Source: Caulobacter sp. CCUG 60055 (GTDB lineage: Bacteria > Pseudomonadota > Alphaproteobacteria > Caulobacterales > Caulobacteraceae). From it: 64,000 bases of DNA. This document shows positions 1 to 64,000 of the stretch, piece after piece (position 1 is the first letter of the stretch; each line of letters opens with the position of its first letter). Where the stretch lies: positions 62,001 through 126,000 of the forward strand of contig NZ_PUIC01000004.1 of assembly GCF_022750545.1 (NCBI RefSeq), read 5' to 3'. The notes beneath the pieces are model-generated. The model saw only the letters and a list, made by a program, of their open reading frames with translations, ran no database searches and was not told the origin of the DNA. The position numbers and the translations under genes are program-made.

Positions 1-698
1 AGCACCGACTGGGCCTTGCTGAGCCGGTGCGCCAGCTTCTCCGTCAGGTCGCGGGCGTCCTGCGGCGCCATCTGGGCCAGCACCCCCGAGAGGACCCGCT
101 CCTTCATCTTGGCGGCGATCGGCAGGCGGACGCTGTCGTCCAGCAGCGACATGCGGGCGGCCGCGTCCTTGGGCTTCATCGCCGAATAGACGGTGACCAG
201 CCGGTCGGCCTCGGCGTCGGCCTTGGCGTCGGCCTGGCCGAGCAGCCCCTGGATCTCGCCCTTGAGGCCGTTCATGGTCTTGATCTTGGCGTCCAGCTTG
301 GCCTCGGCCGCGGCCAGCAGCTGCATCTGCAGGTCGATGTCCTTCTCGCGGCCGTCCAGCTCGTTGCGGCGGGCGCCGAGGCTTTGCAGCACGCGCAGCT
401 CGGCCGGCGACAGGCCCGCCTCCTTGGCCAGCTCGGCGGCGGTCGGCGCGCAGACCGGGGCCGGCGGCTTGGCCGGCGCGACGGCAGCGACGGGCTTGGC
501 GGCGTCGGCGGCCGAGGCCGCCTGCGGCTTGTCCTCCGGCTTGGCGGCGGGCTTCTGGGCGCCGACCGCGCCCTCGGCCCATGCCCGCGCGCCCGAGACC
601 ATGCCGGGCAGGGTCTTGGCGCCGCCCAGGGCGTTGATGGCCAGGACGCCGCCGGCGGCGACGCCGATCAGGGGCAGGATGCGGGGAATGCGGGTCAT
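1..698 (-). CDS. motE: MotE-like flagellar motor chaperone (partial)
   Basis: The gene begins at 698 and its 3' end lies beyond the left edge; 232 codons are visible with no stop. One membrane segment (about residues 5-24) is followed by an Ala/Pro/Lys-rich linker to about 85, a charged coiled-coil stretch (about 98-165), and a region resembling the MgtE intracellular N domain (about 168-228, with YSAMKPKDAA and VLAQMAPQDARDL). This is the plan of MotE, the periplasmic chaperone that stabilises MotC in rhizobia. The ATG overlaps the stop of the upstream gene by four bases, so it is the fourth gene of the fliL-fliM-DUF6468-motE unit. The domain call is by pattern. Whether it serves MotC here is unknown, because no motC is in the window. 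Confidence 0.75.
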   Translation of the reverse strand, partial: MTRIPRILPLIGVAAGGVLAINALGGAKTLPGMVSGARAWAEGAVGAQKPAAKPEDKPQAASAADAAKPVAAVAPAKPPAPVCAPTAAELAKEAGLSPAELRVLQSLGARRNELDGREKDIDLQMQLLAAAEAKLDAKIKTMNGLKGEIQGLLGQADAKADAEADRLVTVYSAMKPKDAAARMSLLDDSVRLPIAAKMKERVLSGVLAQMAPQDARDLTEKLAHRLSKAQSV

Positions 699-1291
699 CG
701 GCGACCTCCGCGGAGGGGGGTGAGGCGCAGCGCCGGCTCGGCCGGGCCGTCGAACAGGTCTTCGTCGACGGTCGCCGCCGGCGTCCGCGCGACGGGCGCG
801 GCCGCCCGAGGCGCAGGCGGCGCGGGCGGCGCGGCGGCGGGGCGCGGGGCGATGTCGTCGCGCGTCAGGCGAAGCACCAGGGATTCGGCCAGGGCCTCGG
901 CGTCGGCCTCGGGGCGATGCGGCGCAGCCTGGGGCGTTGCGGGCGGCGGGGCGGCGCGCGCCGACCCGGACGCCGGCGCCGCGGCGGGCTCGACCTTGAC
1001 CCCGCTCCGCTCGGCCCGCGCGATCAGCTTTTCCAGCTTGTCGGTCAGGTCCCGGGCCACGGCCAGACGGCCGCCGAGGATGTCGGCCGCCTCGTCGGCC
1101 GTCCGCCGCAGTTCGGCGAGGCCGGTGGAGGCGCGCGCCGCCGCCGCGTCGAGGTCGGCCACCGCCTTGGCGAAGCCGGCGTGCCCCTCGCGCAGGGCCT
1201 TGAGCTTGCGGTCGAGCCGCCAGCCGAACGCCAGGGCCGCGATCAGCAGCCCGGCCAGGAGCAGGTTCATGCCGAGGGAGACGATGCTCAT
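695..1291 (-). CDS. DUF6468 flagellar-locus membrane protein
   Basis: A 198-residue protein with one N-terminal membrane segment (about residues 5-24), then a basic stretch with an amphipathic helix (to about 90) and a long Pro/Ala-rich low-complexity tail ending in basic residues. This matches DUF6468, a family found beside fliM in alphaproteobacterial flagellar loci; its function is not known. The start ATG at 1291 overlaps the fliM stop (ATGA) and its stop overlaps the motE start (ATGA), so it is probably translated with both. Location next to the switch gene suggests a flagellar role, but nothing in the sequence gives a mechanism. Confidence 0.75.
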   Translation of the reverse strand: MSIVSLGMNLLLAGLLIAALAFGWRLDRKLKALREGHAGFAKAVADLDAAAARASTGLAELRRTADEAADILGGRLAVARDLTDKLEKLIARAERSGVKVEPAAAPASGSARAAPPPATPQAAPHRPEADAEALAESLVLRLTRDDIAPRPAAAPPAPPAPRAAAPVARTPAATVDEDLFDGPAEPALRLTPLRGGRR

Positions 1292-2355
1292 CGGAACCTC
1301 TGCAACGCCGCCTTGGCCGAGGGCGACAGCGGCGCCTCGACGCGGACGGCGATATGATGGTTGCGGCGGCCCATGCGCCCGCGGGTCAGCGGCACCGCCC
1401 CGGCGCGCAGCTCGACCAGGCTGTCGGGCGTGGCGTTGAGCATCAGGGTGTCGCCCACCTTCAGCTCCAGCACGCGCTGCAGGCTGATCTGCTGTTCGTC
1501 GAGCACGGCCCGCACCTCGGTCTGGGCGCCCCACAGCTCGGTGGCCAGGTGGCTTTCCCAGATGTTGTCGCGGCCGAACTTCTCGCCCATGAACTGCTGC
1601 AGCAGCATCTTGCGGATCGGCTCCAGCGTCGCATAGGGCAGCAGCAGCTCGATGCGCCCGCCGCGGTCCTCCATGTCGATGCGCAGCTTGACCAGGATGG
1701 CGGCGTTGGCCGGCCGGGCGATGGCGGCGAAGCGCGGATTGGTCTCCAGGCGGTCCAGGCGGAAGCTGACCGGGGTCAGCGGCTCGAACGCCTGCTTGGC
1801 GTCGGCCAGCACCACCTCGACCATCCGCTGCACCAGCACCCGCTCGATGGTGGTGTAGGGGCGGCCCTCGATGCGCATGGCCGCCGTGCCGCGACGCCCG
1901 CCCAGCAGCACGTCGACGATCGAATAGATCAGGTTGGAATCGACCGTCAGCAGGCCGTAGTTGTCCAGCTCCTCGGCGCGGAACACCGACAGGATGGCCG
2001 GCAGCGGGATCGAGTTGAGATAGTCGCCGAAGCGGATCGACGAGATGTTGTCGAGGCTGACCTCGACGTTGTCGCTGGTGAAGTTGCGCAGGCTCGTCGT
2101 CATCAACCGCACCAGGCGGTCGAAGACGATCTCCAGCATCGGCAGGCGCTCGTAGGAGACCAGGGCCGAATTGATGATCGCCCGCACGCCGGTGCGCTCG
2201 GCGGCGTCCTCCTCGGACAGGTCGAAGCCGAGCAGGCTGTCGATCTCGTCCTGATTGAGGATGCGCTCCGATCCGGGCGCGCCGGCGGGCGACGCGCCCG
2301 GATCGGCGTTCTCGGAGGCCCACTGGGCCATGGCCTGGTCGAAGTCTTCCGCCAT
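1288..2355 (-). CDS. fliM: flagellar motor switch protein FliM
   Basis: FliM of 355 residues, normal for the family. It forms the middle of the C ring with FliG and FliN and receives phospho-CheY to reverse rotation. The N-terminal CheY-binding motif is present (LNQDEIDSLLGF, residues 33-44). A central CheC-like domain follows (about 55-235), and a C-terminal SpoA/FliN-like domain lies at about 265-340. The start at 2355 lies about 30 bases after the fliL stop, and the end overlaps the DUF6468 start by four bases. It probably shares the promoter ahead of fliL. Confidence 0.97.
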   Translation of the reverse strand: MAEDFDQAMAQWASENADPGASPAGAPGSERILNQDEIDSLLGFDLSEEDAAERTGVRAIINSALVSYERLPMLEIVFDRLVRLMTTSLRNFTSDNVEVSLDNISSIRFGDYLNSIPLPAILSVFRAEELDNYGLLTVDSNLIYSIVDVLLGGRRGTAAMRIEGRPYTTIERVLVQRMVEVVLADAKQAFEPLTPVSFRLDRLETNPRFAAIARPANAAILVKLRIDMEDRGGRIELLLPYATLEPIRKMLLQQFMGEKFGRDNIWESHLATELWGAQTEVRAVLDEQQISLQRVLELKVGDTLMLNATPDSLVELRAGAVPLTRGRMGRRNHHIAVRVEAPLSPSAKAALQRFR

Positions 2356-2384
2356 GGGGTCATGCTCAACGACGGGCCGGGGCC

Positions 2385-2981
2385 CTAGTTGATCAGCATC
2401 TCCTCGATCAGGACCGTGTTCACCTTGGCCGGAGCGATCACCAGATCGACCCGGCGCTTGAGCTCCATGCGCAGCTGGTAGCTGCCCTGGCTGCCTTGCA
2501 GATCCTCGGGGCGCAGTTCGCGCAGGAAGGTCTGGAACATGTCCTGCAGCCGGGGCGCGTTGGGCTCCAGCACCTCCACCACCGAGGCGTCCGGCAGCTC
2601 GAAGGTCAGCTTCAGCTTGAGGAAGGTCGGCTTGCCGTCGGCAGTCTGCATGTTCACGACGATGTCCGGCAAGGTGTAGAACACCACGCCGTCGGGGCCC
2701 TCGCGGACCTGGCCGACGGTCTTGGCGTCGCCGCCCTTCTCGTCCTTCTTCTTCGGCTTGGGCTTGGCCTTCTCGGCGTGGGCCGCGTCGGGCTTGTGGC
2801 CCAGCAGCAGGAAGGCCGCCGCCCCGCCGCCGCCCAGCACGACGAGCGCGGCGACGCCGGCGATGATCAGCAGCTTGAGCGGGAGCTTCTTCTTGCCCTC
2901 GCCGCCTTCGCCGCCCTCAGCGCCGTCGCCCGCCTGGGCGTCCGCTTCGGCCTCGGTCTGCTTCGCCTTGCTCTTCGCCAT
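2385..2981 (-). CDS. fliL: flagellar basal body-associated protein FliL
   Basis: FliL-type protein of 198 residues: an acidic, Gly-rich cytoplasmic N terminus (1-30), one membrane helix (about 33-60), a Lys/Pro-rich linker, and a periplasmic FliL domain (about 95-198) ending LIEEMLIN. FliL associates with the stator and basal body and supports torque. I chose ATG 2981 (MAKSKAKQ). A GTG at 3032 would add 17 residues that are less family-like, but it cannot be excluded. It is the first gene of the leftward fliL-fliM-DUF6468-motE unit. Several TTAA half-sites lie upstream at 3057-3086. Confidence 0.92.
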   Translation of the reverse strand: MAKSKAKQTEAEADAQAGDGAEGGEGGEGKKKLPLKLLIIAGVAALVVLGGGGAAAFLLLGHKPDAAHAEKAKPKPKKKDEKGGDAKTVGQVREGPDGVVFYTLPDIVVNMQTADGKPTFLKLKLTFELPDASVVEVLEPNAPRLQDMFQTFLRELRPEDLQGSQGSYQLRMELKRRVDLVIAPAKVNTVLIEEMLIN

Positions 2982-3056
2982 CTCGCCCGCCGCGGGACCG
3001 CGCGCCAGCGCGCGGCGCCCCAGTTCGCCCACCTTCGTTCAATCGCTTCGAAATGG

Positions 3057-3086
3057 TTAAGGACCGGTTTTTAACACTCCTTAACC
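3057..3086 (-). promoter_or_regulatory. candidate CtrA-type TTAA site cluster before fliL
   Basis: Three TTAA half-sites (3057-3060, 3071-3074, 3081-3084) lie within 30 bases just upstream of fliL. In Caulobacter, class II flagellar promoters such as fliL are activated by CtrA at TTAA-N7-TTAA. The spacings here are 10 and 6 bases, not the consensus 7, so the assignment is tentative. The local T/A richness in a roughly 70 percent GC genome supports a regulatory role. Confidence 0.4.
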
Positions 3087-3167
3087 GCTGCAATTTTTGC
3101 CGGGCCGAGATCGCCCATCGGCAGGCCGTTAACCCTAGTATTCGTTGTTTTTGAAAAGAATTTCGGC

Positions 3168-3183
3168 TGGCCCGCCTTTTGCA
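3168..3183 (+). promoter_or_regulatory. sigma-54 (-24/-12) promoter of flgFGAH
   Basis: The string TGGCCCGCCTTTTGCA has GG at 3169-3170, ten bases, then GC at 3181-3182. This is the exact GG-N10-GC spacing of sigma-54 promoters (consensus TGGCAC-N5-TTGCA). The predicted start of transcription is about 3194, 30 bases before flgF. Caulobacter class III rod/hook operons use sigma-54 with the activator FlbD, so the site fits its gene. A half-site TTAACCAT lies downstream at 3202-3209. Confidence 0.85.
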
Positions 3184-3223
3184 GCCCCGCATGGGACGAC
3201 GTTAACCATAGGACTGCGGCATC

Positions 3224-3961
3224 ATGGACAATACGATGTACGTCGGCCTCTCGCGGCAGATGATCCTGCGCCGCGAGCTGGATGTCGTCGCCAACAACAT
3301 CGCCAACGCCGACACCGTGGGCTTCAAGGTCGAGTCGCTGATGAGCCGGGTCGAGCCGCGCCGCCTGGTCGGCGACAGCCCGGTGGCCCAGCCGGTGAAG
3401 TTCGCGCTGGATTCCGGCGTCGCCCGCGATTTCGGCCAGGGAACCCTGCAGCAGACCAGCGCGCCGCTGGACGTCGCCATCGAGGGCCAGGGCTTCTTCA
3501 AGGTCCGGACGCCGGCCGGCGAGCGCTACACCCGCGACGGGCGCTTCTCGACCGATTCCACCGGACGCCTGGTGACCAAGGCCGGCCAGCCGGTCCTCGA
3601 CGACAGCGGCTCGGAGATCGTGCTCGATCCCGAGAAGGGCGAGCCGACCATCAGCCGCGACGGCGTCATCAGCCAGGGAATCCTGCGGGTCGGCAAGCTG
3701 GGCGCCTATCGCTTCGACAGCCTGTCGGCGCTGGAGAAGACCGGCGACGGCCTCTTCCGCAACACCTCCAACCAGCAGCCTCAGGCCGCCACGGCCGCCC
3801 TCCTGCACCAGGGCATGACCGAGGCCTCGAACGTCCAGCCGATCCAGGAGATCACGCGGATGATCGAGGTGACGCGCGCCTATGAGAGCGTGAGCAACAT
3901 GATGGACCAGACCGCGCAGCTCGACCGCAAGTCGATCCAGCGTCTGGGCCAGGTGAACTAG
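3224..3961 (+). CDS. flgF: flagellar basal-body rod protein FlgF
   Basis: Proximal rod protein FlgF, 245 residues. The N-terminal rod-protein motif is present (NNIANADTVGFK, residues 24-35). The central part has the hook/rod pattern GQGFFKV and YTRDGRFS. The C terminus ends in the heptad-rich helix typical of axial proteins (EASNVQPIQEI). It is exported by the flagellar type III system, so no signal peptide is expected or seen. It is the first gene of flgF-flgG-flgA-flgH, 30 bases after the predicted sigma-54 start, and only 11 bases separate it from flgG. Confidence 0.96.
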   Translation: MDNTMYVGLSRQMILRRELDVVANNIANADTVGFKVESLMSRVEPRRLVGDSPVAQPVKFALDSGVARDFGQGTLQQTSAPLDVAIEGQGFFKVRTPAGERYTRDGRFSTDSTGRLVTKAGQPVLDDSGSEIVLDPEKGEPTISRDGVISQGILRVGKLGAYRFDSLSALEKTGDGLFRNTSNQQPQAATAALLHQGMTEASNVQPIQEITRMIEVTRAYESVSNMMDQTAQLDRKSIQRLGQVN

Positions 3962-3972
3962 GAATCTAGCCG

Positions 3973-4761
3973 ATGAGAGCTCTGCGCACCGCAACCACGG
4001 GCATGGCGGCCCAGCAGCTGAACGTCGAGGTCATCTCGAACAACATCGCCAACATGAACACGGTCGGCTTCAAGAAGCAGCGGGCCGAGTTCGAGGACCT
4101 GCTCTACCAGAACGTCGAGCGCATGGGCGCGGCCTCTTCGGATTCCGGCACGGTGGTGCCGACCGGCGTCCAGGTCGGCTCGGGCGTCAAGGCCGGCTCG
4201 GTCTACCGCATCACCGCCCAGGGCTCGCCCACCCAGACCCAGAACAAGTTCGACGTGGCCATCCAGGGGCGCGGCTACCTGCAGGTGCTGCTGCCCTCGG
4301 GCGAGACGGCCTACACCCGCGCCGGCAACCTCACGACCAACGACCAGGGCCAGCTGGTCACCAACGACGGCTATCTGGTGCAGCCGGGGATCACCGTCCC
4401 GCAAGACGCCACCGACGTGATGATCTCGCCGACGGGCCTGATGCAGGTGCTGCAGCCCAGCTCGCCGACGCCGCAGACCGTCGGCCAGCTGCAGCTGGCG
4501 ACCTTCTTCAACGAGGCCGGCCTCGACGCGGTCGGCGAGAACCTGTTCCTGGAAAGCGGCGCGTCCGGCCAGGCCAGCGTCGCCAATCCCGGCGCGCCCG
4601 GCTACGGCAAGCTGCTGCAGGGCTATGTCGAGGCCTCGAACGTCGACCCGGTCAGCGAGATCACCGCCCTGATCGTGGCGCAGCGCGCCTACGAGATGAA
4701 CTCCAAGGTGATCAACTCCGCCGACCAGATGCTCCAGACCACCTCGCAGCTGAAGTCGTAA
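3973..4761 (+). CDS. flgG: flagellar distal rod protein FlgG
   Basis: FlgG of 262 residues, the usual length of about 260. It forms the distal rod that crosses the periplasm. The N terminus carries the rod motif (NNIANMNTVGFK, residues 23-34) followed by FEDLLYQN. The central GRGYLQV/YTRAGN segment and the C-terminal EASNVDPVSEITALIVAQR helix are classic FlgG. Secretion is through the flagellar export gate. It lies between flgF and flgA in one operon, with four bases to the next gene. Confidence 0.97.
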   Translation: MRALRTATTGMAAQQLNVEVISNNIANMNTVGFKKQRAEFEDLLYQNVERMGAASSDSGTVVPTGVQVGSGVKAGSVYRITAQGSPTQTQNKFDVAIQGRGYLQVLLPSGETAYTRAGNLTTNDQGQLVTNDGYLVQPGITVPQDATDVMISPTGLMQVLQPSSPTPQTVGQLQLATFFNEAGLDAVGENLFLESGASGQASVANPGAPGYGKLLQGYVEASNVDPVSEITALIVAQRAYEMNSKVINSADQMLQTTSQLKS

Positions 4762-4765
4762 GTCC

Positions 4766-5572
4766 ATGACCCACGCCCTCGCCCGCGCGATCGCCCCCCT
4801 GGCCCTGGCCGCCGCCGCATGGCTGTCGGCCGGCGCGGCCCTGGCCGGCCAGCCGGTGTCGCTGAAGGTCGACGTCGAGGCCGGCGGCCCCGTCACCCTC
4901 GGCGACCTGTTCGACGACGCCGGCCGCGCGGCGGGGGTCGTCATCGGCCCCGCCCCGCAGCCGGGCGCCAACGCCGTGCTGGACGCGGCGGCGGTGCAGC
5001 GCGCCGCCCACCTGGCCGGCCTCGACTGGGACAACCCCTCGCGCCTGCGCCGCATCGTCGTCCGCCAGGGCGCCGCCCAGCCCGAGCCCGCCGCCGCCGT
5101 GGCGGCCACGCGGGCTGGCAAGCCGGGCGCGACGGTCGAGGCCCTGACCTACACCCGCAGCCTCGCCGCCGGCGAGGTCGTGGGCCCTCAGGACGTCGCC
5201 TGGACCAAGGTCGCCGCCTTCTCCGCCCCCAAGGACGCCCCCGGCGACGCCGAGCGGGTGATCGGCATGGCCGCCCGCAGGCCTCTGCGCGCCGGCGCCG
5301 CGGTGACCGGCCGCGACCTCGCCGCCGCCCAGGTGATCAAGCGCGACGACCTCGTCACCGTGACCTTCAGCGCCGACGGGGTCCGCCTGTCGCTGCAGGG
5401 CAAGGCCATGGCCGCCGCCGCCGCCGGAGACACGGTGGCGGTGATGAACGTCGCCTCCAAGAAGGTGTTCGAGGCCGTCGCCGCCGGCCCCGGCCAGGCG
5501 GTCGTCGGCCCCGAGGCCGACCGCCTGAAGGCCGCCGCCTTCCCCGCCGCCCAGTTCGCTTCGCTTCGCTAG
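4766..5572 (+). CDS. flgA: flagellar P-ring assembly chaperone FlgA
   Basis: Periplasmic FlgA, the chaperone needed to polymerise the FlgI P ring, 268 residues. A signal peptide covers about residues 1-27 (cleavage after ALA before GQP). A weakly conserved N-terminal region leads to an SAF-like domain (about 125-190, with LAAGEVVGPQDVAW) and the C-terminal FlgA beta domain (about 195-265). The order flgF-flgG-flgA-flgH is the Caulobacter-type arrangement. FlgI is not in the window. Confidence 0.92.
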   Translation: MTHALARAIAPLALAAAAWLSAGAALAGQPVSLKVDVEAGGPVTLGDLFDDAGRAAGVVIGPAPQPGANAVLDAAAVQRAAHLAGLDWDNPSRLRRIVVRQGAAQPEPAAAVAATRAGKPGATVEALTYTRSLAAGEVVGPQDVAWTKVAAFSAPKDAPGDAERVIGMAARRPLRAGAAVTGRDLAAAQVIKRDDLVTVTFSADGVRLSLQGKAMAAAAAGDTVAVMNVASKKVFEAVAAGPGQAVVGPEADRLKAAAFPAAQFASLR

Positions 5573-5584
5573 GAGCCCGCCGCC

Positions 5585-6334
5585 ATGCGCCGTCTTTCCG
5601 CCCTCGCCCTGGTCGCCGCCTCCGGCGCGACGCTGTGCGCCTGCTCGTCGGTGAACGAGGCCGTCAACGGCCCCAAGCTGACGCCGATGAACTATCCCGC
5701 CGCCCTGGCCCAGCCCATGCCGGCCTCGACGCCCGTGATCGGGGCCGCGCGCCAGCCGATCCCGCAGTCGGCCTCGGCCAATTCGCTGTGGCGGACGGGC
5801 GCGCGCGCCTTCTTCATCGACCAGCGGGCCAGCCGCGTCGGCGACATCCTGACTGTGCTGATCACCATCGACGACAGCGCCAAGACCACCAACGCCACCT
5901 CCAGCTCGCGCACCTCGTCGATGAAGGCCGGCATGCCGCACCTCCTGGGCCTGGAGCAAACGCTCGGCAGGATGCTGCCGGGCGCCTACGACCCGACCAA
6001 CGCCCTGGCCACCAGCGGCGCCACCTCGAACCAGGGCGCCGGCGCGGTGAACCGCCAGGAAAAGATCAACCTGACCGTCGCCGCCGTGGTCACCCAGGTG
6101 CTGCCCAACGGCAACCTGATGATCCAGGGCTCGCAGGAGGTGCGCACCAACACCGAGATGCGCCAGCTCACCGTCCAGGGCGTGGTGCGTCCCGAGGACA
6201 TCACCGCGACCAACACCATCAACCACAGCCAGATCGCCGAGGCGCGCATCAGCTATGGCGGACGCGGCGACATCAGCCGGGTCCAGAAGACCCCGGCCGG
6301 CCAGTCGCTGGTGGAGAAGTTCTCGCCGTTCTGA
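5585..6334 (+). CDS. flgH: flagellar L-ring lipoprotein FlgH
   Basis: FlgH, the outer-membrane L-ring subunit, 249 residues. The N terminus is a lipoprotein signal with lipobox LCAC, so Cys20 is the acylated residue. The conserved FlgH core is visible: [13 protein letters not shown], then [20 protein letters not shown] and [14 protein letters not shown]. It is the last gene of the sigma-54 operon and faces dxs convergently with only 15 bases between stops and no clear terminator. Confidence 0.97.
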
Positions 6335-6349
6335 GCCCGGCGGCGCGCC

Positions 6350-8266
6350 TCAGGCCCGGCGGTTCGCCGCCGGCGCCCCGGCCACGCCCAGGGCGCGCAG
6401 CGCCGCCGCCACGATGCCGTCGGCGTCCAGCCCCGCCTCGGCGTACATCGCCTCGGGCTTGTCCTGGTCCTGGAAGACGTCGGGCAGGACCAGGGTGCGG
6501 ACCCGAAGGCCGCGATCCAGGGCCCCGTGCTCGGCCAGGGCCTGGAGCACGAAGGCGCCGAAGCCGCCCATGGCCCCCTCCTCGACGGTGATCAGCGCCT
6601 CGTGCCCGCGGGCGAGGCGCAGGATCAGGTCGATGTCCAGCGGCTTGGCGAAACGGGCGTCGGCCACGGTGGCCGAAAGCCCCCGCGCGGCCAGGGCGTC
6701 GGCGGCCTTGAGGCTTTCCTGCAGGCGGGTGCCGAACGACAGGATGGCCACGGCCGAGCCTTCGCGGACGATGCGGCCCTTGCCAATCTCCAGCGGCTCG
6801 GCGAGGTCGGGGATGTCGACGCCGACGCCTTCGCCGCGCGGATAGCGGAAGGCGCTGGGCCGATCGTCGATCGCCACCGCCGTGGCGATCATCCGGGCCA
6901 GCTCGGCCTCGTCGGAGGCGGCCATCAGCACCATGCCGGGCAGCGCGCCCATGTAGCCGATGTCGAAGCTGCCGGCGTGGGTGGCCCCGTCGGCGCCCAC
7001 CAGCCCGGCGCGGTCCATGGCGAAGCGCACCGGCAGGCTCTGGATGGCCACGTCGTGCACCACCTGGTCGTAGCCGCGCTGGAGGAAGGTCGAATAGAGG
7101 GCGCAGAACGGCTTCATGCCGTCGGCGGCCAGGCCGGCGGCGAAGGTCACCGCGTGCTGTTCGGCGATGCCGACGTCGAAGGTGCGGCTGGGGAAGGCCT
7201 GGCCGAACAGGTCGAGGCCGGTGCCCGAGGGCATGGCGGCGGTGATGGCGATGATCTTGTCGTCGCGCTCGGCCTGCTTGATCAGCTGCTGGGCGAACAC
7301 CTTGGTGTAGCTGGGGGCGTTGGACGGCGACTTCGCCTGCTTGCCGGTGACGACGTCGAACTTGGCCACCGCGTGCAGCTTGTCGTCGGCGCCCTCGGCC
7401 GGGGCGTAGCCCTTGCCCTTCTGGGTGACGACGTGGACCAGCACCGGCTTGTCGGCGTGGTCGCGGATGTTCTTCAGCACCGGGACCAGGGCGTCGAGGT
7501 CGTGCCCGTCGATGGGCCCGACATAGTAGAAGCCCAGCTCCTCGAACAGCGTCCCGCCGGTGACCATGCCGCGGGCGTATTCCTCGGCCTTGCGCGCGGC
7601 CTGCTGCAAGGGCCGCGGCAGGGCGCCGGCCACCTGCTTGCCCAGCTTGCGCAGCGACTGGTAGCCGCCGCCCGAGACCAGGCGGGCCATGTAGGCGCTC
7701 ATGCCGCCGACCGGCGGGGCGATCGACATGTCGTTGTCGTTGAGGATGACGATCAGCTGCTTGGTGGTCTCGACGGCGTTGTTCATCGCCTCGTAGGCCA
7801 TGCCCGCGCTCATCGAGCCGTCGCCGATCACGGCGATGACCTTGTTATCGTCGCCGCGCTGGTCGCGGGCGGCCGCGAAGCCCAGCGCCGCCGAGATCGA
7901 GGTGGCCGCGTGCGCGGCGCCGAACGGGTCGTATTCGCTTTCCGAACGCTTGGTGAAGCCCGACAGGCCGCCGCCCTGGCGCAGGGTGCGGATGCGCTCG
8001 CGCCGGCCGGTGAGTATCTTGTGCGGATAGGCTTGGTGGCCGACGTCCCAGATGACGATGTCGCGCGGCGTGTCGAACACGTGGTGCAGCGCCACGGTCA
8101 GTTCGACCACGCCCAGGCCCGCGCCCAGGTGGCCGCCGGTGGTCGACACCACGTCGATGGTCTCGGCCCGCAGCTCGTCGGCGAGCTGGCGCAGCTGCGG
8201 AGAGGTGAATTCGCGCGTGTCGGTCGGCGAACGGACGGTGTCGAGCAGGGGGGTGACAGGCGGCAT
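6350..8266 (-). CDS. dxs: 1-deoxy-D-xylulose-5-phosphate synthase
   Basis: DXS, the first and usually rate-limiting enzyme of the MEP isoprenoid pathway. It joins pyruvate and glyceraldehyde 3-phosphate using thiamine diphosphate. The length of 638 residues is typical. Catalytic His46 lies in GGHLGAGLG, and the TPP/metal motif [16 protein letters not shown] spans residues 148-163. A transketolase pyrimidine-binding domain with [13 protein letters not shown] and a C-terminal domain follow. It lies 52 bases after ispA on the same strand; that junction holds two perfect inverted repeats. Confidence 0.97.
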
Positions 8267-8290
8267 GCAGTGTTCCGGATCGCGGTCCGC

Positions 8291-8333
8291 GGACGGGCAT
8301 GCCCGTCCGGCGATCGACTTAATTACGTCGATC
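8291..8333 (-). repeat. two adjacent inverted repeats at the ispA-dxs junction
   Basis: Two perfect hairpin-forming repeats sit side by side. One is GGACGGG-CATG-CCCGTCC (8291-8308). The other is GATCGAC (8312-8318) paired with GTCGATC (8327-8333) around an 8-base loop that contains the ispA stop codon. Neither is followed by a U tract in the reading direction. They may be an mRNA processing or stability element between ispA and dxs, or a weak terminator. The function is inferred. Confidence 0.5.
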
Positions 8334-9209
8334 TAGCACGAAGTCGACGCTATCGCGCAGGAATCTGGCGCGTTCGCCGAAGAGGTCGAGGCGCCCCTTG
8401 GCCTGGCCGGACAGATGGGCCACCCGTTCGCGCGCCTGATCGACGCCCAGCAGGGTGACGTAGTTGGCCTTGCCCTTGGCGGCGTCCTTGCCGCCGGCGG
8501 CCTTGCCCAGCAGGTCCTCGTCGCCCTCGACGTCGAGCAGGTCGTCGACGATCTGATAGGCCAGCCCCAGGTCCTGGGCGAAGGCGGTCAGGGCCTGGCG
8601 CTCGGCCTCGCCGGCGCGGGCCAGCACCAGCGGAATGTCGAAGGCGTAGACGATCAAGGCCCCGGTCTTCAGCCGCTGCATGCGGGCCACGGCGCCGAGG
8701 TCGTCGCGCACCCCCAGCAGGTCGATCATCTGGCCGCCGGCCATGCCCTTGGCGCCCGAAGCGACGGCCAGGCGGCGCACCAGCTCGGCCCGCACCTCGG
8801 CGTCCTCGTGGGTGTCGGGATGGGCCATGATCTCGAACGCGGCGGTCTGCAGCGCGTCGCCGGCCAGCACGGCCGTCGCCTCGTCATAGGCCTTGTGGAC
8901 GGTCGGGCGGCCGCGGCGCATGTCGTCGTCGTCCATGCACGGCAGGTCGTCGTGCACGAGGCTGTAGGCGTGGATGCATTCCAGGGCGCAGGCGGCGCGC
9001 AGCACCGGCCGCTCCTCGACGTCGAACATCTTGGCCGTCTCGAGCGCGAAGAACGGCCGCAGCCGCTTGCCCGGCCCCAGGGCGGCGTAGCGCATCGCCT
9101 CGGTGAGGCGGCTTTCGGGCCCCTCGCCGCGCGGCAGGAGGGCGTCGAGCGCCACGGTGACCAGGTCGGCGGCCTCGGCCACCCTTTGGGCGAAGGCGGC
9201 GCGGTTCAA
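8319..9209 (-). CDS. ispA: (2E,6E)-farnesyl diphosphate synthase-type polyprenyl synthetase
   Basis: Short-chain prenyl diphosphate synthase that condenses IPP with DMAPP/GPP, 296 residues. The first Asp-rich motif is [10 protein letters not shown] (from residue 87), of the bacterial farnesyl synthase type with two inserted residues. GKRLRPF lies at 48-54, and the second Asp-rich motif is YQIVDDLLD (about 222-230). I chose TTG 9209 because GGGAG lies eight bases upstream and the codon overlaps the csaA stop (TTGA), which points to coupled translation. The product could be geranyl or farnesyl diphosphate; sequence alone favours farnesyl. Confidence 0.93.
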
Positions 9210-9565
9210 AACAGTCTCCCGCCGTCGGGCACGGCGCGATCGACGCCGACCAGCACCACGTGGCCGTCGGCGTCGGGGAAGCCCAGGCACAACACCTCGG
9301 ACATGAACGGCCCGATCTGGCGCGGCGGAAAATTGACCACCGCCGCCACCTTGCGCCCGACCAGTTCGTCCAGGCCGTAGTGGTGGGTGATCTGGGCCGA
9401 GGACCGGCGCACGCCGATCTCCGGTCCGAAATCGACCGTCAGCTTGTAGGCCGGCTTGCGCGCCTCGGGGAACGGCTCGGCCTTCAGCACCGTGCCGACG
9501 CGGACGTCGACCTTGAGAAAGTCGTCGAAAGCGATGGTCTCGCGCACGGTGGAGCCGTCGGCCAT
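9206..9565 (-). CDS. csaA: CsaA-like tRNA-binding domain protein
   Basis: A 119-residue single-domain protein of the tRNA-binding OB fold found in CsaA and at the C terminus of methionyl-tRNA synthetase. Characteristic segments are [40 protein letters not shown], and the C-terminal [20 protein letters not shown]. CsaA has been described as an export-related chaperone in Bacillus; the role in proteobacteria is unclear. It lies between xseB (8-base gap) and ispA (TTGA overlap), where E. coli has xseB directly beside ispA. Confidence 0.88.
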
Positions 9566-9573
9566 ACGCGCGC

Positions 9574-9813
9574 TCAGGAGAATTCGGCCGGCTCGGCGCC
9601 GGGGCCGCCCGGGGACATGACGATCTTCTCGACGCGCAGGCGGGCGGCTTCGAGCTTCTTCTCGCAGTGGGCCTTGAGGGCCGCGCCGCGCTCATAGACC
9701 TCGATCGAGCGTTCCAGCGGCGCCTGGCCCGATTCGAGTTCGGCCACGATCTTCTCCAGCTCGGCCAGGGCCTGCTCGAAGGACAGGGCTGAAATGTCGG
9801 GCGCGTCGGTCAA
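9574..9813 (-). CDS. xseB: exodeoxyribonuclease VII small subunit
   Basis: XseB of 79 residues, the usual size. It binds the large subunit XseA to form the single-strand exonuclease. The family core is clear: [19 protein letters not shown], then [23 protein letters not shown] chose TTG 9813 because GGAG lies six bases upstream and the protein then has normal length; in-frame extension upstream is not family-like. It is the first gene of the leftward xseB-csaA-ispA-dxs run. The region 9814-10009 between it and the rightward VOC gene must carry both promoters; I saw no clear consensus there. Confidence 0.92.
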
Positions 9814-10009
9814 GGTCGTCTCCGGAGGAATTCCGCGGCAACTTAGGCGAGGCGCGTCCCGATGGGCAACGCCGCAGCCCCGGATTATTTTCGGCGGGCG
9901 TCCGCGTGACGTCGCCGGCGAACGCCCGGGCGCGAACTTTCGCGGACCGGCCTTGCGCGACCGCCCCGCCCGCCCATCTGAGGAAGACCACGGCTTCGGG
10001 GACTTCGCC

Positions 10010-10387
10010 ATGTTCGACCACCTGTCCATCGGCGTGCGCGACCTGGCCGAGGCCCGGCGCTTCTACGACGCGCTGCTGGCCCCGCTGGGCCACGCCGCCT
10101 CGTCGGCCACCGACGCCGAACTGGCCTACGGCCCCGGCGGCATGAACGGGGCCTTCTTTCTCTATCCGGTCGAGGCCGGGCGGGTGGCGGGCCTTGGGAC
10201 CCACATCGCCTTCGCCGCCGACGGCCGCGACGCGGTCGACGCCGCCTATGCGGCGGCCCTGACCGCCGGCGCGCGCAGCGTCCGCGCGGCGGGCGCGCAC
10301 CCGGACATCGCCCCCGACTACTATGGCGCGGTGCTGTTCGATCCGGACGGCAACAAGCTGGAGATCGTCGCCGGAACCATGAACTAG
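10010..10387 (+). CDS. VOC (glyoxalase/bleomycin resistance) family protein
   Basis: A 125-residue single VOC domain beginning [20 protein letters not shown] and ending [12 protein letters not shown], the typical beta-alpha-beta-beta-beta repeat. The family includes glyoxalase I, dioxygenases and resistance proteins. Metal ligands expected in this subgroup are the early His of MFDHLS and the late Glu of KLEIV. The substrate cannot be told from sequence. It stands alone, divergent from xseB and convergent with the phosphatase gene. Confidence 0.88.
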
Positions 10388-10405
10388 GCGGCGCCGGGCG
10401 TCAGG

Positions 10406-11044
10406 CTAGACGCGCTCGAAGCTGCGCGCCGACCAGTACTTGAAGCCCTGGTCCTTCACGCAGCGCCAGCCCAGCTCCTTCAGTTCGATGCCGATCATGG
10501 TGTTGAAGAAGCCATGGGCGAGCACCAGCACGTCCTGGCCGTTCTCGGCCAGCCCGTCGAGAAGGCGGGCGGCCTCCTCGGCGCGGACCTGGGCCTCGGC
10601 GCGGCTTTCCTGGCCTTCGTTATGGTCGAAGAACCACCACCACAACCTGGCGATGACCCCCCAGGCGCGCGGCGAGAACTTGAACGCCGACGGCCACGAG
10701 GGCGGCGGCAGCGGGGCCTCGATGAACAGCGGGTCCTGGGAGAAGGCCCGGCCGCAGGCCACCGCCTGGGCGGTCTCGATCGAGCGCCGGCGGGTGGAGG
10801 CGACGATCACCCCCGCCGCCTCGGCCGTGGCCTGGAGATGGCGCGGAGGGATCTGGCCCTGCAGCAGTCCGCCTTCCTCGTAGAGCGCCCACCAGCGCCG
10901 ATAGCCCGCGGCGTCCAGCTTGATCCGGCGCGACAACGCCGGCTCGCCGTGCCGCGCCAGGGTGATGACGCCGCGACGTCCGCCGTCGACGGCGGCCCTG
11001 GTCCCGGCGGGTGGGTCCTGAATCTTCAACGCTTCGCTCGCCAT
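10406..11044 (-). CDS. histidine phosphatase family protein
   Basis: A phosphoglycerate mutase-like protein of 212 residues. The catalytic RHG motif is in TLARHGEP near the N terminus, the second basic region is STRRRSIETAQAV, and the second catalytic His is in VLVLAHGFFN. The insert SPRAWGVIARLWWWFFDH is hydrophobic and unusual, possibly a membrane-contacting segment. I chose ATG 11044 (MASEALK); an upstream start at 11113 would overlap the next gene. The substrate is unknown. Confidence 0.83.
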   Translation of the reverse strand: MASEALKIQDPPAGTRAAVDGGRRGVITLARHGEPALSRRIKLDAAGYRRWWALYEEGGLLQGQIPPRHLQATAEAAGVIVASTRRRSIETAQAVACGRAFSQDPLFIEAPLPPPSWPSAFKFSPRAWGVIARLWWWFFDHNEGQESRAEAQVRAEEAARLLDGLAENGQDVLVLAHGFFNTMIGIELKELGWRCVKDQGFKYWSARSFERV

Positions 11045-11087
11045 GCCATCCGGGCGCCGGTCGCCTTGCGGCGATATCCAAACTCCC

Positions 11088-12014
11088 TCACCCCTCCTGC
11101 AAGGCCCGCACATGCGCCGCCGCCGAACGGCCGAGCGCCTCTAGGTCGTAGCCGCCCTCGAGCGAGGACACAACCCGCCCTCGGCATCGCGCCTCGGCGA
11201 CGGTGACGATGGCGCGGGTCGCCCAGGCGAAATCCTCGGCCTCCAGGGCCTGCGCCGCCAAGGGATCGCGGGCGTGGGCGTCGAACCCCGCCGACACCAG
11301 GATCAGGTCGGGCGCGAAGGCGTCGACCCGGTCCATCAGCCCGTCGAAGCCGGCTCGCCACGACTCGCGCGGAGCGTGCGGCGGCACCACGGCGTTGACC
11401 ACGTTGCCGACGCCCCTTTCCGAAGGATCGCCGGTGCCCGGATAGAGCGGCCACTGATGGATCGAGGCGAAGAACAGGCTGGGGTCGTGTTCGAACGCCG
11501 CCTGGGTGCCGTTGCCGTGATGGACGTCGAAGTCGACCACGGCCACCCGCCGCAGGCCGGCGGCCTGGGCCGCGCGGGCCGCCACCGCGACGTTGGAGAA
11601 CAGGCAGAACCCCATGGCCTCGCCCGGCTCGGCGTGATGGCCTGGCGGACGCACGGCGCAGAACGCCCGCGTGAAGTCGCCGGCCGCCACGCCCTCCACC
11701 GCCGCCGTCACGGCGCCGGCGGCGCGCAGGGCGGCGACCAGGCTGCCGCTCGACATGGCGGTGTCGTCGTCGATCCGCGCGCGGCCGGAGGCGGCCTGCG
11801 CCGCGGCGGCGAAGACGCGGTCGACATGGGCCTGCGGATGCACGGCAAGCAGGCTCTCGGGCCTGGCGCGGGGAGCCTCGCGCCGCTCCAGGTCGAGCCC
11901 CGACGCGTCGTCCAGGGCGTCGAGCACGGCCGTCAGCCGCTCGGGCCGCTCCGGATGATCCTCGCCCGGCCGGTGGTCCAGCATGTCGGGGTGGGTGAAG
12001 AGAGCGATCGCCAT
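11088..12014 (-). CDS. histone deacetylase-family hydrolase (acetylpolyamine amidohydrolase type)
   Basis: A 308-residue zinc-dependent deacetylase-fold protein. Signature segments are all present: HPERPERL, RPPGHHAEPGEAMGFCLFSN with the paired catalytic histidines, the metal motif VDFDVHHGNGT, LVSAGFDAHARDPL, and the C-terminal SLEGGYDLEALG. Bacterial members remove acetyl groups from small molecules or proteins. Acetylpolyamines or acetoin-pathway substrates are possible, and the sequence does not decide. It precedes the phosphatase gene on the same strand. Confidence 0.92.
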   Translation of the reverse strand: MAIALFTHPDMLDHRPGEDHPERPERLTAVLDALDDASGLDLERREAPRARPESLLAVHPQAHVDRVFAAAAQAASGRARIDDDTAMSSGSLVAALRAAGAVTAAVEGVAAGDFTRAFCAVRPPGHHAEPGEAMGFCLFSNVAVAARAAQAAGLRRVAVVDFDVHHGNGTQAAFEHDPSLFFASIHQWPLYPGTGDPSERGVGNVVNAVVPPHAPRESWRAGFDGLMDRVDAFAPDLILVSAGFDAHARDPLAAQALEAEDFAWATRAIVTVAEARCRGRVVSSLEGGYDLEALGRSAAAHVRALQEG

Positions 12015-12060
12015 GGCGCCAGCCTATCGCGTCCGGCGGCCAAGACCATATAGTGGACCG

Positions 12061-12591
12061 ATGATTTCGATCCGCCGCGCCACGCCCGCCGACGCCGACG
12101 CCCTGCACCGCATCGGCCGCGAGACCTTCGCCGAGACCTTCGGCCGCCTTTACCCCCAGGACGACCTCGACGCCTTCCTCGACGAGGCCTATGCGATCGA
12201 CAAGTGCGCGGACGAACTGGCCGGGGCGGACGAGGCGGTCTGGCTGGCAGAGCGCGACGGCCAGGTCGTCGGCTACGCCCAGGCCGGGCGCTGCAAGCTG
12301 CCGCACGCCGAGGTCACGCCCGCTTGCGGCGAATTGAAGCGGCTCTATGTCCGGGCCGGCGAACAGGGCTCGGGCCTCGGCCGCCGCCTGCTCGCCGAGG
12401 CCCTGGCCTGGCTGGAGCGCCCCGGCCGCCGCCTGTGGATCGGGGTCTGGGCCGAGAACCACGGCGCCCAGCGCCTCTACGCCCGCCACGGCTTCGCCAA
12501 GGCCGGCGAGTACCAGTTCCCCGTCGGCCGCGTGCGCGACCGCGAGTTCATCCTGCTCCGGGAAGCGGAAGAGCCCGTCTCGGCCGCGTAA
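12061..12591 (+). CDS. GNAT family N-acetyltransferase
   Basis: A 176-residue GNAT protein beginning MISIRRATPADADALH. The acetyl-CoA loop is in LYVRAGEQGSGLGRRLL, followed by LWIGVWAENHGAQRLYARHGF, the usual motifs A and B. The start at 12061 fits the family N terminus; an in-frame upstream start would overlap the divergent hydrolase gene. The acceptor is unknown. The 198 bases after it, to the VWA gene, hold no recognisable gene. Confidence 0.9.
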   Translation: MISIRRATPADADALHRIGRETFAETFGRLYPQDDLDAFLDEAYAIDKCADELAGADEAVWLAERDGQVVGYAQAGRCKLPHAEVTPACGELKRLYVRAGEQGSGLGRRLLAEALAWLERPGRRLWIGVWAENHGAQRLYARHGFAKAGEYQFPVGRVRDREFILLREAEEPVSAA

Positions 12592-12789
12592 TCCTCCGAA
12601 ACGCTGCGCGGGAACCTTACGGACGGGCCGGCGCGCCGATCTCAAGCCGACACGCTCGGCGCGACATCGTCACGCGGCGGCGGAATCGGCGCGGGCGCTA
12701 AAATCGTTGGACTAAATTCCGCCCACCGCCCAATCTCACGGCAAACAGTCGTTCGATTTCACGAACCGCGTCCGCTCTAGAGAACCACG

Positions 12790-13968
12790 ATGTTCATGCG
12801 CTTCTTCTCCGAGCTGCGTCAGGCCCGCGTGCCGGTGACGCTCAAGGAGTACCTGATGCTGATGGAGGCGCTGGACCGTGACGTCATCGACCGGTCGGTG
12901 GACGATTTCTACTATCTGTCGCGCGCGTCGCTGGTGAAGGACGAGAAGAACCTCGACAAGTTCGACCGGGTGTTCGGCCATGTGTTCAAGGGCCTGGAGC
13001 GGGTCGACGACGGCCTGACCGCCGAGATCCCGGCCGAATGGCTGAAGGCCCTGACCGAGAAGTTCCTCACCGACGAGGAGAAGGCGCAGATCGAGGCCCT
13101 CGGCGGCTTCGAGAAGCTGATGGAGACCCTGCAGGAGCGCCTGAAGGAGCAGAAGGAGCGCCACGAGGGCGGCTCCAAGTGGATCGGCACCGGCGGCACC
13201 TCTCCGTTCGGGGCCAACGGCTACAATCCCGAGGGCGTGCGCATCGGCCAGGACAAGGGCCGCCACGGCCGCGCCGTGAAGGTGTGGGACAAGCGCGAGT
13301 ACAAGAACCTCGACGACTCGGTCGAGCTGGGCACGCGCAACATCAAGGTGGCGCTGCGCCGCCTGCGCAGGTTCGCCCGCCAGGGCCAGCCCGAGGAGCT
13401 GGACGTCGACGGCTCGATCAAGGAGACCGCCAACAAGGGCTATCTCGACCTGGTCCTGCGGCCGGAGCGGCGCAATACGATCAAGGTGCTGCTGTTCTTC
13501 GACATCGGCGGCTCGATGGACAGCCACATCAAGCTCTGCGAGGAGCTGTTCAGCGCGGCCAAGACCGAATTCAAGAACATGGAGTTCTTCTACTTCCACA
13601 ACTGCCTCTATGAGGGGGTGTGGAAGGACAACCGCCGCCGGCACGCCGAGAAGATCAACACGTGGGATGTGCTTCACAAATTTCCCCACGACTATAAGGT
13701 GATCTTCGTCGGTGACGCGACCATGAGCCCGTATGAGATCACCTATCCGGGCGGCTCGGTCGAGCACTGGAACGAAGAGGCCGGCGCGGTGTGGATCGAC
13801 CGCGTGACGCAGATCTACGACAGCGTGGTCTGGTTGAACCCGACGCCTGAGCGGCACTGGGATTATACCCAGTCGATCGGCGTGATGAGACAGTTGATGA
13901 ACGACCGGATGTACCCCTTGACCCTTGAAGGCCTCGACAAGGCCATGCGCGAGCTCGTGCGCGGATGA
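12790..13968 (+). CDS. VWA domain protein of the CoxE type
   Basis: A 392-residue protein with an N-terminal helical region (to about 230) and a C-terminal von Willebrand A domain. The metal-ion-dependent adhesion motif is FFDIGGSMDSH (about residue 237), and the domain continues through KVIFVGDATMSPYEI. CoxE-like proteins usually work with a MoxR-family AAA ATPase in metal-centre or complex maturation; no such ATPase gene is adjacent here. Its stop overlaps the start of a TetR regulator (ATGA), so the two are co-transcribed. Confidence 0.88.
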   Translation: MFMRFFSELRQARVPVTLKEYLMLMEALDRDVIDRSVDDFYYLSRASLVKDEKNLDKFDRVFGHVFKGLERVDDGLTAEIPAEWLKALTEKFLTDEEKAQIEALGGFEKLMETLQERLKEQKERHEGGSKWIGTGGTSPFGANGYNPEGVRIGQDKGRHGRAVKVWDKREYKNLDDSVELGTRNIKVALRRLRRFARQGQPEELDVDGSIKETANKGYLDLVLRPERRNTIKVLLFFDIGGSMDSHIKLCEELFSAAKTEFKNMEFFYFHNCLYEGVWKDNRRRHAEKINTWDVLHKFPHDYKVIFVGDATMSPYEITYPGGSVEHWNEEAGAVWIDRVTQIYDSVVWLNPTPERHWDYTQSIGVMRQLMNDRMYPLTLEGLDKAMRELVRG

Positions 13969-14672
13969 CCGGACAACAACGCGCGCGCGGCCTGAGCGGC
14001 GCGGTCGCCCCCGACAACGACCTGGAGACGGCGCCCGAGGCGCTGACGCCCGAACAGGAAGCCGCGACCAAGAACCAGGTGTTCCTGGCCGCCGAGCGGC
14101 TGTTCGCAGTGCACGGGTTCCAGAAGGTCTCGGTGCGCGACATCACCGCCGAGGCCAATGTCAACCTAGCCTCGGTGAACTACCATTTCGGCTCCAAGGA
14201 CGCGCTGCTGTTCGACATCTTCCGCCGGCGGACCGCCGAGCTGAACCGGATGCGCGCGCGCCTGCTGCACGAGGCCAACGACGCCCACGGCGGGCGACCG
14301 CCCGTGCGCGCCATCCTGGAGGCCCTGATCGGCCCGCCCGTGCGCTGGCTCGACCCCAACGGCGACCGGCTGATCTCGGTGCAGTTCCTGATCCGCGCCC
14401 GCAGCGAGGGCACCGAGGCGATGCGCGACGTGCTGCGGACCGACGTCTCGCACCTGCGCCGCTTCGCCGACGCCCTGAGGGCGGCCCGGCCGGACCTGCC
14501 CGAGGTCGAGGTCTACTGGCGGCTGCACTTCGTGCTGGGCATGGTGCACAACAACCGCTTCGCCGAGTTCGACCGCCTGAACACCCTGTCGGAGGGGCTG
14601 ACCCGCGAGGACGAGATCGAGCCGCTGATCCGGCGGATGGTCGATTTCGCCGAGGCCGGCTTCAGCCGCTAA
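13965..14672 (+). CDS. TetR/AcrR family transcriptional regulator
   Basis: A 235-residue regulator. The N-terminal extension (1-40) is disordered. The TetR helix-turn-helix follows at about 45-90 (FAVHGFQKVSVRDITAEA then VNYHFGSKDALL). The remaining helical ligand domain is of the type with a TetR C-terminal dimerisation segment (VEVYWRLHFVLGMVHNN). It is translationally coupled to the VWA gene, and the arrangement suggests autoregulation of that pair. The ligand is unknown. Confidence 0.9.
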   Translation: MTGQQRARGLSGAVAPDNDLETAPEALTPEQEAATKNQVFLAAERLFAVHGFQKVSVRDITAEANVNLASVNYHFGSKDALLFDIFRRRTAELNRMRARLLHEANDAHGGRPPVRAILEALIGPPVRWLDPNGDRLISVQFLIRARSEGTEAMRDVLRTDVSHLRRFADALRAARPDLPEVEVYWRLHFVLGMVHNNRFAEFDRLNTLSEGLTREDEIEPLIRRMVDFAEAGFSR

Positions 14673-14880
14673 GGCCGCATCCGGCCATGACCGCGCCGTC
14701 ATCCCAGACCCCTCGCAGGGGCCCGGGTGGCGGCGGTCTCCCCTCCCCGATCACGCAGGGTTGAGGCGATCCCGCGGCCCGCCGGCCGCAAGATGGAACC
14801 GGCGAAGGCCCAACGGGGTTGCTGGATGCGCCCCGGAACGCGCCGAAGCTTAGCGTGCGGCCAGACAGGGAGGTCCGCGC

Positions 14881-15057
14881 ATGACCACCGGTTTCCAGCA
14901 GCAGCAAGCCCCGGACTACGGCGTGCGCAAGACCTGCCCGCTGCCGCATCAGGTCGGCCGCAAGGCCGACGTCTCCGACGCCGAACCCGCCATCGACCCC
15001 GACCGGCCGGCCGAGGCCCGGTCGTTCCAGGTCGAGCGGCCGCCCAAGGAAGGCTGA
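14881..15057 (+). CDS. small hypothetical protein, 58 residues
   Basis: An ATG ORF of 59 codons preceded by a strong Shine-Dalgarno sequence (AGGGAGG, seven bases before the ATG). The product starts MTTGFQQQQAPDYGVRK and is hydrophilic and Pro/Asp-rich, with a single Cys (CPLPHQ) and no membrane segment or known domain. Its third-position GC use matches neighbours. The ribosome site and coding pattern make it a likely real gene. The function is unknown. Confidence 0.6.
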   Translation: MTTGFQQQQAPDYGVRKTCPLPHQVGRKADVSDAEPAIDPDRPAEARSFQVERPPKEG

Positions 15058-15103
15058 CTTCGGCCGCGGCGGGGAAACCGCCGGCCGAGGGCCTTCGCAG
15101 GGG

Positions 15104-16600
15104 GTGACACGACGCGCCGAGGGGCGCATATCCACGGCCGTGCCGTCGTCCGCCGACATCGTCGAGTCCGAGGCCGCCGAGACCGCGACGGCCGAGGCGC
15201 CGCCGTCGGCCTGGGCCTCGCGCCTCACCTCCATCGCCGTGGCCAGCGCCCTGTTCATGGAGTTCGTCGACTCCACGGCCCTGTCCACCGCCCTGCCCAC
15301 CCTGGCGCGGGCGTTCGGCACGGACCCCATCCACCTGAAGCTGGCCCTGACCTCGTACATCGTCGCCCTGGCGGTGTTCGCCCCGGCCAGCGGCTGGATC
15401 GCCGACCGGTTCGGGGCCAAGCGCGTGTTCATGATCGCCATGACCATCTTCATGGCCGGGTCGATCCTGTGCGGCTTCGCCCACTCGCTGGGCGAGCTGG
15501 TCGCCTATCGCGTCATCCAGGGCATGGGCGGGGCGATGATGACGCCGGTCGGCCGCCTGATCATCGTCGGATCGGCCCCGCGCGAGCGGCTGGTGGCGGC
15601 GATGAGCTGGTTCACCATGCCCGCCCTGGTCGGCCCCCTGGTCGGCCCGCCCATCGCCGGGCTGATCCTCAGCGTCGCCGACTGGCCGTGGATCTTCTTC
15701 GTCAACGCGCCGGTCTGCCTGCTCGGCATGGCGGCGGTGGCCGCCCTGGTGCCCAAGCTGCGCCAGCCGCATCCCGGCCGGTTCGATTTCGCCGGCTTCG
15801 TCATGAGCGCCGTGGCCATTTCGGCCCTGGTCGGGGCGACCGAGACCATCGGTCTGAAGATCGTGCCGCCGGCCGTGCAGGTCGCCGCCGCGCTCCTGGC
15901 CGTCGGCGTCGGCGCGCTCTACGTCCGCCACGCCCTGCGCATCGAGCGCCCGGTGCTCGACCTTCGGCTGCTGCGCTACGCCACCTTCCGCGCCAGCCTG
16001 ACCGGCGGAACCTTCGTGCGGCTGGGCATCGGGGCCGGACCGTTCTTGATGCCGCTGCTGCTTCAGGTCGGCCTGGGCTGGAGCCCGTTCCGCGCCGGCA
16101 TGATCACCATCGGCCAGGGCCTCGGCGCGATGAGCGCCAAGTTCTTCGCCCCCGGCCTGCTGCGCCGCTTCGGTTTCCGCACCATCCTGACCGCCACGGT
16201 GATCGGCGCGGCGGTGATGACCGCCATTCCCGGCTTCTTCCGCGACTGGACGCCGGTATGGCTGATCATGGCGCTGCTGGTGGTCGCCGGCTTCATCCGC
16301 TCCAACCAGTTCACCGCCGCCAACACCGTCGCCTACGCCGACGTGCCGCAGGACAAGGTCAGCGCCGCCTCGACCCTGGCCACCGTCGCCCAACAGGTCG
16401 GCCTCAGCCTGGGCATCAGCTTCGGCGGCCTGATGCTGCACCTGGCCAAGGGGTCGGAGCCGGAGCGCCTGCTGACGCCCGACCGCTTCACCGCGCCGTT
16501 CATCGCCGTCGGGGTCGTCACCCTGCTGGCCCTGCCGGTCTATCTGCGCCTGCCGCGCAGCGCCGGCTCGGGCATCGGCGGCCGAAGCGCCTCGGCCTGA
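15104..16600 (+). CDS. MFS transporter, DHA2 drug:H+ antiporter type
   Basis: A 498-residue major facilitator protein with about 14 hydrophobic segments, the DHA2 (EmrB-like) plan. Conserved pieces include the helix-1 motif FMEFVDSTALSTALPTLARAFG, the helix 2-3 loop GWIADRFGAKRVF, and the antiporter-type VIQGMGGAMMTPVGR and GPLVGPPIAG. A multidrug or metabolite efflux role is likely; the substrate is unknown. The start is uncertain: GTG 15104 is used, and a GTG at 15140 is an alternative. The regulator gene downstream is convergent. Confidence 0.88.
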   Translation: MTRRAEGRISTAVPSSADIVESEAAETATAEAPPSAWASRLTSIAVASALFMEFVDSTALSTALPTLARAFGTDPIHLKLALTSYIVALAVFAPASGWIADRFGAKRVFMIAMTIFMAGSILCGFAHSLGELVAYRVIQGMGGAMMTPVGRLIIVGSAPRERLVAAMSWFTMPALVGPLVGPPIAGLILSVADWPWIFFVNAPVCLLGMAAVAALVPKLRQPHPGRFDFAGFVMSAVAISALVGATETIGLKIVPPAVQVAAALLAVGVGALYVRHALRIERPVLDLRLLRYATFRASLTGGTFVRLGIGAGPFLMPLLLQVGLGWSPFRAGMITIGQGLGAMSAKFFAPGLLRRFGFRTILTATVIGAAVMTAIPGFFRDWTPVWLIMALLVVAGFIRSNQFTAANTVAYADVPQDKVSAASTLATVAQQVGLSLGISFGGLMLHLAKGSEPERLLTPDRFTAPFIAVGVVTLLALPVYLRLPRSAGSGIGGRSASA

Positions 16601-16616
16601 GCCGGGCCGGGCCGCC

Positions 16617-17312
16617 TCACCAGCCCTCGGCCTGACGCCGGGCCTCGTTGAGGGCGACGAAATCCTGAAGCTCGCGCCCGCGCTCGAACGGGAAGACCGG
16701 CCCCTGCTCCAGGATCGACATCCGGTCGATGCGGAAGGTGCGGAAATCCGCGCGCGCCTCGCACCAGGCGGCCACGGTCCACACCCCGCCCCAGAAATGC
16801 ATGCCCAGGGGGCGGGCGGTGCGCCGCCCCTCCGCGCCGTCGGCGCGGCGGTAATCGAAACTCAGGCGCCGGCGCTCGCGCACGGCCTCGCGCACCCGGT
16901 CCAGCGCCGCCTTGACCTCGGGCGCGAGCTTGTGGTCGGGGGCGAACACCCGCACCGCCTCGGCCCGGCCCTTGAGCCCGCGCGGCAGCACGGCGTCGAT
17001 CTTGAACAGGGCCTCCTCGGCCGAGCGGGCCAGTTCGGCGCCGCCCCAGGCCTGGGCCAGGCGGGCCCCGACGACCAGGGCCTCGATCTCGCCCAGGCTG
17101 AACATCAGCGGCGGCACCTGATAGCCGTCGCGCAGCACGTAGCCGACGCCGGCCGCCCCCTCGATCGGCACGCCCGAGGCCTGCAGGTCGACGATGTCGC
17201 GATAGACGGTGCGGATCGACACCTCCAGCCCCTCGGCCAGGGCGGCGGCCGTGACCAGACGACCGCCGCGCAGGCGCTGGATGATCTCGAACAGCCGATC
17301 GGCGCGACGCAT
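16617..17312 (-). CDS. HTH and WYL domain transcriptional regulator (YafY type)
   Basis: A 231-residue regulator with an N-terminal DeoR-like winged helix (residues 1-60, MRRADRLFEIIQRLRGGRLVT and VSIRTVYRDI) and a C-terminal WYL sensor domain (about 135-215, RRLSFDYRRADG and WTVAAWCEARADFRTFRIDRM). WYL domains bind ligands or nucleic acid. The strand and spacing do not tie it to a clear target; the nearest gene it could control is leucine dehydrogenase. Confidence 0.92.
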   Translation of the reverse strand: MRRADRLFEIIQRLRGGRLVTAAALAEGLEVSIRTVYRDIVDLQASGVPIEGAAGVGYVLRDGYQVPPLMFSLGEIEALVVGARLAQAWGGAELARSAEEALFKIDAVLPRGLKGRAEAVRVFAPDHKLAPEVKAALDRVREAVRERRRLSFDYRRADGAEGRRTARPLGMHFWGGVWTVAAWCEARADFRTFRIDRMSILEQGPVFPFERGRELQDFVALNEARRQAEGW

Positions 17313-17407
17313 CGCAAGGAACCTCCGCCACGGTCGAAGGCCCGTTCCTTCATCGTCGGCAGGAGCGGTCTAAACTAGTCCTGCCGACAGCATGCTGTCA
17401 GTAGCGA

Positions 17408-18469
17408 TCAGCCTTGGGCGGCGGCGATGCGGGCCTTGGCGATCTCGGTGGCCACCTCGTGGGTGGGACGCTTCTCGACGGCGGCGTGTTCGAGCACCTC
17501 GTCCAGCGTCTGGGCCAGGCGGTCCAGCTTGGCCTCGACCCACTTGGGATCGAACGCCTCGCCGGCTTCGAGCGCGCGGATCTCGCCGGCGACATTGATG
17601 ATGCCGCCGCCATTGATCACGTAGTCGGGCGCATAGAGCACGCCCTTCTCGAACAGCACCCGATCGACCTCGGCCGAGGCGAGCTGGTTGTTGGCCCCGC
17701 CGGCGACGACCTTGGCCTTGAGGCGCGGCAGGGTGTCCTCGTTGATGGCGCCGCCGAGGGCGCAGGGGGCGAACACGTCGCAGTCGACGTCGAAGATGGC
17801 GCCGGGGGCGACGATCTGGGCGCCGGTCCTGGCGGCGACCGCCTCCAGGGCCTGTTCGTTGACGTCGGTGATCACCAGCTTGGCGCCGGCGGCGTGCAAC
17901 TTCTCGGCCAGATAGGCGCCGACATGGCCGACCCCCTGGATGGCGACGACCACGCCGTCGAGTTCGCGGCCGTAGCGGCGGCGCACGCACAGGCGCACGC
18001 CCCGGAACACGCCCTCGGCGGTGACCGGGCTGGGATCGCCCGAGGCCGCCGCGTGGCCTTCCAGGCCGGCGACGAAGCGGGTCTGCGTGCGGGCGCTGGC
18101 CAGGTCGGCCGGCGAGACGCCGACGTCCTCGGCGGTCCAGTAGCGGCCGCCCAGGGTCTCGACGGCGCGGCCGAAGGCCTCGAACAGGGCCGGCGACTTC
18201 TGGCTGCGGCTGTCGCCGATGATCACCGACTTGCCGCCGCCGAGGTCGAGGTCGGCCATGGCGTTCTTGTAGGACATCGCCCGCGACAGCTTCAGCGCGT
18301 CGTCCAGCGCCGCCTCGGCCGAGCCGTAGGGCCACATGCGGCAGCCGCCGGCGGCGGGGCCGCGGGCGGTGGAATGGACGGCGATAATCGATTTCAGGCC
18401 GGTCTTTTCATCGAAGAACGCATGCACGCCCTCGTGAGCCTCGAAAGCGGGAGAATCGAACAGGGTCAT
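17408..18469 (-). CDS. leucine dehydrogenase-type amino-acid dehydrogenase
   Basis: Glu/Leu/Phe/Val dehydrogenase family, 353 residues. It catalyses NAD-dependent oxidative deamination of a branched or aromatic amino acid. Family motifs are TARGPAAGGCRMWPY, the catalytic-lysine segment SRAMSYKNAMADLDLGGGKSVI, and the Rossmann motif VAIQGVGHVGAYLAEKL. The size fits leucine rather than glutamate dehydrogenases. It stands alone between the WYL regulator and the lipase-like gene; the exact substrate needs assay. Confidence 0.93.
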   Translation of the reverse strand: MTLFDSPAFEAHEGVHAFFDEKTGLKSIIAVHSTARGPAAGGCRMWPYGSAEAALDDALKLSRAMSYKNAMADLDLGGGKSVIIGDSRSQKSPALFEAFGRAVETLGGRYWTAEDVGVSPADLASARTQTRFVAGLEGHAAASGDPSPVTAEGVFRGVRLCVRRRYGRELDGVVVAIQGVGHVGAYLAEKLHAAGAKLVITDVNEQALEAVAARTGAQIVAPGAIFDVDCDVFAPCALGGAINEDTLPRLKAKVVAGGANNQLASAEVDRVLFEKGVLYAPDYVINGGGIINVAGEIRALEAGEAFDPKWVEAKLDRLAQTLDEVLEHAAVEKRPTHEVATEIAKARIAAAQG

Positions 18470-18533
18470 TGCGCCGAGCCGGTCTGTTGAGGGAATTATC
18501 GTGCGGGCAGCCCATACGCTGGACGCGGGCGGC

Positions 18534-19571
18534 TCACAAGCCCGAAGACGCGGCCGCCACGGTCCGCCCCCGGGCGTTGGAAGGGGTCGGCGCGTCGGGG
18601 ATGGTGGCCACCTGCGAAACCAGCGGCGCGGCCGGGTCGCGGATGAAGCCCTCGACGTCCTTCCACACCCGCTCGGCCTGCTTGTCGACCAGCAGCAGGT
18701 GCCAGCCGTCGCGGTAGTAGCCCGACCGGTCGTCGGGCTTCAGCCGGCGGGCGGCCTCGAAGGTGGCGGTCTTGGGGATGACCTCGTCGTTGTAGCCGTA
18801 GAGATAGAGGGTCGGCGCCCGCACCTTGCCGATCGAACTCCAGGCTCGCTCCATCAGGCCGACAAGGCCGTAAAGGGTGTCCGACCGCGCGCCCCAGATC
18901 AGTTGCGGGTCGCGGCTCATGCGGATCAGCTCCTCGCGGTTGTCGGTGGCCTTGACCTTGGCGGTCACCCAGCTCGGCGGCTTGATGACGCTGCTGGGCG
19001 CCAGCCGGGCGGCGAACCAGAGGGCGGTCTTGTTCGGCAGCGGCTGGCTCGACCAGCCCCAGACGGCGGGCGCCAGCAGCACCAGCCGGTCGGCGGCCGG
19101 CGGCTGGTCCGAAGCGAAGGCCTCGATGGCCACCGCCCCGCCCATGCTCTCGCCGACCACGGCGAGGATCGCCTTGGGATAGCGGGCGCGCAGCAGCGCC
19201 GTCAGGGTGCGCAGGTCCTGGGTCATCAGGGCGTCGCCGCCCCAGATGCCCCGCTGGGGCGAGCGACCGAAGCCGCGCTGGTCGAAGGCGTAGGTGGCGA
19301 CGCCGTCCTTGGCCCAGTACGGCCCCGCCAGGTGGAAGGCGCCGCCATAGTCGTTCATGCCGTGCAGGCCGACGATCACCGCCCACGGCTCGCCGGTCTC
19401 GACCTCCCAGCGGCTGAGGCCGAGCCGCGCGCCGTCGAAGCTGACGAAGGCGTCCTTCTCCAGGTGCGGGCCGACGAAGGCCGCGCCCGGCTTGTCGGGG
19501 CTCTGCACCGCGGGGGCGCAGGCGGCCAGTCCCAGGGCGGCGGCCATCAGAACGGCGAGCAGACGCGTCAT
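18534..19571 (-). CDS. alpha/beta hydrolase lipoprotein (monoacylglycerol lipase type)
   Basis: A 345-residue serine hydrolase with a lipoprotein signal (lipobox LAAC, Cys18). The triad is visible: nucleophile in VVGESMGGAV, Asp in YGYNDEVIPK, His in RDGWHLLLVDK. The segment VIVGLHGMNDYGGAF gives the oxyanion side. This is the lysophospholipase/monoacylglycerol lipase pattern, probably anchored to a membrane facing the periplasm. The start ATG overlaps the stop of the glycosylase gene (ATGA). The natural ester is unknown. Confidence 0.9.
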   Translation of the reverse strand: MTRLLAVLMAAALGLAACAPAVQSPDKPGAAFVGPHLEKDAFVSFDGARLGLSRWEVETGEPWAVIVGLHGMNDYGGAFHLAGPYWAKDGVATYAFDQRGFGRSPQRGIWGGDALMTQDLRTLTALLRARYPKAILAVVGESMGGAVAIEAFASDQPPAADRLVLLAPAVWGWSSQPLPNKTALWFAARLAPSSVIKPPSWVTAKVKATDNREELIRMSRDPQLIWGARSDTLYGLVGLMERAWSSIGKVRAPTLYLYGYNDEVIPKTATFEAARRLKPDDRSGYYRDGWHLLLVDKQAERVWKDVEGFIRDPAAPLVSQVATIPDAPTPSNARGRTVAAASSGL

Positions 19572-20155
19572 GCCGCCAGGATAGCCGCCACCTTTTGGCG
19601 AAGGTAGGGCGCGACCTCGGCCTCGAACCAGGGATTGCGCCGCAACCACGCCGTGTTGCGCCAGGACGGGTGCGGCATGGGCAGGAGGCCGTCCGGCAGG
19701 TACTCGCGCCAAGCCGCCACCGTGGCGGTCATCGACGGCTTGGCCCGCTCGCGCAGCGCCCATTTCTGGGCGTAGCCGCCGACCAGCAGCGTCAATTCGA
19801 CATCCTTCAGCTCGGCCAGCAGACGCGGCCGCCACAGCGCCGCGCAGCGCGGCGGCGGCGGATAGTCGCCGCCGCCGGGAGCGGTGCCCGGGTAGCAGAA
19901 GGCCATCGCCGCCACGCCGATGCGAGGGTCTGCGTAGAACCGCGCATAGTCGACCCCGAGCCAGTCGCGCAGGCGGTCGCCCGAAGGGTCGGTGAACGGC
20001 ATGCCGCTCTCGTGCACCCGCCGGCCGGGGGCCTGGCCGCAGATCAGCAGGCGGGTCTGCGGCGCGACCTGGACGACCGGGCGCGGCGCGTGCGGCAGCT
20101 CGCCCGCGCAGGCCCGGCAGGCGCGGATCTCCGCCAGCAGCCGCTCCAGCGCCAA
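19568..20155 (-). CDS. uracil-DNA glycosylase superfamily protein
   Basis: A 195-residue member of the uracil-DNA glycosylase fold. Motif 1 is ICGQAPGRRVHESGMPF and motif 2 is PMPHPSWRN. An N-terminal CRAC cysteine pair is present, but the four-cysteine iron-sulphur pattern of family 4/5 enzymes is not, so activity is uncertain. I chose TTG 20155. A CTG at 20164 that overlaps the GST stop is an alternative. It sits between two same-strand genes with four-base coupling to the lipase-like gene. Confidence 0.82.
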   Translation of the reverse strand: MALERLLAEIRACRACAGELPHAPRPVVQVAPQTRLLICGQAPGRRVHESGMPFTDPSGDRLRDWLGVDYARFYADPRIGVAAMAFCYPGTAPGGGDYPPPPRCAALWRPRLLAELKDVELTLLVGGYAQKWALRERAKPSMTATVAAWREYLPDGLLPMPHPSWRNTAWLRRNPWFEAEVAPYLRQKVAAILAA

Positions 20156-20160
20156 GGCCG

Positions 20161-20790
20161 TCAGGCGGCCATCATCGCCCGCTCCCTGACCAGCAGGGGC
20201 GCGAAGGACGGACGGGCCAGGATCGAGTCGGTCCAGGCCTTGGTCCTGGGCCAGCGCGACAGGTCGAACTTGAGATATTCGAGGTTGGCGAACGGGCTGG
20301 CGACGGACAGGTCGGCCAGGGTCAGCCGATCGCCGACCAGGAAGCCGCCGGCCTCGGGAACGATGGTCTCCAGATAGTCGAGCACGCGGGGCGTGTCCTC
20401 GGCCTCGCACTTGGCGGCGGCGGCTTCGTCGCCCGGCAGCCCCATGAAGCGCGGCTTGACGATGCGGTTGAGGAACATCGGCGTGGCGGCGGCGACCAGG
20501 ATGGTGTCGGCGAACTCCTCGTACCACACCACCCGGGCCCGGTCCTTGGCCTCGGCCGGGATCATCGCCGGCTCGGGCTTGATCGCCTCGAAATAGGCGA
20601 TGATGGCGCTGGAGTCGCAGATGCTGAAATCGCCGTCGACCATGGCCGGGATCTTGCGGAACGGGCTGGCCGCCAGGAAGGCCGGCTCGGGCTCGCGGCT
20701 GGCGCGGCTCTCGACCTCGATGCCCTTTTCGGCGGCCACGGCCAGGGTCTTGCGCACATAGGGCGACAGGGAAGAACCATAGACGATCAT
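20161..20790 (-). CDS. glutathione S-transferase family protein
   Basis: A 209-residue GST with an N-terminal thioredoxin-like domain (MIVYGSSLSPYVRKTL; the cis-Pro segment is RKIPAMVDG and the glutathione contact is CDSSAIIAYFE) and a C-terminal helical domain (FLVGDRLTLADLSVASP). The likely first-domain catalytic residue is Ser in SLSPYV. GSTs conjugate glutathione to electrophiles. It heads the leftward run GST - glycosylase - lipase. Confidence 0.9.
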   Translation of the reverse strand: MIVYGSSLSPYVRKTLAVAAEKGIEVESRASREPEPAFLAASPFRKIPAMVDGDFSICDSSAIIAYFEAIKPEPAMIPAEAKDRARVVWYEEFADTILVAAATPMFLNRIVKPRFMGLPGDEAAAAKCEAEDTPRVLDYLETIVPEAGGFLVGDRLTLADLSVASPFANLEYLKFDLSRWPRTKAWTDSILARPSFAPLLVRERAMMAA

Positions 20791-20814
20791 CGGCGTATCC
20801 TCCTTTGGTCGGTG

Positions 20815-21075
20815 TCAGTCCTGTCCGGCGAGGGGCAGGCGCAGGCGATAAACCCCCTTGATCGGGGCGGTCGGGTCGACGGGCTTGTTGTGGCGCAGCA
20901 CGTCCAGCTTGCCGATGCGGGCCAGGCCCACGGCGGTGGCCTTCACCTGCGGCAGCAGCCGCCGCCAGCCCTCGGGGTCGAGCGACTTGGCGACGTTGGA
21001 CGGGTCGATGCTCTTGCCGGCGGGAATCTCGGCCAGCATGGCGAAAATGGCGTCTTCGATCGGGGAGCTCATCAT
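20815..21075 (-). CDS. DUF3253 family protein
   Basis: An 86-residue protein matching DUF3253, a small winged-helix-like family (IEDAIFAMLAEIPAGKSIDPSNVAK then GWRRLLPQVKATAVGLARIGKLDVLRHNKPVDP). The function is unknown. ATG 21075 overlaps the stop of the acyl-CoA dehydrogenase gene (ATGA); an ATG at 21072 is equally possible. Coupling suggests joint expression with that enzyme, with no evidence of joint function. Confidence 0.82.
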   Translation of the reverse strand: MMSSPIEDAIFAMLAEIPAGKSIDPSNVAKSLDPEGWRRLLPQVKATAVGLARIGKLDVLRHNKPVDPTAPIKGVYRLRLPLAGQD

Positions 21076-22220
21076 CCGCCCCGCTTAAGGGTTTCCCGCG
21101 CGATGATCACCTGCTGAATCTGGCTGGTGCCCTCGTAGATGCGGAAAATCCGCACGTCGCGGTACAGCCGCTCGACGCCGTAGTCGGCGACGTAGCCGGC
21201 GCCGCCGAAGATCTGCACCGCCCGGTCGGCGACGCGGCCGACCATCTCGGAGGCGTAGTACTTGGTCGCGGCGGCCTCCAGGGTGACGGTCTCGCCGGCG
21301 TCGCGCTTGCGGGCGGTCTCCAGCATCAGGGCGCGGGCGGCCAGGGCCTCGGTCTTGCTGTCGGCGATCATGCCCTGGATCAGCTGAAACTCGGCGATCG
21401 GCTTGCCGAACTGCTTGCGCTCGTTGGCGTAGGCCACGCAGTCGGCGATCAGGCGCTCGGCGACGCCGACGCAGACCGACGAGATGTGCAGGCGGCCGCG
21501 ATCCAGCACCTGCATCGCCACCTTGAAGCCCTCGCCCTCGCCGCCCAGGCGGTTCTCGACCGGCACGCGGACGTTCTCGAAAATGACGTCGTGGATGTGG
21601 GCGCCCTGCTGGCCCATCTTCTTTTCCGACTTGCCCACCGTCAGCCCCGGCAGGTCGCGCGGCACCAGGAAGGCCGAGACGCCGGAGCCGCCCTTCACAT
21701 CGGGATTGGTGCGGGCCATCACCGTGAACAGGTGCGCCTTGCCGGCGTTGGTGATGAAGCGCTTGGAACCGTTCAGCACATAGGCGTCGCCGTCGAGGAC
21801 GGCGCGGGTCTGCACCGCCGCGCTGTCGGAGCCGGCCTCCGGCTCGGTCAGGGCGAAGGAGGTGATGATCTCGCCGGAGGCGACGCCGGGCAGCCACCTG
21901 GCCTTCTGCTCGTCCGTGCCGAACATCACCAGGCCCTGGCTGCCGATGCCGACATTGGTGCCGATCACCGAGCGGAAGGCCGGCGAGGTGCAGCCGAGCT
22001 CGACGCCGACCAGGCACTCCTCCTCCATGGAAAGGCCGAGGCCGCCGAATTCTTCCGGGATCGACAGGCCGAACAGGCCGAGGTCGCGCATCTCGGCGAC
22101 GATCTCGTCGGGCACCAGATTGTCGTCGGCCGTCTGGGCCTCCATCGGGCGCAGCCGTTCGGCCACGAACCGGCGGATGGTCTCGATCAACTGGTTGCGG
22201 GTTTCGAGATCGAGCGCCAT
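21072..22220 (-). CDS. acyl-CoA dehydrogenase
   Basis: FAD-dependent acyl-CoA dehydrogenase of 382 residues, introducing the alpha-beta double bond in fatty acyl-CoA oxidation. The flavin-binding FALTEPEAGSDSAAVQTRA and the C-terminal IFRIYEGTSQIQQVIIAR, which holds the usual catalytic Glu in YEGT, are intact. The pattern suits medium or short chain or branched-chain acids; the substrate is not fixed. It is co-transcribed with DUF3253 and divergent from a thioesterase gene, which together suggest acyl-CoA turnover. Confidence 0.95.
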   Translation of the reverse strand: MALDLETRNQLIETIRRFVAERLRPMEAQTADDNLVPDEIVAEMRDLGLFGLSIPEEFGGLGLSMEEECLVGVELGCTSPAFRSVIGTNVGIGSQGLVMFGTDEQKARWLPGVASGEIITSFALTEPEAGSDSAAVQTRAVLDGDAYVLNGSKRFITNAGKAHLFTVMARTNPDVKGGSGVSAFLVPRDLPGLTVGKSEKKMGQQGAHIHDVIFENVRVPVENRLGGEGEGFKVAMQVLDRGRLHISSVCVGVAERLIADCVAYANERKQFGKPIAEFQLIQGMIADSKTEALAARALMLETARKRDAGETVTLEAAATKYYASEMVGRVADRAVQIFGGAGYVADYGVERLYRDVRIFRIYEGTSQIQQVIIARETLKRGG

Positions 22221-22288
22221 GACGTTTCCCTGAACAGTGTTTATGTGTGCGCCGCGACCTTAGGGCGTCGGATTGAGGGGAGCAACGA

Positions 22289-22741
22289 ATGGACGGCGGC
22301 AACGAAGTCGAGGGCGGCCCGCGTCTTTGCCAGGAGGGCGAATTCGCCGGCTGGCGCACCTGGGACGGGGTCGACCCGTTCGAGGATCAGTCGGGCCCGT
22401 TCTATTTCCGCGAGGACGAGGCCGGCCGCGTCACCGCCGCCTTCCGCGCCGAGAAGAAGCACATGAACGGCGGCGGCTTCATGCACGGCGGCTGCATGAT
22501 GACCTTCGCCGACTACTGCCTGTTCGCCATCGCCAACAAGGAGCTGAAGGACAGCCGCGCCGTCACCGTGTCGCTGAACGGCGAGTTCGTCGGCCCCGCC
22601 GCCGTCGGCGATCTGGTCGAGGCGACCGGCGAGGTGGTCAAGGCCGGCGGCTCGCTGCTGTTCGTCCGGGGCCTGATCTCGACCGGCGGACGGCCGATGC
22701 TGAACTTCTCCGGCGTGGTGAAGAAAATCCGCCCGCGCTAG
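22289..22741 (+). CDS. PaaI-like hotdog thioesterase
   Basis: A 150-residue hotdog-fold protein. The helix and catalytic region are FMHGGCMMTFADYCLFAIAN, with the usual HGG turn, and the strand SVSL-type segment follows (AVTVSLNGEFVGPA). PaaI/YbgC relatives hydrolyse acyl-CoA esters. Its start is 68 bases from the divergent acyl-CoA dehydrogenase gene, so the shared region 22221-22288 may regulate both. Confidence 0.88.
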   Translation: MDGGNEVEGGPRLCQEGEFAGWRTWDGVDPFEDQSGPFYFREDEAGRVTAAFRAEKKHMNGGGFMHGGCMMTFADYCLFAIANKELKDSRAVTVSLNGEFVGPAAVGDLVEATGEVVKAGGSLLFVRGLISTGGRPMLNFSGVVKKIRPR

Positions 22742-22805
22742 GGCCCGCCCCCAGCCGCGCGATGCAGCTCGCCGCCATGATCGCCGCGGCCGCCGGGCCG
22801 CCCCG

Positions 22806-23423
22806 TCACACCCCGGCCTTGGCCGCGGGCCGGTCCATCATCTCGCCGTACCAGCGCCCGACATGGACCATCTCCTCAGGCGGCCGGAACCTGACCATGC
22901 GGGCGAAGTCGATGGCCGTGGCCGCCAGGATGTCGGCGATGGTGATCCGCTCGGCGCCGATGAACGGGCTGTCGGCCAGGCGGCGGTCGAACAGCTTGAG
23001 CGCGCTGACGGCGGTCTTGAGGTTGCTCTCGGCGATCACCGGCTGCTGGGTCTCGATCGCCGCCAGGGCCGGATGGCTGTGGCGCACGGCCAGCATCAGC
23101 GGCGTGGCCAGCATCATCTCCACGCGCCGGGTCCACATCTCGATCTCGGCGGCCTCGCGCGGGTCGCGGCCGAACAGGTTCGGCTCGGGGTGCAGGTGTT
23201 CGAGATAGCGGCAGATGGCCAGGGATTCGGTGATGGCCGAGCCGTCGTCGAACTCCAGCGCCGGCACCTGCGGCGTTCCGGCCCGGGCGCGGTATTCCGG
23301 CGTGCGATGCTCGCCCTTGAAGATGTCCACGTCGACGACCTCGATGTCGTCGATCGCCTTCTCGGCCATCACCCAGCGCACGCGGCGCGGATTGGGCGCG
23401 CGGCGGCTGTCGTAGAGCTTCAT
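22806..23423 (-). CDS. glutathione S-transferase family protein
   Basis: A 205-residue GST, N-terminal thioredoxin-like domain (MKLYDSRRAPNPRRVRWVM, then TPQVPALEFDDGSAITESLAICRYLE) and C-terminal helical domain (FIGAERITIADILAATA). It differs from the other two GSTs in the window, which speaks for separate subclasses rather than recent duplication. The electrophile is unknown. It is convergent with the thioesterase gene. Confidence 0.9.
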   Translation of the reverse strand: MKLYDSRRAPNPRRVRWVMAEKAIDDIEVVDVDIFKGEHRTPEYRARAGTPQVPALEFDDGSAITESLAICRYLEHLHPEPNLFGRDPREAAEIEMWTRRVEMMLATPLMLAVRHSHPALAAIETQQPVIAESNLKTAVSALKLFDRRLADSPFIGAERITIADILAATAIDFARMVRFRPPEEMVHVGRWYGEMMDRPAAKAGV

Positions 23424-23521
23424 CGCCGTTCCTCCCGATCACTTGGCGGATCGTCGGGCGGAAGGTTAGGCGGCCGGTCGGGCGGACGCCACCGTGACCT
23501 CGCGTCAGGCGGCGCGATTTC

Positions 23522-24799
23522 CTACTTGGCGAACAGGGCGGCCGGCATGGCCCCGACCAGCGAGGCGGTCATGCAGGTGGCCAGGAAGCCGGCGATCATC
23601 GCCTTCCACACCAGGCCCAGCACCTCGGTCCGCCGCTGCGGCACTAGGACGCTGTAGCCGGCGACGTTCATGCCGACCGAGGCGACGTTGGCGAAGCCGC
23701 ACAGGGCGTAGGTCATCAGCATGCGGCTGCGCTCGGACAGCTCGCCAGCCGGCAGCTTGCTGAGGTCGATGAAGGCCGAGAACTCGGTCAGCACCAGCTT
23801 GATGCCGAGGAGCGATCCCGCCGTGCGGGCCTCCGCCCACGGCACGCCGATGGCCCAGGCCAGCGGCGAGAACAAGAGGCCCAGGCCGCGTTCGATGCTC
23901 AGCGGCTGGCCGCCGACGGCGGGCAGCATCTTGAGGATCAGGTCGGCCATGGCCGCCAGGGCCACGAACACGATCAGCGCCGCCCCGACGTTCAGGGCGA
24001 TGGTCAGGCCGTCGGAGGTGCCCTTGATCACCGCGTCGACCGAGCTGTCGTAGGATTTCTCGGCGCCCAGGTCGAGGTCGCCGCCGGTCTCGGCCGCGTC
24101 GGGCGGCACGATCACCCGCGCCAGCAGCACGCCGGCCGGCGCCGAGATGATCGAGGCGGTCAGCACGTGCGCGGCGGCGTTGGGCAGGACGTCCTTGAGG
24201 ATGGTCGCATAGGCCACCATGGTCGAGCCGGACACGCAGGCCATGCCCACCGAGACCAGCATGAACAGCTCCGAGCGGGTCAGCTTGTCCAGATAGGCGC
24301 GGATGAAGATCGGCCCCTCGACCTGGCCCATGAAGATGGTGGCGGCGGTGGCCAGGGCCGGCGGGCCGCGCAAGCCCAGCGTCTTCTGGAACACGAAGCC
24401 GAAGGCCTTGGTCGCCCATTTGAGGACGCGCCAGTGCCAAAGCAGCGCCGACAGGGCGCAGACCACCAGGATCACCGGCAGCACCCGGAAGGCGAAGATG
24501 AACAGGGCCCCGGACTGGGTCAGCGGATAGGGCTGGGCCCCGCCCGCGAGGAAGCCGAACACGAACTGGGTGCCCGCCTGGGTCGACAGGCCCAGGCCCT
24601 CGACCGCGCCGTTGACGCCCTTCAGCATGTTCTGCGCCGCCGGCACGCCGAACAGCAGCACCACCAGGCCGATCTGGACGGCGATGGCGCCGATGGCCAG
24701 CTTCCAGGGAAAGCGCGTCCGTCCTTCGGACAGCAGCCAACAGACGAGAAGGGTTAGCGCAAGCCCAACCAGGCTCTGCGCGTTCTGCGCGCCGAACAT
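23522..24799 (-). CDS. nupC: NupC-type concentrative nucleoside transporter
   Basis: Inner-membrane nucleoside:cation symporter (CNT family), 425 residues, about ten hydrophobic segments. Conserved features are GVPAAQNMLKGVNGA near helix 2, the gate segment FVFGFLAGG, IFMGQVEGPIFIRAYLDKLTRSELF, and the substrate-site GCANVASVG-like segment YALCGFANVASVGMNVAG. It imports pyrimidine and/or purine nucleosides using the proton or sodium gradient. It stands alone between GST and EF-hand genes. Confidence 0.93.
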   Translation of the reverse strand: MFGAQNAQSLVGLALTLLVCWLLSEGRTRFPWKLAIGAIAVQIGLVVLLFGVPAAQNMLKGVNGAVEGLGLSTQAGTQFVFGFLAGGAQPYPLTQSGALFIFAFRVLPVILVVCALSALLWHWRVLKWATKAFGFVFQKTLGLRGPPALATAATIFMGQVEGPIFIRAYLDKLTRSELFMLVSVGMACVSGSTMVAYATILKDVLPNAAAHVLTASIISAPAGVLLARVIVPPDAAETGGDLDLGAEKSYDSSVDAVIKGTSDGLTIALNVGAALIVFVALAAMADLILKMLPAVGGQPLSIERGLGLLFSPLAWAIGVPWAEARTAGSLLGIKLVLTEFSAFIDLSKLPAGELSERSRMLMTYALCGFANVASVGMNVAGYSVLVPQRRTEVLGLVWKAMIAGFLATCMTASLVGAMPAALFAK

Positions 24800-24962
24800 C
24801 TATCCAAAGACCCCACGAGGCGGCCCCCCGGCCGCAAAGAGGCACTTTGACTATGAACAGGGGATCGGACGCAAGTGCGGCGCGTCGTCCGGGCGCGGGA
24901 GAGGGCCTCGGCGCCCCAGGGAGGATCTTCCCGAACCGTCGCCCAGGATCGGCGGCGGAGAC

Positions 24963-24987
24963 GGGCCGGAGTTTCGTCGTCCGGCCC
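24963..24987 (-). terminator. candidate hairpin downstream of the EF-hand gene
   Basis: A perfect 8-bp stem, GGGCCGGA (24963-24970) with TCCGGCCC (24980-24987), lies just after the EF-hand gene stop in its reading direction. No run of T follows, so this is a GC-rich hairpin that may end transcription only with Rho or slow polymerase. Confidence 0.35.
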
Positions 24988-24996
24988 GCCGACGCG

Positions 24997-25779
24997 TCAC
25001 GCCGCCTGGTTGACCGCGACGCCCGTCGCGGCCGCGCCCTGAAGCTGGGTCAGCAGCTTGGTCATCAGGTCGCTGGTGGTCGGATCCGTGAGGCCGGTCC
25101 CCGCATTTTGCTGGGCGCTCTGCAACACCTTGGCCAGTTCGTCGGCGCTGACCTTGCCGTCCCCGTTCAGGTCGGCGGGATCGGAGACGGACGCCTGTCC
25201 GGCCCCGCCCGAGCCGCCATGGTGGTGGTGGTGGTGATGGCCGTGGGCCGACCGCATGGCCGACTTGAACTCGTCGAGCGACAGCGAGCCGTCGCCGTTC
25301 TTGTCCGCCGCCGCCAGCATGGTGTTGGCGACCGCCGCAGCCTTGGTCGGGTCGGCGGTGGGCGACCCCTGCGGGCTGTTCTTCTCGATCGCCGCCGTCA
25401 GTTCGTCGGCGGTCAGCTTGCCGTCCCCGTCGGTGTCGGCCGACTGGAACATCTGGGCCAGGCGCGTGCCGTGCGCCGGCGTCCCGCCCGACTGGACGCC
25501 GCCTTGCGACTGGTCCTGCAGCGACAACAGGGCCGACAATGTGTCGCTGGCGAAACTCTGGGCCAGGGACAGCGCGGCCATGGCCATGCCGCCGGACGGG
25601 TCGGTTCCCGGCGAAGCCCCCGCCGACGCGGAGGAATTGCCGCCGCCCTGCAGATTTTGCCCGATGGATTCGAATTCGGCGACGGACAGTTGCCCGTCGC
25701 CGTTCGTGTCCGCTTGAGTAAACATCCTCTGCTGCAACTGTTGCAGCCAGGATGAATTGGATAGGCTGGCTATCGTCAT
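24997..25779 (-). CDS. EF-hand calcium-binding protein with a His cluster
   Basis: A 260-residue protein with four EF-hand loops of the D-x-D-G-D-G type at about residues 24-35, 115-126, 159-170 and 203-214, arranged as separated pairs with Ser/Gly/Gln-rich spacers. A run of seven His lies at 181-187 between loops 3 and 4. No signal peptide or membrane segment is visible. I chose ATG 25779 because GGAGG lies six bases upstream; an earlier in-frame start lacks a site. It likely binds Ca2+ and perhaps Ni or Zn through the His run. Role unknown. Confidence 0.87.
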   Translation of the reverse strand: MTIASLSNSSWLQQLQQRMFTQADTNGDGQLSVAEFESIGQNLQGGGNSSASAGASPGTDPSGGMAMAALSLAQSFASDTLSALLSLQDQSQGGVQSGGTPAHGTRLAQMFQSADTDGDGKLTADELTAAIEKNSPQGSPTADPTKAAAVANTMLAAADKNGDGSLSLDEFKSAMRSAHGHHHHHHHGGSGGAGQASVSDPADLNGDGKVSADELAKVLQSAQQNAGTGLTDPTTSDLMTKLLTQLQGAAATGVAVNQAA

Positions 25780-25947
25780 TGCATCCTCCAAGATCAAGGC
25801 TCCGCCCGATCCGGACGAGAACCTGGACCGGCGAAGGCCGGCCCGGAGAAGGCGACGCGAAATCCATTCCCTATTTCAAAGTGTGACCAGCATTTCTTTC
25901 TGGAAACATTTCGACCGGCGACGCCCGAGCGCCGCCGGTCGAAGCCG

Positions 25948-28014
25948 CTAGCGGGCGGCGGTCAGTTCGCGGACCAGGGCGGCCCGGCCGTAGACCTTGG
26001 TCAGCGCCTCGGTGACGGCGGCGCTGGACACCACCACGGTCCGATTGAGCGCCCCGTCATAGCCGAAGGCCCCGCCCAGCGAGTGGATGTTGCCGTCGAA
26101 GGCGGCGCCGATCACCTCGCCCCTGGCGTTGATCAGCGGCGAGCCGGAATTGCCGCCGATGATGTCGTTGGTGGTGACGAGGTCGAACACCCCCGCCGGG
26201 TCGAGCTTGTCCTTGGCCGCCAGCCAGCGCGGGGCCAGCTGGAAGGGCTCGGCGCCGGTGGCCCGCTCGTAGAGGCCGGCGAAGCGGGTGAAGGCCGGGA
26301 CCGTCACGCCGCGATGGGTCCAGCCGGCGACCTTGCCGTAGGACAGCCGCAGGGTGAAGGTCGCGTCGGGATAGACGGTGTCGCCATAGGCCGCGAAACG
26401 GGCGGCGGCCACCTGCTCGGCCGCCTTCTCGGTCGGCGCCTGCACCCGCGCGGTCCAGACCTTGCGGATGTCGCGGGCCGCCGGATCGGTGCGCAGCACG
26501 AACTGGATCATCGGGTCGTCCGAGGCGGCGATCGCCGCCGCGCCGCCGTCCCACAACGCCTTGCGCACGGCCGGATCGGCCAGGCGCGAGCCTTCGACCA
26601 GGCGCCGCGACAGGGCCTCGGGGCTTTCGCGGCCCAGCAGCAGGCGCGTCTCCGGCGCGTCGGCGGTCAGGTACTCCCGCGTCTTGGCCAGCCAAAACTC
26701 CAGATAGAGCTGCTCCAGCCCGGCCTCGACGGGCTTGCGGTCCAGCAGGGTCTTCTCGGCCAGGGCCAGCCGGGCGTCGCCGAACTCGGGCAGGCGCTCG
26801 GCCGAGGGCTTGGCCCGCTCGGCGGCCCCGCGCACCAGGGTGCGGGCGTAGCGATAGAGCTGCGACTGCGAGCCGGCCGACATCTCAAGCTGGTAATAGC
26901 GCACGAACAGCTCGGCGTAGGCCGCCTGGGTCTTGGCGAGGTCGCTCCAGGGATCGCCGATCTCGGCCGCCCGCTTGGGATCGGCGGCGATCTTGGCCCG
27001 CAGGTCGGCCTCGGCCGCCCGCTTGGCGTCCATGAACGCAGCGTCGTTGAGCACGAACTGCCGGCCGAAAAAGACCTTGAAGCTGTTCTCCAGGCCGAAC
27101 AGGGGATCGGTGACGGCGCGCTTCTGCTCGGCCCCCTCCTCGGACATCCGCGTCAGCCGGCCGCGCAGCTCGGAACGCTGCAGCTGCGAGACGGGAATGA
27201 CGAGGTCGCGCTGGGTCTCCAGCTGTGCGACGGTGAGCAGCCGCTCGGTCGAACCGGGATTGCCGGCCACGAACACCGGCTCGCCTTCCTTGGGCGGCGC
27301 GGGGTTCCATTTCAGGTGGTCGGGCGTCCTGGCCGGCTTGCCGTCGACGTAGAGGCGCAGGAAGGCCGCGTCGAGATTGAAGCGAGGGAAGTTGAAGTTG
27401 TCCGGATCGCCGCCGAAGAAGCCGGTGGCGAACTCGGGCGCGAACACCAACCGCACGTCGGCGTACTTGCGGTACTTATAGAGCTTGTACTCGCCGCCCC
27501 GGTAGAGGGTGACGACCTGGCAGCGCAGATCGGCCTGGCCGGCGCAGCCCTCTTTTTCGATGGCCGCGACGGCGGCGTCGCGGGCGGCGGCGAACACCGC
27601 CCCGTCCCCGCCTCGGCCGGCCGCCTGCACCTTGGCGGTGACGTCGACGATCTCGGCCAGGATCTCGGCCTGCATGCCGGGGCACTGCTTCTCCTCGGCG
27701 CGGGCGTCGGTGAGGAAGCCGTCCTTCATATAGTCGGTCCCGCCCGCCGACAGGTTCTGGGCGCAGTCGGCGACGCAATGCCAGTTGGTCAGCACCAGCC
27801 CCTCTGGCGAGACCGTCGAAGCCGAGCAGCCGGTGGTCAGGCGCACGGCGGCGGCGCGCACGCGGTCGAGCCACGGCTTGTCGATGGTCACGCCGTAGGC
27901 GGCCTTGACCTTGGCCGAGGGGAAGTTGTCGAAGGTCCACATGCCTTCGTCGGCATGGGCCAGGCTGAGCGGCGCGGCCAGGAGCGCGGCCGCCAGGTAC
28001 GCGGATTTGATCAT
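25948..28014 (-). CDS. S46 family dipeptidyl-peptidase, DPP7-like
   Basis: A secreted or periplasmic serine peptidase of 688 residues that removes N-terminal dipeptides. A signal peptide covers 1-21 (SLAHA/DEG). Catalytic His79 is in LTNWHC, and the nucleophile Ser, about residue 623, is in GGNSGSP. Eighteen residues after that Ser is Gly641 (AAFDGN). In S46 enzymes Gly here goes with hydrophobic P1 preference (DPP7) and Arg with acidic P1 preference (DPP11), so DPP7-like specificity is predicted. It is divergent from the ABC export operon across 28015-28214. Confidence 0.93.
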   Translation of the reverse strand: MIKSAYLAAALLAAPLSLAHADEGMWTFDNFPSAKVKAAYGVTIDKPWLDRVRAAAVRLTTGCSASTVSPEGLVLTNWHCVADCAQNLSAGGTDYMKDGFLTDARAEEKQCPGMQAEILAEIVDVTAKVQAAGRGGDGAVFAAARDAAVAAIEKEGCAGQADLRCQVVTLYRGGEYKLYKYRKYADVRLVFAPEFATGFFGGDPDNFNFPRFNLDAAFLRLYVDGKPARTPDHLKWNPAPPKEGEPVFVAGNPGSTERLLTVAQLETQRDLVIPVSQLQRSELRGRLTRMSEEGAEQKRAVTDPLFGLENSFKVFFGRQFVLNDAAFMDAKRAAEADLRAKIAADPKRAAEIGDPWSDLAKTQAAYAELFVRYYQLEMSAGSQSQLYRYARTLVRGAAERAKPSAERLPEFGDARLALAEKTLLDRKPVEAGLEQLYLEFWLAKTREYLTADAPETRLLLGRESPEALSRRLVEGSRLADPAVRKALWDGGAAAIAASDDPMIQFVLRTDPAARDIRKVWTARVQAPTEKAAEQVAAARFAAYGDTVYPDATFTLRLSYGKVAGWTHRGVTVPAFTRFAGLYERATGAEPFQLAPRWLAAKDKLDPAGVFDLVTTNDIIGGNSGSPLINARGEVIGAAFDGNIHSLGGAFGYDGALNRTVVVSSAAVTEALTKVYGRAALVRELTAAR

Positions 28015-28214
28015 CGATGGTCCCAGGTCGCGAAGGCGGTTCCTCCGCTCACGGCGGTTTATCGCCCCTGTCCTCCAAGGGCCAGTCCGCGTCGGAGTCC
28101 TCGTCCCGTGCGCATCGCCTTACCCCGATTTAACTTGGCTCATGGCATGGGTTGGGGCCTTGTGCCGGGCGTCGGCGGGCTCGCCCGACCGACGCGTTCA
28201 ATCGGGGGAAGCAG

Positions 28215-29354
28215 GTGTCGCTCGCGCTCGCCACGTTGATTTATGAGTGGCGCCGCTATCTGGCGGCGGTGATCGCCCTGGCGTTCTCGGGCCTGCTGGT
28301 GCTCGCCCAGGTCGGCATGTTCATGGGCATCGGCAAGGCGTTCAGCGCCCAGATCGACCGCTCGCCGGCCGACATCATCGTGCTCGGCCCCAAGGCCGAG
28401 AGCCTGTTCAGCGGCGGCGGCGGCATGCCCGCCCGCATCAAGCCGATGATCTACATGAACCAGGACGTCGCCGCGATCGGCGAGATGGCCGGCAACGGCG
28501 CGATGTTCCAGAACGACCCCGGCCCCGGCAAGAAGCGCCAGCGCGATTTCGTGCAGATCTTCGCCCTCGATCCCTATCCGGGCTCGCCCACCCTGCCGAC
28601 CGACTACACCGAGCAGATGCGCGTGGCCCTGCTGGAGCCCTATTCGATCGCCATCGACCGCACCGCCCTGGGCAAGCTGGGGGTCAAGCTGGGCGACAAG
28701 GCGTCGCTGAACGGCAAGACGGTCAAGATCGGCCTGGTGCTGACCAACTATCCGAACATGGCCCAGGCCACGGTCTACATGTCGCGCGACACCCTGCGCC
28801 TGCTCGGCCTCAACGGCCGGTCCGACCGCATCGGCCCGCTGATGGTCGGGCTCAAGAACCCCGCCCGCGCCGAGATCGTGCGCGACCAGCTCAACGCCCA
28901 CGCCGACGGCGCCTATCGCGCCTGGACGCGCAGCGAGCTGGCCAACGCCAACCAGGGCTCGATGATGAAGGAGAACATCATCGGCCTGATGCTCGGCTTC
29001 TCGGTGTTCCTGGGCCTGCTGATCGGGGTCGGCATCACCTCCCAGACCCTGCGCGGGGCCATCCTGGCCAACATCAAGGAGTTCGCCAGCCTGCGCGCCC
29101 TGGGCGTGTCGATGGGCTCGCTGCGGGCCATCGTCATGGAGCTGAGCTTCTGGGTCGGCGTCGCCGGCCTGATGGCCACCGGCCTGCTGACCGCCGGCAT
29201 CGCGGCCCTGGCCGCCAAGGGCGGCGTGCCCATGGCCTTCCCGTTGATCCTGGTGCTGCTGACCGGCGCGTTCCTGCTGATCATCGCCCTGCTGTCGGGC
29301 ATGCTGGCCCTCGGCATCCTCAAGAAGAGCCAGCCGGCGGACCTGTTGCGATGA
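28215..29354 (+). CDS. ABC transporter permease, FtsX/DevC type
   Basis: A 379-residue permease: N-terminal helix (about 13-38), a large periplasmic domain (about 40-260), then three helices in the FtsX-like core (about 262-375). It ends KKSQPADLLR, the usual KxxPAxxLR tail. I chose GTG 28215 because GGGGGAAG lies just upstream. The periplasmic domain contains the unusual segment FQNDPGPGKKRQRDFVQ. It is first in a permease-ATPase-adaptor operon resembling the DevBCA type of three-part exporters. Confidence 0.9.
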   Translation: MSLALATLIYEWRRYLAAVIALAFSGLLVLAQVGMFMGIGKAFSAQIDRSPADIIVLGPKAESLFSGGGGMPARIKPMIYMNQDVAAIGEMAGNGAMFQNDPGPGKKRQRDFVQIFALDPYPGSPTLPTDYTEQMRVALLEPYSIAIDRTALGKLGVKLGDKASLNGKTVKIGLVLTNYPNMAQATVYMSRDTLRLLGLNGRSDRIGPLMVGLKNPARAEIVRDQLNAHADGAYRAWTRSELANANQGSMMKENIIGLMLGFSVFLGLLIGVGITSQTLRGAILANIKEFASLRALGVSMGSLRAIVMELSFWVGVAGLMATGLLTAGIAALAAKGGVPMAFPLILVLLTGAFLLIIALLSGMLALGILKKSQPADLLR

Positions 29355-30115
29355 GCGTTCCCCCCCGCAAGACCGGCGCGGCGATCGAGGCCAAGGGCCT
29401 GGCCAAGCGCTTCAAGACCGGCCGCACCTATATCGAAGTGCTCAAGGGCGTCGATTTCGACGCCCAGCACGGCGACGTCACCATGGTGATGGGGCCGTCC
29501 GGCTCGGGCAAGTCGACCCTGGTGGCGGCGCTGTCTGGCCTGCTGCGCCCCGACGAGGGCCGGGTCGCGGCCCTGGGCCAGGACCTGTGGGGCATGAGCT
29601 CGGGCAAGATCGACAAGTTCCGCCTCGACAACTGCGGCTTCATCTTCCAGGGCTTCAACCTGTTCGCCGCCCTCACCGCCCTGCAGCAGGTGACCACGGT
29701 GCTGAAATACCAGGGCCTCGACCACGACAAAGCCCGCGCCGTGGCGATCCAGGCCCTGGACGAGGTCGGCCTCAAGCCGCGCATGAACCAGCGTCCGTCC
29801 GAGCTGTCCGGCGGCGAGAAGCAGCGCGTCGCCATCGCCCGCGCCATCGCCAAGCAGCCGCGCCTGCTGTTCGCCGACGAGCCCACCTCGGCGCTCGACG
29901 GCGAGAACGGCCAGATCGTCATCCGCCTGCTGCAACGGGCGGCCAAGGAGCACGGCGCGGCCGTGATCTGCGTCACCCACGATCCCCGGCTGGAAGCCTG
30001 GGCCGATCGTGTCATCCACATCGAGGACGGCCGCATCCTGGACGATGCGCGCCGCACGCCGGCCGCGGACCATGATCCCGCCGCCGCGCCCCGCAGCCAA
30101 ATGGTTGGAGCCTGA
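29351..30115 (+). CDS. ABC transporter ATP-binding protein
   Basis: A 254-residue ABC ATPase. Walker A is GPSGSGKST, the Q loop lies in FIFQGFNLF, the signature is LSGGEKQRVAIARAI, Walker B is LLFADEPTSALD, and the switch His is in CVTHDPR. It is of the LolD/MacB class that pairs with FtsX-like permeases. Its ATG overlaps the permease stop (ATGA) and three bases separate it from the adaptor gene, so the three are one operon. The cargo is unknown. Confidence 0.95.
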   Translation: MSVPPRKTGAAIEAKGLAKRFKTGRTYIEVLKGVDFDAQHGDVTMVMGPSGSGKSTLVAALSGLLRPDEGRVAALGQDLWGMSSGKIDKFRLDNCGFIFQGFNLFAALTALQQVTTVLKYQGLDHDKARAVAIQALDEVGLKPRMNQRPSELSGGEKQRVAIARAIAKQPRLLFADEPTSALDGENGQIVIRLLQRAAKEHGAAVICVTHDPRLEAWADRVIHIEDGRILDDARRTPAADHDPAAAPRSQMVGA

Positions 30116-30118
30116 CCC

Positions 30119-31123
30119 ATGTTCCGCTTTGTTCGTCGCCCCTGGTTCTGGGTGATCGTCGTGGTCGTGCTCGCGGGCGGGATCAGCGTTTCGATGATGG
30201 GTCAGGCCAAGGCCAAGAAGGCCAAGGAAGCGGCCGCCGCCGCCAAGGCGCCCGAGACCCCCTACGCCGCCATCGCCCAGGGCAAGGCCGACGTCGAGGG
30301 CGGGGTGATCCCCGTCGCCGCCCGCCGCCCCGGCATCGTGCGCGAGGTCAACGTCGCCGAGGGCGACGTGGTGCATAAGGGCCAGGTCCTGGCCCGGCAG
30401 GAGGACGACGACGCCCGCCTGGCCGCCGAGACCGCCGCCGCCAGCCTGTCGCAGGCCAAGGCCCAGATGGCCCTGCTCGAGGTCCAGAAGCGCACGGCCC
30501 AGCGCGAGTATGAGCGCCTGAAGGCGCTGTCGGCCTCGAACTTCGTCGCCGGCCAGAAGCTGGACCAGGCGCGCGACTCCATCGCCCAGGCCGACGCCCA
30601 GCTCCAGGCCCAGCGAGCGGCGATCGGCACCGCCCTGGCCAGCCTGCATCAGGCTCAGTACACCCAGGAGCTGACGGTGATCCGCGCCCCGACCGACGGC
30701 CGCATCACCCGCCGCTACGCCAATCCCGGCTTCGGGGCCTCGACCCTGAACGTCACGGCGATGTTCGACCTGGAGCCCAACGCCCAGCGCATCGTCCGCG
30801 CCGAGATCCCCGAGGGCGCCCTGCCGTCGGTGTTCATCGGCCAGGACGTCGAGGTGACGCCCGAGGCCGATCCCAGCAAGGTGAACATCGGCCACGTCAT
30901 CCGCCGCGCGCCGGTGTTCGGCGCCCGCAAGCTGCAATCGGACGATCCGTCCGAGCGCACCGACGAGCGCGTGGTCGAGGTGGTGGTCAAGGTCGACGAC
31001 AGCCCCTTCCTGGTCGGCCAGCGGGTGCTGGTGAAGTTCATGAAGCCGGGCCGCGTCGCCGGCGCGCCGCAGCCCAAGCCGGCGGCCCAGGGCTCCGCCG
31101 GCGCGGCCGCCAAGGGGAAATAG
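30119..31123 (+). CDS. periplasmic adaptor protein, HlyD/RND membrane-fusion family
   Basis: A 334-residue adaptor. An N-terminal membrane anchor (about 8-26) precedes a Lys/Ala-rich linker and the split lipoyl-like domain (RRPGIVREVNVAEGDVVHKGQVLARQ, paired with LTVIRAPTDGRITRRY). Between them is a coiled coil (about 100-180), and a beta-barrel segment follows. The tail is Pro/Ala-rich. It probably connects the FtsX-like permease to an outer-membrane channel encoded elsewhere. The copper ATPase gene is convergent. Confidence 0.92.
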   Translation: MFRFVRRPWFWVIVVVVLAGGISVSMMGQAKAKKAKEAAAAAKAPETPYAAIAQGKADVEGGVIPVAARRPGIVREVNVAEGDVVHKGQVLARQEDDDARLAAETAAASLSQAKAQMALLEVQKRTAQREYERLKALSASNFVAGQKLDQARDSIAQADAQLQAQRAAIGTALASLHQAQYTQELTVIRAPTDGRITRRYANPGFGASTLNVTAMFDLEPNAQRIVRAEIPEGALPSVFIGQDVEVTPEADPSKVNIGHVIRRAPVFGARKLQSDDPSERTDERVVEVVVKVDDSPFLVGQRVLVKFMKPGRVAGAPQPKPAAQGSAGAAAKGK

Positions 31124-31157
31124 GCGCCCGCCAGCCGCCGCCAGGGTTCCCGCTCCG

Positions 31158-33542
31158 CTACAGCTTGACCGTCCTCAGCCGCAGCGCGTTGGCCACCACG
31201 CTGACCGAGCTGGCCGCCATCGCCGCCGCCGCCACGGCCGGCGACAGCAGCAGGCCGAACGCCGGATAGAGCACGCCGGCGGCCAGCGGCACGCCGGCCG
31301 CGTTGTAGGCGAAGGCGAACAGCAGGTTCTGGCGGATGTTGCGCATCGTCGCCCGCGACAGCCGCCGCGCCGTGACGATGCCGGTCAGGTCGCCGCGAAG
31401 CAGGGTGATCCCGGCGCTTTCGATGGCCACGTCGGAACCGCCGCCCATGGCGATCCCCACGTCGGCCGTGGCCAGGGCGGGCGCGTCGTTGACGCCGTCG
31501 CCGGCCATGGCCACCACCCGTCCACGGTCGCGCAGACGCTTGACCGCCTCGGCCTTGCGCTCGGGCGGGGTCTCGGCCTCGACCTCGTCTATGCCCAGCC
31601 GCGCGGCCACGGCCAGGGCGGTGGTGCGGCTGTCGCCGGTCAGCATGATCACCCGCAGGCCATCGGCGCGCAGGGCCGCGACCGCCTCGGCCGTGGTCGC
31701 CTTGATCGGGTCGGCGACCGCCAATACCCCGGCCGGTCGGCCGTCGACGGCGACGAACACCGCGCTCGCCCCGTCGACGCGCAGACGTTCGGCCTCGGCG
31801 TCCAGCCCCGAGGTCGCGATCCCCAGCTCGGCCAGATAGCGCGCCGCGCCGACCACGAGCCGGCGGCCCTCGACCACGCCGGTGACGCCCTTGCCGACCG
31901 GCGCGTCGAATTCGCCGGCGTCCGCCAGGGCCAGCCCCTTGTCCTTGGCCGCCTCGACGACGGCGTGCGCCAGGGGATGCTCGCTCGCCCGCTCCAGGCT
32001 GGCGGCCAGGCGCAGCACCGCGTCGGCCTCGAAGCCGCCGGCCGGGGTCACGGCGACCAGTCGGGGCCGCCCCTCGGTCAGGGTGCCGGTCTTGTCGACG
32101 ACCAGGGTGTCGACCTTCTCCATGCGCTCCAGCGCCTCGGCGTTCTTGATCAGCACCCCGGCGCGGGCGCCGCGTCCGATCCCGACCATGATCGACATCG
32201 GCGTGGCAAGCCCCAAGGCGCACGGGCAGGCGATGATCAACACGCTGACGGCGGCCAGCAGGGCGCCGGTCAGGCGCGGCTCCGGCCCGACCAAGGCCCA
32301 GACCGCGAAGGCGGCCGCGGCGGCGGCGATCACCGCCGGGGTGAACCAGCCGGAGACGATGTCGGCCAGCCGCTGGATCGGCGCGCGCGAGCGCTGGGCC
32401 TGGGCCGTCATCTGCACGATGCGGGCCAGCAGGGTGTCGCGGCCGACCTTCTCGGCGGTCATCACCAGGGCGCCGGTGCGGTTGATCGTGCCGCCGACCA
32501 CACGGTCGCCGACCGCCTTGGCCGCCGGGATCGGCTCGCCGGTGACCATGGACTCGTCGACATGGCTTTCGCCCTCGACCACCAGCCCGTCCACCGGCGT
32601 CTTTTCGCCGGGGCGCACGCGCAGGCGGTCGCCGACCCGCACCTGGTCGAGGCCGACATCCTCGTCGACGCCGTCGTCGCGGATGCGGCGGGCGGTCTTG
32701 GGCGCGAGATCCAGCAGGGCCTTGATGGCCCCGCCGGTCGCCTCCCGCGCCCTAAGCTCCAAGAGCTGGCCGACCAGGACCAGCACGACGATCACCGCCG
32801 CCGGCTCGAAATAGGTCGGCGGCGCGCCGTGCATGCCGCCGCCGGCCGCCTCGGGCAGGACGCCGGGCGCGACGGTGGCGACCACCGAGTAGAGCCAGGC
32901 GACCCCGGTTCCCAAGGCGATCAGGGTGAACATGTTCAGCTTGCCCGTGACCACCGAGCGCCAGCCGCGCTCGAAGAACGGCCAGCCGGCCCACAGCACC
33001 ACCGGCGTGGCTAGGACCAGCAGCAGCCAGTTGGTCGCCTGCGCGCCCCAGGGCAGGCGCAGGCCGAACAGGTGCCCGCCCATGTCGATGGCGAACACCG
33101 GCAGGGTCAGGGCGAGGCCGATCCGGAACCGCCGGGTGAAATCGACCAGTTCGGGATTGGGTCCGGCGTCGGGGGTGAACAGCTCCGGCTCCAGCGCCAT
33201 GCCGCAGATCGGGCATGATCCCGGCCCGACCTGACGGACCTCCGGATGCATGGGGCAGGTGTAGATCGTTCCTTCCGGAACCGGCTCGGCCGCGTCTTCG
33301 GCCGGGTTCAGATAGCGGTCCGGGTCGGCGGCGAACTTGGTCCGGCAGCCGGCCGAGCAGAAGAAGAAGTCCTGGCCGACGTGCTCGGCCCGATGCTTGG
33401 CGGTCGCCGGGTCGACGCTCATGCCGCAGACCGGGTCCTTCACCGCGCCGTCGGACGGCCCCGGGCCTTGGCCATGCGAGCAGCAGCCGTCATGATGGTG
33501 ACGATGACCTGACGCGGCGTGGTCGTGGGCGTGCTCCGCCAT
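31158..33542 (-). CDS. copA: copper-translocating P-type ATPase with YHS and metal-binding domains
   Basis: P1B ATPase of 794 residues exporting Cu(I). The N terminus is His-rich (to about residue 24). A YHS domain (about 35-80, [11 protein letters not shown] and [11 protein letters not shown]) and a heavy-metal-binding domain (about 93-119, YTCPMHPEV and [10 protein letters not shown]) replace the usual HMA domain. The transport CPC motif is in ACPCALG, the phosphorylation Asp in VDKTGTLT, and the hinge motif is [16 protein letters not shown] lies upstream of the ATG. It is divergent from csoR, with a 17-base palindrome between. Silver export is also possible. Confidence 0.95.
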
Positions 33543-33575
33543 GCGGCTTCTCCTGATCCGACTTTCCTCCTATAT

Positions 33576-33592
33576 ATACCCCCACAGGGTAT
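33576..33592. promoter_or_regulatory. CsoR operator between copA and csoR
   Basis: A perfect inverted repeat, ATACCC-CCACA-GGGTAT, lies in the 57-base gap between the divergent ATPase and csoR genes. This matches the C/G-rich core with flanking ATA/TAT of known CsoR/RcnR-family operators. A TATATATA stretch (33571-33578) overlaps it and could serve as the -10 region on either strand, so one bound repressor could block both promoters. It ends seven bases before the csoR ATG. Confidence 0.8.
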
Positions 33593-33599
33593 CTTCAAC

Positions 33600-33875
33600 A
33601 TGCAAGCCGAAACCAAAATCTCCTGCACCAAACGCCTGAGCCGCATCGAGGGCCAGGTTCGCGGCCTGGCCAAGATGGTCGAGGACGACCGCTACTGCAT
33701 CGACATCGTCACCCAGATCGCCGCGGTGCGCGCGGCGCTGCGCAAGGTCGAGGAAGAGGTGTTGCGCGACCACGTCGCCCACTGCGTCGAGCACGCCATC
33801 CAGAGCGGCGACGCCGAGGAGCAGCGGACCAAGATCGCCGAGCTGATGGCCGTGTTCGGCCGCGCCAGCGGCTAG
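33600..33875 (+). CDS. csoR: copper-sensing transcriptional repressor CsoR
   Basis: A 91-residue all-helical repressor of the CsoR/RcnR/FrmR family. The fingerprint residues are Cys33, His58 and Cys62 (CIDIV, RDHVAHC). The spacing of 25 and 4 equals the C-H-C set of Mycobacterium CsoR, which coordinates Cu(I). This favours copper over nickel (RcnR) or formaldehyde (FrmR). I chose ATG 33600; the in-frame upstream extension runs across the operator. There is no good ribosome site and the predicted leader is very short, so the mRNA may be leaderless. Confidence 0.92.
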   Translation: MQAETKISCTKRLSRIEGQVRGLAKMVEDDRYCIDIVTQIAAVRAALRKVEEEVLRDHVAHCVEHAIQSGDAEEQRTKIAELMAVFGRASG

Positions 33876-34009
33876 AGCGGTTCGGGTCCTCCCCATACGG
33901 CCGCCATGGAGAGGATCGGCGCGCGGCTGACGCAGCGTCCCGCTTGACGCCTCCCCGTCTCGCGCCGCACAACGTCGCCAACCATTTAAACAGACGTAAG
34001 AGGACGCAC

Positions 34010-34915
34010 ATGGCCGACATCCGCTTCGATGGACAGGTGGCGATCGTAACCGGCGCCGGCGGCGGCCTGGGCCGTCAGCACGCCCTGGAGCTGGCGCGCC
34101 GGGGCGCCAAGGTGGTGGTCAACGACCTCGGCGGCTCGGTCGACGGCTCGGGCGGCTCGTCCGAGGCGGCGCAGAAGGTGGTCGAGGAGATCAAGGCCGC
34201 CGGCGGCGAAGCCATCGCCAACGGCTCGTCGGTCACCGACGACGCCGGCGTCGCCCTGATGGTCAAGCAGGCCATGGACGCCTGGGGCCGCGTCGACATC
34301 CTGATCGCCAACGCCGGCGTGCTGCGCGACAAGTCGTTCTCCAAGATGGAGATCGCCGACTTCGAGTTCGTGCTCAACGTCCACCTGATGGGCACGGTCA
34401 AGTGCGTCAAGGCGGTGTGGGAGATCATGAAGGCCCAGAACTACGGCCGCATCGTCGTCACCACCTCGTCGTCGGGCCTCTACGGCAACTTCGGCCAGGC
34501 CAACTACGGCGCCGCCAAGCTGGGCATCGTCGGCTTCATGAACACCATCAAGCTCGAAGGCCAGAAGAACAACGTCCACATCAACGCCATCAGCCCGGTC
34601 GCCGCCACCCGCATGACCGAGAACCTGATGCCTGAGGCCGTGCTGGAGAAGCTGAAGCCGGAATACGTCACCCCCGGCGTCGTCTATCTGGCCTCGGAAG
34701 AAGCCCCCACCGGCGCGACGCTCGCCGCCGGCGCCGGCGCCTTCGCCCTGTCGCGCATCTACGAGACCGAGGGCGTCTATCTCGGCGAGGGCGGCCTGTC
34801 GGCCGAAGAGGTCCGCGACAGCTGGTCCAAGATCGAGGACCCGGCCGGCCAGCAGGCCTATTTCGCCGGCGGCGAGCAGAGCCAGAAGTTCTTCCGCAAG
34901 CTGTCGGGCGGCTGA
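34010..34915 (+). CDS. SDR family oxidoreductase, 3-hydroxyacyl-CoA dehydrogenase-like
   Basis: A 301-residue short-chain dehydrogenase. The cofactor motif TGAGGGLGRQHALELA and VNDLGGSVDGSG near the N terminus, NAGVLRDKSF, catalytic Ser in VTTSSSGLYG and YxxxK in NYGAAK are all present. The VNDLGG-S insert is typical of the peroxisomal multifunctional enzyme type 2 dehydrogenase, which acts on 3-hydroxyacyl-CoA. I chose ATG 34010 (AGAGGA just upstream). It is followed by a strong hairpin terminator. Confidence 0.92.
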   Translation: MADIRFDGQVAIVTGAGGGLGRQHALELARRGAKVVVNDLGGSVDGSGGSSEAAQKVVEEIKAAGGEAIANGSSVTDDAGVALMVKQAMDAWGRVDILIANAGVLRDKSFSKMEIADFEFVLNVHLMGTVKCVKAVWEIMKAQNYGRIVVTTSSSGLYGNFGQANYGAAKLGIVGFMNTIKLEGQKNNVHINAISPVAATRMTENLMPEAVLEKLKPEYVTPGVVYLASEEAPTGATLAAGAGAFALSRIYETEGVYLGEGGLSAEEVRDSWSKIEDPAGQQAYFAGGEQSQKFFRKLSGG

Positions 34916-34948
34916 GCCTTCCCCCAGCCGGAAAACACCGTCTAATAG

Positions 34949-34985
34949 GCGCGGGCCGGAGCCGTTCCGGCCCGCGCTTTCGTTT
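34949..34985 (+). terminator. Rho-independent terminator after the SDR gene
   Basis: A 12-bp perfect stem (GCGCGGGCCGGA, 34949-34960, with TCCGGCCCGCGC, 34966-34977), a five-base loop, then TTTCGTTT. It lies 34 bases after the SDR stop and before the next gene on the same strand. Confidence 0.85.
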
Positions 34986-34995
34986 GGGGGACCCG

Positions 34996-35517
34996 ATGAA
35001 CAAACTGGCCTTCGCCGGCGCCGCCATGGCGTTGCTCGCCGCCGCGCCGGGCCTGGCGTCCGCCGCCGACGCCCCGCCCCCGGCCGTCCAGTCGCTGCTC
35101 GACTGCCGCAAGCTGGGCGGCGAGGCCGAACAGCTGGCCTGCTTCAAGGCGCGCGCCGCCGATTTCGACGCCGCCCTGGCCCATGGCGAGCTGATCGTCG
35201 TCGAGAAAAAGAAGGTCGAGCAGTCCAAGCGCGAGACCTTCGGCTTCAGCCTGCCGTCGCTGTCATTCCTGGGCTCCAGCGATGCGGCCAAGCCGATCAG
35301 CACCCTGGTCGAGACGGCGACGGCCGTCTCGACCCTGCACGACGGCCGCTATGTCGTCCGCCTCGAAAGCGGCGCGACCTGGGAGCAGAACGACCAGACC
35401 CGCATCTCCCGCGCCCCGCGGGTCGGCTCCAAGATCGAAATCCGCAAGGGCGCCCTGTCCAACTACTTCATGAGCGTCGACGGCCAGGTCGGCGTGCCGG
35501 CGGTCCGGCGGAAATAG
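34996..35517 (+). CDS. secreted hypothetical protein
   Basis: A 173-residue protein with a clear signal peptide (about 1-24, cleaved after ASA). The mature part has two Cys (SLLDCRKLG and LACFKAR), an amphipathic segment, and a C-terminal beta-rich region (YVVRLESGATWEQNDQTRI, then VGSKIEIRKGALSNYFMSVDG). The pattern DCR...ACF and GxxWxQ recurs in small alphaproteobacterial periplasmic proteins of unknown function. GGGGGA precedes the ATG at 34996. It lies between two terminators and is probably monocistronic. Confidence 0.82.
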   Translation: MNKLAFAGAAMALLAAAPGLASAADAPPPAVQSLLDCRKLGGEAEQLACFKARAADFDAALAHGELIVVEKKKVEQSKRETFGFSLPSLSFLGSSDAAKPISTLVETATAVSTLHDGRYVVRLESGATWEQNDQTRISRAPRVGSKIEIRKGALSNYFMSVDGQVGVPAVRRK

Positions 35518-35532
35518 GCTCCGGCCGCCCGT

Positions 35533-35562
35533 GGAAAGCGCCCGTCGCGACGCTTTCCTTTT
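35533..35562 (+). terminator. Rho-independent terminator
   Basis: A perfect 8-bp stem, GGAAAGCG (35533-35540) with CGCTTTCC (35551-35558), encloses a ten-base loop and is followed by TTTT. It lies 16 bases after the secreted hypothetical gene. Confidence 0.75.
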
Positions 35563-35579
35563 GCGTCGATAATTTCTAA

Positions 35580-35601
35580 TTACAAATCTTGAAATTTGTA
35601 A
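35580..35601. promoter_or_regulatory. inverted-repeat operator before the aldo/keto reductase
   Basis: TTACAAAT (35580-35587) and ATTTGTAA (35594-35601) form a perfect 8-base inverted repeat around six bases, in an A/T-rich patch 43 bases upstream of the reductase ATG. The size and symmetry fit a dimeric repressor site, for example of a HxlR-, MarR- or LysR-type regulator. No regulator gene is adjacent, so the binding protein is unknown. Confidence 0.6.
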
Positions 35602-35643
35602 CGATCGCGCTCAAATGAGCCTCTCAGATCAGGGAGACCTCTC

Positions 35644-36624
35644 ATGAGAACGCTAAGCTTGGGAAAGAACGGGCCGCCGGTGTCGCGCGTCGGGCTGGGG
35701 TGCATGGGCATGTCGGGCATGTACGGGCCCGCCGACCGCGCCGAGGGCGTGGCGACCATCCACGCGGCCATGGAGGCCGGCGTCGTCATGCTCGACACCG
35801 GCGACTTCTACGGCATGGGCCACAACGAGATGCTGATCGGCGAAGCCCTGCGGGACGGGCGTCGCGACAAGGCGTTCATCGCCGTCAAGTTCGGCGCCCA
35901 GCGCGATCCCGGCGGCGCCTGGCTGGGCTACGACGCCCGCCCAGCGGCGGTGAAGACGGCCCTGGCCTATACGCTGCAACGCCTGGGCGTCGACCACGTC
36001 GACCTCTACCAGCCCGCCCGCGTCGACCCGAACGTGCCCATCGAGGAGACGGTCGGCGCCATCGCCGACTGCGTGAAGGCCGGCTGGGTGCGCCATATCG
36101 GCCTGTCGGAGGTTTCGGCCGCCACCTTGCGCAAGGCCCATGCCGAACATCCGATCCGCGCGGTGCAGATCGAATACTCGCTGGCCAGCCGCGGGATCGA
36201 ACAGAGCCTGCTGCCGACCACGCGGGAGCTGGGCGTGTCGATCACCGCCTATGGCGTGCTGTCGCGCGGCCTGCTCAGCAACCCGACCAAGACCGGCGGA
36301 GCGGGCGACTTCCGCGCTCACCTGCCCCGCTTCAGCGGCGAGAACCTGGCCGCCAACCTGCCGCTGGTCGAGGCCTTCGCCGCCCTGGCGACGGAGAAGG
36401 GTCTGACGCCGGCGCAACTGGCCTTCGCCTGGGTGCTGGCCCAGGGCGAGGACGTCATCCCGCTGATCGGCGCCCGCCGGCGCGGGCAGCTGGCCGAATC
36501 CCTGGCCGCCCTGGACGTCGTCCTCGACGCCGGCGACCTCGCCCGCATCGAGGCGGTGCTGCCGGCCGGCGCCATCCGAGGCGACCGCTACCCGGCCGCG
36601 CAGATGGCGCGGCTGGAGGCCTGA
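35644..36624 (+). CDS. aldo/keto reductase
   Basis: A 326-residue NADPH-dependent aldo/keto reductase-fold protein. The first catalytic Asp and Tyr lie in MLDTGDFYGMGHNEM, and the Lys is in IAVKFGAQ. The segment where most members have the active-site His (YYQHRVDP) here reads LYQPARVDP, so the His is absent. Related bacterial subfamilies share this Pro-Ala. C-terminal cofactor segment VIPLIGARRRGQLAESL is intact. An inverted repeat (35580-35601) lies upstream. Substrate unknown. Confidence 0.9.
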   Translation: MRTLSLGKNGPPVSRVGLGCMGMSGMYGPADRAEGVATIHAAMEAGVVMLDTGDFYGMGHNEMLIGEALRDGRRDKAFIAVKFGAQRDPGGAWLGYDARPAAVKTALAYTLQRLGVDHVDLYQPARVDPNVPIEETVGAIADCVKAGWVRHIGLSEVSAATLRKAHAEHPIRAVQIEYSLASRGIEQSLLPTTRELGVSITAYGVLSRGLLSNPTKTGGAGDFRAHLPRFSGENLAANLPLVEAFAALATEKGLTPAQLAFAWVLAQGEDVIPLIGARRRGQLAESLAALDVVLDAGDLARIEAVLPAGAIRGDRYPAAQMARLEA

Positions 36625-36725
36625 GGTCCGAAATGACAAGCACGCGCTGTCGCCATCAACACCGGCGTCGGAACGAACTACTCCAACCATTTACAAAGAC
36701 TGGAAGCTCGGCCGCAGATTCCTGG

Positions 36726-36989
36726 TTAAATCGAAGCGAAACTGACCAGACCAATCTGCAGCACAGCGATAACGAGTGAAGTCAGAGGCTTCTTCCTGAT
36801 CAGCCACAGCGCCAATGGACCAGCTGCGATCACAAACCAAATTGCCGCCCTGACATGGAACGGCGCGTATCGCGTGCCGCCCCAAAAATGGAGCTTCACG
36901 TAGAGTACGAGAAGAGACACCAGAAGACTCAGGAACGCCGCAGCGAAGGCCGGCCGACGTATCCCGTTCAATTTTCCAGCCGCCCCCAT
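36726..36989 (-). CDS. possible small membrane protein in a low-GC islet
   Basis: An 87-codon ORF encoding a protein with three hydrophobic segments (about 14-34, 46-62, 68-86) separated by short basic loops (IRKKPL), the plan of a small polytopic membrane protein. The 36630-37020 region is visibly poorer in G and C than its surroundings, and there is no clear ribosome site before ATG 36989. A longer start at 37055 (TTG) would run into the divergent TetR gene. I recognise no family. It may be a young or transferred gene, or non-coding. Confidence 0.45.
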   Translation of the reverse strand: MGAAGKLNGIRRPAFAAAFLSLLVSLLVLYVKLHFWGGTRYAPFHVRAAIWFVIAAGPLALWLIRKKPLTSLVIAVLQIGLVSFASI

Positions 36990-37027
36990 TCGCTTACTAT
37001 AAATATGCGGGTTGATGCCGGCTAGAG

Positions 37028-37675
37028 ATGGCGAAGGCCTTGTCCGAAGGTTCAAACCCGCCGCATATCCGCCGAATGCCCACCGACGCCGACCAGACCT
37101 CCGAGGACGTCCGCAGCCGGATCCTCGACGCCGCCGAGGCCCTGCTGCGCCGCCACGGGCCGGACAAGCTGGCGGTCACCGACGTCGCCCGCGCCCTGAG
37201 CATGAGCCACGCCAACGTCTACCGCTACTTCGGCTCCAAGACCGACCTGTTCCAGCAGCTGGTGCGCCGCTGGCTCGGCCGGCTGGAGGCGCCGCTGGCC
37301 GCGATCGCCGCCGAGGACGGCCCGGCCGCCGACCGGCTGACGCGCTGGGCCCTGACCCTGCATCGGCAGAAGCGCGAAAAGGTCTCGGCCGACCCGGAGA
37401 TGTTCGCCGCCTTCGACAAGGCCGCCGACCGCGCCGGCGGCGGCCCGGTCGAGGCCCATCTCGACGCCCTGCGCGACCAGCTGCGCATCATCCTCGAGGA
37501 CGGCGCCGCCGAGGGGCGCTGGCCCGGCGTCGGCCCGACCTCGGCCCAGGACGTGTTCACCGCCCTGTCGCCGTTCAGCCACCCGGCGGTGGTGCTGGCC
37601 GACGGCGCCGCCGACCGCTCGGAACAGCTGCGCCGGGTGGTGCGTCTGCTCGACGCCGGACTGGCGGCCGGCTGA
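37028..37675 (+). CDS. TetR family transcriptional regulator
   Basis: A 215-residue regulator. The HTH domain is at about 24-75 (SRILDAAEALLRRHGPDKLAV and MSHANVYRYFGSKTDLF), and a helical C-terminal ligand domain follows. ATG 37028 or 37076 could be the start; the later one removes a 16-residue extension. It is 38 bases from the divergent small membrane ORF and 77 bases upstream of the MFS gene, so it may control either. Inducer unknown. Confidence 0.88.
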   Translation: MAKALSEGSNPPHIRRMPTDADQTSEDVRSRILDAAEALLRRHGPDKLAVTDVARALSMSHANVYRYFGSKTDLFQQLVRRWLGRLEAPLAAIAAEDGPAADRLTRWALTLHRQKREKVSADPEMFAAFDKAADRAGGGPVEAHLDALRDQLRIILEDGAAEGRWPGVGPTSAQDVFTALSPFSHPAVVLADGAADRSEQLRRVVRLLDAGLAAG

Positions 37676-37752
37676 ATGCGGGTTGCGCGGCGATCGCTCG
37701 CCGTTGTCTCATCACACCACGCCGCCACCGAGGCGCGGCCCCGGAGACGCCG

Positions 37753-39138
37753 ATGACTGAGGCCGCGCGCACGCGCATTCCCGCCCGCACCGTGGCCGCC
37801 TTCTCGATGTCGGCGGTGGTGGCCGGGGCGTTGACCACCCCGCTGACCGTCTACCTGCCCAACTTCTACGCCAGCCACCTGGGGCTGAAGCTTTCGGCGG
37901 TCGGGGCGGTGTTCCTGGCGGTCAAGCTGCTCGACATCGTCTTCGACCCGCTGGCGGGCGGGGTGATGGACCGCACGCGCACGCGCGTGGGCCGCTACCG
38001 GTTCTGGCTGCTGGCCGCCGCGCCGGTGCTGATGCTGGGCGGCTGGCGGGTGTTCTTTCCCGACAAGAGCGCCGGCGCCGCCTATCTGGGGGCCTGGCTG
38101 TTCGTGCTCTATGTCGGCTATTCGCTGCTGATCCTGTCGCAGTCGGCCTGGGGGGCGGTGCTGGCGCGCGACTATGACGACCGCTCGCGGGTCTACGCCT
38201 GGGCCCATGTGGTCGGGGTGACGGGCGCCCTGGCCGTGCTGGTGCTGCCCTCGCTGATCACCACGGTGGGCGGCAAGGACCAGGCCGCCGGCGTCGCGGC
38301 CATGGGCTGGTTCATCGTCCTGGCCGCGCCGGCCACCATCCTGATCGCCGCCCTGGGCACGCCCGAGCGGCTGACGCCCAAGCCCCGCGCCCCGGCCAAC
38401 TGGCGCGAGGTCGTCGGCCTGTTCCGCCGCCCCTCGATGCTGCGGCTGATCGCCTGCGACTTCGCCCTGTCGTTCGGGCCGGGCTTCACCGCCCCGCTCT
38501 ATCTGTTCTTCTTCCACCAGGCGCGCGGCTATACGGCCGGCCAGTCCAACGTGCTGCTGATGATCTACATCGTCGCCGGCGTCGTCGGCGCTCCGGCCTG
38601 GGCCGCCATCGCCTTTCGCGTGGGCAAGCATCGCGCCCTGATGGCCGCCACGGGGCTCTACGCCGTCGCCCAGGTGGCGGCGGTGCTGCTGCCCAAGGCC
38701 TCGTTCCTGCTGATGGCGCCGGCGATGTTCTTCGCCGGCTTCGTGGCCAACGCCTTCGTCTTCCTGGTGCGGGCCATGGTCGCCGACGTCGGCGACGAGG
38801 TGCGCCTGGAGACCGGCCGCGACCGCACCGGCCTGCTCTACGCCTTCGTCGCCAGCACCATGAAGATCGGCTCGGCCCTGGCGGTCGGCGTCACCTACAC
38901 CATCCTGTCCCGCATCGGCTTCGATCCCAGGCCCGGCGCGGCCAACACCCCGGAGGCCATCGCCGGGCTGGAGGCCTGCTACGTCGGGGTTCCGGTGGTG
39001 CTGGTGCTGGCGGGCGGAGCGGCCCTGTTCGGCTACCAGCTCGACGCGCGGCGGCACGCCGAAATCCGCGCGCAGCTCGACGCCCGCGACGCCGCCGAGG
39101 CGGCCGCCGACGCGGGCCGCGGGCTCAGTCCTCGATGA
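37753..39138 (+). CDS. MFS transporter of the GPH (glycoside-pentoside-hexuronide) type
   Basis: A 461-residue, 12-helix MFS protein. The first-loop motif is KLLDIVFDPLAGGVMDRTRTRVGRYR, matching GPH cation symporters (DPLxGxxxDRTxxRxGRxRPW). The middle holds SQSAWGAVLARDYDDRSRV. A sugar, glycoside or related solute is likely but not fixed. CCGGAGA lies before ATG 37753. Its stop overlaps the convergent mrp stop by 14 bases, so the two transcripts collide. Confidence 0.88.
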   Translation: MTEAARTRIPARTVAAFSMSAVVAGALTTPLTVYLPNFYASHLGLKLSAVGAVFLAVKLLDIVFDPLAGGVMDRTRTRVGRYRFWLLAAAPVLMLGGWRVFFPDKSAGAAYLGAWLFVLYVGYSLLILSQSAWGAVLARDYDDRSRVYAWAHVVGVTGALAVLVLPSLITTVGGKDQAAGVAAMGWFIVLAAPATILIAALGTPERLTPKPRAPANWREVVGLFRRPSMLRLIACDFALSFGPGFTAPLYLFFFHQARGYTAGQSNVLLMIYIVAGVVGAPAWAAIAFRVGKHRALMAATGLYAVAQVAAVLLPKASFLLMAPAMFFAGFVANAFVFLVRAMVADVGDEVRLETGRDRTGLLYAFVASTMKIGSALAVGVTYTILSRIGFDPRPGAANTPEAIAGLEACYVGVPVVLVLAGGAALFGYQLDARRHAEIRAQLDARDAAEAAADAGRGLSPR

Positions 39139-40303
39139 CGATCCGCGGCGGCGGCTTCAGGCCGGCGCCGCGGTCCAGCGCCTCGCCGACCGTCTCGGCC
39201 ATGGCCAGGAAGGCCCGCCCCGCCTCGCTGTCGGGGGCCTGGGCGACCAGGGGCCGGCCGTCGTCGCAGGCCTGGCGCAAGGCGATGTCGATCGGGATCT
39301 CGCCGAGGAAGGGCGCGCCCAGGGCCTCGGCCGTCGCCCGCGCCCCGCCCCGGCCGAAGATGGCGATGGGCTCGCCGCCGGCCGGGTTCGGGAAATAGGC
39401 CATGTTCTCGACAATCCCGAGAATGGGGACGTGGGTCTTCTCGAACATCGACACGCCCCGGCGCACGTCGATCAGCGCCACCTCCTGCGGGGTGGAGACG
39501 ACCACCGCCCCCGACAGCGCCACGCGCTGGGCCAGGGTCAGCTGGATGTCGCCGGTGCCCGGCGGCATGTCGACGACCAGCACGTCGAGCGGTTCGGCCT
39601 CGTCGCCCCAGGCCACGTCGTTGAGCATCTGGTTGAGGGCGGACGAAGCCATCGGCCCGCGCCAGATCATCGGCGCGGCCTCGTCGACCAGCAGGCCGAT
39701 GGACATGATCTTCAGGCCCCAGGCCTCCAGGGGGATCAGCTTCTTGTCGGCGTTCATCGTCGGCTCGTCGCCGGCGCCGGTCATGCGCGGGGCCGAAGGG
39801 CCGTAGACGTCGGCGTCGAGCAGGCCGACGCACCGCCCGGTCATGGCCAGGGCCACGGCCAGGTTGACCGCCACGGTCGACTTGCCGACCCCGCCCTTGC
39901 CGCTGGCCACCGCCAGCACGTGGGCGACATGGGCCGGCTTCTGCGCGCCGGGCGGGCGGCCCGCGGGCTGCATCTGGGCCTGGGCCTCGCTGGACAGCCG
40001 TGCCCCGCGGCGCACGCGCACCGTCCCGGGGGCCGGACGCGGCTCGGCCGAGGCCGTCAGCACCACCGAGGCCCGCTCGATCCCCGGCGCGGCCCGCAGC
40101 GCCGCCTCGGCCGCGTCGCGCACCGGGGCGTAGAGATCGGCGTCGGCCGGCTCGACCTCCAGCATGAAGCCGGCCCGGCCCGGCCCCAATGTCAGCGCCT
40201 GCACCAGACCCGCCGAGGCCAGGCCCAGCCCCGATTTCGGGTCGCTCACCCGGTCGAGGACGGCGAGGATCGCGGCGCGGTCGGGGGACGGCAGGTCGGC
40301 CAT
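39125..40303 (-). CDS. mrp: Mrp/NBP35 family iron-sulphur carrier ATPase (CxxC-less)
   Basis: P-loop protein of 392 residues in the ApbC/Mrp family, which delivers Fe-S clusters. An N-terminal MIP18/DUF59-like domain lies at about 8-80, and a Pro-rich linker follows. The deviant Walker A is ASGKGGVGKST (133-143), and conserved LDADVYGPS and VVDMPPGTGD follow. Where Mrp proteins usually carry the cluster-binding CxxC (after VENM), the sequence reads YFPNPAGGEP (303-312) with no Cys. Cluster binding by the usual motif is therefore not expected, although the fold and nucleotide site are intact. Confidence 0.93.
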   Translation of the reverse strand: MADLPSPDRAAILAVLDRVSDPKSGLGLASAGLVQALTLGPGRAGFMLEVEPADADLYAPVRDAAEAALRAAPGIERASVVLTASAEPRPAPGTVRVRRGARLSSEAQAQMQPAGRPPGAQKPAHVAHVLAVASGKGGVGKSTVAVNLAVALAMTGRCVGLLDADVYGPSAPRMTGAGDEPTMNADKKLIPLEAWGLKIMSIGLLVDEAAPMIWRGPMASSALNQMLNDVAWGDEAEPLDVLVVDMPPGTGDIQLTLAQRVALSGAVVVSTPQEVALIDVRRGVSMFEKTHVPILGIVENMAYFPNPAGGEPIAIFGRGGARATAEALGAPFLGEIPIDIALRQACDDGRPLVAQAPDSEAGRAFLAMAETVGEALDRGAGLKPPPRIVIED

Positions 40304-40447
40304 GAAGGGATCTTTCGGGCGGGTTTGGCTTGCGCGGGTCGAGGCGGGGTCTCATATCCGGTTCGCCGCGCCGGTTTACAAGACTTGGCCGTCCTTTACG
40401 TCTGGGCGAGCCTGCGCAACCACAAAAGAGAGACGACGCGACCCGAC

Positions 40448-41668
40448 ATGCCCTGGAACGACAACTCCAATCCCGGCCCCTGGGGCGCCCCGCCTCCGGG
40501 CGGCGGCGACCGCGACAATGGCCCCAAGCGGCCGTCCGGGGATGGACCGAGGCGGCCGGGCGGACCGGGCGGACCGGGAGGCCCCGGCGGCCCCCGCCGT
40601 CCGAACGGCCCGCCGCAGCCCGATCTGAACGAGCTGTCGCGCCGTCTGAACGAGCGGCTCCAGGCCTTCTTCGGCGGCCCCGACGGGGTGCGGCCGGGGG
40701 CGATCGCCGCCGTGGTCGGCGTGGCCGTCGCCGCCTGGGCGCTGACCGGCGCCTATGTCGTCCAGCCCAACGAGCAGGCGATCGTCACCACGTTCGGCGC
40801 CTATTCGCGCTCGGCCGGCCCCGGCCTGCGCTACCACCTGCCCGCGCCGTTCGAGGACGTCGAGAAGGTGCAGGTCACCTCGCTGCGCCGCATCGACGTC
40901 GGCGGCGTCGCCGGCGCCGAGATGCCCCAGGAAAGCCTGATGCTGACCGGCGACGAGAACATCGTCGACCTGAACTTCAGCGTGCAGTGGCGCGTCGCCG
41001 ACGCCGCCAAGTACCTGTTCAATCTCAAGGACCCCGACGAGGCGGTCAAGGCGGTCGCCGAGAGCGCCATGCGCGAGGTGGTCGGCCGCACCGAGCTGAC
41101 GCCGATCCTGACCAACGGCCGCGGCCAGGTGCAGATCCAGACCGCCGAGCTGATGCAGAAGATGCTCGACGCCTACGGCGCCGGCGTCAACGTCGTCGAG
41201 GTGCAGATCCGCTCGGCCAACCCGCCCAAGGACGTGGTGCCGGCCTACCAGGACCTGGCCCGCGCCGGCCAGGACGCCCAGTCGGCCATCAACGACGCCA
41301 ACACCTACCGCAACCGGGTGGTCAACGAGGCCAAAGGCGACGCCTCGCGCATCGTCCAGTCGTCCCAGGGCTATCGCGAGCAGAGCGTGCTGACCGCCAA
41401 GGGCGACGCCAGCCGCTTCGCCCAGGTCTATGGCGAGTACAAGCGCGCGCCCGCCGTCACCCGCGAACGGCTCTATCTGGAGACCATGGAGAAGGTGCTG
41501 GGCCGCTCGAACAAGGTGATCGTCGACGGCAAGGGGACCACCGCGCCGGTGATCCTGCCGCCCGACGTGTTCCGCCCGCGCGGCGACGCCGCCCAGCCGG
41601 CCCCGCCGCCGGCGCAGCCCGCGCCGCCGGCCGTCCAGCAAGCGCCCGCCGCGGCCCCGGGAGCCTGA
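40448..41668 (+). CDS. hflK: FtsH protease modulator HflK
   Basis: Prohibitin/SPFH-family membrane protein of 406 residues. A Gly/Pro-rich cytoplasmic N terminus (1-65) precedes one membrane helix (about 80-100, AIAAVVGVAVAAWALTGAYV) and an SPFH domain (about 105-330, VQPNEQAIVTTFGAYSR and GPGLRYHLPAPFE). The tail is Pro/Ala-rich. HflK assembles with HflC around FtsH in the inner membrane and limits its degradation of membrane proteins. hflC follows after two bases. Confidence 0.96.
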   Translation: MPWNDNSNPGPWGAPPPGGGDRDNGPKRPSGDGPRRPGGPGGPGGPGGPRRPNGPPQPDLNELSRRLNERLQAFFGGPDGVRPGAIAAVVGVAVAAWALTGAYVVQPNEQAIVTTFGAYSRSAGPGLRYHLPAPFEDVEKVQVTSLRRIDVGGVAGAEMPQESLMLTGDENIVDLNFSVQWRVADAAKYLFNLKDPDEAVKAVAESAMREVVGRTELTPILTNGRGQVQIQTAELMQKMLDAYGAGVNVVEVQIRSANPPKDVVPAYQDLARAGQDAQSAINDANTYRNRVVNEAKGDASRIVQSSQGYREQSVLTAKGDASRFAQVYGEYKRAPAVTRERLYLETMEKVLGRSNKVIVDGKGTTAPVILPPDVFRPRGDAAQPAPPPAQPAPPAVQQAPAAAPGA

Positions 41669-41670
41669 CC

Positions 41671-42564
41671 ATGAACCGCAACCGTCTGATCGCCTGGGGC
41701 GCAGCCGCCTTCTTCGGCTTCGTCGTCGCCGCCAACACCTTCTTCGTCGTCGACCAGCGCAAGCAGGCCATCGTCGTCCGCTTCGGCGAGCCCGTGCGCC
41801 TGATCAACGCCCTCAACGAGAACGATCCCGGCCTGAAGCTGAAGACGCCGTTCCTGGAGAACGTCATCCTGCTCGACAAGCGCAGCCAGGCGCTGGAGGC
41901 CGACCAGGAGGAGATCATCGCCGCCGACCAGGAGCGGCTGGTGGTCGACGCCTTCATCCGTTACCGCATCAACGACCCGCTGCTGTTCTACCGCACCCTG
42001 CGCGACGACCGCACCGCCGCCGACCGCATCGAGCGGCTGGTCAATTCGTCGCTGCGGCAGGTGCTGGGCTCGGCCGACGCCAACCAGATCGTCTCCGGCT
42101 CGCGCGCCGCGCTGATGGAGAAGACCCTGGCCGACGTGCGCGCGCGCGCCCAGACCTCGAAGCTCGGCATCCAGGTCATCGACGTGCGCATCAAGCGCGC
42201 CGACCTGCCGGCCGCCAACCAGCAGGCGGTGTTCCGCCGCATGCAGACCGCCCTGCAGCAGCAGGCCACCCAGACCCGCGCCATCGGCGAACAGCAGAAG
42301 CGCGAGATCATGGCCGGCGCCGACAAGGAAGTGGCCGTCACCCTGGCCTCGGCCACCGAGGAGGCCGAGCGCACCCGGGGCGAGGGCGACGCCAAGCGGG
42401 CCGAGATCTTCGCCCAGAGCTTCGGCCGCGACCCCGGCTTCGCCGCCTTCTACCGGTCGATGAAGGCCTATGAGAGCGCGCTGGGCCAGGGCGACACCAC
42501 CATGATCCTGTCGCCCGACAGCGCCTTCTTCCGCTATTTCCAGAAAGGTCCGGGGGCGAAGTGA
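41671..42564 (+). CDS. hflC: FtsH protease modulator HflC
   Basis: HflC of 297 residues, the usual length near 300: one N-terminal membrane helix (about 8-28), SPFH domain with VDQRKQAIVVRFGEPVR and the typical LLDKRSQALEADQEEIIAADQERLVVDAFIRYRI, then a coiled coil with ATEEAERTRGEGDAKRAEIFA. It partners HflK in the FtsH supercomplex. It is the second gene of the hflKC operon, and the stop codon lies within a 9-bp hairpin that may help end transcription. Confidence 0.97.
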   Translation: MNRNRLIAWGAAAFFGFVVAANTFFVVDQRKQAIVVRFGEPVRLINALNENDPGLKLKTPFLENVILLDKRSQALEADQEEIIAADQERLVVDAFIRYRINDPLLFYRTLRDDRTAADRIERLVNSSLRQVLGSADANQIVSGSRAALMEKTLADVRARAQTSKLGIQVIDVRIKRADLPAANQQAVFRRMQTALQQQATQTRAIGEQQKREIMAGADKEVAVTLASATEEAERTRGEGDAKRAEIFAQSFGRDPGFAAFYRSMKAYESALGQGDTTMILSPDSAFFRYFQKGPGAK

Positions 42565-42608
42565 CGCCCCCGGGGAGCGGGGAGCGGCCGCCCGGCGGCC
42601 GTCCCCCG
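42550..42608. terminator. GC-rich hairpins between hflC and the AraC gene
   Basis: Two stems lie in the convergent gap. One pairs CCGGGGGCG (42550-42558) with CGCCCCCGG (42565-42573), with the hflC stop in the loop. The other is a 5+8-bp imperfect stem spanning 42578-42608. There is no T run. The position suggests a bidirectional transcription block. Confidence 0.45.
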
Positions 42609-42616
42609 GTTCCCGC

Positions 42617-43633
42617 CTAGCCCGCCTTGCGCGCGCGCGGGCTCGCTCCCGTCCACCGCTTGAAGGCGCGCGAGAACGAACTGGGGTCGGAAAAGCCGAC
42701 CAGATAGGCGGTCTCGTTCACCGACACCTTGCGTCCTTCCAGGTAACGCAGCGCCATGCGACGACGCAGGTCGTCGACCAGGGCCTCGTAGCCGATCCCC
42801 TCGTCCTTCAGCCGGCGGTAAAGCGACTGGCGGCTGAGCCCGAGCTGGCGCGCCGCCTCGCCCATGCCCAGGTCGCCCTTGTGCAGCACCGGCAGCAGCA
42901 GGTTCTCGACCCGGCCGCGCATGGAGCCGGCGCTCTCCAGGTCCCGCAGCAGCGTCTCCGCGTGGCGGACCAGCACCCCGAAGGCGTAGCGGCTGGGATT
43001 GTGCAGTTCGATGTCCAGCCAGGACGGATCGATCAGGATGGCGTTGCGGTCGCTGGCGAACACCACCGGGACCTGCATCACCCGCTCGTACTCGGCGGCG
43101 TAGGCCGGGGCGGCGTGGGTGACGTGCACCGCCCTGGCGAAGGGCGCCTCGGGGAAATGGCGGCGGGTCTCGGCGATGAAGCGCGTCCAGGTCGCCTCGG
43201 TCAGTTCGGGGAAGCTGTCCGGGTCGGCGCGCATGTCCTGCAGCCACAGGCCGTCGCCCCCGGCGGGGACGATCTGGAACCGCCCGCCCGCCGTCGGCAG
43301 GTCGACCTCGGCCACCAGCCGCCCGAAACGGTTCAGCTCGGCCAGGGCCTCGCCCATGGTCGGCGCGGCGTAGCAGATCAGGCCGACCACCGAGAACTCG
43401 CGAAGGTCCTGCGCCGCCCCCAGGTGCAGGGCCAGGGCCGGTTCGGCGCACAGCGTCTTGGCCGCATGCATCAGGTCCATGTACCGCGCCCACGGGATGC
43501 GGTCGTCCGGATCGGCCAGATCGGCCGGCCCCAGGCCCGACCGCTCGGCCAGGGCCGCCGGATCGGCGCCCCGCGACACCGCGAACTGCATCAGGTTGCG
43601 GGCGTAGCCCGCCGAAACCGTAGAGGCCGCCAT
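42617..43633 (-). CDS. AraC family transcriptional regulator
   Basis: A 338-residue regulator with an N-terminal arabinose-binding-like sensor domain (about 15-205) and a C-terminal double helix-turn-helix (about 235-335): LGLSRQSLYRRLKDEG and VNETAYLVGFSDPSSFSRAFKRWTG. The N-terminal type (with CYAAPTMGEALAELNRFGRL) is found in regulators of lipid and amine catabolism; the ligand is unknown. It is divergent from the DUF2306 gene, 93 bases away, and may control it. Confidence 0.93.
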   Translation of the reverse strand: MAASTVSAGYARNLMQFAVSRGADPAALAERSGLGPADLADPDDRIPWARYMDLMHAAKTLCAEPALALHLGAAQDLREFSVVGLICYAAPTMGEALAELNRFGRLVAEVDLPTAGGRFQIVPAGGDGLWLQDMRADPDSFPELTEATWTRFIAETRRHFPEAPFARAVHVTHAAPAYAAEYERVMQVPVVFASDRNAILIDPSWLDIELHNPSRYAFGVLVRHAETLLRDLESAGSMRGRVENLLLPVLHKGDLGMGEAARQLGLSRQSLYRRLKDEGIGYEALVDDLRRRMALRYLEGRKVSVNETAYLVGFSDPSSFSRAFKRWTGASPRARKAG

Positions 43634-43726
43634 GCCGTCGTCCTTCTGGAGCCCAAAGCCCGAATTCTGATCTGCGCCGTCATGGGACGCGGGTCACCGC
43701 GGAAATAGCATCGCGGCTCAAGGCTT

Positions 43727-44572
43727 GTGGAGACCGCAAACATCGTGACCGCTCTGGCTGAACGTCCGGCGACCCGTTTCACCGCGGACGACGCGCTGAA
43801 GGCGTCGGCGTCATTCTGGTACGCGACCGCCCTGATCGGGCAGGTCGCCTTCGCCCTCTATGTCGTCGCCTTCTACGGCCAGGCGGCCGCGCACGGGCGG
43901 TTCGAGAACTGGAACCATGTGCTGGTCGGCGGCTATGTGCGCGGCGGCGCGATCGGTAACGGGGCCCTGGCCGCGCACCTGCTGCTGGCGGTGCTGGTCA
44001 CGCTGGGCGGGCTGCTGCAGTTGCCGTCGCGACTGCGCGCCCGGCTGCCGGCCCTGCACCGATGGAACGGGCGGCTCTATCTGTCGCTGGCGGCGATCGC
44101 CACCCTGACCGGCCTCTTCGCGGTGTGGACGCGCGGCACGGCCGGCGGGCCGCTCATGCGCGTGGGCATCAGCCTCAACGGCGTCCTGCTGATCGGCGCG
44201 GCCTGGCTGGCGTGGCGGTTCGCGGCGGCGCGGCGCTTCGACCTCCATCGCCGCTGGGCGCTGCGGGCCTTCGTCCTGGTCAGCGGCGTGTGGTTCTTCC
44301 GCGTCGGCCTGATGGCCTGGATGCTGATCAACCAAGGACCGGCGGGGGTGGGCGACGATTTCGACGGCCCGTTCGTCCGCTTCTGGGCGTTCGGCTGCTA
44401 CCTCGTCCCGCTGGCCGTGCTCGAACTCTACCTGCGGGCCGGCGAGCGCACGGCGCCGAAACCGGCCAAGGCCGCCATGGCCGTCGCCCTGACGGCCTCG
44501 ACCCTGGTCATGGGCGCGGGCGTCGCCGGGGCGGCCTTCGGCATGTGGCTGCCTCACCTGGGCGGCCGCTGA
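43727..44572 (+). CDS. DUF2306 multi-pass membrane protein
   Basis: A 281-residue membrane protein with about seven hydrophobic segments. The core LHRWNGRLYLSLAAIATLTGLFA and the loop RFDLHRRWALRAFVLVSGVWFFRV match DUF2306, a family with conserved His residues in HR(W) motifs and possible heme-related function. The biochemical role is unknown. GTG 43727 is used as the start but has a weak ribosome site; GTG 43745 is an alternative. It is divergent from the AraC gene. Confidence 0.82.
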   Translation: METANIVTALAERPATRFTADDALKASASFWYATALIGQVAFALYVVAFYGQAAAHGRFENWNHVLVGGYVRGGAIGNGALAAHLLLAVLVTLGGLLQLPSRLRARLPALHRWNGRLYLSLAAIATLTGLFAVWTRGTAGGPLMRVGISLNGVLLIGAAWLAWRFAAARRFDLHRRWALRAFVLVSGVWFFRVGLMAWMLINQGPAGVGDDFDGPFVRFWAFGCYLVPLAVLELYLRAGERTAPKPAKAAMAVALTASTLVMGAGVAGAAFGMWLPHLGGR

Positions 44573-44583
44573 CCGCGCGGCGG

Positions 44584-45243
44584 CTAGGCGCGCAGCAGGC
44601 GCAGCACCTCGTGCAGGCTCTCGGCGATGTGCACGCACTTGGCGTGCATCTCCTCGGTGGGATCGAGCAGGTCGGGCACCATCACCGTCATCATGCCGGC
44701 GGCGTGGGCGGCGCGCACGCCGTTGTGCGAATCCTCCAGCGCCAGGCAGCGGACGGGATCGACGCCCAGGGCGGCGGCGGCCTTGAGGAAGGGCTCCGGG
44801 TCCGGCTTGCCGCGAACGACGTCGTCGCCGGTGATCAAAAGGTCGAACCGCTCCAGCACCTCGGCCTGGCCCAGGTGGGCCACCGCCGACCGGCGGCCGC
44901 TGGAGGTCGCCACGGCGCGCGGCAGGCCCAGGCCGTCGAGATGGTCGAGAACCTCGACGACCCCCGCCTTCAGCGTCATCTCCTCGGCGATCAGGGCGTC
45001 GGCGTCGGCGCGCACCACGTCGAGAAAGGCGGGGACCGGAAAGTCGGCCCCGAAGTTCGCGGCCAGGGCGGCGCGGATGGCGGTTCCGGGCAGGCCGGTC
45101 AGGCCGCGCACGAAGGCGTCGTCGATCTCGACCGCGAAGGCCGGCCCGGCGCGCATCAAGGCGATGCGATAGAGGCCCTCGGTGTCGAGCAGCAGGCCGT
45201 CCATGTCGAAGACCACGGCGGCGATCGGCCGGGGAAACGCCAT
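44584..45243 (-). CDS. HAD family hydrolase (phosphatase/phosphorylase type)
   Basis: A 219-residue HAD phosphatase. The nucleophile and acid Asp13/Asp15 lie in VVFDMDGLLLDTE. The cap domain (about 20-90) is of the beta-phosphoglucomutase type. Motif II Ser/Thr lies in ATSSGRRS and motif III/IV in GKPDPEPFLKAA and CLALEDSHNGVRAA. The substrate may be a sugar phosphate. It overlaps the serB stop by one base (TGATG) and so follows it in one transcript. Confidence 0.9.
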   Translation of the reverse strand: MAFPRPIAAVVFDMDGLLLDTEGLYRIALMRAGPAFAVEIDDAFVRGLTGLPGTAIRAALAANFGADFPVPAFLDVVRADADALIAEEMTLKAGVVEVLDHLDGLGLPRAVATSSGRRSAVAHLGQAEVLERFDLLITGDDVVRGKPDPEPFLKAAAALGVDPVRCLALEDSHNGVRAAHAAGMMTVMVPDLLDPTEEMHAKCVHIAESLHEVLRLLRA

Positions 45244-46133
45244 CAGGCCGCGAACTCCGAAGCGGCGTAGCCCTGGAAGTAGAGCAGGGCTGTCAGGTCG
45301 GCGTGGTCGACCTTGGCGTCAGCCTCGGCGGCCACCACCGGCTTGGCGCGGTAGGCGACCCCCAGGCCGGCGGCGCCGATCATCGCCAGGTCGTTGGCGC
45401 CGTCGCCCACGGCCAGGGTCTCCTCCAGGCCGATCCCGGCCTCGGCGGCCGCCTCGGCCAGGGCGGCCAGCTTGGCCTCGCGGCCGAGGATCGGGTCGGC
45501 GACCTCGCCGGTCAGCGCGCCGCCGGCCTCGATCAGGGTGTTGGCGCGAAAGACCTGGAAGCCGGCCGCCTCGGCCACGCGGCCGGCGAAGAAGGTGAAG
45601 CCGCCCGAGACCAGCCAGCACCGCGCCCCGTGCGCGGCCATGGTCCGCGCCAGGGTCCGCGCCCCCGGATTGAGGCGCACACGCTGGTCGTAGCAGAGCT
45701 GGAGATCGGCGGTCGGCAGCCCCTTGAGCATCGCCACCCGCTCGCGCAGGGCGCTTTCAAAGTCGATCTCGCCGCGCATGGCCCGCTCGGTGATGGCCGA
45801 GATTTCGGCCTTCTTGCCGGCGAAGTCGGCCAGTTCGTCGATGCACTCGACGCTGATGATGGTCGAATCCATGTCGGCGATCAGCAGGCGCTTGCGACGG
45901 CCCTCCCAGGCCTGGACGCAGACATCGACCGGCCGGCCCTGGAGGGCCGCCTCGGCGGCGGCGCGCACCGGCTCGACCGCCTCGGCCTCGGCCACCAGAT
46001 CGACGGCCCCGGCGCCGAGCGGCTTCGGCTCGCCCACGCGGACGCCGATACGGCCGAGGGCCGGAGCGACGGCGGCCACCGCGCCGGCGGCGGCGCTAGG
46101 ATCGGGACTGACGAGGGTGACGGCGAGAAGCAT
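45243..46133 (-). CDS. serB: phosphoserine phosphatase
   Basis: SerB of 296 residues, last step of serine synthesis. An N-terminal ACT-like region (1-80) precedes the HAD catalytic part. The nucleophile is Asp87 with Asp89 in IADMDSTI, Ser in WLVSGGFTFF, and the acidic motif GDGANDLAMI. FRANTL and VAYRAKP are typical SerB segments. It is translationally coupled to a second HAD gene. miaA is divergent, 131 bases away; nothing distinctive was seen in that gap. Confidence 0.96.
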   Translation of the reverse strand: MLLAVTLVSPDPSAAAGAVAAVAPALGRIGVRVGEPKPLGAGAVDLVAEAEAVEPVRAAAEAALQGRPVDVCVQAWEGRRKRLLIADMDSTIISVECIDELADFAGKKAEISAITERAMRGEIDFESALRERVAMLKGLPTADLQLCYDQRVRLNPGARTLARTMAAHGARCWLVSGGFTFFAGRVAEAAGFQVFRANTLIEAGGALTGEVADPILGREAKLAALAEAAAEAGIGLEETLAVGDGANDLAMIGAAGLGVAYRAKPVVAAEADAKVDHADLTALLYFQGYAASEFAA

Positions 46134-46264
46134 GGCGCGGGGTTAGCCCGCAATGACGCGTGCGATCAACTGCTCATCCCCGCGCCGGCCGACAGACCGG
46201 CTTTATTCCTGCACGGCGCCGCGAGGTTGGCTAAAACCGTCCGGCGCCGCCAACCCGCCGGCCC

Positions 46265-47221
46265 ATGGACCCGACACCCTTGAACGCACCCACCGTCCTT
46301 CTCATCGCCGGCCCCACCGCCAGCGGCAAGTCCGCCCTGGCGCTGCGGGCGGCCGAGGCCGTGGACGGCGAGATCGTCGGGGCCGACGCCTTGCAGATCT
46401 ATCGCGACCTGCCGCTGCTGTCGGCCCAGCCCTCGGCCGGGGAGCTGGCCCGCGTCCCGCACCATCTGGTCGGGACTGTCGACGGCGCCGACGGCTGGTC
46501 GGTCGGCCGCTGGCTGACGGCGGCGACCGCCGCCCTGGCCGACATCGCCGCCCGCGGCCGCCCGGCCGTGGTGGTCGGCGGCACCGGGCTCTATTTCCGC
46601 GCCCTCACCCAGGGGCTGGCCGAGATCCCGGCCGTGCCGCCCGAGGCGCGCGAAGAGGCGGCCCGCACCTTCGACCTGCTGGGCGAAGACGCCTTTCGCG
46701 CCGCCCTCGCCGACCGCGACCCGGCGGCGGCGGCCCGCATCGCGCCCGGAGACCGCCAGAGGCTGTCGCGCGCCTTCGAGGTGGCCCTGGCCACCGGCCG
46801 GGCCCTCAGCGACTGGCAGGCCGACGCCGCCCCGCCGCCCCTTCCCGCCGGCGCCTGGCGGGCCGTGGCGCTCGATCCGCCCCGTCAGGCGCTCTACGCC
46901 CGCTGCGACGCCCGGCTGGAGGCGATGCTGGCCCAAGGCGTGTTGGACGAGGTGCGCGCCCTGGTCGCGCGCGGGCTCGACCCCGCCCTCCCGGTGATGA
47001 AGGCGGTCGGCGTGCGCGAGTTCGCCGCCCATCTCGCCGGCGCGCTCGCCCTCGACGAGGCCCTGTCCCTCGCCCAGCAGGAAACCCGCCGCTACGCCAA
47101 GCGGCAGGCCACCTGGCTGCGCAACCAGACCCCGGACTGGCCCCGCGTCGCCGGCCTCGATCCCGAGGCGCAATGGAGGCAGTTTTTTGCGCTGAACCCC
47201 GGCTTGACCCGCCATGCCTAG
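46265..47221 (+). CDS. miaA: tRNA dimethylallyltransferase
   Basis: MiaA of 318 residues. It transfers a dimethylallyl group to A37 of tRNAs reading UNN codons, using DMAPP from the isoprenoid pathway. The P-loop is [12 protein letters not shown] near the N terminus. [40 protein letters not shown] and the C-terminal [13 protein letters not shown] with the [14 protein letters not shown] segment are typical. It ends 38 bases before the ilv leader peptide. Confidence 0.97.
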
Positions 47222-47259
47222 CGTGGCATGAACTTCAGCGTGGATTTGGAGCAAAACTC

Positions 47260-47307
47260 GTGCGCACATTCCTGATCGTACTTAGGAAGCGGCCGTCAGC
47301 GGCGTGA
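47260..47307 (+). CDS. ilvBN leader peptide
   Basis: A 16-codon ORF, GTG start and TGA stop, encodes MRTFLIVLRKRPSAA. Four of five consecutive codons (Leu-Ile-Val-Leu) call for branched-chain amino acids. It lies 98 bases before ilvB and 33 bases before a hairpin with a T tract. GGAG precedes the GTG by about nine bases. This matches the classical attenuator design and the regulation reported for Caulobacter ilvBN. Starvation would stall the ribosome at Leu-Ile-Val-Leu and prevent the terminator. Confidence 0.85.
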   Translation: MRTFLIVLRKRPSAA

Positions 47308-47340
47308 CACCCGTCACGACGTCGCCGGTCGCGCGCGCCA

Positions 47341-47363
47341 AGGCCCCTCGAGGGCCTTTTTTC
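47341..47363 (+). terminator. ilvBN attenuator terminator
   Basis: AAGGCCC (47341-47347) pairs with GGGCCTT (47353-47359) around a five-base loop and is followed by six T (47358-47363, including the last two stem bases). It lies between the leader peptide stop and ilvB. An upstream hairpin, GTGAC with GTCAC (47304-47317), could be the pause or competing stem; I could not identify the antiterminator pairing. Confidence 0.85.
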
Positions 47364-47405
47364 TTGCCCTGAACATCCCCGCCAGCCCCCAAAGCCGATA
47401 GTCCC

Positions 47406-49208
47406 ATGACCGCTCACCAGACCATCCAAGCCGACGCCGCCAGCAAGACCCGCATCATGACCGGCGCCGAGATCGTGGTGCAGGCGCTCGTCGACCAGGG
47501 CGTCGACACGCTGTTCGGCTATCCGGGCGGGGCGGTGCTGCCGATCTACGACGCCCTGTTCCACCAGCCCAAGCTGAACCACGTGCTGGTCCGCCACGAG
47601 CAGGGCGCGACCCACGCCGCCGAGGGCTACGCCCGTTCGACCGGCAAGCCCGGCGTGGTCCTGGTCACCTCGGGCCCCGGCGCGACCAACGCCGTCACCG
47701 GCATCGTCGACGCGCTGATGGACTCGATCCCGATGGTGGTCATCACCGGCCAGGTGCCGACGCACCTGATCGGCTCGGACGCCTTCCAGGAAGCCGACAC
47801 CGTCGGCATCACCCGCCCCTGCACCAAGCACAACTACCTGGTGAAGCGGGCCGAGGACCTGCCGCGGATCATCCACGAGGCCTTCCACATCGCCACCTCC
47901 GGCCGCCCCGGCCCGGTGGTCATCGACATCCCCAAGGACGTCCAGTTCGCCCAGGCGCCCTATCAGGGCCCGGACGAGGTGCGCCACGCCCACGCCTATG
48001 CGCCGCAGACCAAGGGCGACCCGGCCCGGATCGCCGAGGCGGTCGAGCTGATCGCCCGCGCCAAGCGGCCGATCTTCTACACCGGCGGCGGGATCATAAA
48101 CGCCGGGCCGCGCGCCAGCGAGCTGCTGCGCGAGTTCGCCGCCCTGACCGGGGCGCCGGTGACCTCGACCCTGATGGGCCTAGGCGCCTTCCCGGCCGCC
48201 GATCCGGCCTGGCTGGGCATGGTCGGCATGCACGGCACGTTCGAAGCCAACAACGCCATGCACGACTGCGACGTCATGGTCTGCCTGGGCGCGCGGTTCG
48301 ACGACCGCGTCACCGGCCGCCTCGACGCCTTCTCGCCGGGCTCGAAGAAGATCCACGTCGACATCGACCCTTCGTCGATCAACAAGAATGTTCGCGTCGA
48401 GGTGGGCATAATCGGCGACTGCGCCTCGGTGCTGGAGGACATGCTGGCGGCCTGGAAGGGACGTGGGCATCAGCCGAACCGCGCGGCCCTATCGGTCTGG
48501 TGGGGCCAGATCGACGACTGGCGCGCGCGCCAGTGCCTGCGCTACCGCGCCTCGGACGAGGTCATCAAGCCGCAGCAGGCCATCGAACGGCTGTACGCCC
48601 TGAGCAAGGACCGCGACGTCTACGTCACCACCGAGGTCGGCCAGCACCAGATGTGGGCCGCCCAGTTCTTCCGCTTCGAGGAGCCGAACCGCTGGATGAC
48701 TTCGGGCGGCCTGGGCACCATGGGCTACGGCCTGCCGGCGGCCATCGGCGTGCAGCTCGCCCACCCCGACGCCCTGGTCGTCGACATCGCCGGCGAGGCC
48801 TCGATCCAGATGTGCATCCAGGAGCTGTCGACGGCGGTCCAGTACGGCCTGCCGGTCAAGATCTTCATCCTGAACAACGAATGGATGGGCATGGTCCGCC
48901 AGTGGCAGCAGCTGCTGCACGGCGAGCGCTACAGCCACTCCTATTCCTCCAGCCTGCCCGACTTCGTGAAGCTGGCCGAGGCCTATGGCTGCAAGGGCCT
49001 GCGCGCCGAGCGGCCCGAAGAGCTGGACGCCAGGATCCGCGAAATGCTCGACTACGACGGGCCCGTGGTGTTCGACTGCCGCGTCGAGAAGGCCGAGAAC
49101 TGCCTGCCGATGATCCCGTCGGGCAAGGCCCACAACGAGATGATCCTGGCCGAGGAGGTCGAGGACATCGGTTCGGTGATTGACGAGGCGGGACGGAAGC
49201 TGGTTTGA
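47406..49208 (+). CDS. ilvB: acetolactate synthase large subunit
   Basis: Catalytic subunit of acetohydroxyacid synthase, 600 residues, the first common step of valine, leucine and isoleucine synthesis, using thiamine diphosphate and FAD. N-terminal domain with the TPP-activating Glu (RHEQGATHAAEGYAR), the central FAD domain (GARFDDRVTGRLD) and the C-terminal TPP/Mg domain. The metal motif, usually GDG or GDA, reads GEA in DIAGEASIQMCIQ (about residue 463). It is preceded by a leader peptide and attenuator, and followed by ilvN with a TTGA overlap. Confidence 0.97.
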   Translation: MTAHQTIQADAASKTRIMTGAEIVVQALVDQGVDTLFGYPGGAVLPIYDALFHQPKLNHVLVRHEQGATHAAEGYARSTGKPGVVLVTSGPGATNAVTGIVDALMDSIPMVVITGQVPTHLIGSDAFQEADTVGITRPCTKHNYLVKRAEDLPRIIHEAFHIATSGRPGPVVIDIPKDVQFAQAPYQGPDEVRHAHAYAPQTKGDPARIAEAVELIARAKRPIFYTGGGIINAGPRASELLREFAALTGAPVTSTLMGLGAFPAADPAWLGMVGMHGTFEANNAMHDCDVMVCLGARFDDRVTGRLDAFSPGSKKIHVDIDPSSINKNVRVEVGIIGDCASVLEDMLAAWKGRGHQPNRAALSVWWGQIDDWRARQCLRYRASDEVIKPQQAIERLYALSKDRDVYVTTEVGQHQMWAAQFFRFEEPNRWMTSGGLGTMGYGLPAAIGVQLAHPDALVVDIAGEASIQMCIQELSTAVQYGLPVKIFILNNEWMGMVRQWQQLLHGERYSHSYSSSLPDFVKLAEAYGCKGLRAERPEELDARIREMLDYDGPVVFDCRVEKAENCLPMIPSGKAHNEMILAEEVEDIGSVIDEAGRKLV

Positions 49209-49777
49209 CGTCGCCCATGCCCACAGATCAACCCGGCTCCGCCTACGACCTGTCCCACGCGGACCAGACCGAACATCGCGCCACCTACGCCGTGATCGTC
49301 GACAACGAGCCCGGCGTGCTGCACCGCGTGGTCGGCCTGTTCTCGGCGCGCGGCTACAACATCGAGAGCCTGACGGTCGCCGAGACCGACGAGCGCCTGC
49401 ACGCCAGCCGCATCACCGTGGTCACCTCGGGCACCACCGAGATCCTGGCCCAGATCCGCGCCCAGCTGGAGAAGATGGTCTGCGTGCGCGACGTGCACGA
49501 CGTCGGCCGCGACCCCCTGGGCGTCGAGCGCGAACTGGCCCTGGTCAAGGTGCGCGGCGCCGGCGCCGACCGCGTCGAGGCCCTGCGCGTGGCCGAGATC
49601 TTCCGCGCCAAGGTGATCGACACCACGCTCGAGAGCTTCATCTTCGAGGTTTCGGGGGCGCCGTCCAAGATCGACAAGTTCGTCGACCTGATGGAGCCGC
49701 TGGGTCTGGTCGAGGTGGCGCGCACCGGGGTGCTGTCGATCGGCCGGGGCGCCGAGCGCCACGTCAAGGGGCTCTGA
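49205..49777 (+). CDS. ilvN: acetolactate synthase small (regulatory) subunit
   Basis: Regulatory subunit with an N-terminal ACT domain (about 28-105, YAVIVDNEPGVLHRVVGLFSARGYNIESLTV) that binds valine for feedback inhibition, and a C-terminal domain (about 108-185). Start at TTG 49205, which overlaps the ilvB stop (TTGA) and has GGAAG six or seven bases upstream, gives 190 residues; ATG 49217 is the alternative. Coupling keeps subunit synthesis balanced. Confidence 0.96.
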   Translation: MTSPMPTDQPGSAYDLSHADQTEHRATYAVIVDNEPGVLHRVVGLFSARGYNIESLTVAETDERLHASRITVVTSGTTEILAQIRAQLEKMVCVRDVHDVGRDPLGVERELALVKVRGAGADRVEALRVAEIFRAKVIDTTLESFIFEVSGAPSKIDKFVDLMEPLGLVEVARTGVLSIGRGAERHVKGL

Positions 49778-49897
49778 AGGGGCTCCGGGGCCGCCCGCGA
49801 TCGCGCGCCGCGCCGCATGGGCGGCGATTTCGCTCCCCTCCCCGCTCCGGTCGGCGCAGTCTGGCCGGCGGGAGCCTTCAACCGGGGAGCTGAAACC

Positions 49898-50431
49898 ATG
49901 AAATCGACGCCGCTGGTCCTGACCGCGCTGGCGGCCGGGACGGTCCTGTCCGGCTGCGTGATGATCGACGCCAAGGGGCCCGACCGCGCCGTGGTCTCAA
50001 TCGACATCCACGACCGTTCCGCCGCCACCGCCGACGCCGTGCGCGAAGCCGACCTCGCCTTCGCCCGCCGGGCCCAGGAGGCCGGCATGGCCCAGGCCTT
50101 CCGTGAATACATGGACGCGGAGGACGGTTTGGTCTTCGGCGGCCCCAAGCCGCTGAAAGGGGCCGAGGCGGTCTACCGGGCGTTCGGCGGCGACGCCCCG
50201 CCGAAGGTCAGCCTGGAGTGGGCGACGACCAGCGCCTGGGGTTCGCGCGGCGGCGACATGGGCGTGACCACCGGCGACTGGAAGCGCACTCCCGTCGACA
50301 AGACCAAGCCGATCATGACCGGCCGCTACGTCACCGTCTGGCGCAAGGACGCCCAGGGCCGCTGGAAGGGCCTGATCGACATCGGCGAGGTCGACGACAA
50401 GCCGCAGGCCAACGCCGTCAACCGGCCGTAG
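49898..50431 (+). CDS. lipoprotein with an NTF2/SnoaL-like domain
   Basis: A 177-residue protein with a lipoprotein signal (about 1-20, lipobox LSGC). The mature part is of the SnoaL/DUF4440 type: a helix with DLAFARRAQEAGMAQAFREYM, DGLVFGG, then WATTSAWGSRGGDMGVTTGDWKR and YVTVWRKDAQGRWKGLIDIGE, which resembles ketosteroid-isomerase-like beta sheets. The activity is unknown. I chose ATG 49898, after which the signal peptide begins properly. Confidence 0.82.
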   Translation: MKSTPLVLTALAAGTVLSGCVMIDAKGPDRAVVSIDIHDRSAATADAVREADLAFARRAQEAGMAQAFREYMDAEDGLVFGGPKPLKGAEAVYRAFGGDAPPKVSLEWATTSAWGSRGGDMGVTTGDWKRTPVDKTKPIMTGRYVTVWRKDAQGRWKGLIDIGEVDDKPQANAVNRP

Positions 50432-50488
50432 GAACGCTCGCCCCGTCATCCCGGACCGCGGGGCGATCCGGGAAACGGCGGCGCGGCC

Positions 50489-51148
50489 TCAGTCCTCCAG
50501 CAGCTTGAGACGGAAGAACAGAGCGCCGATCACCCCGCCGACGGCGGGGGCGACGATGAACAGCCACAGCTGCTGCAGCGCCAGCCCCTGGGCCAGCACC
50601 GCCGGGCCGAAGCTGCGCGCCGGGTTGACCGAAACGCCGGTGACCTGGATGCCGACGATGTGGATCACCGCCAGGGTGATGCCGATGGCCAGCCCCGCGA
50701 ACGCGCCGTTGGCCTTGGGCCCGGTCGAGCCCAGGATGACGATCACGAACAGGGCCGTGGCCACCACCTCGAAGATCACGGCCGGCGTCAGGCCGAAGCC
50801 GCCGGGCGAGCCGGCGCCCCAGCCGTTCTGGCCCAGATGGGCGGTTCCGCCGGCGATGGCCGCCAGGATCGCCGCCCCGGCCAGGGCGCCGAGGAACTGG
50901 GCCGCCCAGTAGAGCAGCATCTCGGCGGCGGTCATCCGCCCCGCGACGAAAGCCCCCAGGCTCACCGCCGGATTGACGTGGCATCCCGACACCGGGCCGA
51001 TCCCGTAGGCCATGGCGACGATGGCGAAGCCGAAGGCCAGGGCGATGCCCAGCTGGCCGACGTGGTCGAAGCCGCCCAAGACCGCCGCGCCGCAGCCGAA
51101 AAGCACCAAGGTCAGGGTGCCGATGAATTCGGCGATGAACTTCTTCAT
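50489..51148 (-). CDS. aqpZ: aquaporin Z
   Basis: Water channel of 219 residues with six membrane helices and two half-helices carrying NPA. The first is HVNPAVSLG and the second SVNPARSFGPA, both complete. The selectivity-filter region (HIVGIQVTGVSVNPARS) with small and aromatic residues is of the AqpZ rather than the glycerol type. I chose ATG 51148 (GAGGGA upstream). The permuted ssrA gene is divergent, so 51149-51296 holds promoters of both. Confidence 0.95.
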   Translation of the reverse strand: MKKFIAEFIGTLTLVLFGCGAAVLGGFDHVGQLGIALAFGFAIVAMAYGIGPVSGCHVNPAVSLGAFVAGRMTAAEMLLYWAAQFLGALAGAAILAAIAGGTAHLGQNGWGAGSPGGFGLTPAVIFEVVATALFVIVILGSTGPKANGAFAGLAIGITLAVIHIVGIQVTGVSVNPARSFGPAVLAQGLALQQLWLFIVAPAVGGVIGALFFRLKLLED

Positions 51149-51296
51149 GGCGTAGTCCCTCTCTGACGATCCCCCACGCGCCGGCCGCCTGGGCGCCGGG
51201 CCAGGAATCAACCGACGGTAACTCAGTTCGTCGAGTCGCGTTATCAAGAAAGGCCCCGCTCTTTATCGCGAACCCGAACCGCCCTATATTGAGTTC

Positions 51297-51581
51297 GTCC
51301 GGTCGCACCGGACTATGGAGATAAACGCGCACGCAATAAGCGGACTGGACCCGGGTGCGATTCCCGGCGGCTCCACCAAACCACTTCCGGGTTATCGCCG
51401 GGAAGCATGGGGCCGATCAGCATCGACAGACGTGTAAAGGTGTTGCTTTCTCTCGGCCTGACCCACCGTTCCGGGTCTTAATCTAAATGCGAACGATAAC
51501 TTCGCTGAAGAGTTCGCCCTGGCCGCGTAATGCGGTCCGAGTGATCTCGACCTTAAAGTCCTAGGGGTTCAGATCCCTAGG
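51297..51581 (+). ncRNA. ssrA: two-piece, circularly permuted tmRNA
   Basis: Gene for transfer-messenger RNA, which rescues stalled ribosomes. It is permuted: the 3' acceptor piece comes first and ends CCA at 51378 (T arm CCGGG-TGCGATT-CCCGG then CGGCTCCACCA). About 30 bases of spacer follow, then the coding piece starts GGGGCCG at 51409. GGGGCCG pairs with CGGCTCC (7 bp with one G-U) to restore the acceptor stem. The tag frame 51489-51530 begins at resume codon GCG and reads ANDNFAEEFALAA-stop. A 7-bp hairpin (51560-51581) marks the approximate 3' end. TATATT (51285-51290) may be the -10. The ends are estimates. Confidence 0.9.
51489..51530 (+). other. tmRNA proteolysis-tag reading frame
   Basis: GCG resume codon through TAA encodes ANDNFAEEFALAA. 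With the alanine delivered by the tmRNA itself the added tag is 14 residues, AANDNFAEEFALAA. The reported C. crescentus tag, as I recall it, ends FAVAA, so the penultimate region differs by Val to Leu. The terminal LAA is the usual ClpX recognition end, and the N-terminal part is where SspB is expected to bind. Confidence 0.9.
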
Positions 51582-51769
51582 CGGGGCTCGGGGGCGCCTG
51601 GCAACAGAAGCCCCCACTTTCCCCGTCGCGTCCGCACGCTCGCCCCCCGCACCTTCCGCCGCCGCGAAAAATGATCGCGCCCCGCCTCGCGGCGTCTTTG
51701 CGGCGACCGCCCCAGAGGCTAACCTCCGCGGGTTTTCTAATCCCAGTGAAAAAGGTCCCGACACTCCGC

Positions 51770-52270
51770 ATGGCACAAGAACAGCCGCCCGAGGACCTGA
51801 TGCACTACGAGGCCATGGCGCAGGACGCGCTGCGTGGCGTCGTCAAGGCCGCGCTCAAACGCGCCGCCTCCGAGGGGATTCCCGGCGATCACCACTTCTA
51901 CATCACCTTCCGCACCGGCGCCCCGGGCGTCTCCGGCCCGCCGGAGCTCCTGTCCAAGTATCCGGACGAGATGACCATCGTCCTGCAGCACCAGTACTGG
52001 GACCTGACCCCCGGCGACACCTTCTTCTCGGTGCTGCTCAAGTTCGGCGGCCAGCCCAAGAAGCTGTCGGTTCCCTACGCCGCCCTGACCCGCTTCTACG
52101 ACCCCAGCGTCCAGTTCCTGCTGCAGTTCGACGCCCCCGAGATCGACCTCGAGGAGATCGACGAGGACGACGCGTCCGACGACGAGGCCGCGGCCGCGGC
52201 CGCGCCGGCCTCCGGCGGCGGCGATGACCAGCCCAAGGTGGTCTCGCTCGACCAGTTCCGGAAAAAATAG
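51770..52270 (+). CDS. sspB: SspB-alpha family ClpXP adaptor
   Basis: A 166-residue SspB homologue. It binds the ssrA tag and delivers tagged proteins to ClpXP. The fold segment is FYITFRTGAPGVSG, YPDEMTIVLQHQYWDL, FSVLLKFGGQPKKLSVPYAAL, followed by an acidic disordered linker (about 128-150) and the C-terminal tail VVSLDQFRKK, which in other SspB proteins docks ClpX. ATG 51770 is chosen; the upstream in-frame sequence is not conserved. It lies 190 bases after ssrA, placing tag and adaptor together, and abuts the thioesterase start (no gap). Confidence 0.93.
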   Translation: MAQEQPPEDLMHYEAMAQDALRGVVKAALKRAASEGIPGDHHFYITFRTGAPGVSGPPELLSKYPDEMTIVLQHQYWDLTPGDTFFSVLLKFGGQPKKLSVPYAALTRFYDPSVQFLLQFDAPEIDLEEIDEDDASDDEAAAAAAPASGGGDDQPKVVSLDQFRKK

Positions 52271-52741
52271 GTGTCCGACATCGCCTCCGACGACGTCCAG
52301 GCGCTGACCGACGAGGCCATCCTCGCGCGGTTCCACGCCTCGAAGAGCGCGCCGTCGGGCTCGCGGACCCTCGGCTTTCACATGGTGCGCGTCAGCCAGG
52401 CCGACCGCGAGGTCGAGGTGGCTTTCGACGCCCGCGCCGACCTCCTGTGCAACCCGATGGGCCAGATCCAGGGCGGCTACCTGTGCGCCATGCTCGACGA
52501 ATGCATGTCGGTGGCCGGCATGGTCGCTTCGGGCATGACCAGCGTCATGCCCACCCTGGAGATGAAGACCAGCTTCCTGCGCCCGGCCCTGCCGGGATCG
52601 CTGCGCGGCGTCGGCCGCATCGTCAAGTGGGGCAAGACCGTCGCCTTCGCCGAGGGCGAGCTCTACGACCCGGAAGGGCGGCTGCTGGCCAAGGCCAGCG
52701 CCACCGCCCTGCCGACCCCGTTCAAGCGGTACAAGTCCTAG
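52271..52741 (+). CDS. PaaI-type hotdog thioesterase
   Basis: A 156-residue hotdog protein. The central helix and active loop are NPMGQIQGGYLCAMLDECMSVA, and the following strand is TLEMKTSFLRPALPG. Gln and Asp in GQIQGG and LDE are typical for the 4HBT/PaaI group, which hydrolyses acyl-CoA. GTG start at 52271 lies directly on the sspB stop with no gap, so the two genes are probably read from one mRNA. Functional relation to SspB is not evident. Confidence 0.88.
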   Translation: MSDIASDDVQALTDEAILARFHASKSAPSGSRTLGFHMVRVSQADREVEVAFDARADLLCNPMGQIQGGYLCAMLDECMSVAGMVASGMTSVMPTLEMKTSFLRPALPGSLRGVGRIVKWGKTVAFAEGELYDPEGRLLAKASATALPTPFKRYKS

Positions 52742-52750
52742 GGGCGGCCG

Positions 52751-53551
52751 ATGCGCTGGGGAGCGGCCCTGCTGCTGGCGTTCGCTCTGGTCCTCGTCGC
52801 GGGCCGCCCGCAGCCCGCCCGCGCCGCGCCCGGCCCGTTCTCCGACTGGGCGGCGATCATCGTCGCCGGCGACTGGCGGGCGCATTCGGGCAAGCCGTCC
52901 GAAGTGTTCGACAACGGCCGCCGCGACCTGGCGCGCGCCTTCGTCAAGGCCGGCTTCTCGCCAGACAACCTGACGCAGTTCTCGGTGCGGCCGGAACGCT
53001 ATCCCGACACCCGTCCCCAGCACGCCACGCCCCGCCGGATCGCCGAGCAGCTTTTCGACCTCGCCGGCCGCGCCCGCGGCGGCTGCCTGGTCTATTTCAC
53101 CTCGCACGGCTCGCCTGACGGCGTGGTGGTGAACGACGGCCTGCTCACCCCGGCCGGCGTGGCGCGGCTGGTCGACGACACCTGCGGCGAACGTCCGACG
53201 GTGGTGGTGATATCGGCCTGCTTCTCGGGGGTGTTCGTCGAGCCCCTGGCCCGGCCCGACCGCATGATCCTGACCGCCGCCAGGGCCGACCGCGCCTCGT
53301 TCGGCTGCGGCGAGCAGGATCGCTACACCTATTTCGACGCCTGCGTGCTGGAGAGCCTGCCCAAGGTCCAGAACTTCGCCGCCCTGGCGCCGGCGGTGCG
53401 GGCCTGCGTGGCCAAGCGCGAACATGACCTGGACGCCGACCCGCCGTCCGAACCTCAGGTCTATGTCGGCGCCGAACTGAGGCCGGTCCTGCCGTTCCTG
53501 CTCTTCGCCCGGCCCGACCCGCCGGCCGCCGACCGCCGGGCCGGCGGCTAG
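52751..53551 (+). CDS. C13-family (legumain-like) cysteine peptidase
   Basis: A 266-residue protein with a signal peptide (about 1-25) and a caspase-like fold. Catalytic His119 lies in FTSHGSPDG and Cys157 in VISACFSGVF, the paired HG and SAC motifs of clan CD peptidase family C13 (legumain, GPI8). The mature protein should be periplasmic or exported, with an asparaginyl-type specificity as the family expectation. It is the third gene after sspB, nine bases beyond the thioesterase stop. A Pro-rich tail ends it. Substrate unknown. Confidence 0.85.
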   Translation: MRWGAALLLAFALVLVAGRPQPARAAPGPFSDWAAIIVAGDWRAHSGKPSEVFDNGRRDLARAFVKAGFSPDNLTQFSVRPERYPDTRPQHATPRRIAEQLFDLAGRARGGCLVYFTSHGSPDGVVVNDGLLTPAGVARLVDDTCGERPTVVVISACFSGVFVEPLARPDRMILTAARADRASFGCGEQDRYTYFDACVLESLPKVQNFAALAPAVRACVAKREHDLDADPPSEPQVYVGAELRPVLPFLLFARPDPPAADRRAGG

Positions 53552-53559
53552 GAGGGGCG

Positions 53560-54540
53560 TTGCGCGTCTTCGTCACGGGCGCTTCGGGCTTCGTCGGGGG
53601 CGGCGTGGCCCGCGGCCTGGTCGCCGCCGGCGCCGACGTGCTGGCCATGTCGCGCGGCCACGACGCCGACGCCGCCATCGCCCTCGCCGGGGCCGAGCCG
53701 GTGCGCTCGTCGCTGGAGCATGTGGTCCCCGCCGATCTCGGCGGCGCCGAGGCCGTGGTCCACTGCGCCGCCTACGTCCAGCCATGGGGCCCGCCGGAGG
53801 CCTATTGGCGGGCCAATGTCGAAGGAACCCGCCACATCCTCGACGCCGCCCGCGCCGCCGGCGTCCGCCGCTTCGTCCATATCGGCGCCGAGGCGGCGCT
53901 GTTCCACGGCCAGCCGATGTGCGACGTCGACGAAAGCGCGCCCCTGGCCCTGAACTCGCCCTACCCCTACGCCCGCAGCAAGGCCCACGCCGAGCGAATG
54001 GTGCTGCAAGCCGACGACCACGCCTTCTCCACCCTGGCCCTGCGGCCGCGCCTGGTCTGGGGACCGGGCGACCGCACCGTGCTGGCGGCCGTTCGCGACA
54101 TGGCCGAGCGCGGCGCCTTCGCCTGGGTCGACGGCGGCCGGGCCCTGACCTCGACCTGCCACGTCGAGAACCTGGCGCACGGCGTCGCCCTGGCCCTGGA
54201 GCGGGGGGCCGAGGGCGAGGCCTATTTCCTCACCGACGGCCCGCCGGTGCGGATGCGGGATTTCCTGACCGCCTATTTGGCCGCCGCCGGGGTCGACCTG
54301 TCGCGCGCGCCGTCCATCCCCGGCTGGGCGGCGCGCGGCGCGGCCCTGGCGCTGGAGACCGCCTGGCGGGCGTTGGACCTCAAGGGCGCGCCGCCAGTCA
54401 CCCGCCTCGCCGCCGCCATGGCCTCGCGCGAATGCACCGTCTCCGACGCCAAGGCCCGGGCCCGCCTGGGCTATCGCCCGGTGCTCAGCCGCGAGGAGGG
54501 CCTCGCCAACCTCGCCGACCGGGAGATGCTGGTCCGCTGA
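53560..54540 (+). CDS. NAD-dependent epimerase/dehydratase family protein
   Basis: Extended short-chain dehydrogenase of 326 residues, TTG start at 53560 with GGAGGGG ahead. The Rossmann motif is VTGASGFVGGGVARGL, and the catalytic YxxxK is in NSPYPYARSKAHAE. 3-beta-hydroxysteroid dehydrogenase-like features (GTRHILDAARAAGVRRFVHIG) are present. NAD(P)-linked oxidation or reduction of a sterol-like, hopanoid-like or sugar substrate is possible. It sits nine bases after the C13 gene on the same strand. Confidence 0.88.
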   Translation: MRVFVTGASGFVGGGVARGLVAAGADVLAMSRGHDADAAIALAGAEPVRSSLEHVVPADLGGAEAVVHCAAYVQPWGPPEAYWRANVEGTRHILDAARAAGVRRFVHIGAEAALFHGQPMCDVDESAPLALNSPYPYARSKAHAERMVLQADDHAFSTLALRPRLVWGPGDRTVLAAVRDMAERGAFAWVDGGRALTSTCHVENLAHGVALALERGAEGEAYFLTDGPPVRMRDFLTAYLAAAGVDLSRAPSIPGWAARGAALALETAWRALDLKGAPPVTRLAAAMASRECTVSDAKARARLGYRPVLSREEGLANLADREMLVR

Positions 54541-54689
54541 GCCCCCAAAGGCGCCGCAACGGCGCCCTCGCGCGGCGAAATGTCCCGCCGCCGCGCCTTC
54601 GCGTCGCATTTTCTTCGCGCGAACGACCTCCCCTTCGCCGGAAAACGCTCTAGAAGCAGAATATCGTTGTTCGGGGGAGCGCCGTCGCC

Positions 54690-56897
54690 ATGCGCCTGTT
54701 CGTCAAAGCCGCCCTTCCGGCCGTCGCCCTGACGGCCCTGATCGTCGCGGCGGCGCAGGCCCAGGACACAGCCCCGACGCCGCCCGCCGCGCCGCCGGCC
54801 GCCCAGCCCGCCACCCCGCCCGCGCCGGCCCCGGCCGGCGAGGCCAATCCCCGCGGGCCGATCCCCTATTCCGCCCTGCGCCCGCACAGGCCCGCCGCGC
54901 CCAAGACTGTGGCTGTCACTCCGCCCAGGCCGGCGATCGCCGTCGCGCCCGCCACGCAGGGCTCCGCGCCGCCGCCGGTGGCGCCGGTCCAGCGCCCCTA
55001 CGCCCGCCTCGCCCCCGGGACCGCCATCCCCGCCGCCGAGCTGGAGGCGTTCGTCGACGGGGCGGTGCGCGACGCCATGGCCGCCGACCACATCGCCGGC
55101 GTCACCGTCTCGGTGGTGCAGAACGGCCAGGTGGTCCTTAAGAAAGGCTACGGCTTCGCCAGCGCCTCGCCGGCCCGGGCGGTCGATCCCGACCGCAGCC
55201 TGTTCCGCATCGGCTCGATCTCGAAGACCTTCACCTGGATCGCCCTGATGAAGGAGGTCGAGGCCGGACGCATCCGCCTGGAGGCGCCGCTGAACCTCTA
55301 TCTGCCCGAGCCGCTGCAGGTGAAGGACCAGGGCTTCAAGCGGCCGGTGCAGGTGCGCGACCTGCCGACCCACTCGGCCGGGTTCGAAGATCGGGCCCTG
55401 GGCCAGCTGTTCGAGCAGAACCCCGGCCGCGTCAGGCCGCTGAGCGTCTATCTGCGCCAGGAACGCCCCCGCCGCGTGCGCGAGGCGGGCAGCCTGCCCA
55501 CCTATTCCAATTATGGCGCGGCCCTGGCCGGCGCCGCCGTCGCTTATGTGACCAACAAGCCGTTCGAAACCATCGTCGAGACCGAGATCACCGGCCCGCT
55601 GAACATGGGCCGCACCACCTTCCGCGAGCCCTACACCCGCCGCGAGGGCCTGCCCGATCCGATGGCGTCGGCGCTGCGCCCCGACATCGCCGAGGGCTTC
55701 CACTGGACCGGCGCCGTCTTCCAGCCGCGCGCCTACGAATACATCAGCCAGATCGCCCCGGCCGGCGCCGCCTCGTCGACCGCCGCCGACATGGCCCGCT
55801 ACATGATGATGATCCTGGCCGGCGGAACGCTGGACGGCGCGACCGTCTACGGCCCGCAGACCGCCCACGGCTTCCGCGCCACGCTGCAGCGCGCCGCGCC
55901 CGGCGTGAACGGCTGGGACGACGGCTTCATGGAGTTCGCCCTGCCTGGCGGCTTCCGCGGCCAGGGCCATGGCGGCGCCACCCTGTCGTTCATGTCGAAC
56001 ATGGTGACGATCCCGGAGCTGAACCTTGGGGTCTTCATCTCGACCAACACCGACACCGGCGGCAAGCTTGTGCGCCGCCTGCCCGAGCAGATCGTCGGCC
56101 GCTTCTACGCCGCCCCGGCCGACCTGCCGGGCGGCGGCTCGCAGAGCCTGGCCCAGAACGCGGCGGCCTACGCCGGGACCTATCTGAGCACGCGCCGCGC
56201 CTATCATGGCCTGGAGAAGTTCACCGCCCTGTTCCAAAGCGTGGCCCAGGTCAGCGTCACGCCCGACGGCAAGCTGGTCACCCGGTCCGGCGGCGCGGCC
56301 CAGACCTGGCTGCTGGAGACCGCCGACGAGCAGTACGCCCGCTTCCAGCAGGCCGACGGCCCGGGGACCCTGGTGTTCCAGATGCGGGACGGCCGCGCCG
56401 TGCGCTGGTTCGCTCCCTGGGGCGGCGAGGCGTTCGAGCGGCTGGGCTGGTGGCGGCTGCCCGTCACCCTGTCGCTGCTGGCGGGCCTGACCGCCCTGGC
56501 CTCGTTCGGCGCCCTGGGCGGTCTGTTCTCTCGCGGGCGGCGCGACGCGCGCCAGACCAACGTGCAGGCCCGCACCAACCTGATGCAGGTCTCGTCGGCC
56601 GTGCTGTGGCTGGTGTCGATGGGCGGTTTCGCGGCCTGGTCCGGCCAGTCGGCCGACGTCGCGGCGGTGTTCTATTCCTGGCCCGGGCCGCTGGTGCTGC
56701 TGTCCTCGGCCTGCGCCCTGGTCGCGGCGCTGCTGACGGCGTTCACCGTGCTGCTGTTGCCGGCCATCTGGCGCGGCGGCCGGCGGCTGGACAGCTGGAC
56801 GATCGGCCGCAAGCTGGGCTTCACCGCCACCACGGCGATCTACGCCGCCTTCTCCGCGGCCTTGCTGATGTGGGGCGTGCTGGAGCCCTGGAGCTAG
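54690..56897 (+). CDS. serine hydrolase, class C beta-lactamase fold with membrane tail
   Basis: A 735-residue secreted or periplasmic hydrolase. A signal peptide (about 1-23) leads to a Pro/Ala-rich linker to about 105, then a beta-lactamase-type domain. The nucleophile Ser176 is in SxxK (SISK, 176-179), and the second motif is YSNYGA. A domain of unknown role follows (about 480-585), and four membrane helices lie at the C terminus (about 595-735), unusual for this fold. Members act as D,D-peptidases or esterases. The membrane tail suggests an anchored enzyme. The substrate is unknown. Confidence 0.9.
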   Translation: MRLFVKAALPAVALTALIVAAAQAQDTAPTPPAAPPAAQPATPPAPAPAGEANPRGPIPYSALRPHRPAAPKTVAVTPPRPAIAVAPATQGSAPPPVAPVQRPYARLAPGTAIPAAELEAFVDGAVRDAMAADHIAGVTVSVVQNGQVVLKKGYGFASASPARAVDPDRSLFRIGSISKTFTWIALMKEVEAGRIRLEAPLNLYLPEPLQVKDQGFKRPVQVRDLPTHSAGFEDRALGQLFEQNPGRVRPLSVYLRQERPRRVREAGSLPTYSNYGAALAGAAVAYVTNKPFETIVETEITGPLNMGRTTFREPYTRREGLPDPMASALRPDIAEGFHWTGAVFQPRAYEYISQIAPAGAASSTAADMARYMMMILAGGTLDGATVYGPQTAHGFRATLQRAAPGVNGWDDGFMEFALPGGFRGQGHGGATLSFMSNMVTIPELNLGVFISTNTDTGGKLVRRLPEQIVGRFYAAPADLPGGGSQSLAQNAAAYAGTYLSTRRAYHGLEKFTALFQSVAQVSVTPDGKLVTRSGGAAQTWLLETADEQYARFQQADGPGTLVFQMRDGRAVRWFAPWGGEAFERLGWWRLPVTLSLLAGLTALASFGALGGLFSRGRRDARQTNVQARTNLMQVSSAVLWLVSMGGFAAWSGQSADVAAVFYSWPGPLVLLSSACALVAALLTAFTVLLLPAIWRGGRRLDSWTIGRKLGFTATTAIYAAFSAALLMWGVLEPWS

Positions 56898-57287
56898 TCA
56901 GAGCCCGGCGGCGATCCGCAGCTCGCCGGTGCGGCGCACGCGGATCGATATCCGTTCGCGCTCGCCCGGCCGCCGCTCGACCAGCAGGCGCGAGACCTGG
57001 GCGTCGTCGTGGAAGGCGTAGCCCTTGATGGCGTCGAGCAGGGCCTTGGCCAGGTTGTCGAGATCGAGCCAAGGCGGGTCGCCGACATAGTCCATGGCGA
57101 TCTCGACCGAGAACTCGCCCCAGGCCGGGCGCGCGCCGCGCCATTCCTTGCGGAAGAACTCGTAGATCAGCGGCTTGTAGTACTTGGCCTGGGTGGTCAG
57201 GCCGTCGACGACGATCTCCAGCACGCCGCCGCCCTCGCGCGCGCGCACCTTGCCATGTCCGGTCCAGCTCGTGTCCATGGCGCTCAA
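56898..57287 (-). CDS. RusA-family Holliday junction resolvase-like protein
   Basis: A 129-residue protein with the RusA active-site pattern: WLDLDNLAKALLDAIKG (residues 73-89, with Asp75, Asp77, Asn78 and Lys81) and HDDAQVSRL (93-101, with Asp94/95). RusA is a dimeric metal-dependent endonuclease that cuts four-way junctions. E. coli RusA is phage-derived, but here there are no phage genes around, and the copy sits between a serine hydrolase and fumC. Convergent with the former (adjacent stops). Confidence is lower for function than for fold. Confidence 0.82.
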   Translation of the reverse strand: MSAMDTSWTGHGKVRAREGGGVLEIVVDGLTTQAKYYKPLIYEFFRKEWRGARPAWGEFSVEIAMDYVGDPPWLDLDNLAKALLDAIKGYAFHDDAQVSRLLVERRPGERERISIRVRRTGELRIAAGL

Positions 57288-57361
57288 ATAACCTGTCGGC
57301 GCTTTGCAGTCTCGTCGCGCGCCGCTAAACCCAGCCCCAGTTTTTCCGCCGGGACCCGATC

Positions 57362-58753
57362 ATGACCAAGACGCGCACCGAAACCGACACCTTCGGCCCG
57401 ATCGAAGTGGACGCCAGCCGCTATTGGGGCGCGCAGTGCCAGCGCAGCCTGGGCAACTTCAAGATCGGCTGGGAGAAGCAGCCCAAGCCGGTGGTGCGCG
57501 CCCTGGGGATCGTCAAGAAGGCCGCCGCCCAGACCAACACCGCCCTCGGCCGTCTCGACCCCAAGCTGGCGGAGACCATCGAGGCCGCCGCCCAGGAAGT
57601 GATCGACGGCAAGCTGGACGACCACTTCCCGCTGGTGGTCTGGCAGACCGGCTCGGGCACCCAGTCGAACATGAACGCCAACGAAGTGATCTCGAACCGC
57701 GCCATCGAGATGCTGGGCGGCGAGATGGGCTCCAAGAAGCCCGTCCACCCCAACGACCACGTCAATATGAGCCAGTCGTCAAACGACACCTATCCGACGG
57801 CCATGCACGTGGCCGCCGCCGAACAGGTGGTTCACGACCTGATCCCGGCCCTGCAGCACCTGCACGCCGCCCTCGACGCCAAGGCCAAGGCCTGGGCCCA
57901 CATCATCAAGATCGGCCGCACCCACACCCAGGACGCCACGCCCCTGACCCTGGGCCAGGAGTTCTCGGGCTACGCCCAGCAGGTCGCCAACGGCCTCAAG
58001 CGCATCGAGATGACCCTGCCGATGCTGATGGAGCTGGCCCAGGGCGGCACCGCCGTCGGCACCGGCCTGAACGCCCCGGTCGGCTTCGCCGAGCAGGTGG
58101 CCGAGCGCATCGCCACCATCACCGGCCTGCCGTTCACCAGCGCGCCGAACAAGTTCGAGGCCCTGGCCGCCCACGACGCCATGGTCTTCACCCACGGCGC
58201 GATCAACACCGTGGCCACCAGCCTGTTCAAGATCGCCAACGACATCCGCTTCCTGGGCTCGGGCCCGCGTTCGGGCCTGGGCGAGCTGTCGCTGCCGGAG
58301 AACGAGCCCGGCTCGTCGATCATGCCGGGCAAGGTCAACCCGACCCAGTGCGAAGCCCTGACCATGGTCTGCGCCCAGGTGTTCGGCAACCAGACCACCA
58401 TGACCGTCGCCGGCGCCTCGGGCCACTTCGAGCTGAACGTGTTCAACCCGGTGATGGCCTACAACTTCCTGCAGTCGGTGCGCCTGCTGGCCGACGCGGC
58501 GATCAGCTTCACCGACAACTGCGTCGTCGGCATCGAGCCGCGCGAGGACAACATCAAGGCGGCGCTGGAGCGCTCGCTGATGCTGGTCACGGCCCTGGCC
58601 CCCAAGATCGGCTACGACGCCGCCGCCAAGATCGCCAAGACCGCCCACAAGAACGGCACCACCCTGCGCGAGGAAGCCGTCGGCGGCGGCTACGTCACCA
58701 ACGAGGAGTTCGACGAGGTCGTCCGCCCCGAGAACATGATCTCGCCGGGCTGA
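57362..58753 (+). CDS. fumC: class II fumarate hydratase
   Basis: FumC of 463 residues, the iron-independent fumarase of the TCA cycle that hydrates fumarate to L-malate. The signature [15 protein letters not shown] (about 318-332), with the catalytic Ser in its flexible loop, and [17 protein letters not shown] are intact, as is the N-terminal [13 protein letters not shown] 74-base gap separates it from the divergent RusA gene. It is followed by ccdAB after 35 bases. Confidence 0.98.
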
Positions 58754-58788
58754 GCGATCCGCGCTAGGCTGCCCGTTGGAGACACGCC

Positions 58789-59022
58789 ATGGGCAAGGCC
58801 GAGCTGAAGATTGAGATCGACGAAGCGCTGCTGGAGCAAGCTCGAGCGGCGCACATCGATCCGGCGACCGTCTTTGAACGGGCGCTGAGGGAGCGGCTGG
58901 CGCAACATGCGCCGGTCCAACGCGCCCGCGAATGGGCGGCCGCCAACGCCGAGGCGATCCGGGACCATCAAGACCGGATCGCCGTCCATGGCGTTTTTGG
59001 CGACGATCTGCGGACCTGGTGA
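58789..59022 (+). CDS. ccdA: type II antitoxin of the CcdA family
   Basis: A 77-residue CcdA-like antitoxin. The N terminus should form a ribbon-helix-helix DNA-binding domain (ELKIEIDEALLEQARAAHIDPATVFERALRERL), and the C terminus (REWAAANAEAIRDHQDRI...DDLRTW) resembles the flexible CcdA tail that wraps the toxin. GGAGA lies before the ATG. Its stop is directly followed by the ccdB TTG start, giving tight coupling. CcdA binds and neutralises CcdB and represses the operon. Confidence 0.9.
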   Translation: MGKAELKIEIDEALLEQARAAHIDPATVFERALRERLAQHAPVQRAREWAAANAEAIRDHQDRIAVHGVFGDDLRTW

Positions 59023-59334
59023 TTGCGTCAGTTTGACGTCTGCGAGAACCCTTCGCCGCGCTCGCGCGCCTATGCGCCGTTCGTCGTGATCCTGCAGTCG
59101 CACCTGCTCGACGCAGCGCCGACCTGCGTCGTCGCTCCGCTGCTGAACGCCGAAGGCCGACGAGCCTATACGGAGGTCAGCGCCGAGGTCGTGTTTCAAG
59201 AGAAGGCCTATATCGTATCCATCGCCGAACTCGCCGCCATAGAGCGGCGCCTGCTCGACGGGCCGGTCGGAAGCCTGCTCGCCTTCGAGGACGGGATTCG
59301 ACGCGCGATGGATCGGTTGTTCACCGGCTTCTGA
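59023..59334 (+). CDS. ccdB: CcdB-family toxin
   Basis: A 103-residue toxin of the CcdB/MazF superfamily that poisons DNA gyrase in its well-known plasmid form. The N terminus MRQFDVCENPSPRSRAYAPF matches CcdB, and the middle has APLLNAEGRRAY. The tail ends DRLFTGF, where F-plasmid CcdB ends with its toxic-site residues WGI, so activity is plausible but not shown. TTG 59023 start abuts the ccdA stop, and its own stop overlaps the next ATG (TGATG). Chromosomal location with no integrase nearby. Confidence 0.88.
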   Translation: MRQFDVCENPSPRSRAYAPFVVILQSHLLDAAPTCVVAPLLNAEGRRAYTEVSAEVVFQEKAYIVSIAELAAIERRLLDGPVGSLLAFEDGIRRAMDRLFTGF

Positions 59335-59765
59335 TGATCCAGATCGTCCGCGTCATCGACGACCTGCCCGTCGACTTTCCCCGCCTGCGCGCCGAGGCGG
59401 CGGCGGAAGGCGTGCGCAACATGGACCTGCTGGCGCGGCAATGGGCCGACGGCGCCAACCGTTTCGACGGCCAAGGCGAGGCGCTGTTCGCGGCCTTTGT
59501 CGACGGCGAGCTGGCCGGGGTCGGCGGCGTCTCGGCCGAGACGGGCCTCGCGGCGATGCGCATGCGCCGCCTCTACGTCCGCCCGTCGTTTCGTCGGCGC
59601 GGCGTCGCCAGCGCCCTGGCCGCCGCCATGATCCAGCAAGGCCTGCAGGGCGCGCGCCTGCTGACGGTCAACGCCGCGGCGTCCCTCGCCGCGCCGCCGT
59701 TCTGGGAGGCGTTGGGCTTTCGCCGTTCAGGACGCGCCGGCGTCACGCACCAGCTTGAAGGCTAG
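59334..59765 (+). CDS. GNAT acetyltransferase coupled to ccdAB
   Basis: A 143-residue GNAT protein. Motif A with the acetyl-CoA pyrophosphate loop is LYVRPSFRRRGVASALAAAM, and motif B is PFWEALGFRRSGRAG. Its ATG is one base inside the ccdB stop (TGATG), so it is translated with the toxin. GNAT toxins of the TacT type pair with ribbon-helix-helix antitoxins. This protein could be a second effector, an acetylase of the toxin, or an unrelated neighbour. Its stop overlaps the convergent DUF2171 stop. Confidence 0.85.
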   Translation: MIQIVRVIDDLPVDFPRLRAEAAAEGVRNMDLLARQWADGANRFDGQGEALFAAFVDGELAGVGGVSAETGLAAMRMRRLYVRPSFRRRGVASALAAAMIQQGLQGARLLTVNAAASLAAPPFWEALGFRRSGRAGVTHQLEG

Positions 59766-59998
59766 TGCTTGGCGCCCCACTCGGACTTGGCGTCCGCGGT
59801 GCTCTTGTTGAGATGCACGCCCTGCTGGTCGACATGGTCCACCCAGCTCAGCGGAATGAAATGATGCCGCAGGCCGGCGCCGAAATCGAACTTGGTCAAT
59901 TCGATCTCCGAGCCCTTCACGTGGTCGACCCGGCCGACATGATGGCCGTCCGAGCCGACAACTTCCATGTGTTCGCGGATTTCCGAGGCGTTGATCAT
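59762..59998 (-). CDS. DUF2171 family protein
   Basis: A 78-residue protein of the PRC-barrel-like DUF2171 family (INASEIREHMEVVGSDGHHVGRVDHVKGSEIELTK, then HFIPLSWVDHVD). These are small beta-barrel proteins of unknown role. ATG 59998 fits the family start; a longer in-frame extension to 60043 is less likely. Its end overlaps the convergent GNAT stop by four bases. Confidence 0.87.
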   Translation of the reverse strand: MINASEIREHMEVVGSDGHHVGRVDHVKGSEIELTKFDFGAGLRHHFIPLSWVDHVDQQGVHLNKSTADAKSEWGAKH

Positions 59999-60074
59999 TG
60001 GTCTGGCTCCCTGGGAAGCGGCGAGGCCGCATCGCAGGGACAACCCGCCGCCGGCGGCGAAGGTTTCCCAGCGC

Positions 60075-60464
60075 CTATTTGTCGACCACCATCTTGCCCA
60101 CCGGGGCCAGGGCGACGCCGGCGAGCTGGAAGTCCTTCATGGCGAACGGCAGGCCGATGATCGTCACCGCCTCGCACAGGCCGATGACGACGTGGGCGAG
60201 CGCCAGGTACCAGCCGCCGAAGATGAACCAGATCACGTTGAGCAGGCAGCCGACCGAGCCCTGGCCCAGGTCGGCGGGGTCGGCCGGGCGATCGACGATC
60301 TCCTTGCCGAACGGCCAGAAGGCGAAACCCGCCACCCGCCAGGCGGCCTTGGCGTAGGGCAGGCCGACGATGGTCACGGCGAGCACCAGTCCGCCGAAGA
60401 GCCAGGCGAGGCCGGTGGCGAAGCCCCCGAAAATGAACCAGAGGATGTTGAGCAGCAGTCTCAT
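60075..60464 (-). CDS. YccF family inner-membrane protein
   Basis: A 129-residue protein with two tandem copies of the YccF repeat: ILWFIFGGFATGLAWLFGG with AVTIVGLPYAKAAWRVAGF, and VIWFIFGGWYLALAHVVIG with AVTIIGLPFAMKDFQLAGV. Each repeat has about two membrane segments. The function is unknown. I chose ATG 60464 (MRLLLNILWF), the start that gives the typical family length near 130. Confidence 0.9.
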   Translation of the reverse strand: MRLLLNILWFIFGGFATGLAWLFGGLVLAVTIVGLPYAKAAWRVAGFAFWPFGKEIVDRPADPADLGQGSVGCLLNVIWFIFGGWYLALAHVVIGLCEAVTIIGLPFAMKDFQLAGVALAPVGKMVVDK

Positions 60465-60596
60465 CGGCTCCCCCAAGGATGCTGAGCGGCCGTGAAGGGA
60501 ATGCCAATCGGGACCGGTTGTCGAGACGGATTTGGCCCGTTGACGAAGAAAAAAGTTGCCATATTGTTCCGTCGCTTCCAGCCCGAAGGAACGGAT

Positions 60597-61190
60597 ATGC
60601 TGACGCTCTATCACGCGCCCCGCTCGCGCTCGTCGCGGTTCATCTGGTTGCTGGAGGAGACCGGCGCGCCCTACGAGGTCGCCTATGTCGACATCGCCCG
60701 GCCCGGCGGCGCGGGCGCCCCCGACCCGGCCAACGTCCACCCCGACAAGAAGGTGCCGGCCCTGGTTCACGACGGGGTTCTGATCACCGAATCGACCGCC
60801 ATCGCGCTCTACCTGGCCGACGCCTTCCCCGAAAAGGCCCTGGGACCCAAGATCGGCGATCCGCAGCGAGGGCCGTTCGTGACCTGGCTGGCCTATTACG
60901 CCGGCGTGCTGGAGCCGGTGATCATGGCCCACTTCCAGGGGCGGACCCAGACCGATCCCCTCGAGAAGCAGGCCTACGAGGCGCTGGACGCCCGCTTCAG
61001 GACGGCCCTGGAGGCCGGTCCCTATCTGCTGGGCGAGCAGTTCTCGGCCGCCGACGTCATGTTCGTCAGCCTGCTGCTGTTCGCCCGCAACGCCCTGCCG
61101 CCGCACAAGGTCTATGACGACTATGTCGCCCGCCTGACGGCGCGGCCGGCCTTCCAGCGGGCCATGGCCAAGGACTCGCCGCCGGGTTAA
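60597..61190 (+). CDS. glutathione S-transferase family protein
   Basis: A 197-residue GST. The N-terminal thioredoxin-like domain begins MLTLYHAPRSRSSRFIWLLEETG, with likely catalytic Ser in SRSSRF; PALVHDGVLITESTAIALYL follows. The C-terminal domain has LLGEQFSAADVMFVSLLLFA. Third GST of the window, of yet another subclass. The start at 60597 gives a normal N terminus; upstream in-frame codons are not conserved. Confidence 0.9.
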   Translation: MLTLYHAPRSRSSRFIWLLEETGAPYEVAYVDIARPGGAGAPDPANVHPDKKVPALVHDGVLITESTAIALYLADAFPEKALGPKIGDPQRGPFVTWLAYYAGVLEPVIMAHFQGRTQTDPLEKQAYEALDARFRTALEAGPYLLGEQFSAADVMFVSLLLFARNALPPHKVYDDYVARLTARPAFQRAMAKDSPPG

Positions 61191-61199
61191 CCTTTCCCG

Positions 61200-61376
61200 A
61201 TGGCCGACCTCATCAACCTCAACAAGGCGCGCAAGGCCAGGACCAAGGCCGACGCCAGGCAAGCGGCGGCCGAGAACCGCGCGCGCCACGGCCGCACCAA
61301 GGCCGACAAGTCGTTGGAGGCCGCGCGGTCCGACAAGGCCGCGCGCCTGCTCGACGACGCCAAGCGCGAACCCTGA
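61200..61376 (+). CDS. DUF4169 family small protein
   Basis: A 58-residue, highly charged Lys/Arg/Ala protein, MADLINLNKARKARTKADARQ onward, then RARHGRTKADKSLEAARSDKA. This matches DUF4169 (ADIINLNKARKAKAKAE... pattern), an alphaproteobacterial family of unknown function, likely a helical nucleic-acid-associated or ribosome-associated protein. It starts nine bases after the GST stop, so the two may share an mRNA. Confidence 0.85.
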   Translation: MADLINLNKARKARTKADARQAAAENRARHGRTKADKSLEAARSDKAARLLDDAKREP

Positions 61377-61417
61377 TCCCGCCCGCCCCCCGGGCGGATC
61401 GATCGCCGGCCCAAGTC

Positions 61418-61434
61418 TTAAACCCGCGTTTACC
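61418..61434 (+). promoter_or_regulatory. CtrA-like box before fliF
   Basis: TTAA (61418-61421), seven bases, then TTTACC (61429-61434) matches the CtrA consensus TTAA-N7-TTAAC with one change. It lies 78 bases upstream of the fliF start. In Caulobacter the class II fliF operon promoter is CtrA-dependent, so position and spacing fit. Confidence 0.65.
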
Positions 61435-61512
61435 ATCCACTGGGTAAATCCTGCCTAGCCGTGGCGCGTGCTTTTCCGCGGCGTCTGTCGCGTTTGGGGG
61501 AAGGACGCCCGG

Positions 61513-63186
61513 GTGGAACAGTTTCTGAGCGCCCTGCAGCGTTTCGGCGTCGGCCGGTTGGCGGCCATCGTCGGCGTGGCGGCGGGCGTGGCGGCCGCCC
61601 TGGCCGCCCTGGTCCTCAACGTCGGCCACCAGCCCAAGGCGCTGCTCTACTCGAACCTCGACCTCAAGGAAGCCGCCTCGGTCACCCAGGCGCTGGACCA
61701 GGCCGGGGTCAAGTACGAGGTCAAGGGCGACGGCTCGACCATCATGGTCGACCGCGACAAGGTGGCCTCCACCCGCCTGCTGGTGTCGGGCAAGGGCCTG
61801 GTGACCTCGGGGTCGCTCGGCTACGAGCTGTTCGACAACGCCAGCGCCCTGGGCCAGACCGATTTCGTCCAGAAGCTGAACCAGCAGCGCGCCCTGGAAG
61901 GCGAGCTGGCGCGCACCATCCGTTCGCTGGACGGCGTCACCTTCACCCGCGTCTCGCTGGTGCTGCCGCGCCGGCAGCTGTTCGAGGACGAGGCCGAGCC
62001 GCCGTCGGCCTCGGTGACCATCGGCTTCGCCGGCCGCGAGCCGTCGGCCGACCAGGTGCGCGCGGTGCAGAACCTGGTCGCCGCCGCCGTGCCCAACCTC
62101 AAGCCCGACCGCGTCACGGTCATCGACCAGCGCGGCAAGACCCTGGCCGGCGGCGGCGACGACAGCTTCGCCGGCAAGGTGGCCGAGGAGCGCCGCGGCC
62201 AGGCAGAGGAAGCCATCCGCAAGAAGATCAAGGAGCTGGTCGAGGGCGTCGTCGGCCCGGGCAAGGCCCGCGTGCAGGTCACCGCCGACCTCGACCTGGC
62301 CCGCACCACCACCCAGGAGGAGAAGTTCGACCCGGACGGCCAGGTGGTGCGCTCGACCCAGACCACCGAGGAGAAGGCCAAGGAGAACCAGGCCGACCAG
62401 AACGGCCAGGTCAGCGCCGCCAACAACATCCCCGGCGGCGCGGCGGGCTCTCCCCCCGGCTCGACCACCTCGGACAGCGGCAAGACCGAGGAGACCACCA
62501 ATTACGAGATCTCCAAGAAGACCACGACCACCATCGCCGAGCCCGGGGCGGTCAAGCGCCTGACCGTCGCCGTCGCCGTCGACGGCGTCACGGCGGCCGG
62601 CAAGGGCGGCAAGCCCGGCCCCTACACCCCCCGCACGGCCCAGGAGATGCAGCAGATCGAGCAACTGGTCCGCTCGGCGGTGGGCATCGACGCCAACCGC
62701 GGCGACCAGATCAGCGTGGTCAACGTCCGCTTCACCCGCGACGAGGCGGCCGAGGGCGGGGTGATCGCCAACTCGCCCCTGGCCGGCTTCGACAAGAACG
62801 ACATCATGCGCGCCGCCGAACTGGCCGTGCTGGCCGTGGTCGCCGGCCTGATCATCTTCTTCGTGGCGCGGCCGCTGCTGAGCTCGGCCGGCGGCGGCGC
62901 GGGCGGGCGGCTGGCCCTGGCCGGCCCCGGCGGCGCCCAGACCACCACGCTGCACGCCGCCGCCGTCCCGCAGGCGGGCGCGCAGGGCGGCCAGATCGCG
63001 TATGATCCCCAGACCGGCCAGCCCCTGGCCCTGCCTTCGCCCGAGGGCGAGGAACACCGCATCGACATCGCCCGCATCGAGGGTCAGGTTAAGGCGTCGT
63101 CCGTCCGGCAGGTGGCCGAGTTCGTCGAGCGCCACCCCGAAGAGTCCGTCTCCATCCTGCGTAGCTGGCTGCACGAGTCCGCATGA
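61513..63186 (+). CDS. fliF: flagellar MS-ring protein FliF
   Basis: FliF of 557 residues, near the usual 550. It forms the inner-membrane MS ring that seeds the basal body. N-terminal membrane helix (about 16-36), ring-building YscJ/FliF domain (about 40-220, with [15 protein letters not shown] and [14 protein letters not shown]), a long Gly/Thr-rich loop (about 310-370), a second membrane helix (about 435-460) and a cytoplasmic tail that binds FliG ([24 protein letters not shown], then [10 protein letters not shown]). GTG 61513 start (AAGGA upstream). Stop overlaps fliG (ATGA). Confidence 0.95.
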
Positions 63187-64000
63187 CCGCCCGCGCCAAG
63201 AAAGCCATCGTCGATCCCAGCCGGCTGAGCGGACCGGAAAAGGCCGCCGTCGTCCTCCTCGCCCTGGGCGAGGAGCAGACCGTGCTGTGGGAGGCGCTGG
63301 ACGACGAGGAGATCAAGGAGATCTCCCAGGCCATGGCCGGCCTGGGCACGGTGTCGGCCGCCGCCGTCGAGGAGCTGCTGGTCGAGTTCGTCTCCGGCAT
63401 GTCGGCCACCGGCGCGATCATGGGCTCCTACGAGCAGACCCAGCGCCTGCTGGCGGCGTTCCTGCCGCAGGACAAGGTCGACTCCCTGATGGAGGAGATC
63501 CGCGGCCCGGCCGGGCGCACCATGTGGGACAAGCTCGGCAACGTGAACGAGGCCGTGCTCGCCAACTATCTGAAGAACGAATATCCGCAGACGGTCGCGG
63601 TGGTGCTGTCCAAGATCAAGTCAGACCACGCCGCCCGCGTGCTGGCCGCCCTGCCCGAGGAGTTCGCCCTCGAATGCGTCGCGCGCATGCTGCGCATGGA
63701 GCCGGTGCAGCGCGACATCCTCGACAAGATCGAGCAGACCCTGCGCACCGAGTTCATGTCGAACCTGGCCCGCACCTCCAAGCGCGACAGCCACGAGCTG
63801 ATGGCCGAGATCTTCAACAACTTCGACCGCCAGACCGAGAGCCGCTTCATCGGGGCCCTGGAGGAGCGCAACCGCGAGTCCGCCGAGCGCATCCGCGCGC
63901 TGATGTTCGTGTTCGAGGACCTCGGCAAGCTCGACCCCGGCGGCATGCAGACCCTGCTGCGCGCCGTCGACAAGGACCAGCTGGCCCTGGCGCTCAAGGG
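63183..64000 (+). CDS. fliG: flagellar motor switch protein FliG (partial)
   Basis: FliG, the switch ring protein that touches FliF and transmits stator torque. Only the first 272 residues are in the window. N-terminal domain binding FliF ([22 protein letters not shown]), middle ARM-like domain ([31 protein letters not shown]) and the start of the C-terminal part ([13 protein letters not shown]) are seen. The EHPQ-type motif of the middle domain reads NEYPQT. Its ATG overlaps the fliF stop by four bases, a fliF-fliG operon. The stop lies beyond 64000. Confidence 0.96.

Follow-up and report, generated by a model that had tools for sequence, protein, structure and literature searches.

The DNA analysed here, a 64,000-nt stretch of the genome of Caulobacter sp. 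CCUG 60055 that we refer to as the window, carries the gene for a permuted tmRNA (ssrA) and, downstream on the same strand, the gene for the adaptor protein SspB (sspB), with a thioesterase gene directly after it (Table 1). A covariance search of the window gave a full-length match to the alphaproteobacterial tmRNA model RF01849 (alpha_tmRNA) at 51258-51618 (+), with 249.6 bits (E 2.6e-71; gathering score 50), and a match to RF04321 (tmRNA_permuted) at 51317-51530 with 126.1 bits; the RF01849 match is the only one in the whole genome (E <= 0.001). The acceptor piece comes first and the coding piece second, with CCA encoded at 51376-51378, and CGGCTCC at 51368-51374 pairs with GGGGCCG at 51409-51415 in the RF01849 model to form an acceptor stem across both pieces. 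The original prediction, made from the letters of the window, had proposed a permuted two-piece tmRNA with this CCA end, this start of the coding piece and this stem, all of which we recover both in the sequence and in the pairing of the model. ARAGORN reported a single tRNA-Thr in the window and no tmRNA, which we regard as a limit of its sensitivity because the Rfam match is strong.

The third pair of the acceptor stem is G.U (51411.51372), and a G.U at this place is associated with alanylation as part of the identity rule. By comparison with the family, the transcript would be processed to two RNAs and alanylated. The tag codons (51489-51527) and stop (51528-51530) make up a short frame that ends as a ClpXP-type degron and gives a full predicted tag of (A)ANDNFAEEFALAA. 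The element in front of the gene is a putative promoter, judging from its likeness to the S. meliloti sigma70 consensus CTTAGAC-n17-CTATAT, and the tmRNA pieces of that species are listed as 82 nt ("tmRNA 5' end") and 204 nt (both in the available portion of PMC2245857).

Table 1. Features of the ssrA-sspB locus, in positions of the window
Feature	Positions	Strand	Basis and remarks
Putative ssrA promoter region	51258..51296	+	CTTTAT 51261-51266, 17 nt, CTATAT 51284-51289; within the 5' segment of RF01849
Acceptor piece (T arm, 3' half of acceptor stem, CCA)	51297..51378	+	RF01849 and RF04321 alignments; 5' end predicted
Intervening segment between CCA and first acceptor-stem base	51379..51408	+	Removal on maturation predicted from the family
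Coding piece, ending in hairpin GGGGGC...GCCCCC	51409..51618	+	RF01849; 3' end from the model
Tag frame ANDNFAEEFALAA and stop TAA	51489..51530	+	Translation; same stretch aligned in RF01849
Putative sspB promoter, TTGCGGC - 13 nt - GCTAACCTC	51698..51726	+	Pattern recurrent in Caulobacteraceae-type loci; RpoD consensus
sspB, alphaproteobacterial-type SspB adaptor, 166 aa	51770..52270	+	PF04386 (E 2.7e-42); PDB relatives
Hotdog-fold thioesterase gene, GTG start directly at the sspB stop	52271..52741	+	PF03061, TIGR00369

That sspB lies at 51770 on the strand of ssrA had also been predicted, and the identity of its product is supported by the SspB profile PF04386 (144.9 bits against a cut-off of 27) and by the solved structures 2QAS (E 1.5e-68), 2QAZ (E 4.3e-65; deposited under the title "SspB Protein") and 2NYS (E 6.8e-43); no NCBIfam family matched the protein at E 0.001. 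We take 2QAS and 2QAZ to be SspB-alpha of Caulobacter, a protein reportedly described by Lessner et al. in 2007. The match to 2QAS covers residues 1-158 of the 166, and the difference from the two structures is one of ordinary divergence, clearest before the C-terminal tail, PKVVSLDQFRKK, which is present in the window protein. Binding of the ssrA tag, and of ClpX through this tail, is predicted for this SspB from its family. The start codon lies 151 nt past the end of the ssrA model; an alternative in-frame start farther upstream, at 51671, would lengthen the protein, but most relatives align from residue 1 of the 51770 start. No GGAG occurs within 14 nt before the ATG (51750-51769), and one is present in 43 of 80 relatives.

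The region 52271-53551, 3' of sspB, holds the hotdog thioesterase gene and then a gene for a C13/caspase-like peptidase. The thioesterase gene probably shares an operon with sspB, and sspB probably heads a conserved run of three genes, because relatives of the thioesterase and the peptidase recur at 65 and 72, respectively, of the 80 sspB loci compared (best 80 of 528).

Spacing of ssrA and sspB across the class

Among the 385 alphaproteobacterial genomes searched, RF01849 matched in 352 and PF04386 in 338, and spacing was compared in the 86 genomes present in both lists of the 150 best places for the two models. In 65 of them the SspB domain follows ssrA on the same strand at a distance of 44-297 nt (median 121), and in 11 more at 0.8-4.1 kb, again on the same strand, so that 76 of the 86 have it within 4.1 kb. 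The remaining ten comprise three genomes with the genes farther apart on the same contig and seven with the genes on different contigs, some of which perhaps reflect breaks in assembly. With 65 of 86 genomes showing the close same-strand arrangement, the pair is not a chance neighbourhood. The clustering of tag and adaptor genes claimed in the original prediction is thus borne out well beyond the window genome, to which the pairing is not peculiar, and it is common among relatives. The comparison within Caulobacteraceae-type sspB loci (best 80 of 528) gives the same picture: a same-strand ssrA precedes sspB in 66 of the 80, in 56 by up to 400 nt and in 10 by 0.4-1.84 kb, and no ssrA was found in the fetched upstream DNA of the other 14, two of which had less than 400 nt available.

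The genes that intervene between ssrA and sspB differ among families and are shared by relatives. Judged by eye, they presumably include a pyruvate-kinase-like frame in two loci (L020 and L029; these and similar labels are our own for loci, genomes and families), one kind of transporter-like frame in G022, G154 and G252, and one kind of hydrolase-like frame in G009 and G143.

Transcription signals between the two genes

The putative promoter in front of the window sspB has counterparts across Caulobacteraceae. The pattern used to find them, TTG[AC][GC] followed by G[CT]TA with spacers of 10-15 nt allowed, was written after viewing the same loci and has dinucleotide shuffles as its sole control; so defined, it is found before sspB in 64 of the 79 Caulobacteraceae-type loci with enough DNA, against 1.6% of shuffles, and is missing in 15. 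All 64 matching loci have a spacer of exactly 13 nt although 10-15 nt were allowed, as does the window, and G[CT]TA starts 31-48 nt before the sspB start codon in 62 of the 64; the distance is 52 nt in the window, and the pattern of L076 and L080, 14 nt before the start codon, may be due to chance. The window element agrees in part with the published Caulobacter RpoD consensus TTGaCgS / GCtANAWC (as quoted in the accessible text of PMC8144410), the firm letters being TTG and GCTA. The pattern persists in 10 of the 13 testable loci in which no ssrA was found upstream (one of the ten, L058, with 392 nt upstream only) and in all seven loci where the genes are 1.3-1.8 kb apart, so sspB in Caulobacteraceae apparently does not rely on a promoter supplied by ssrA. 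The original prediction had further read the adjacency as a regulatory unit. An operon calls for no promoter between its genes, and here, as far as sequence tells, an RpoD-like pattern lies between them, both in the window and in most of its family; the permuted tmRNA, the identity of SspB and their clustering therefore stand, and a shared regulatory unit is not supported here.

What follows ssrA bears on how much transcription could continue into sspB. The window has few T and no clear T-run after the tmRNA, and the arm of its long hairpin has two mismatches; for both reasons transcription may end inefficiently there, and read-through probably occurs to some extent, in addition to transcription from the putative sspB promoter. 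Many relatives have a long hairpin and a T-rich tract after ssrA, and the pairing is weaker in the window. Counting as one unit each occurrence of the 3' segment, arms of 9 nt with at most one mismatch are found in 26 of the 66 first units of Caulobacteraceae loci, against 3% of shuffles; of 40 further units, 13 show complementarity with no more than one mismatch. Paired changes occur between the arms, for example GAGGACGCC/GGCGTCCTC and GGCGGCGCC/GGCGCCGCC. On folding, the first unit of L078 forms a long hairpin (z -3.09) and its second unit does not (z -0.83); the window stretch has z -1.70.

In a number of these loci the 3' end of the tmRNA gene is itself repeated. AACAGAA, the core of the 3' hairpin, recurs within 150 nt downstream in 25 of the 66 loci; the count by units gives two to five units in 26 of the 66 and one in the window. 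Tandem 3' copies that repeat every 69-77 nt, with one exceptional step of 54 nt in L094, are present in 23 of the 66; L024 and L084 (spacings 21 and 39) were dropped as apparent chance matches, and L075 (spacing 36) was left out of the count as not of the usual period. Two such arrays are those of L078 (Caulobacter vibrioides DSM 9893; 2215-2391, a 75-nt unit in 2.4 copies) and L094 (Phenylobacterium kunshanense; 2031-2364, a 76-nt unit in 2.7 copies), both 100% identical between copies, and further ones lie between ssrA and sspB in L018, L040, L052, L062, L065, L067 and L089. Searches of six genomes with a 106-nt piece of the L078 array gave matches in the ssrA-sspB region only. We read the unit as starting inside the last pseudoknot of the tmRNA; it ends with the long inverted arm, followed in many units by the T-rich tract, and the tandem copies would then be duplicated terminator segments, a putative function. 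Among 76 loci taken across the class, exact AACAGAA recurs in three gaps, none of which resembles the Caulobacteraceae unit.

Elsewhere in the class the gap can be far shorter. A fixed rule for the sspB start codon worked in 64 of the 65 close-pair genomes and places it 8-267 nt past the end of the ssrA model; in seven of these 64, from four families (G125, G095, G020, G374, G313, G097 and G250), the distance is only 8-31 nt, with G125 at 8 nt. Such a gap leaves no room for a separate promoter outside ssrA, so transcription of sspB there must come through ssrA or start at a promoter within that gene, and a shared ssrA-sspB transcript is plausible in these genomes. Because seven of 64 genomes leave no such room, coupling of the two genes probably differs between lineages. 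The number of T after ssrA correlates with the gap (rank correlation 0.37, p 0.0025, n=64); it is not lower in the eight genomes with gaps of at most 40 nt than in the other 56 (p 0.49), and T-runs follow ssrA in G097 and G250 despite their short gaps. We therefore rejected loss of the T-run as a sign of read-through in short-gap genomes. Similarly, TTGAC occurs in 13 of 56 class-wide spacers against 8% of shuffles and the looser TTG[AC][CG] in 31 of 56 against 41%, so promoters of sspB's own outside Caulobacteraceae are not established.

Tag sequences with and without sspB

The window tag ends in FALAA, and the exact tag is found in none of the 66 Caulobacteraceae loci, in which the commonest is ANDNFAEEVRLAA (25 loci) and ANDNFAEEFAVAA occurs in nine. 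All 66 tags begin with ANDN, and the middle of the tag varies freely. Across the class, ANDN begins the tag in 73 of 76 genomes with sspB (the exceptions are G020 and G250, with ANSN, and one ANNN), a count to be read with the fact that the tag-finding pattern favours ANDN-like tags and that these 76 genomes also have strong tmRNA scores.

We identified 24 genomes that have ssrA but gave no SspB match, partly on the ground of their absence from the table of PF04386 matches. Four (G151, G188, G202 and G254) were dropped because relatives in their families have sspB, and three of these four have ANDN; G058, G083 and G275, with tmRNA below the cut-off, were also left out. In the remaining 17, from families without an SspB match, ANDN begins the tag in only two. 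The tags start with AKSD, AKRD or ANDD in family f51, ANES in f99, ANDK in f25, ANDN, ANNN or AKNN in f32, ANNK in G118, ANQN in G134 and, by eye, GNNN in G248; G002 keeps ANDN. The C-terminal AA is kept in all of these, for example ANESYAIAA, AKSDYAEYALAA and ANDKLAIAA (L174-L200).

As a control we used a hand-picked subset of 30 genomes with sspB and weak tmRNA scores (E 9e-42 to 1e-65), with tag starts read by eye, of which only 17 have ANDN. Against these 17 of 30, ANDN is rarer both in the 17 sspB-negative genomes (Fisher test, p 0.0046) and in all 21 that were readable (5 of 21, p 0.025); with one vote per family, and the mixed f32 counted as having lost it, the figures are 1 of 8 and 16 of 28 (p 0.044). 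Five of the 17 genomes (G155, G253, G118, G002 and G248) are only 68-88% complete, which makes the absence of sspB there uncertain; in the genomes of f51, f99, f32 and f135, which are 93-100% complete, ANDN is found in 1 of 12, and the f51 tags lack it despite strong tmRNA scores (254-269 bits). The contrast is thus weak, and these data are suggestive only of a loss of the ANDN part in genomes without sspB; such a loss would fit a role of SspB contacts in holding the ANDN part in place.

Two observations on the tmRNA genes may be recorded here. Long tags with repeated ANxN-like motifs seem to be encoded in L208, L215, L217, L219, L223, G020 and G250 (L099 and L136), examples being ANDNVAFVAANDNTVVEVAVAA (G110) and ANSNKAPVANFNRAYAAVAA (G020). 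Second, partial alpha_tmRNA matches below the cut-off lie at G134:C54:3291-3416, G155:C56:3238-3314 and G207:C1:994473-994543, and are possibly remnants of elements that integrate in tmRNA genes.

Interpretation and relation to known systems

The reading we favour, at a probability of about 0.8, is that of a standard alphaproteobacterial trans-translation locus, in which ssrA and sspB are most likely separate transcription units in Caulobacteraceae. The transcript of the circularly permuted ssrA would be cleaved to give separate acceptor and coding RNAs, held together by pairing in the acceptor stem, and the complex, charged with alanine, would rescue stalled ribosomes and add (A)ANDNFAEEFALAA. 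SspB would bind the first half of the tag and pass the tagged protein to ClpXP, which would read its last residues. The two genes would have been neighbours since early in the history of the class, with ssrA strongly transcribed up to a point near its terminal hairpin, and with sspB and the thioesterase gene transcribed from their own RpoD-type promoter at about 51698-51726.

If instead sspB were expressed by read-through from ssrA, the tag and its adaptor would rise and fall together as one regulatory unit. The shared strand and close spacing across the class would agree with this, as would the gaps too short for a separate promoter in seven genomes and the lack of an obvious T-run after the terminal hairpin of the window ssrA. 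We nevertheless consider it unlikely, since the promoter-like pattern stands before sspB in most Caulobacteraceae-type loci, including most of those in which ssrA is not adjacent, a long hairpin follows ssrA in many relatives far more often than in shuffles, and the T count of short-gap genomes is no lower than that of the others. The adjacency could also be neutral, an old neighbourhood inherited without a functional reason, which is compatible with separate transcription units and to which we give somewhat less than even odds. Other genes have been inserted between the pair in several families, separation is tolerated in the ten genomes in which the genes are far apart or on different contigs, and PMC2245857 calls it "uncertain" whether alphaproteobacterial sRNAs are functionally associated with their conserved neighbouring genes. 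However, close retention in 65 of 86 widely sampled genomes appears high for a neutral pair, and the two products share a pathway.

A further reading, which we put forward tentatively and would not expect to hold in full, is that coupling has been switched within the Alphaproteobacteria: some lineages would express sspB by read-through, from a start 8-31 nt past ssrA, Caulobacteraceae would have insulated it by giving it a promoter of its own and, at roughly one locus in three, by tandem copies of the pseudoknot-terminator segment of the tmRNA, and after loss of sspB the adaptor-binding ANDN half of the tag would decay while the ClpX-binding end stays.

As to known systems, the window is an ordinary member of its kind and adds one more standard trans-translation locus. 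It shares with the tmRNA of Caulobacter crescentus the order of acceptor and coding pieces, the CCA, the acceptor stem across both and the RF01849 family, whose model also matches our Caulobacter vibrioides control genome, and it differs in the tag. A tmRNA gene that adjoins a protein gene of the same pathway is also found in the ssrA-smpB arrangement, which we take to be that of E. coli; the partner there, SmpB, binds the RNA, whereas the neighbour in the window is a proteolytic adaptor. The available passages of PMC2245857 name ssrA beside smpB as functionally associated adjacent genes, put a distance of 1.1 Mb between smpB and the tmRNA gene of the genome studied and, already in 2007, record conservation of the genes on either side of the alphaproteobacterial tmRNA, leaving them unnamed. 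The two-piece permuted tmRNA of C. crescentus goes back to Keiler, Shapiro and Williams 2000 (as cited in the portions seen of PMC3985003 and PMC8119881), and permuted tmRNA and SspB of Alphaproteobacteria were already known (excerpts of PMC3985003, PMC2245857, PMC8119881 and PMC11915505). Among the literature matches listed, we found no statement on the ssrA-sspB adjacency or the tandem 3' repeats of the tmRNA, and none on the conserved sspB promoter pattern or the too-short gaps; relative to those matches, the promoter pattern, the short gaps elsewhere in the class and the tandem 3' copies are new additions.

In 76 of the 86 class genomes listed for both, no more than about 4 kb separates the tmRNA gene from the gene for its proteolytic adaptor, and in Caulobacteraceae this closeness does not seem to be due to a shared promoter. 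The very short gaps, the losses of sspB and the duplicated 3' ends of the tmRNA gene offer natural cases for testing how the expression of a tag and that of its adaptor are coupled.
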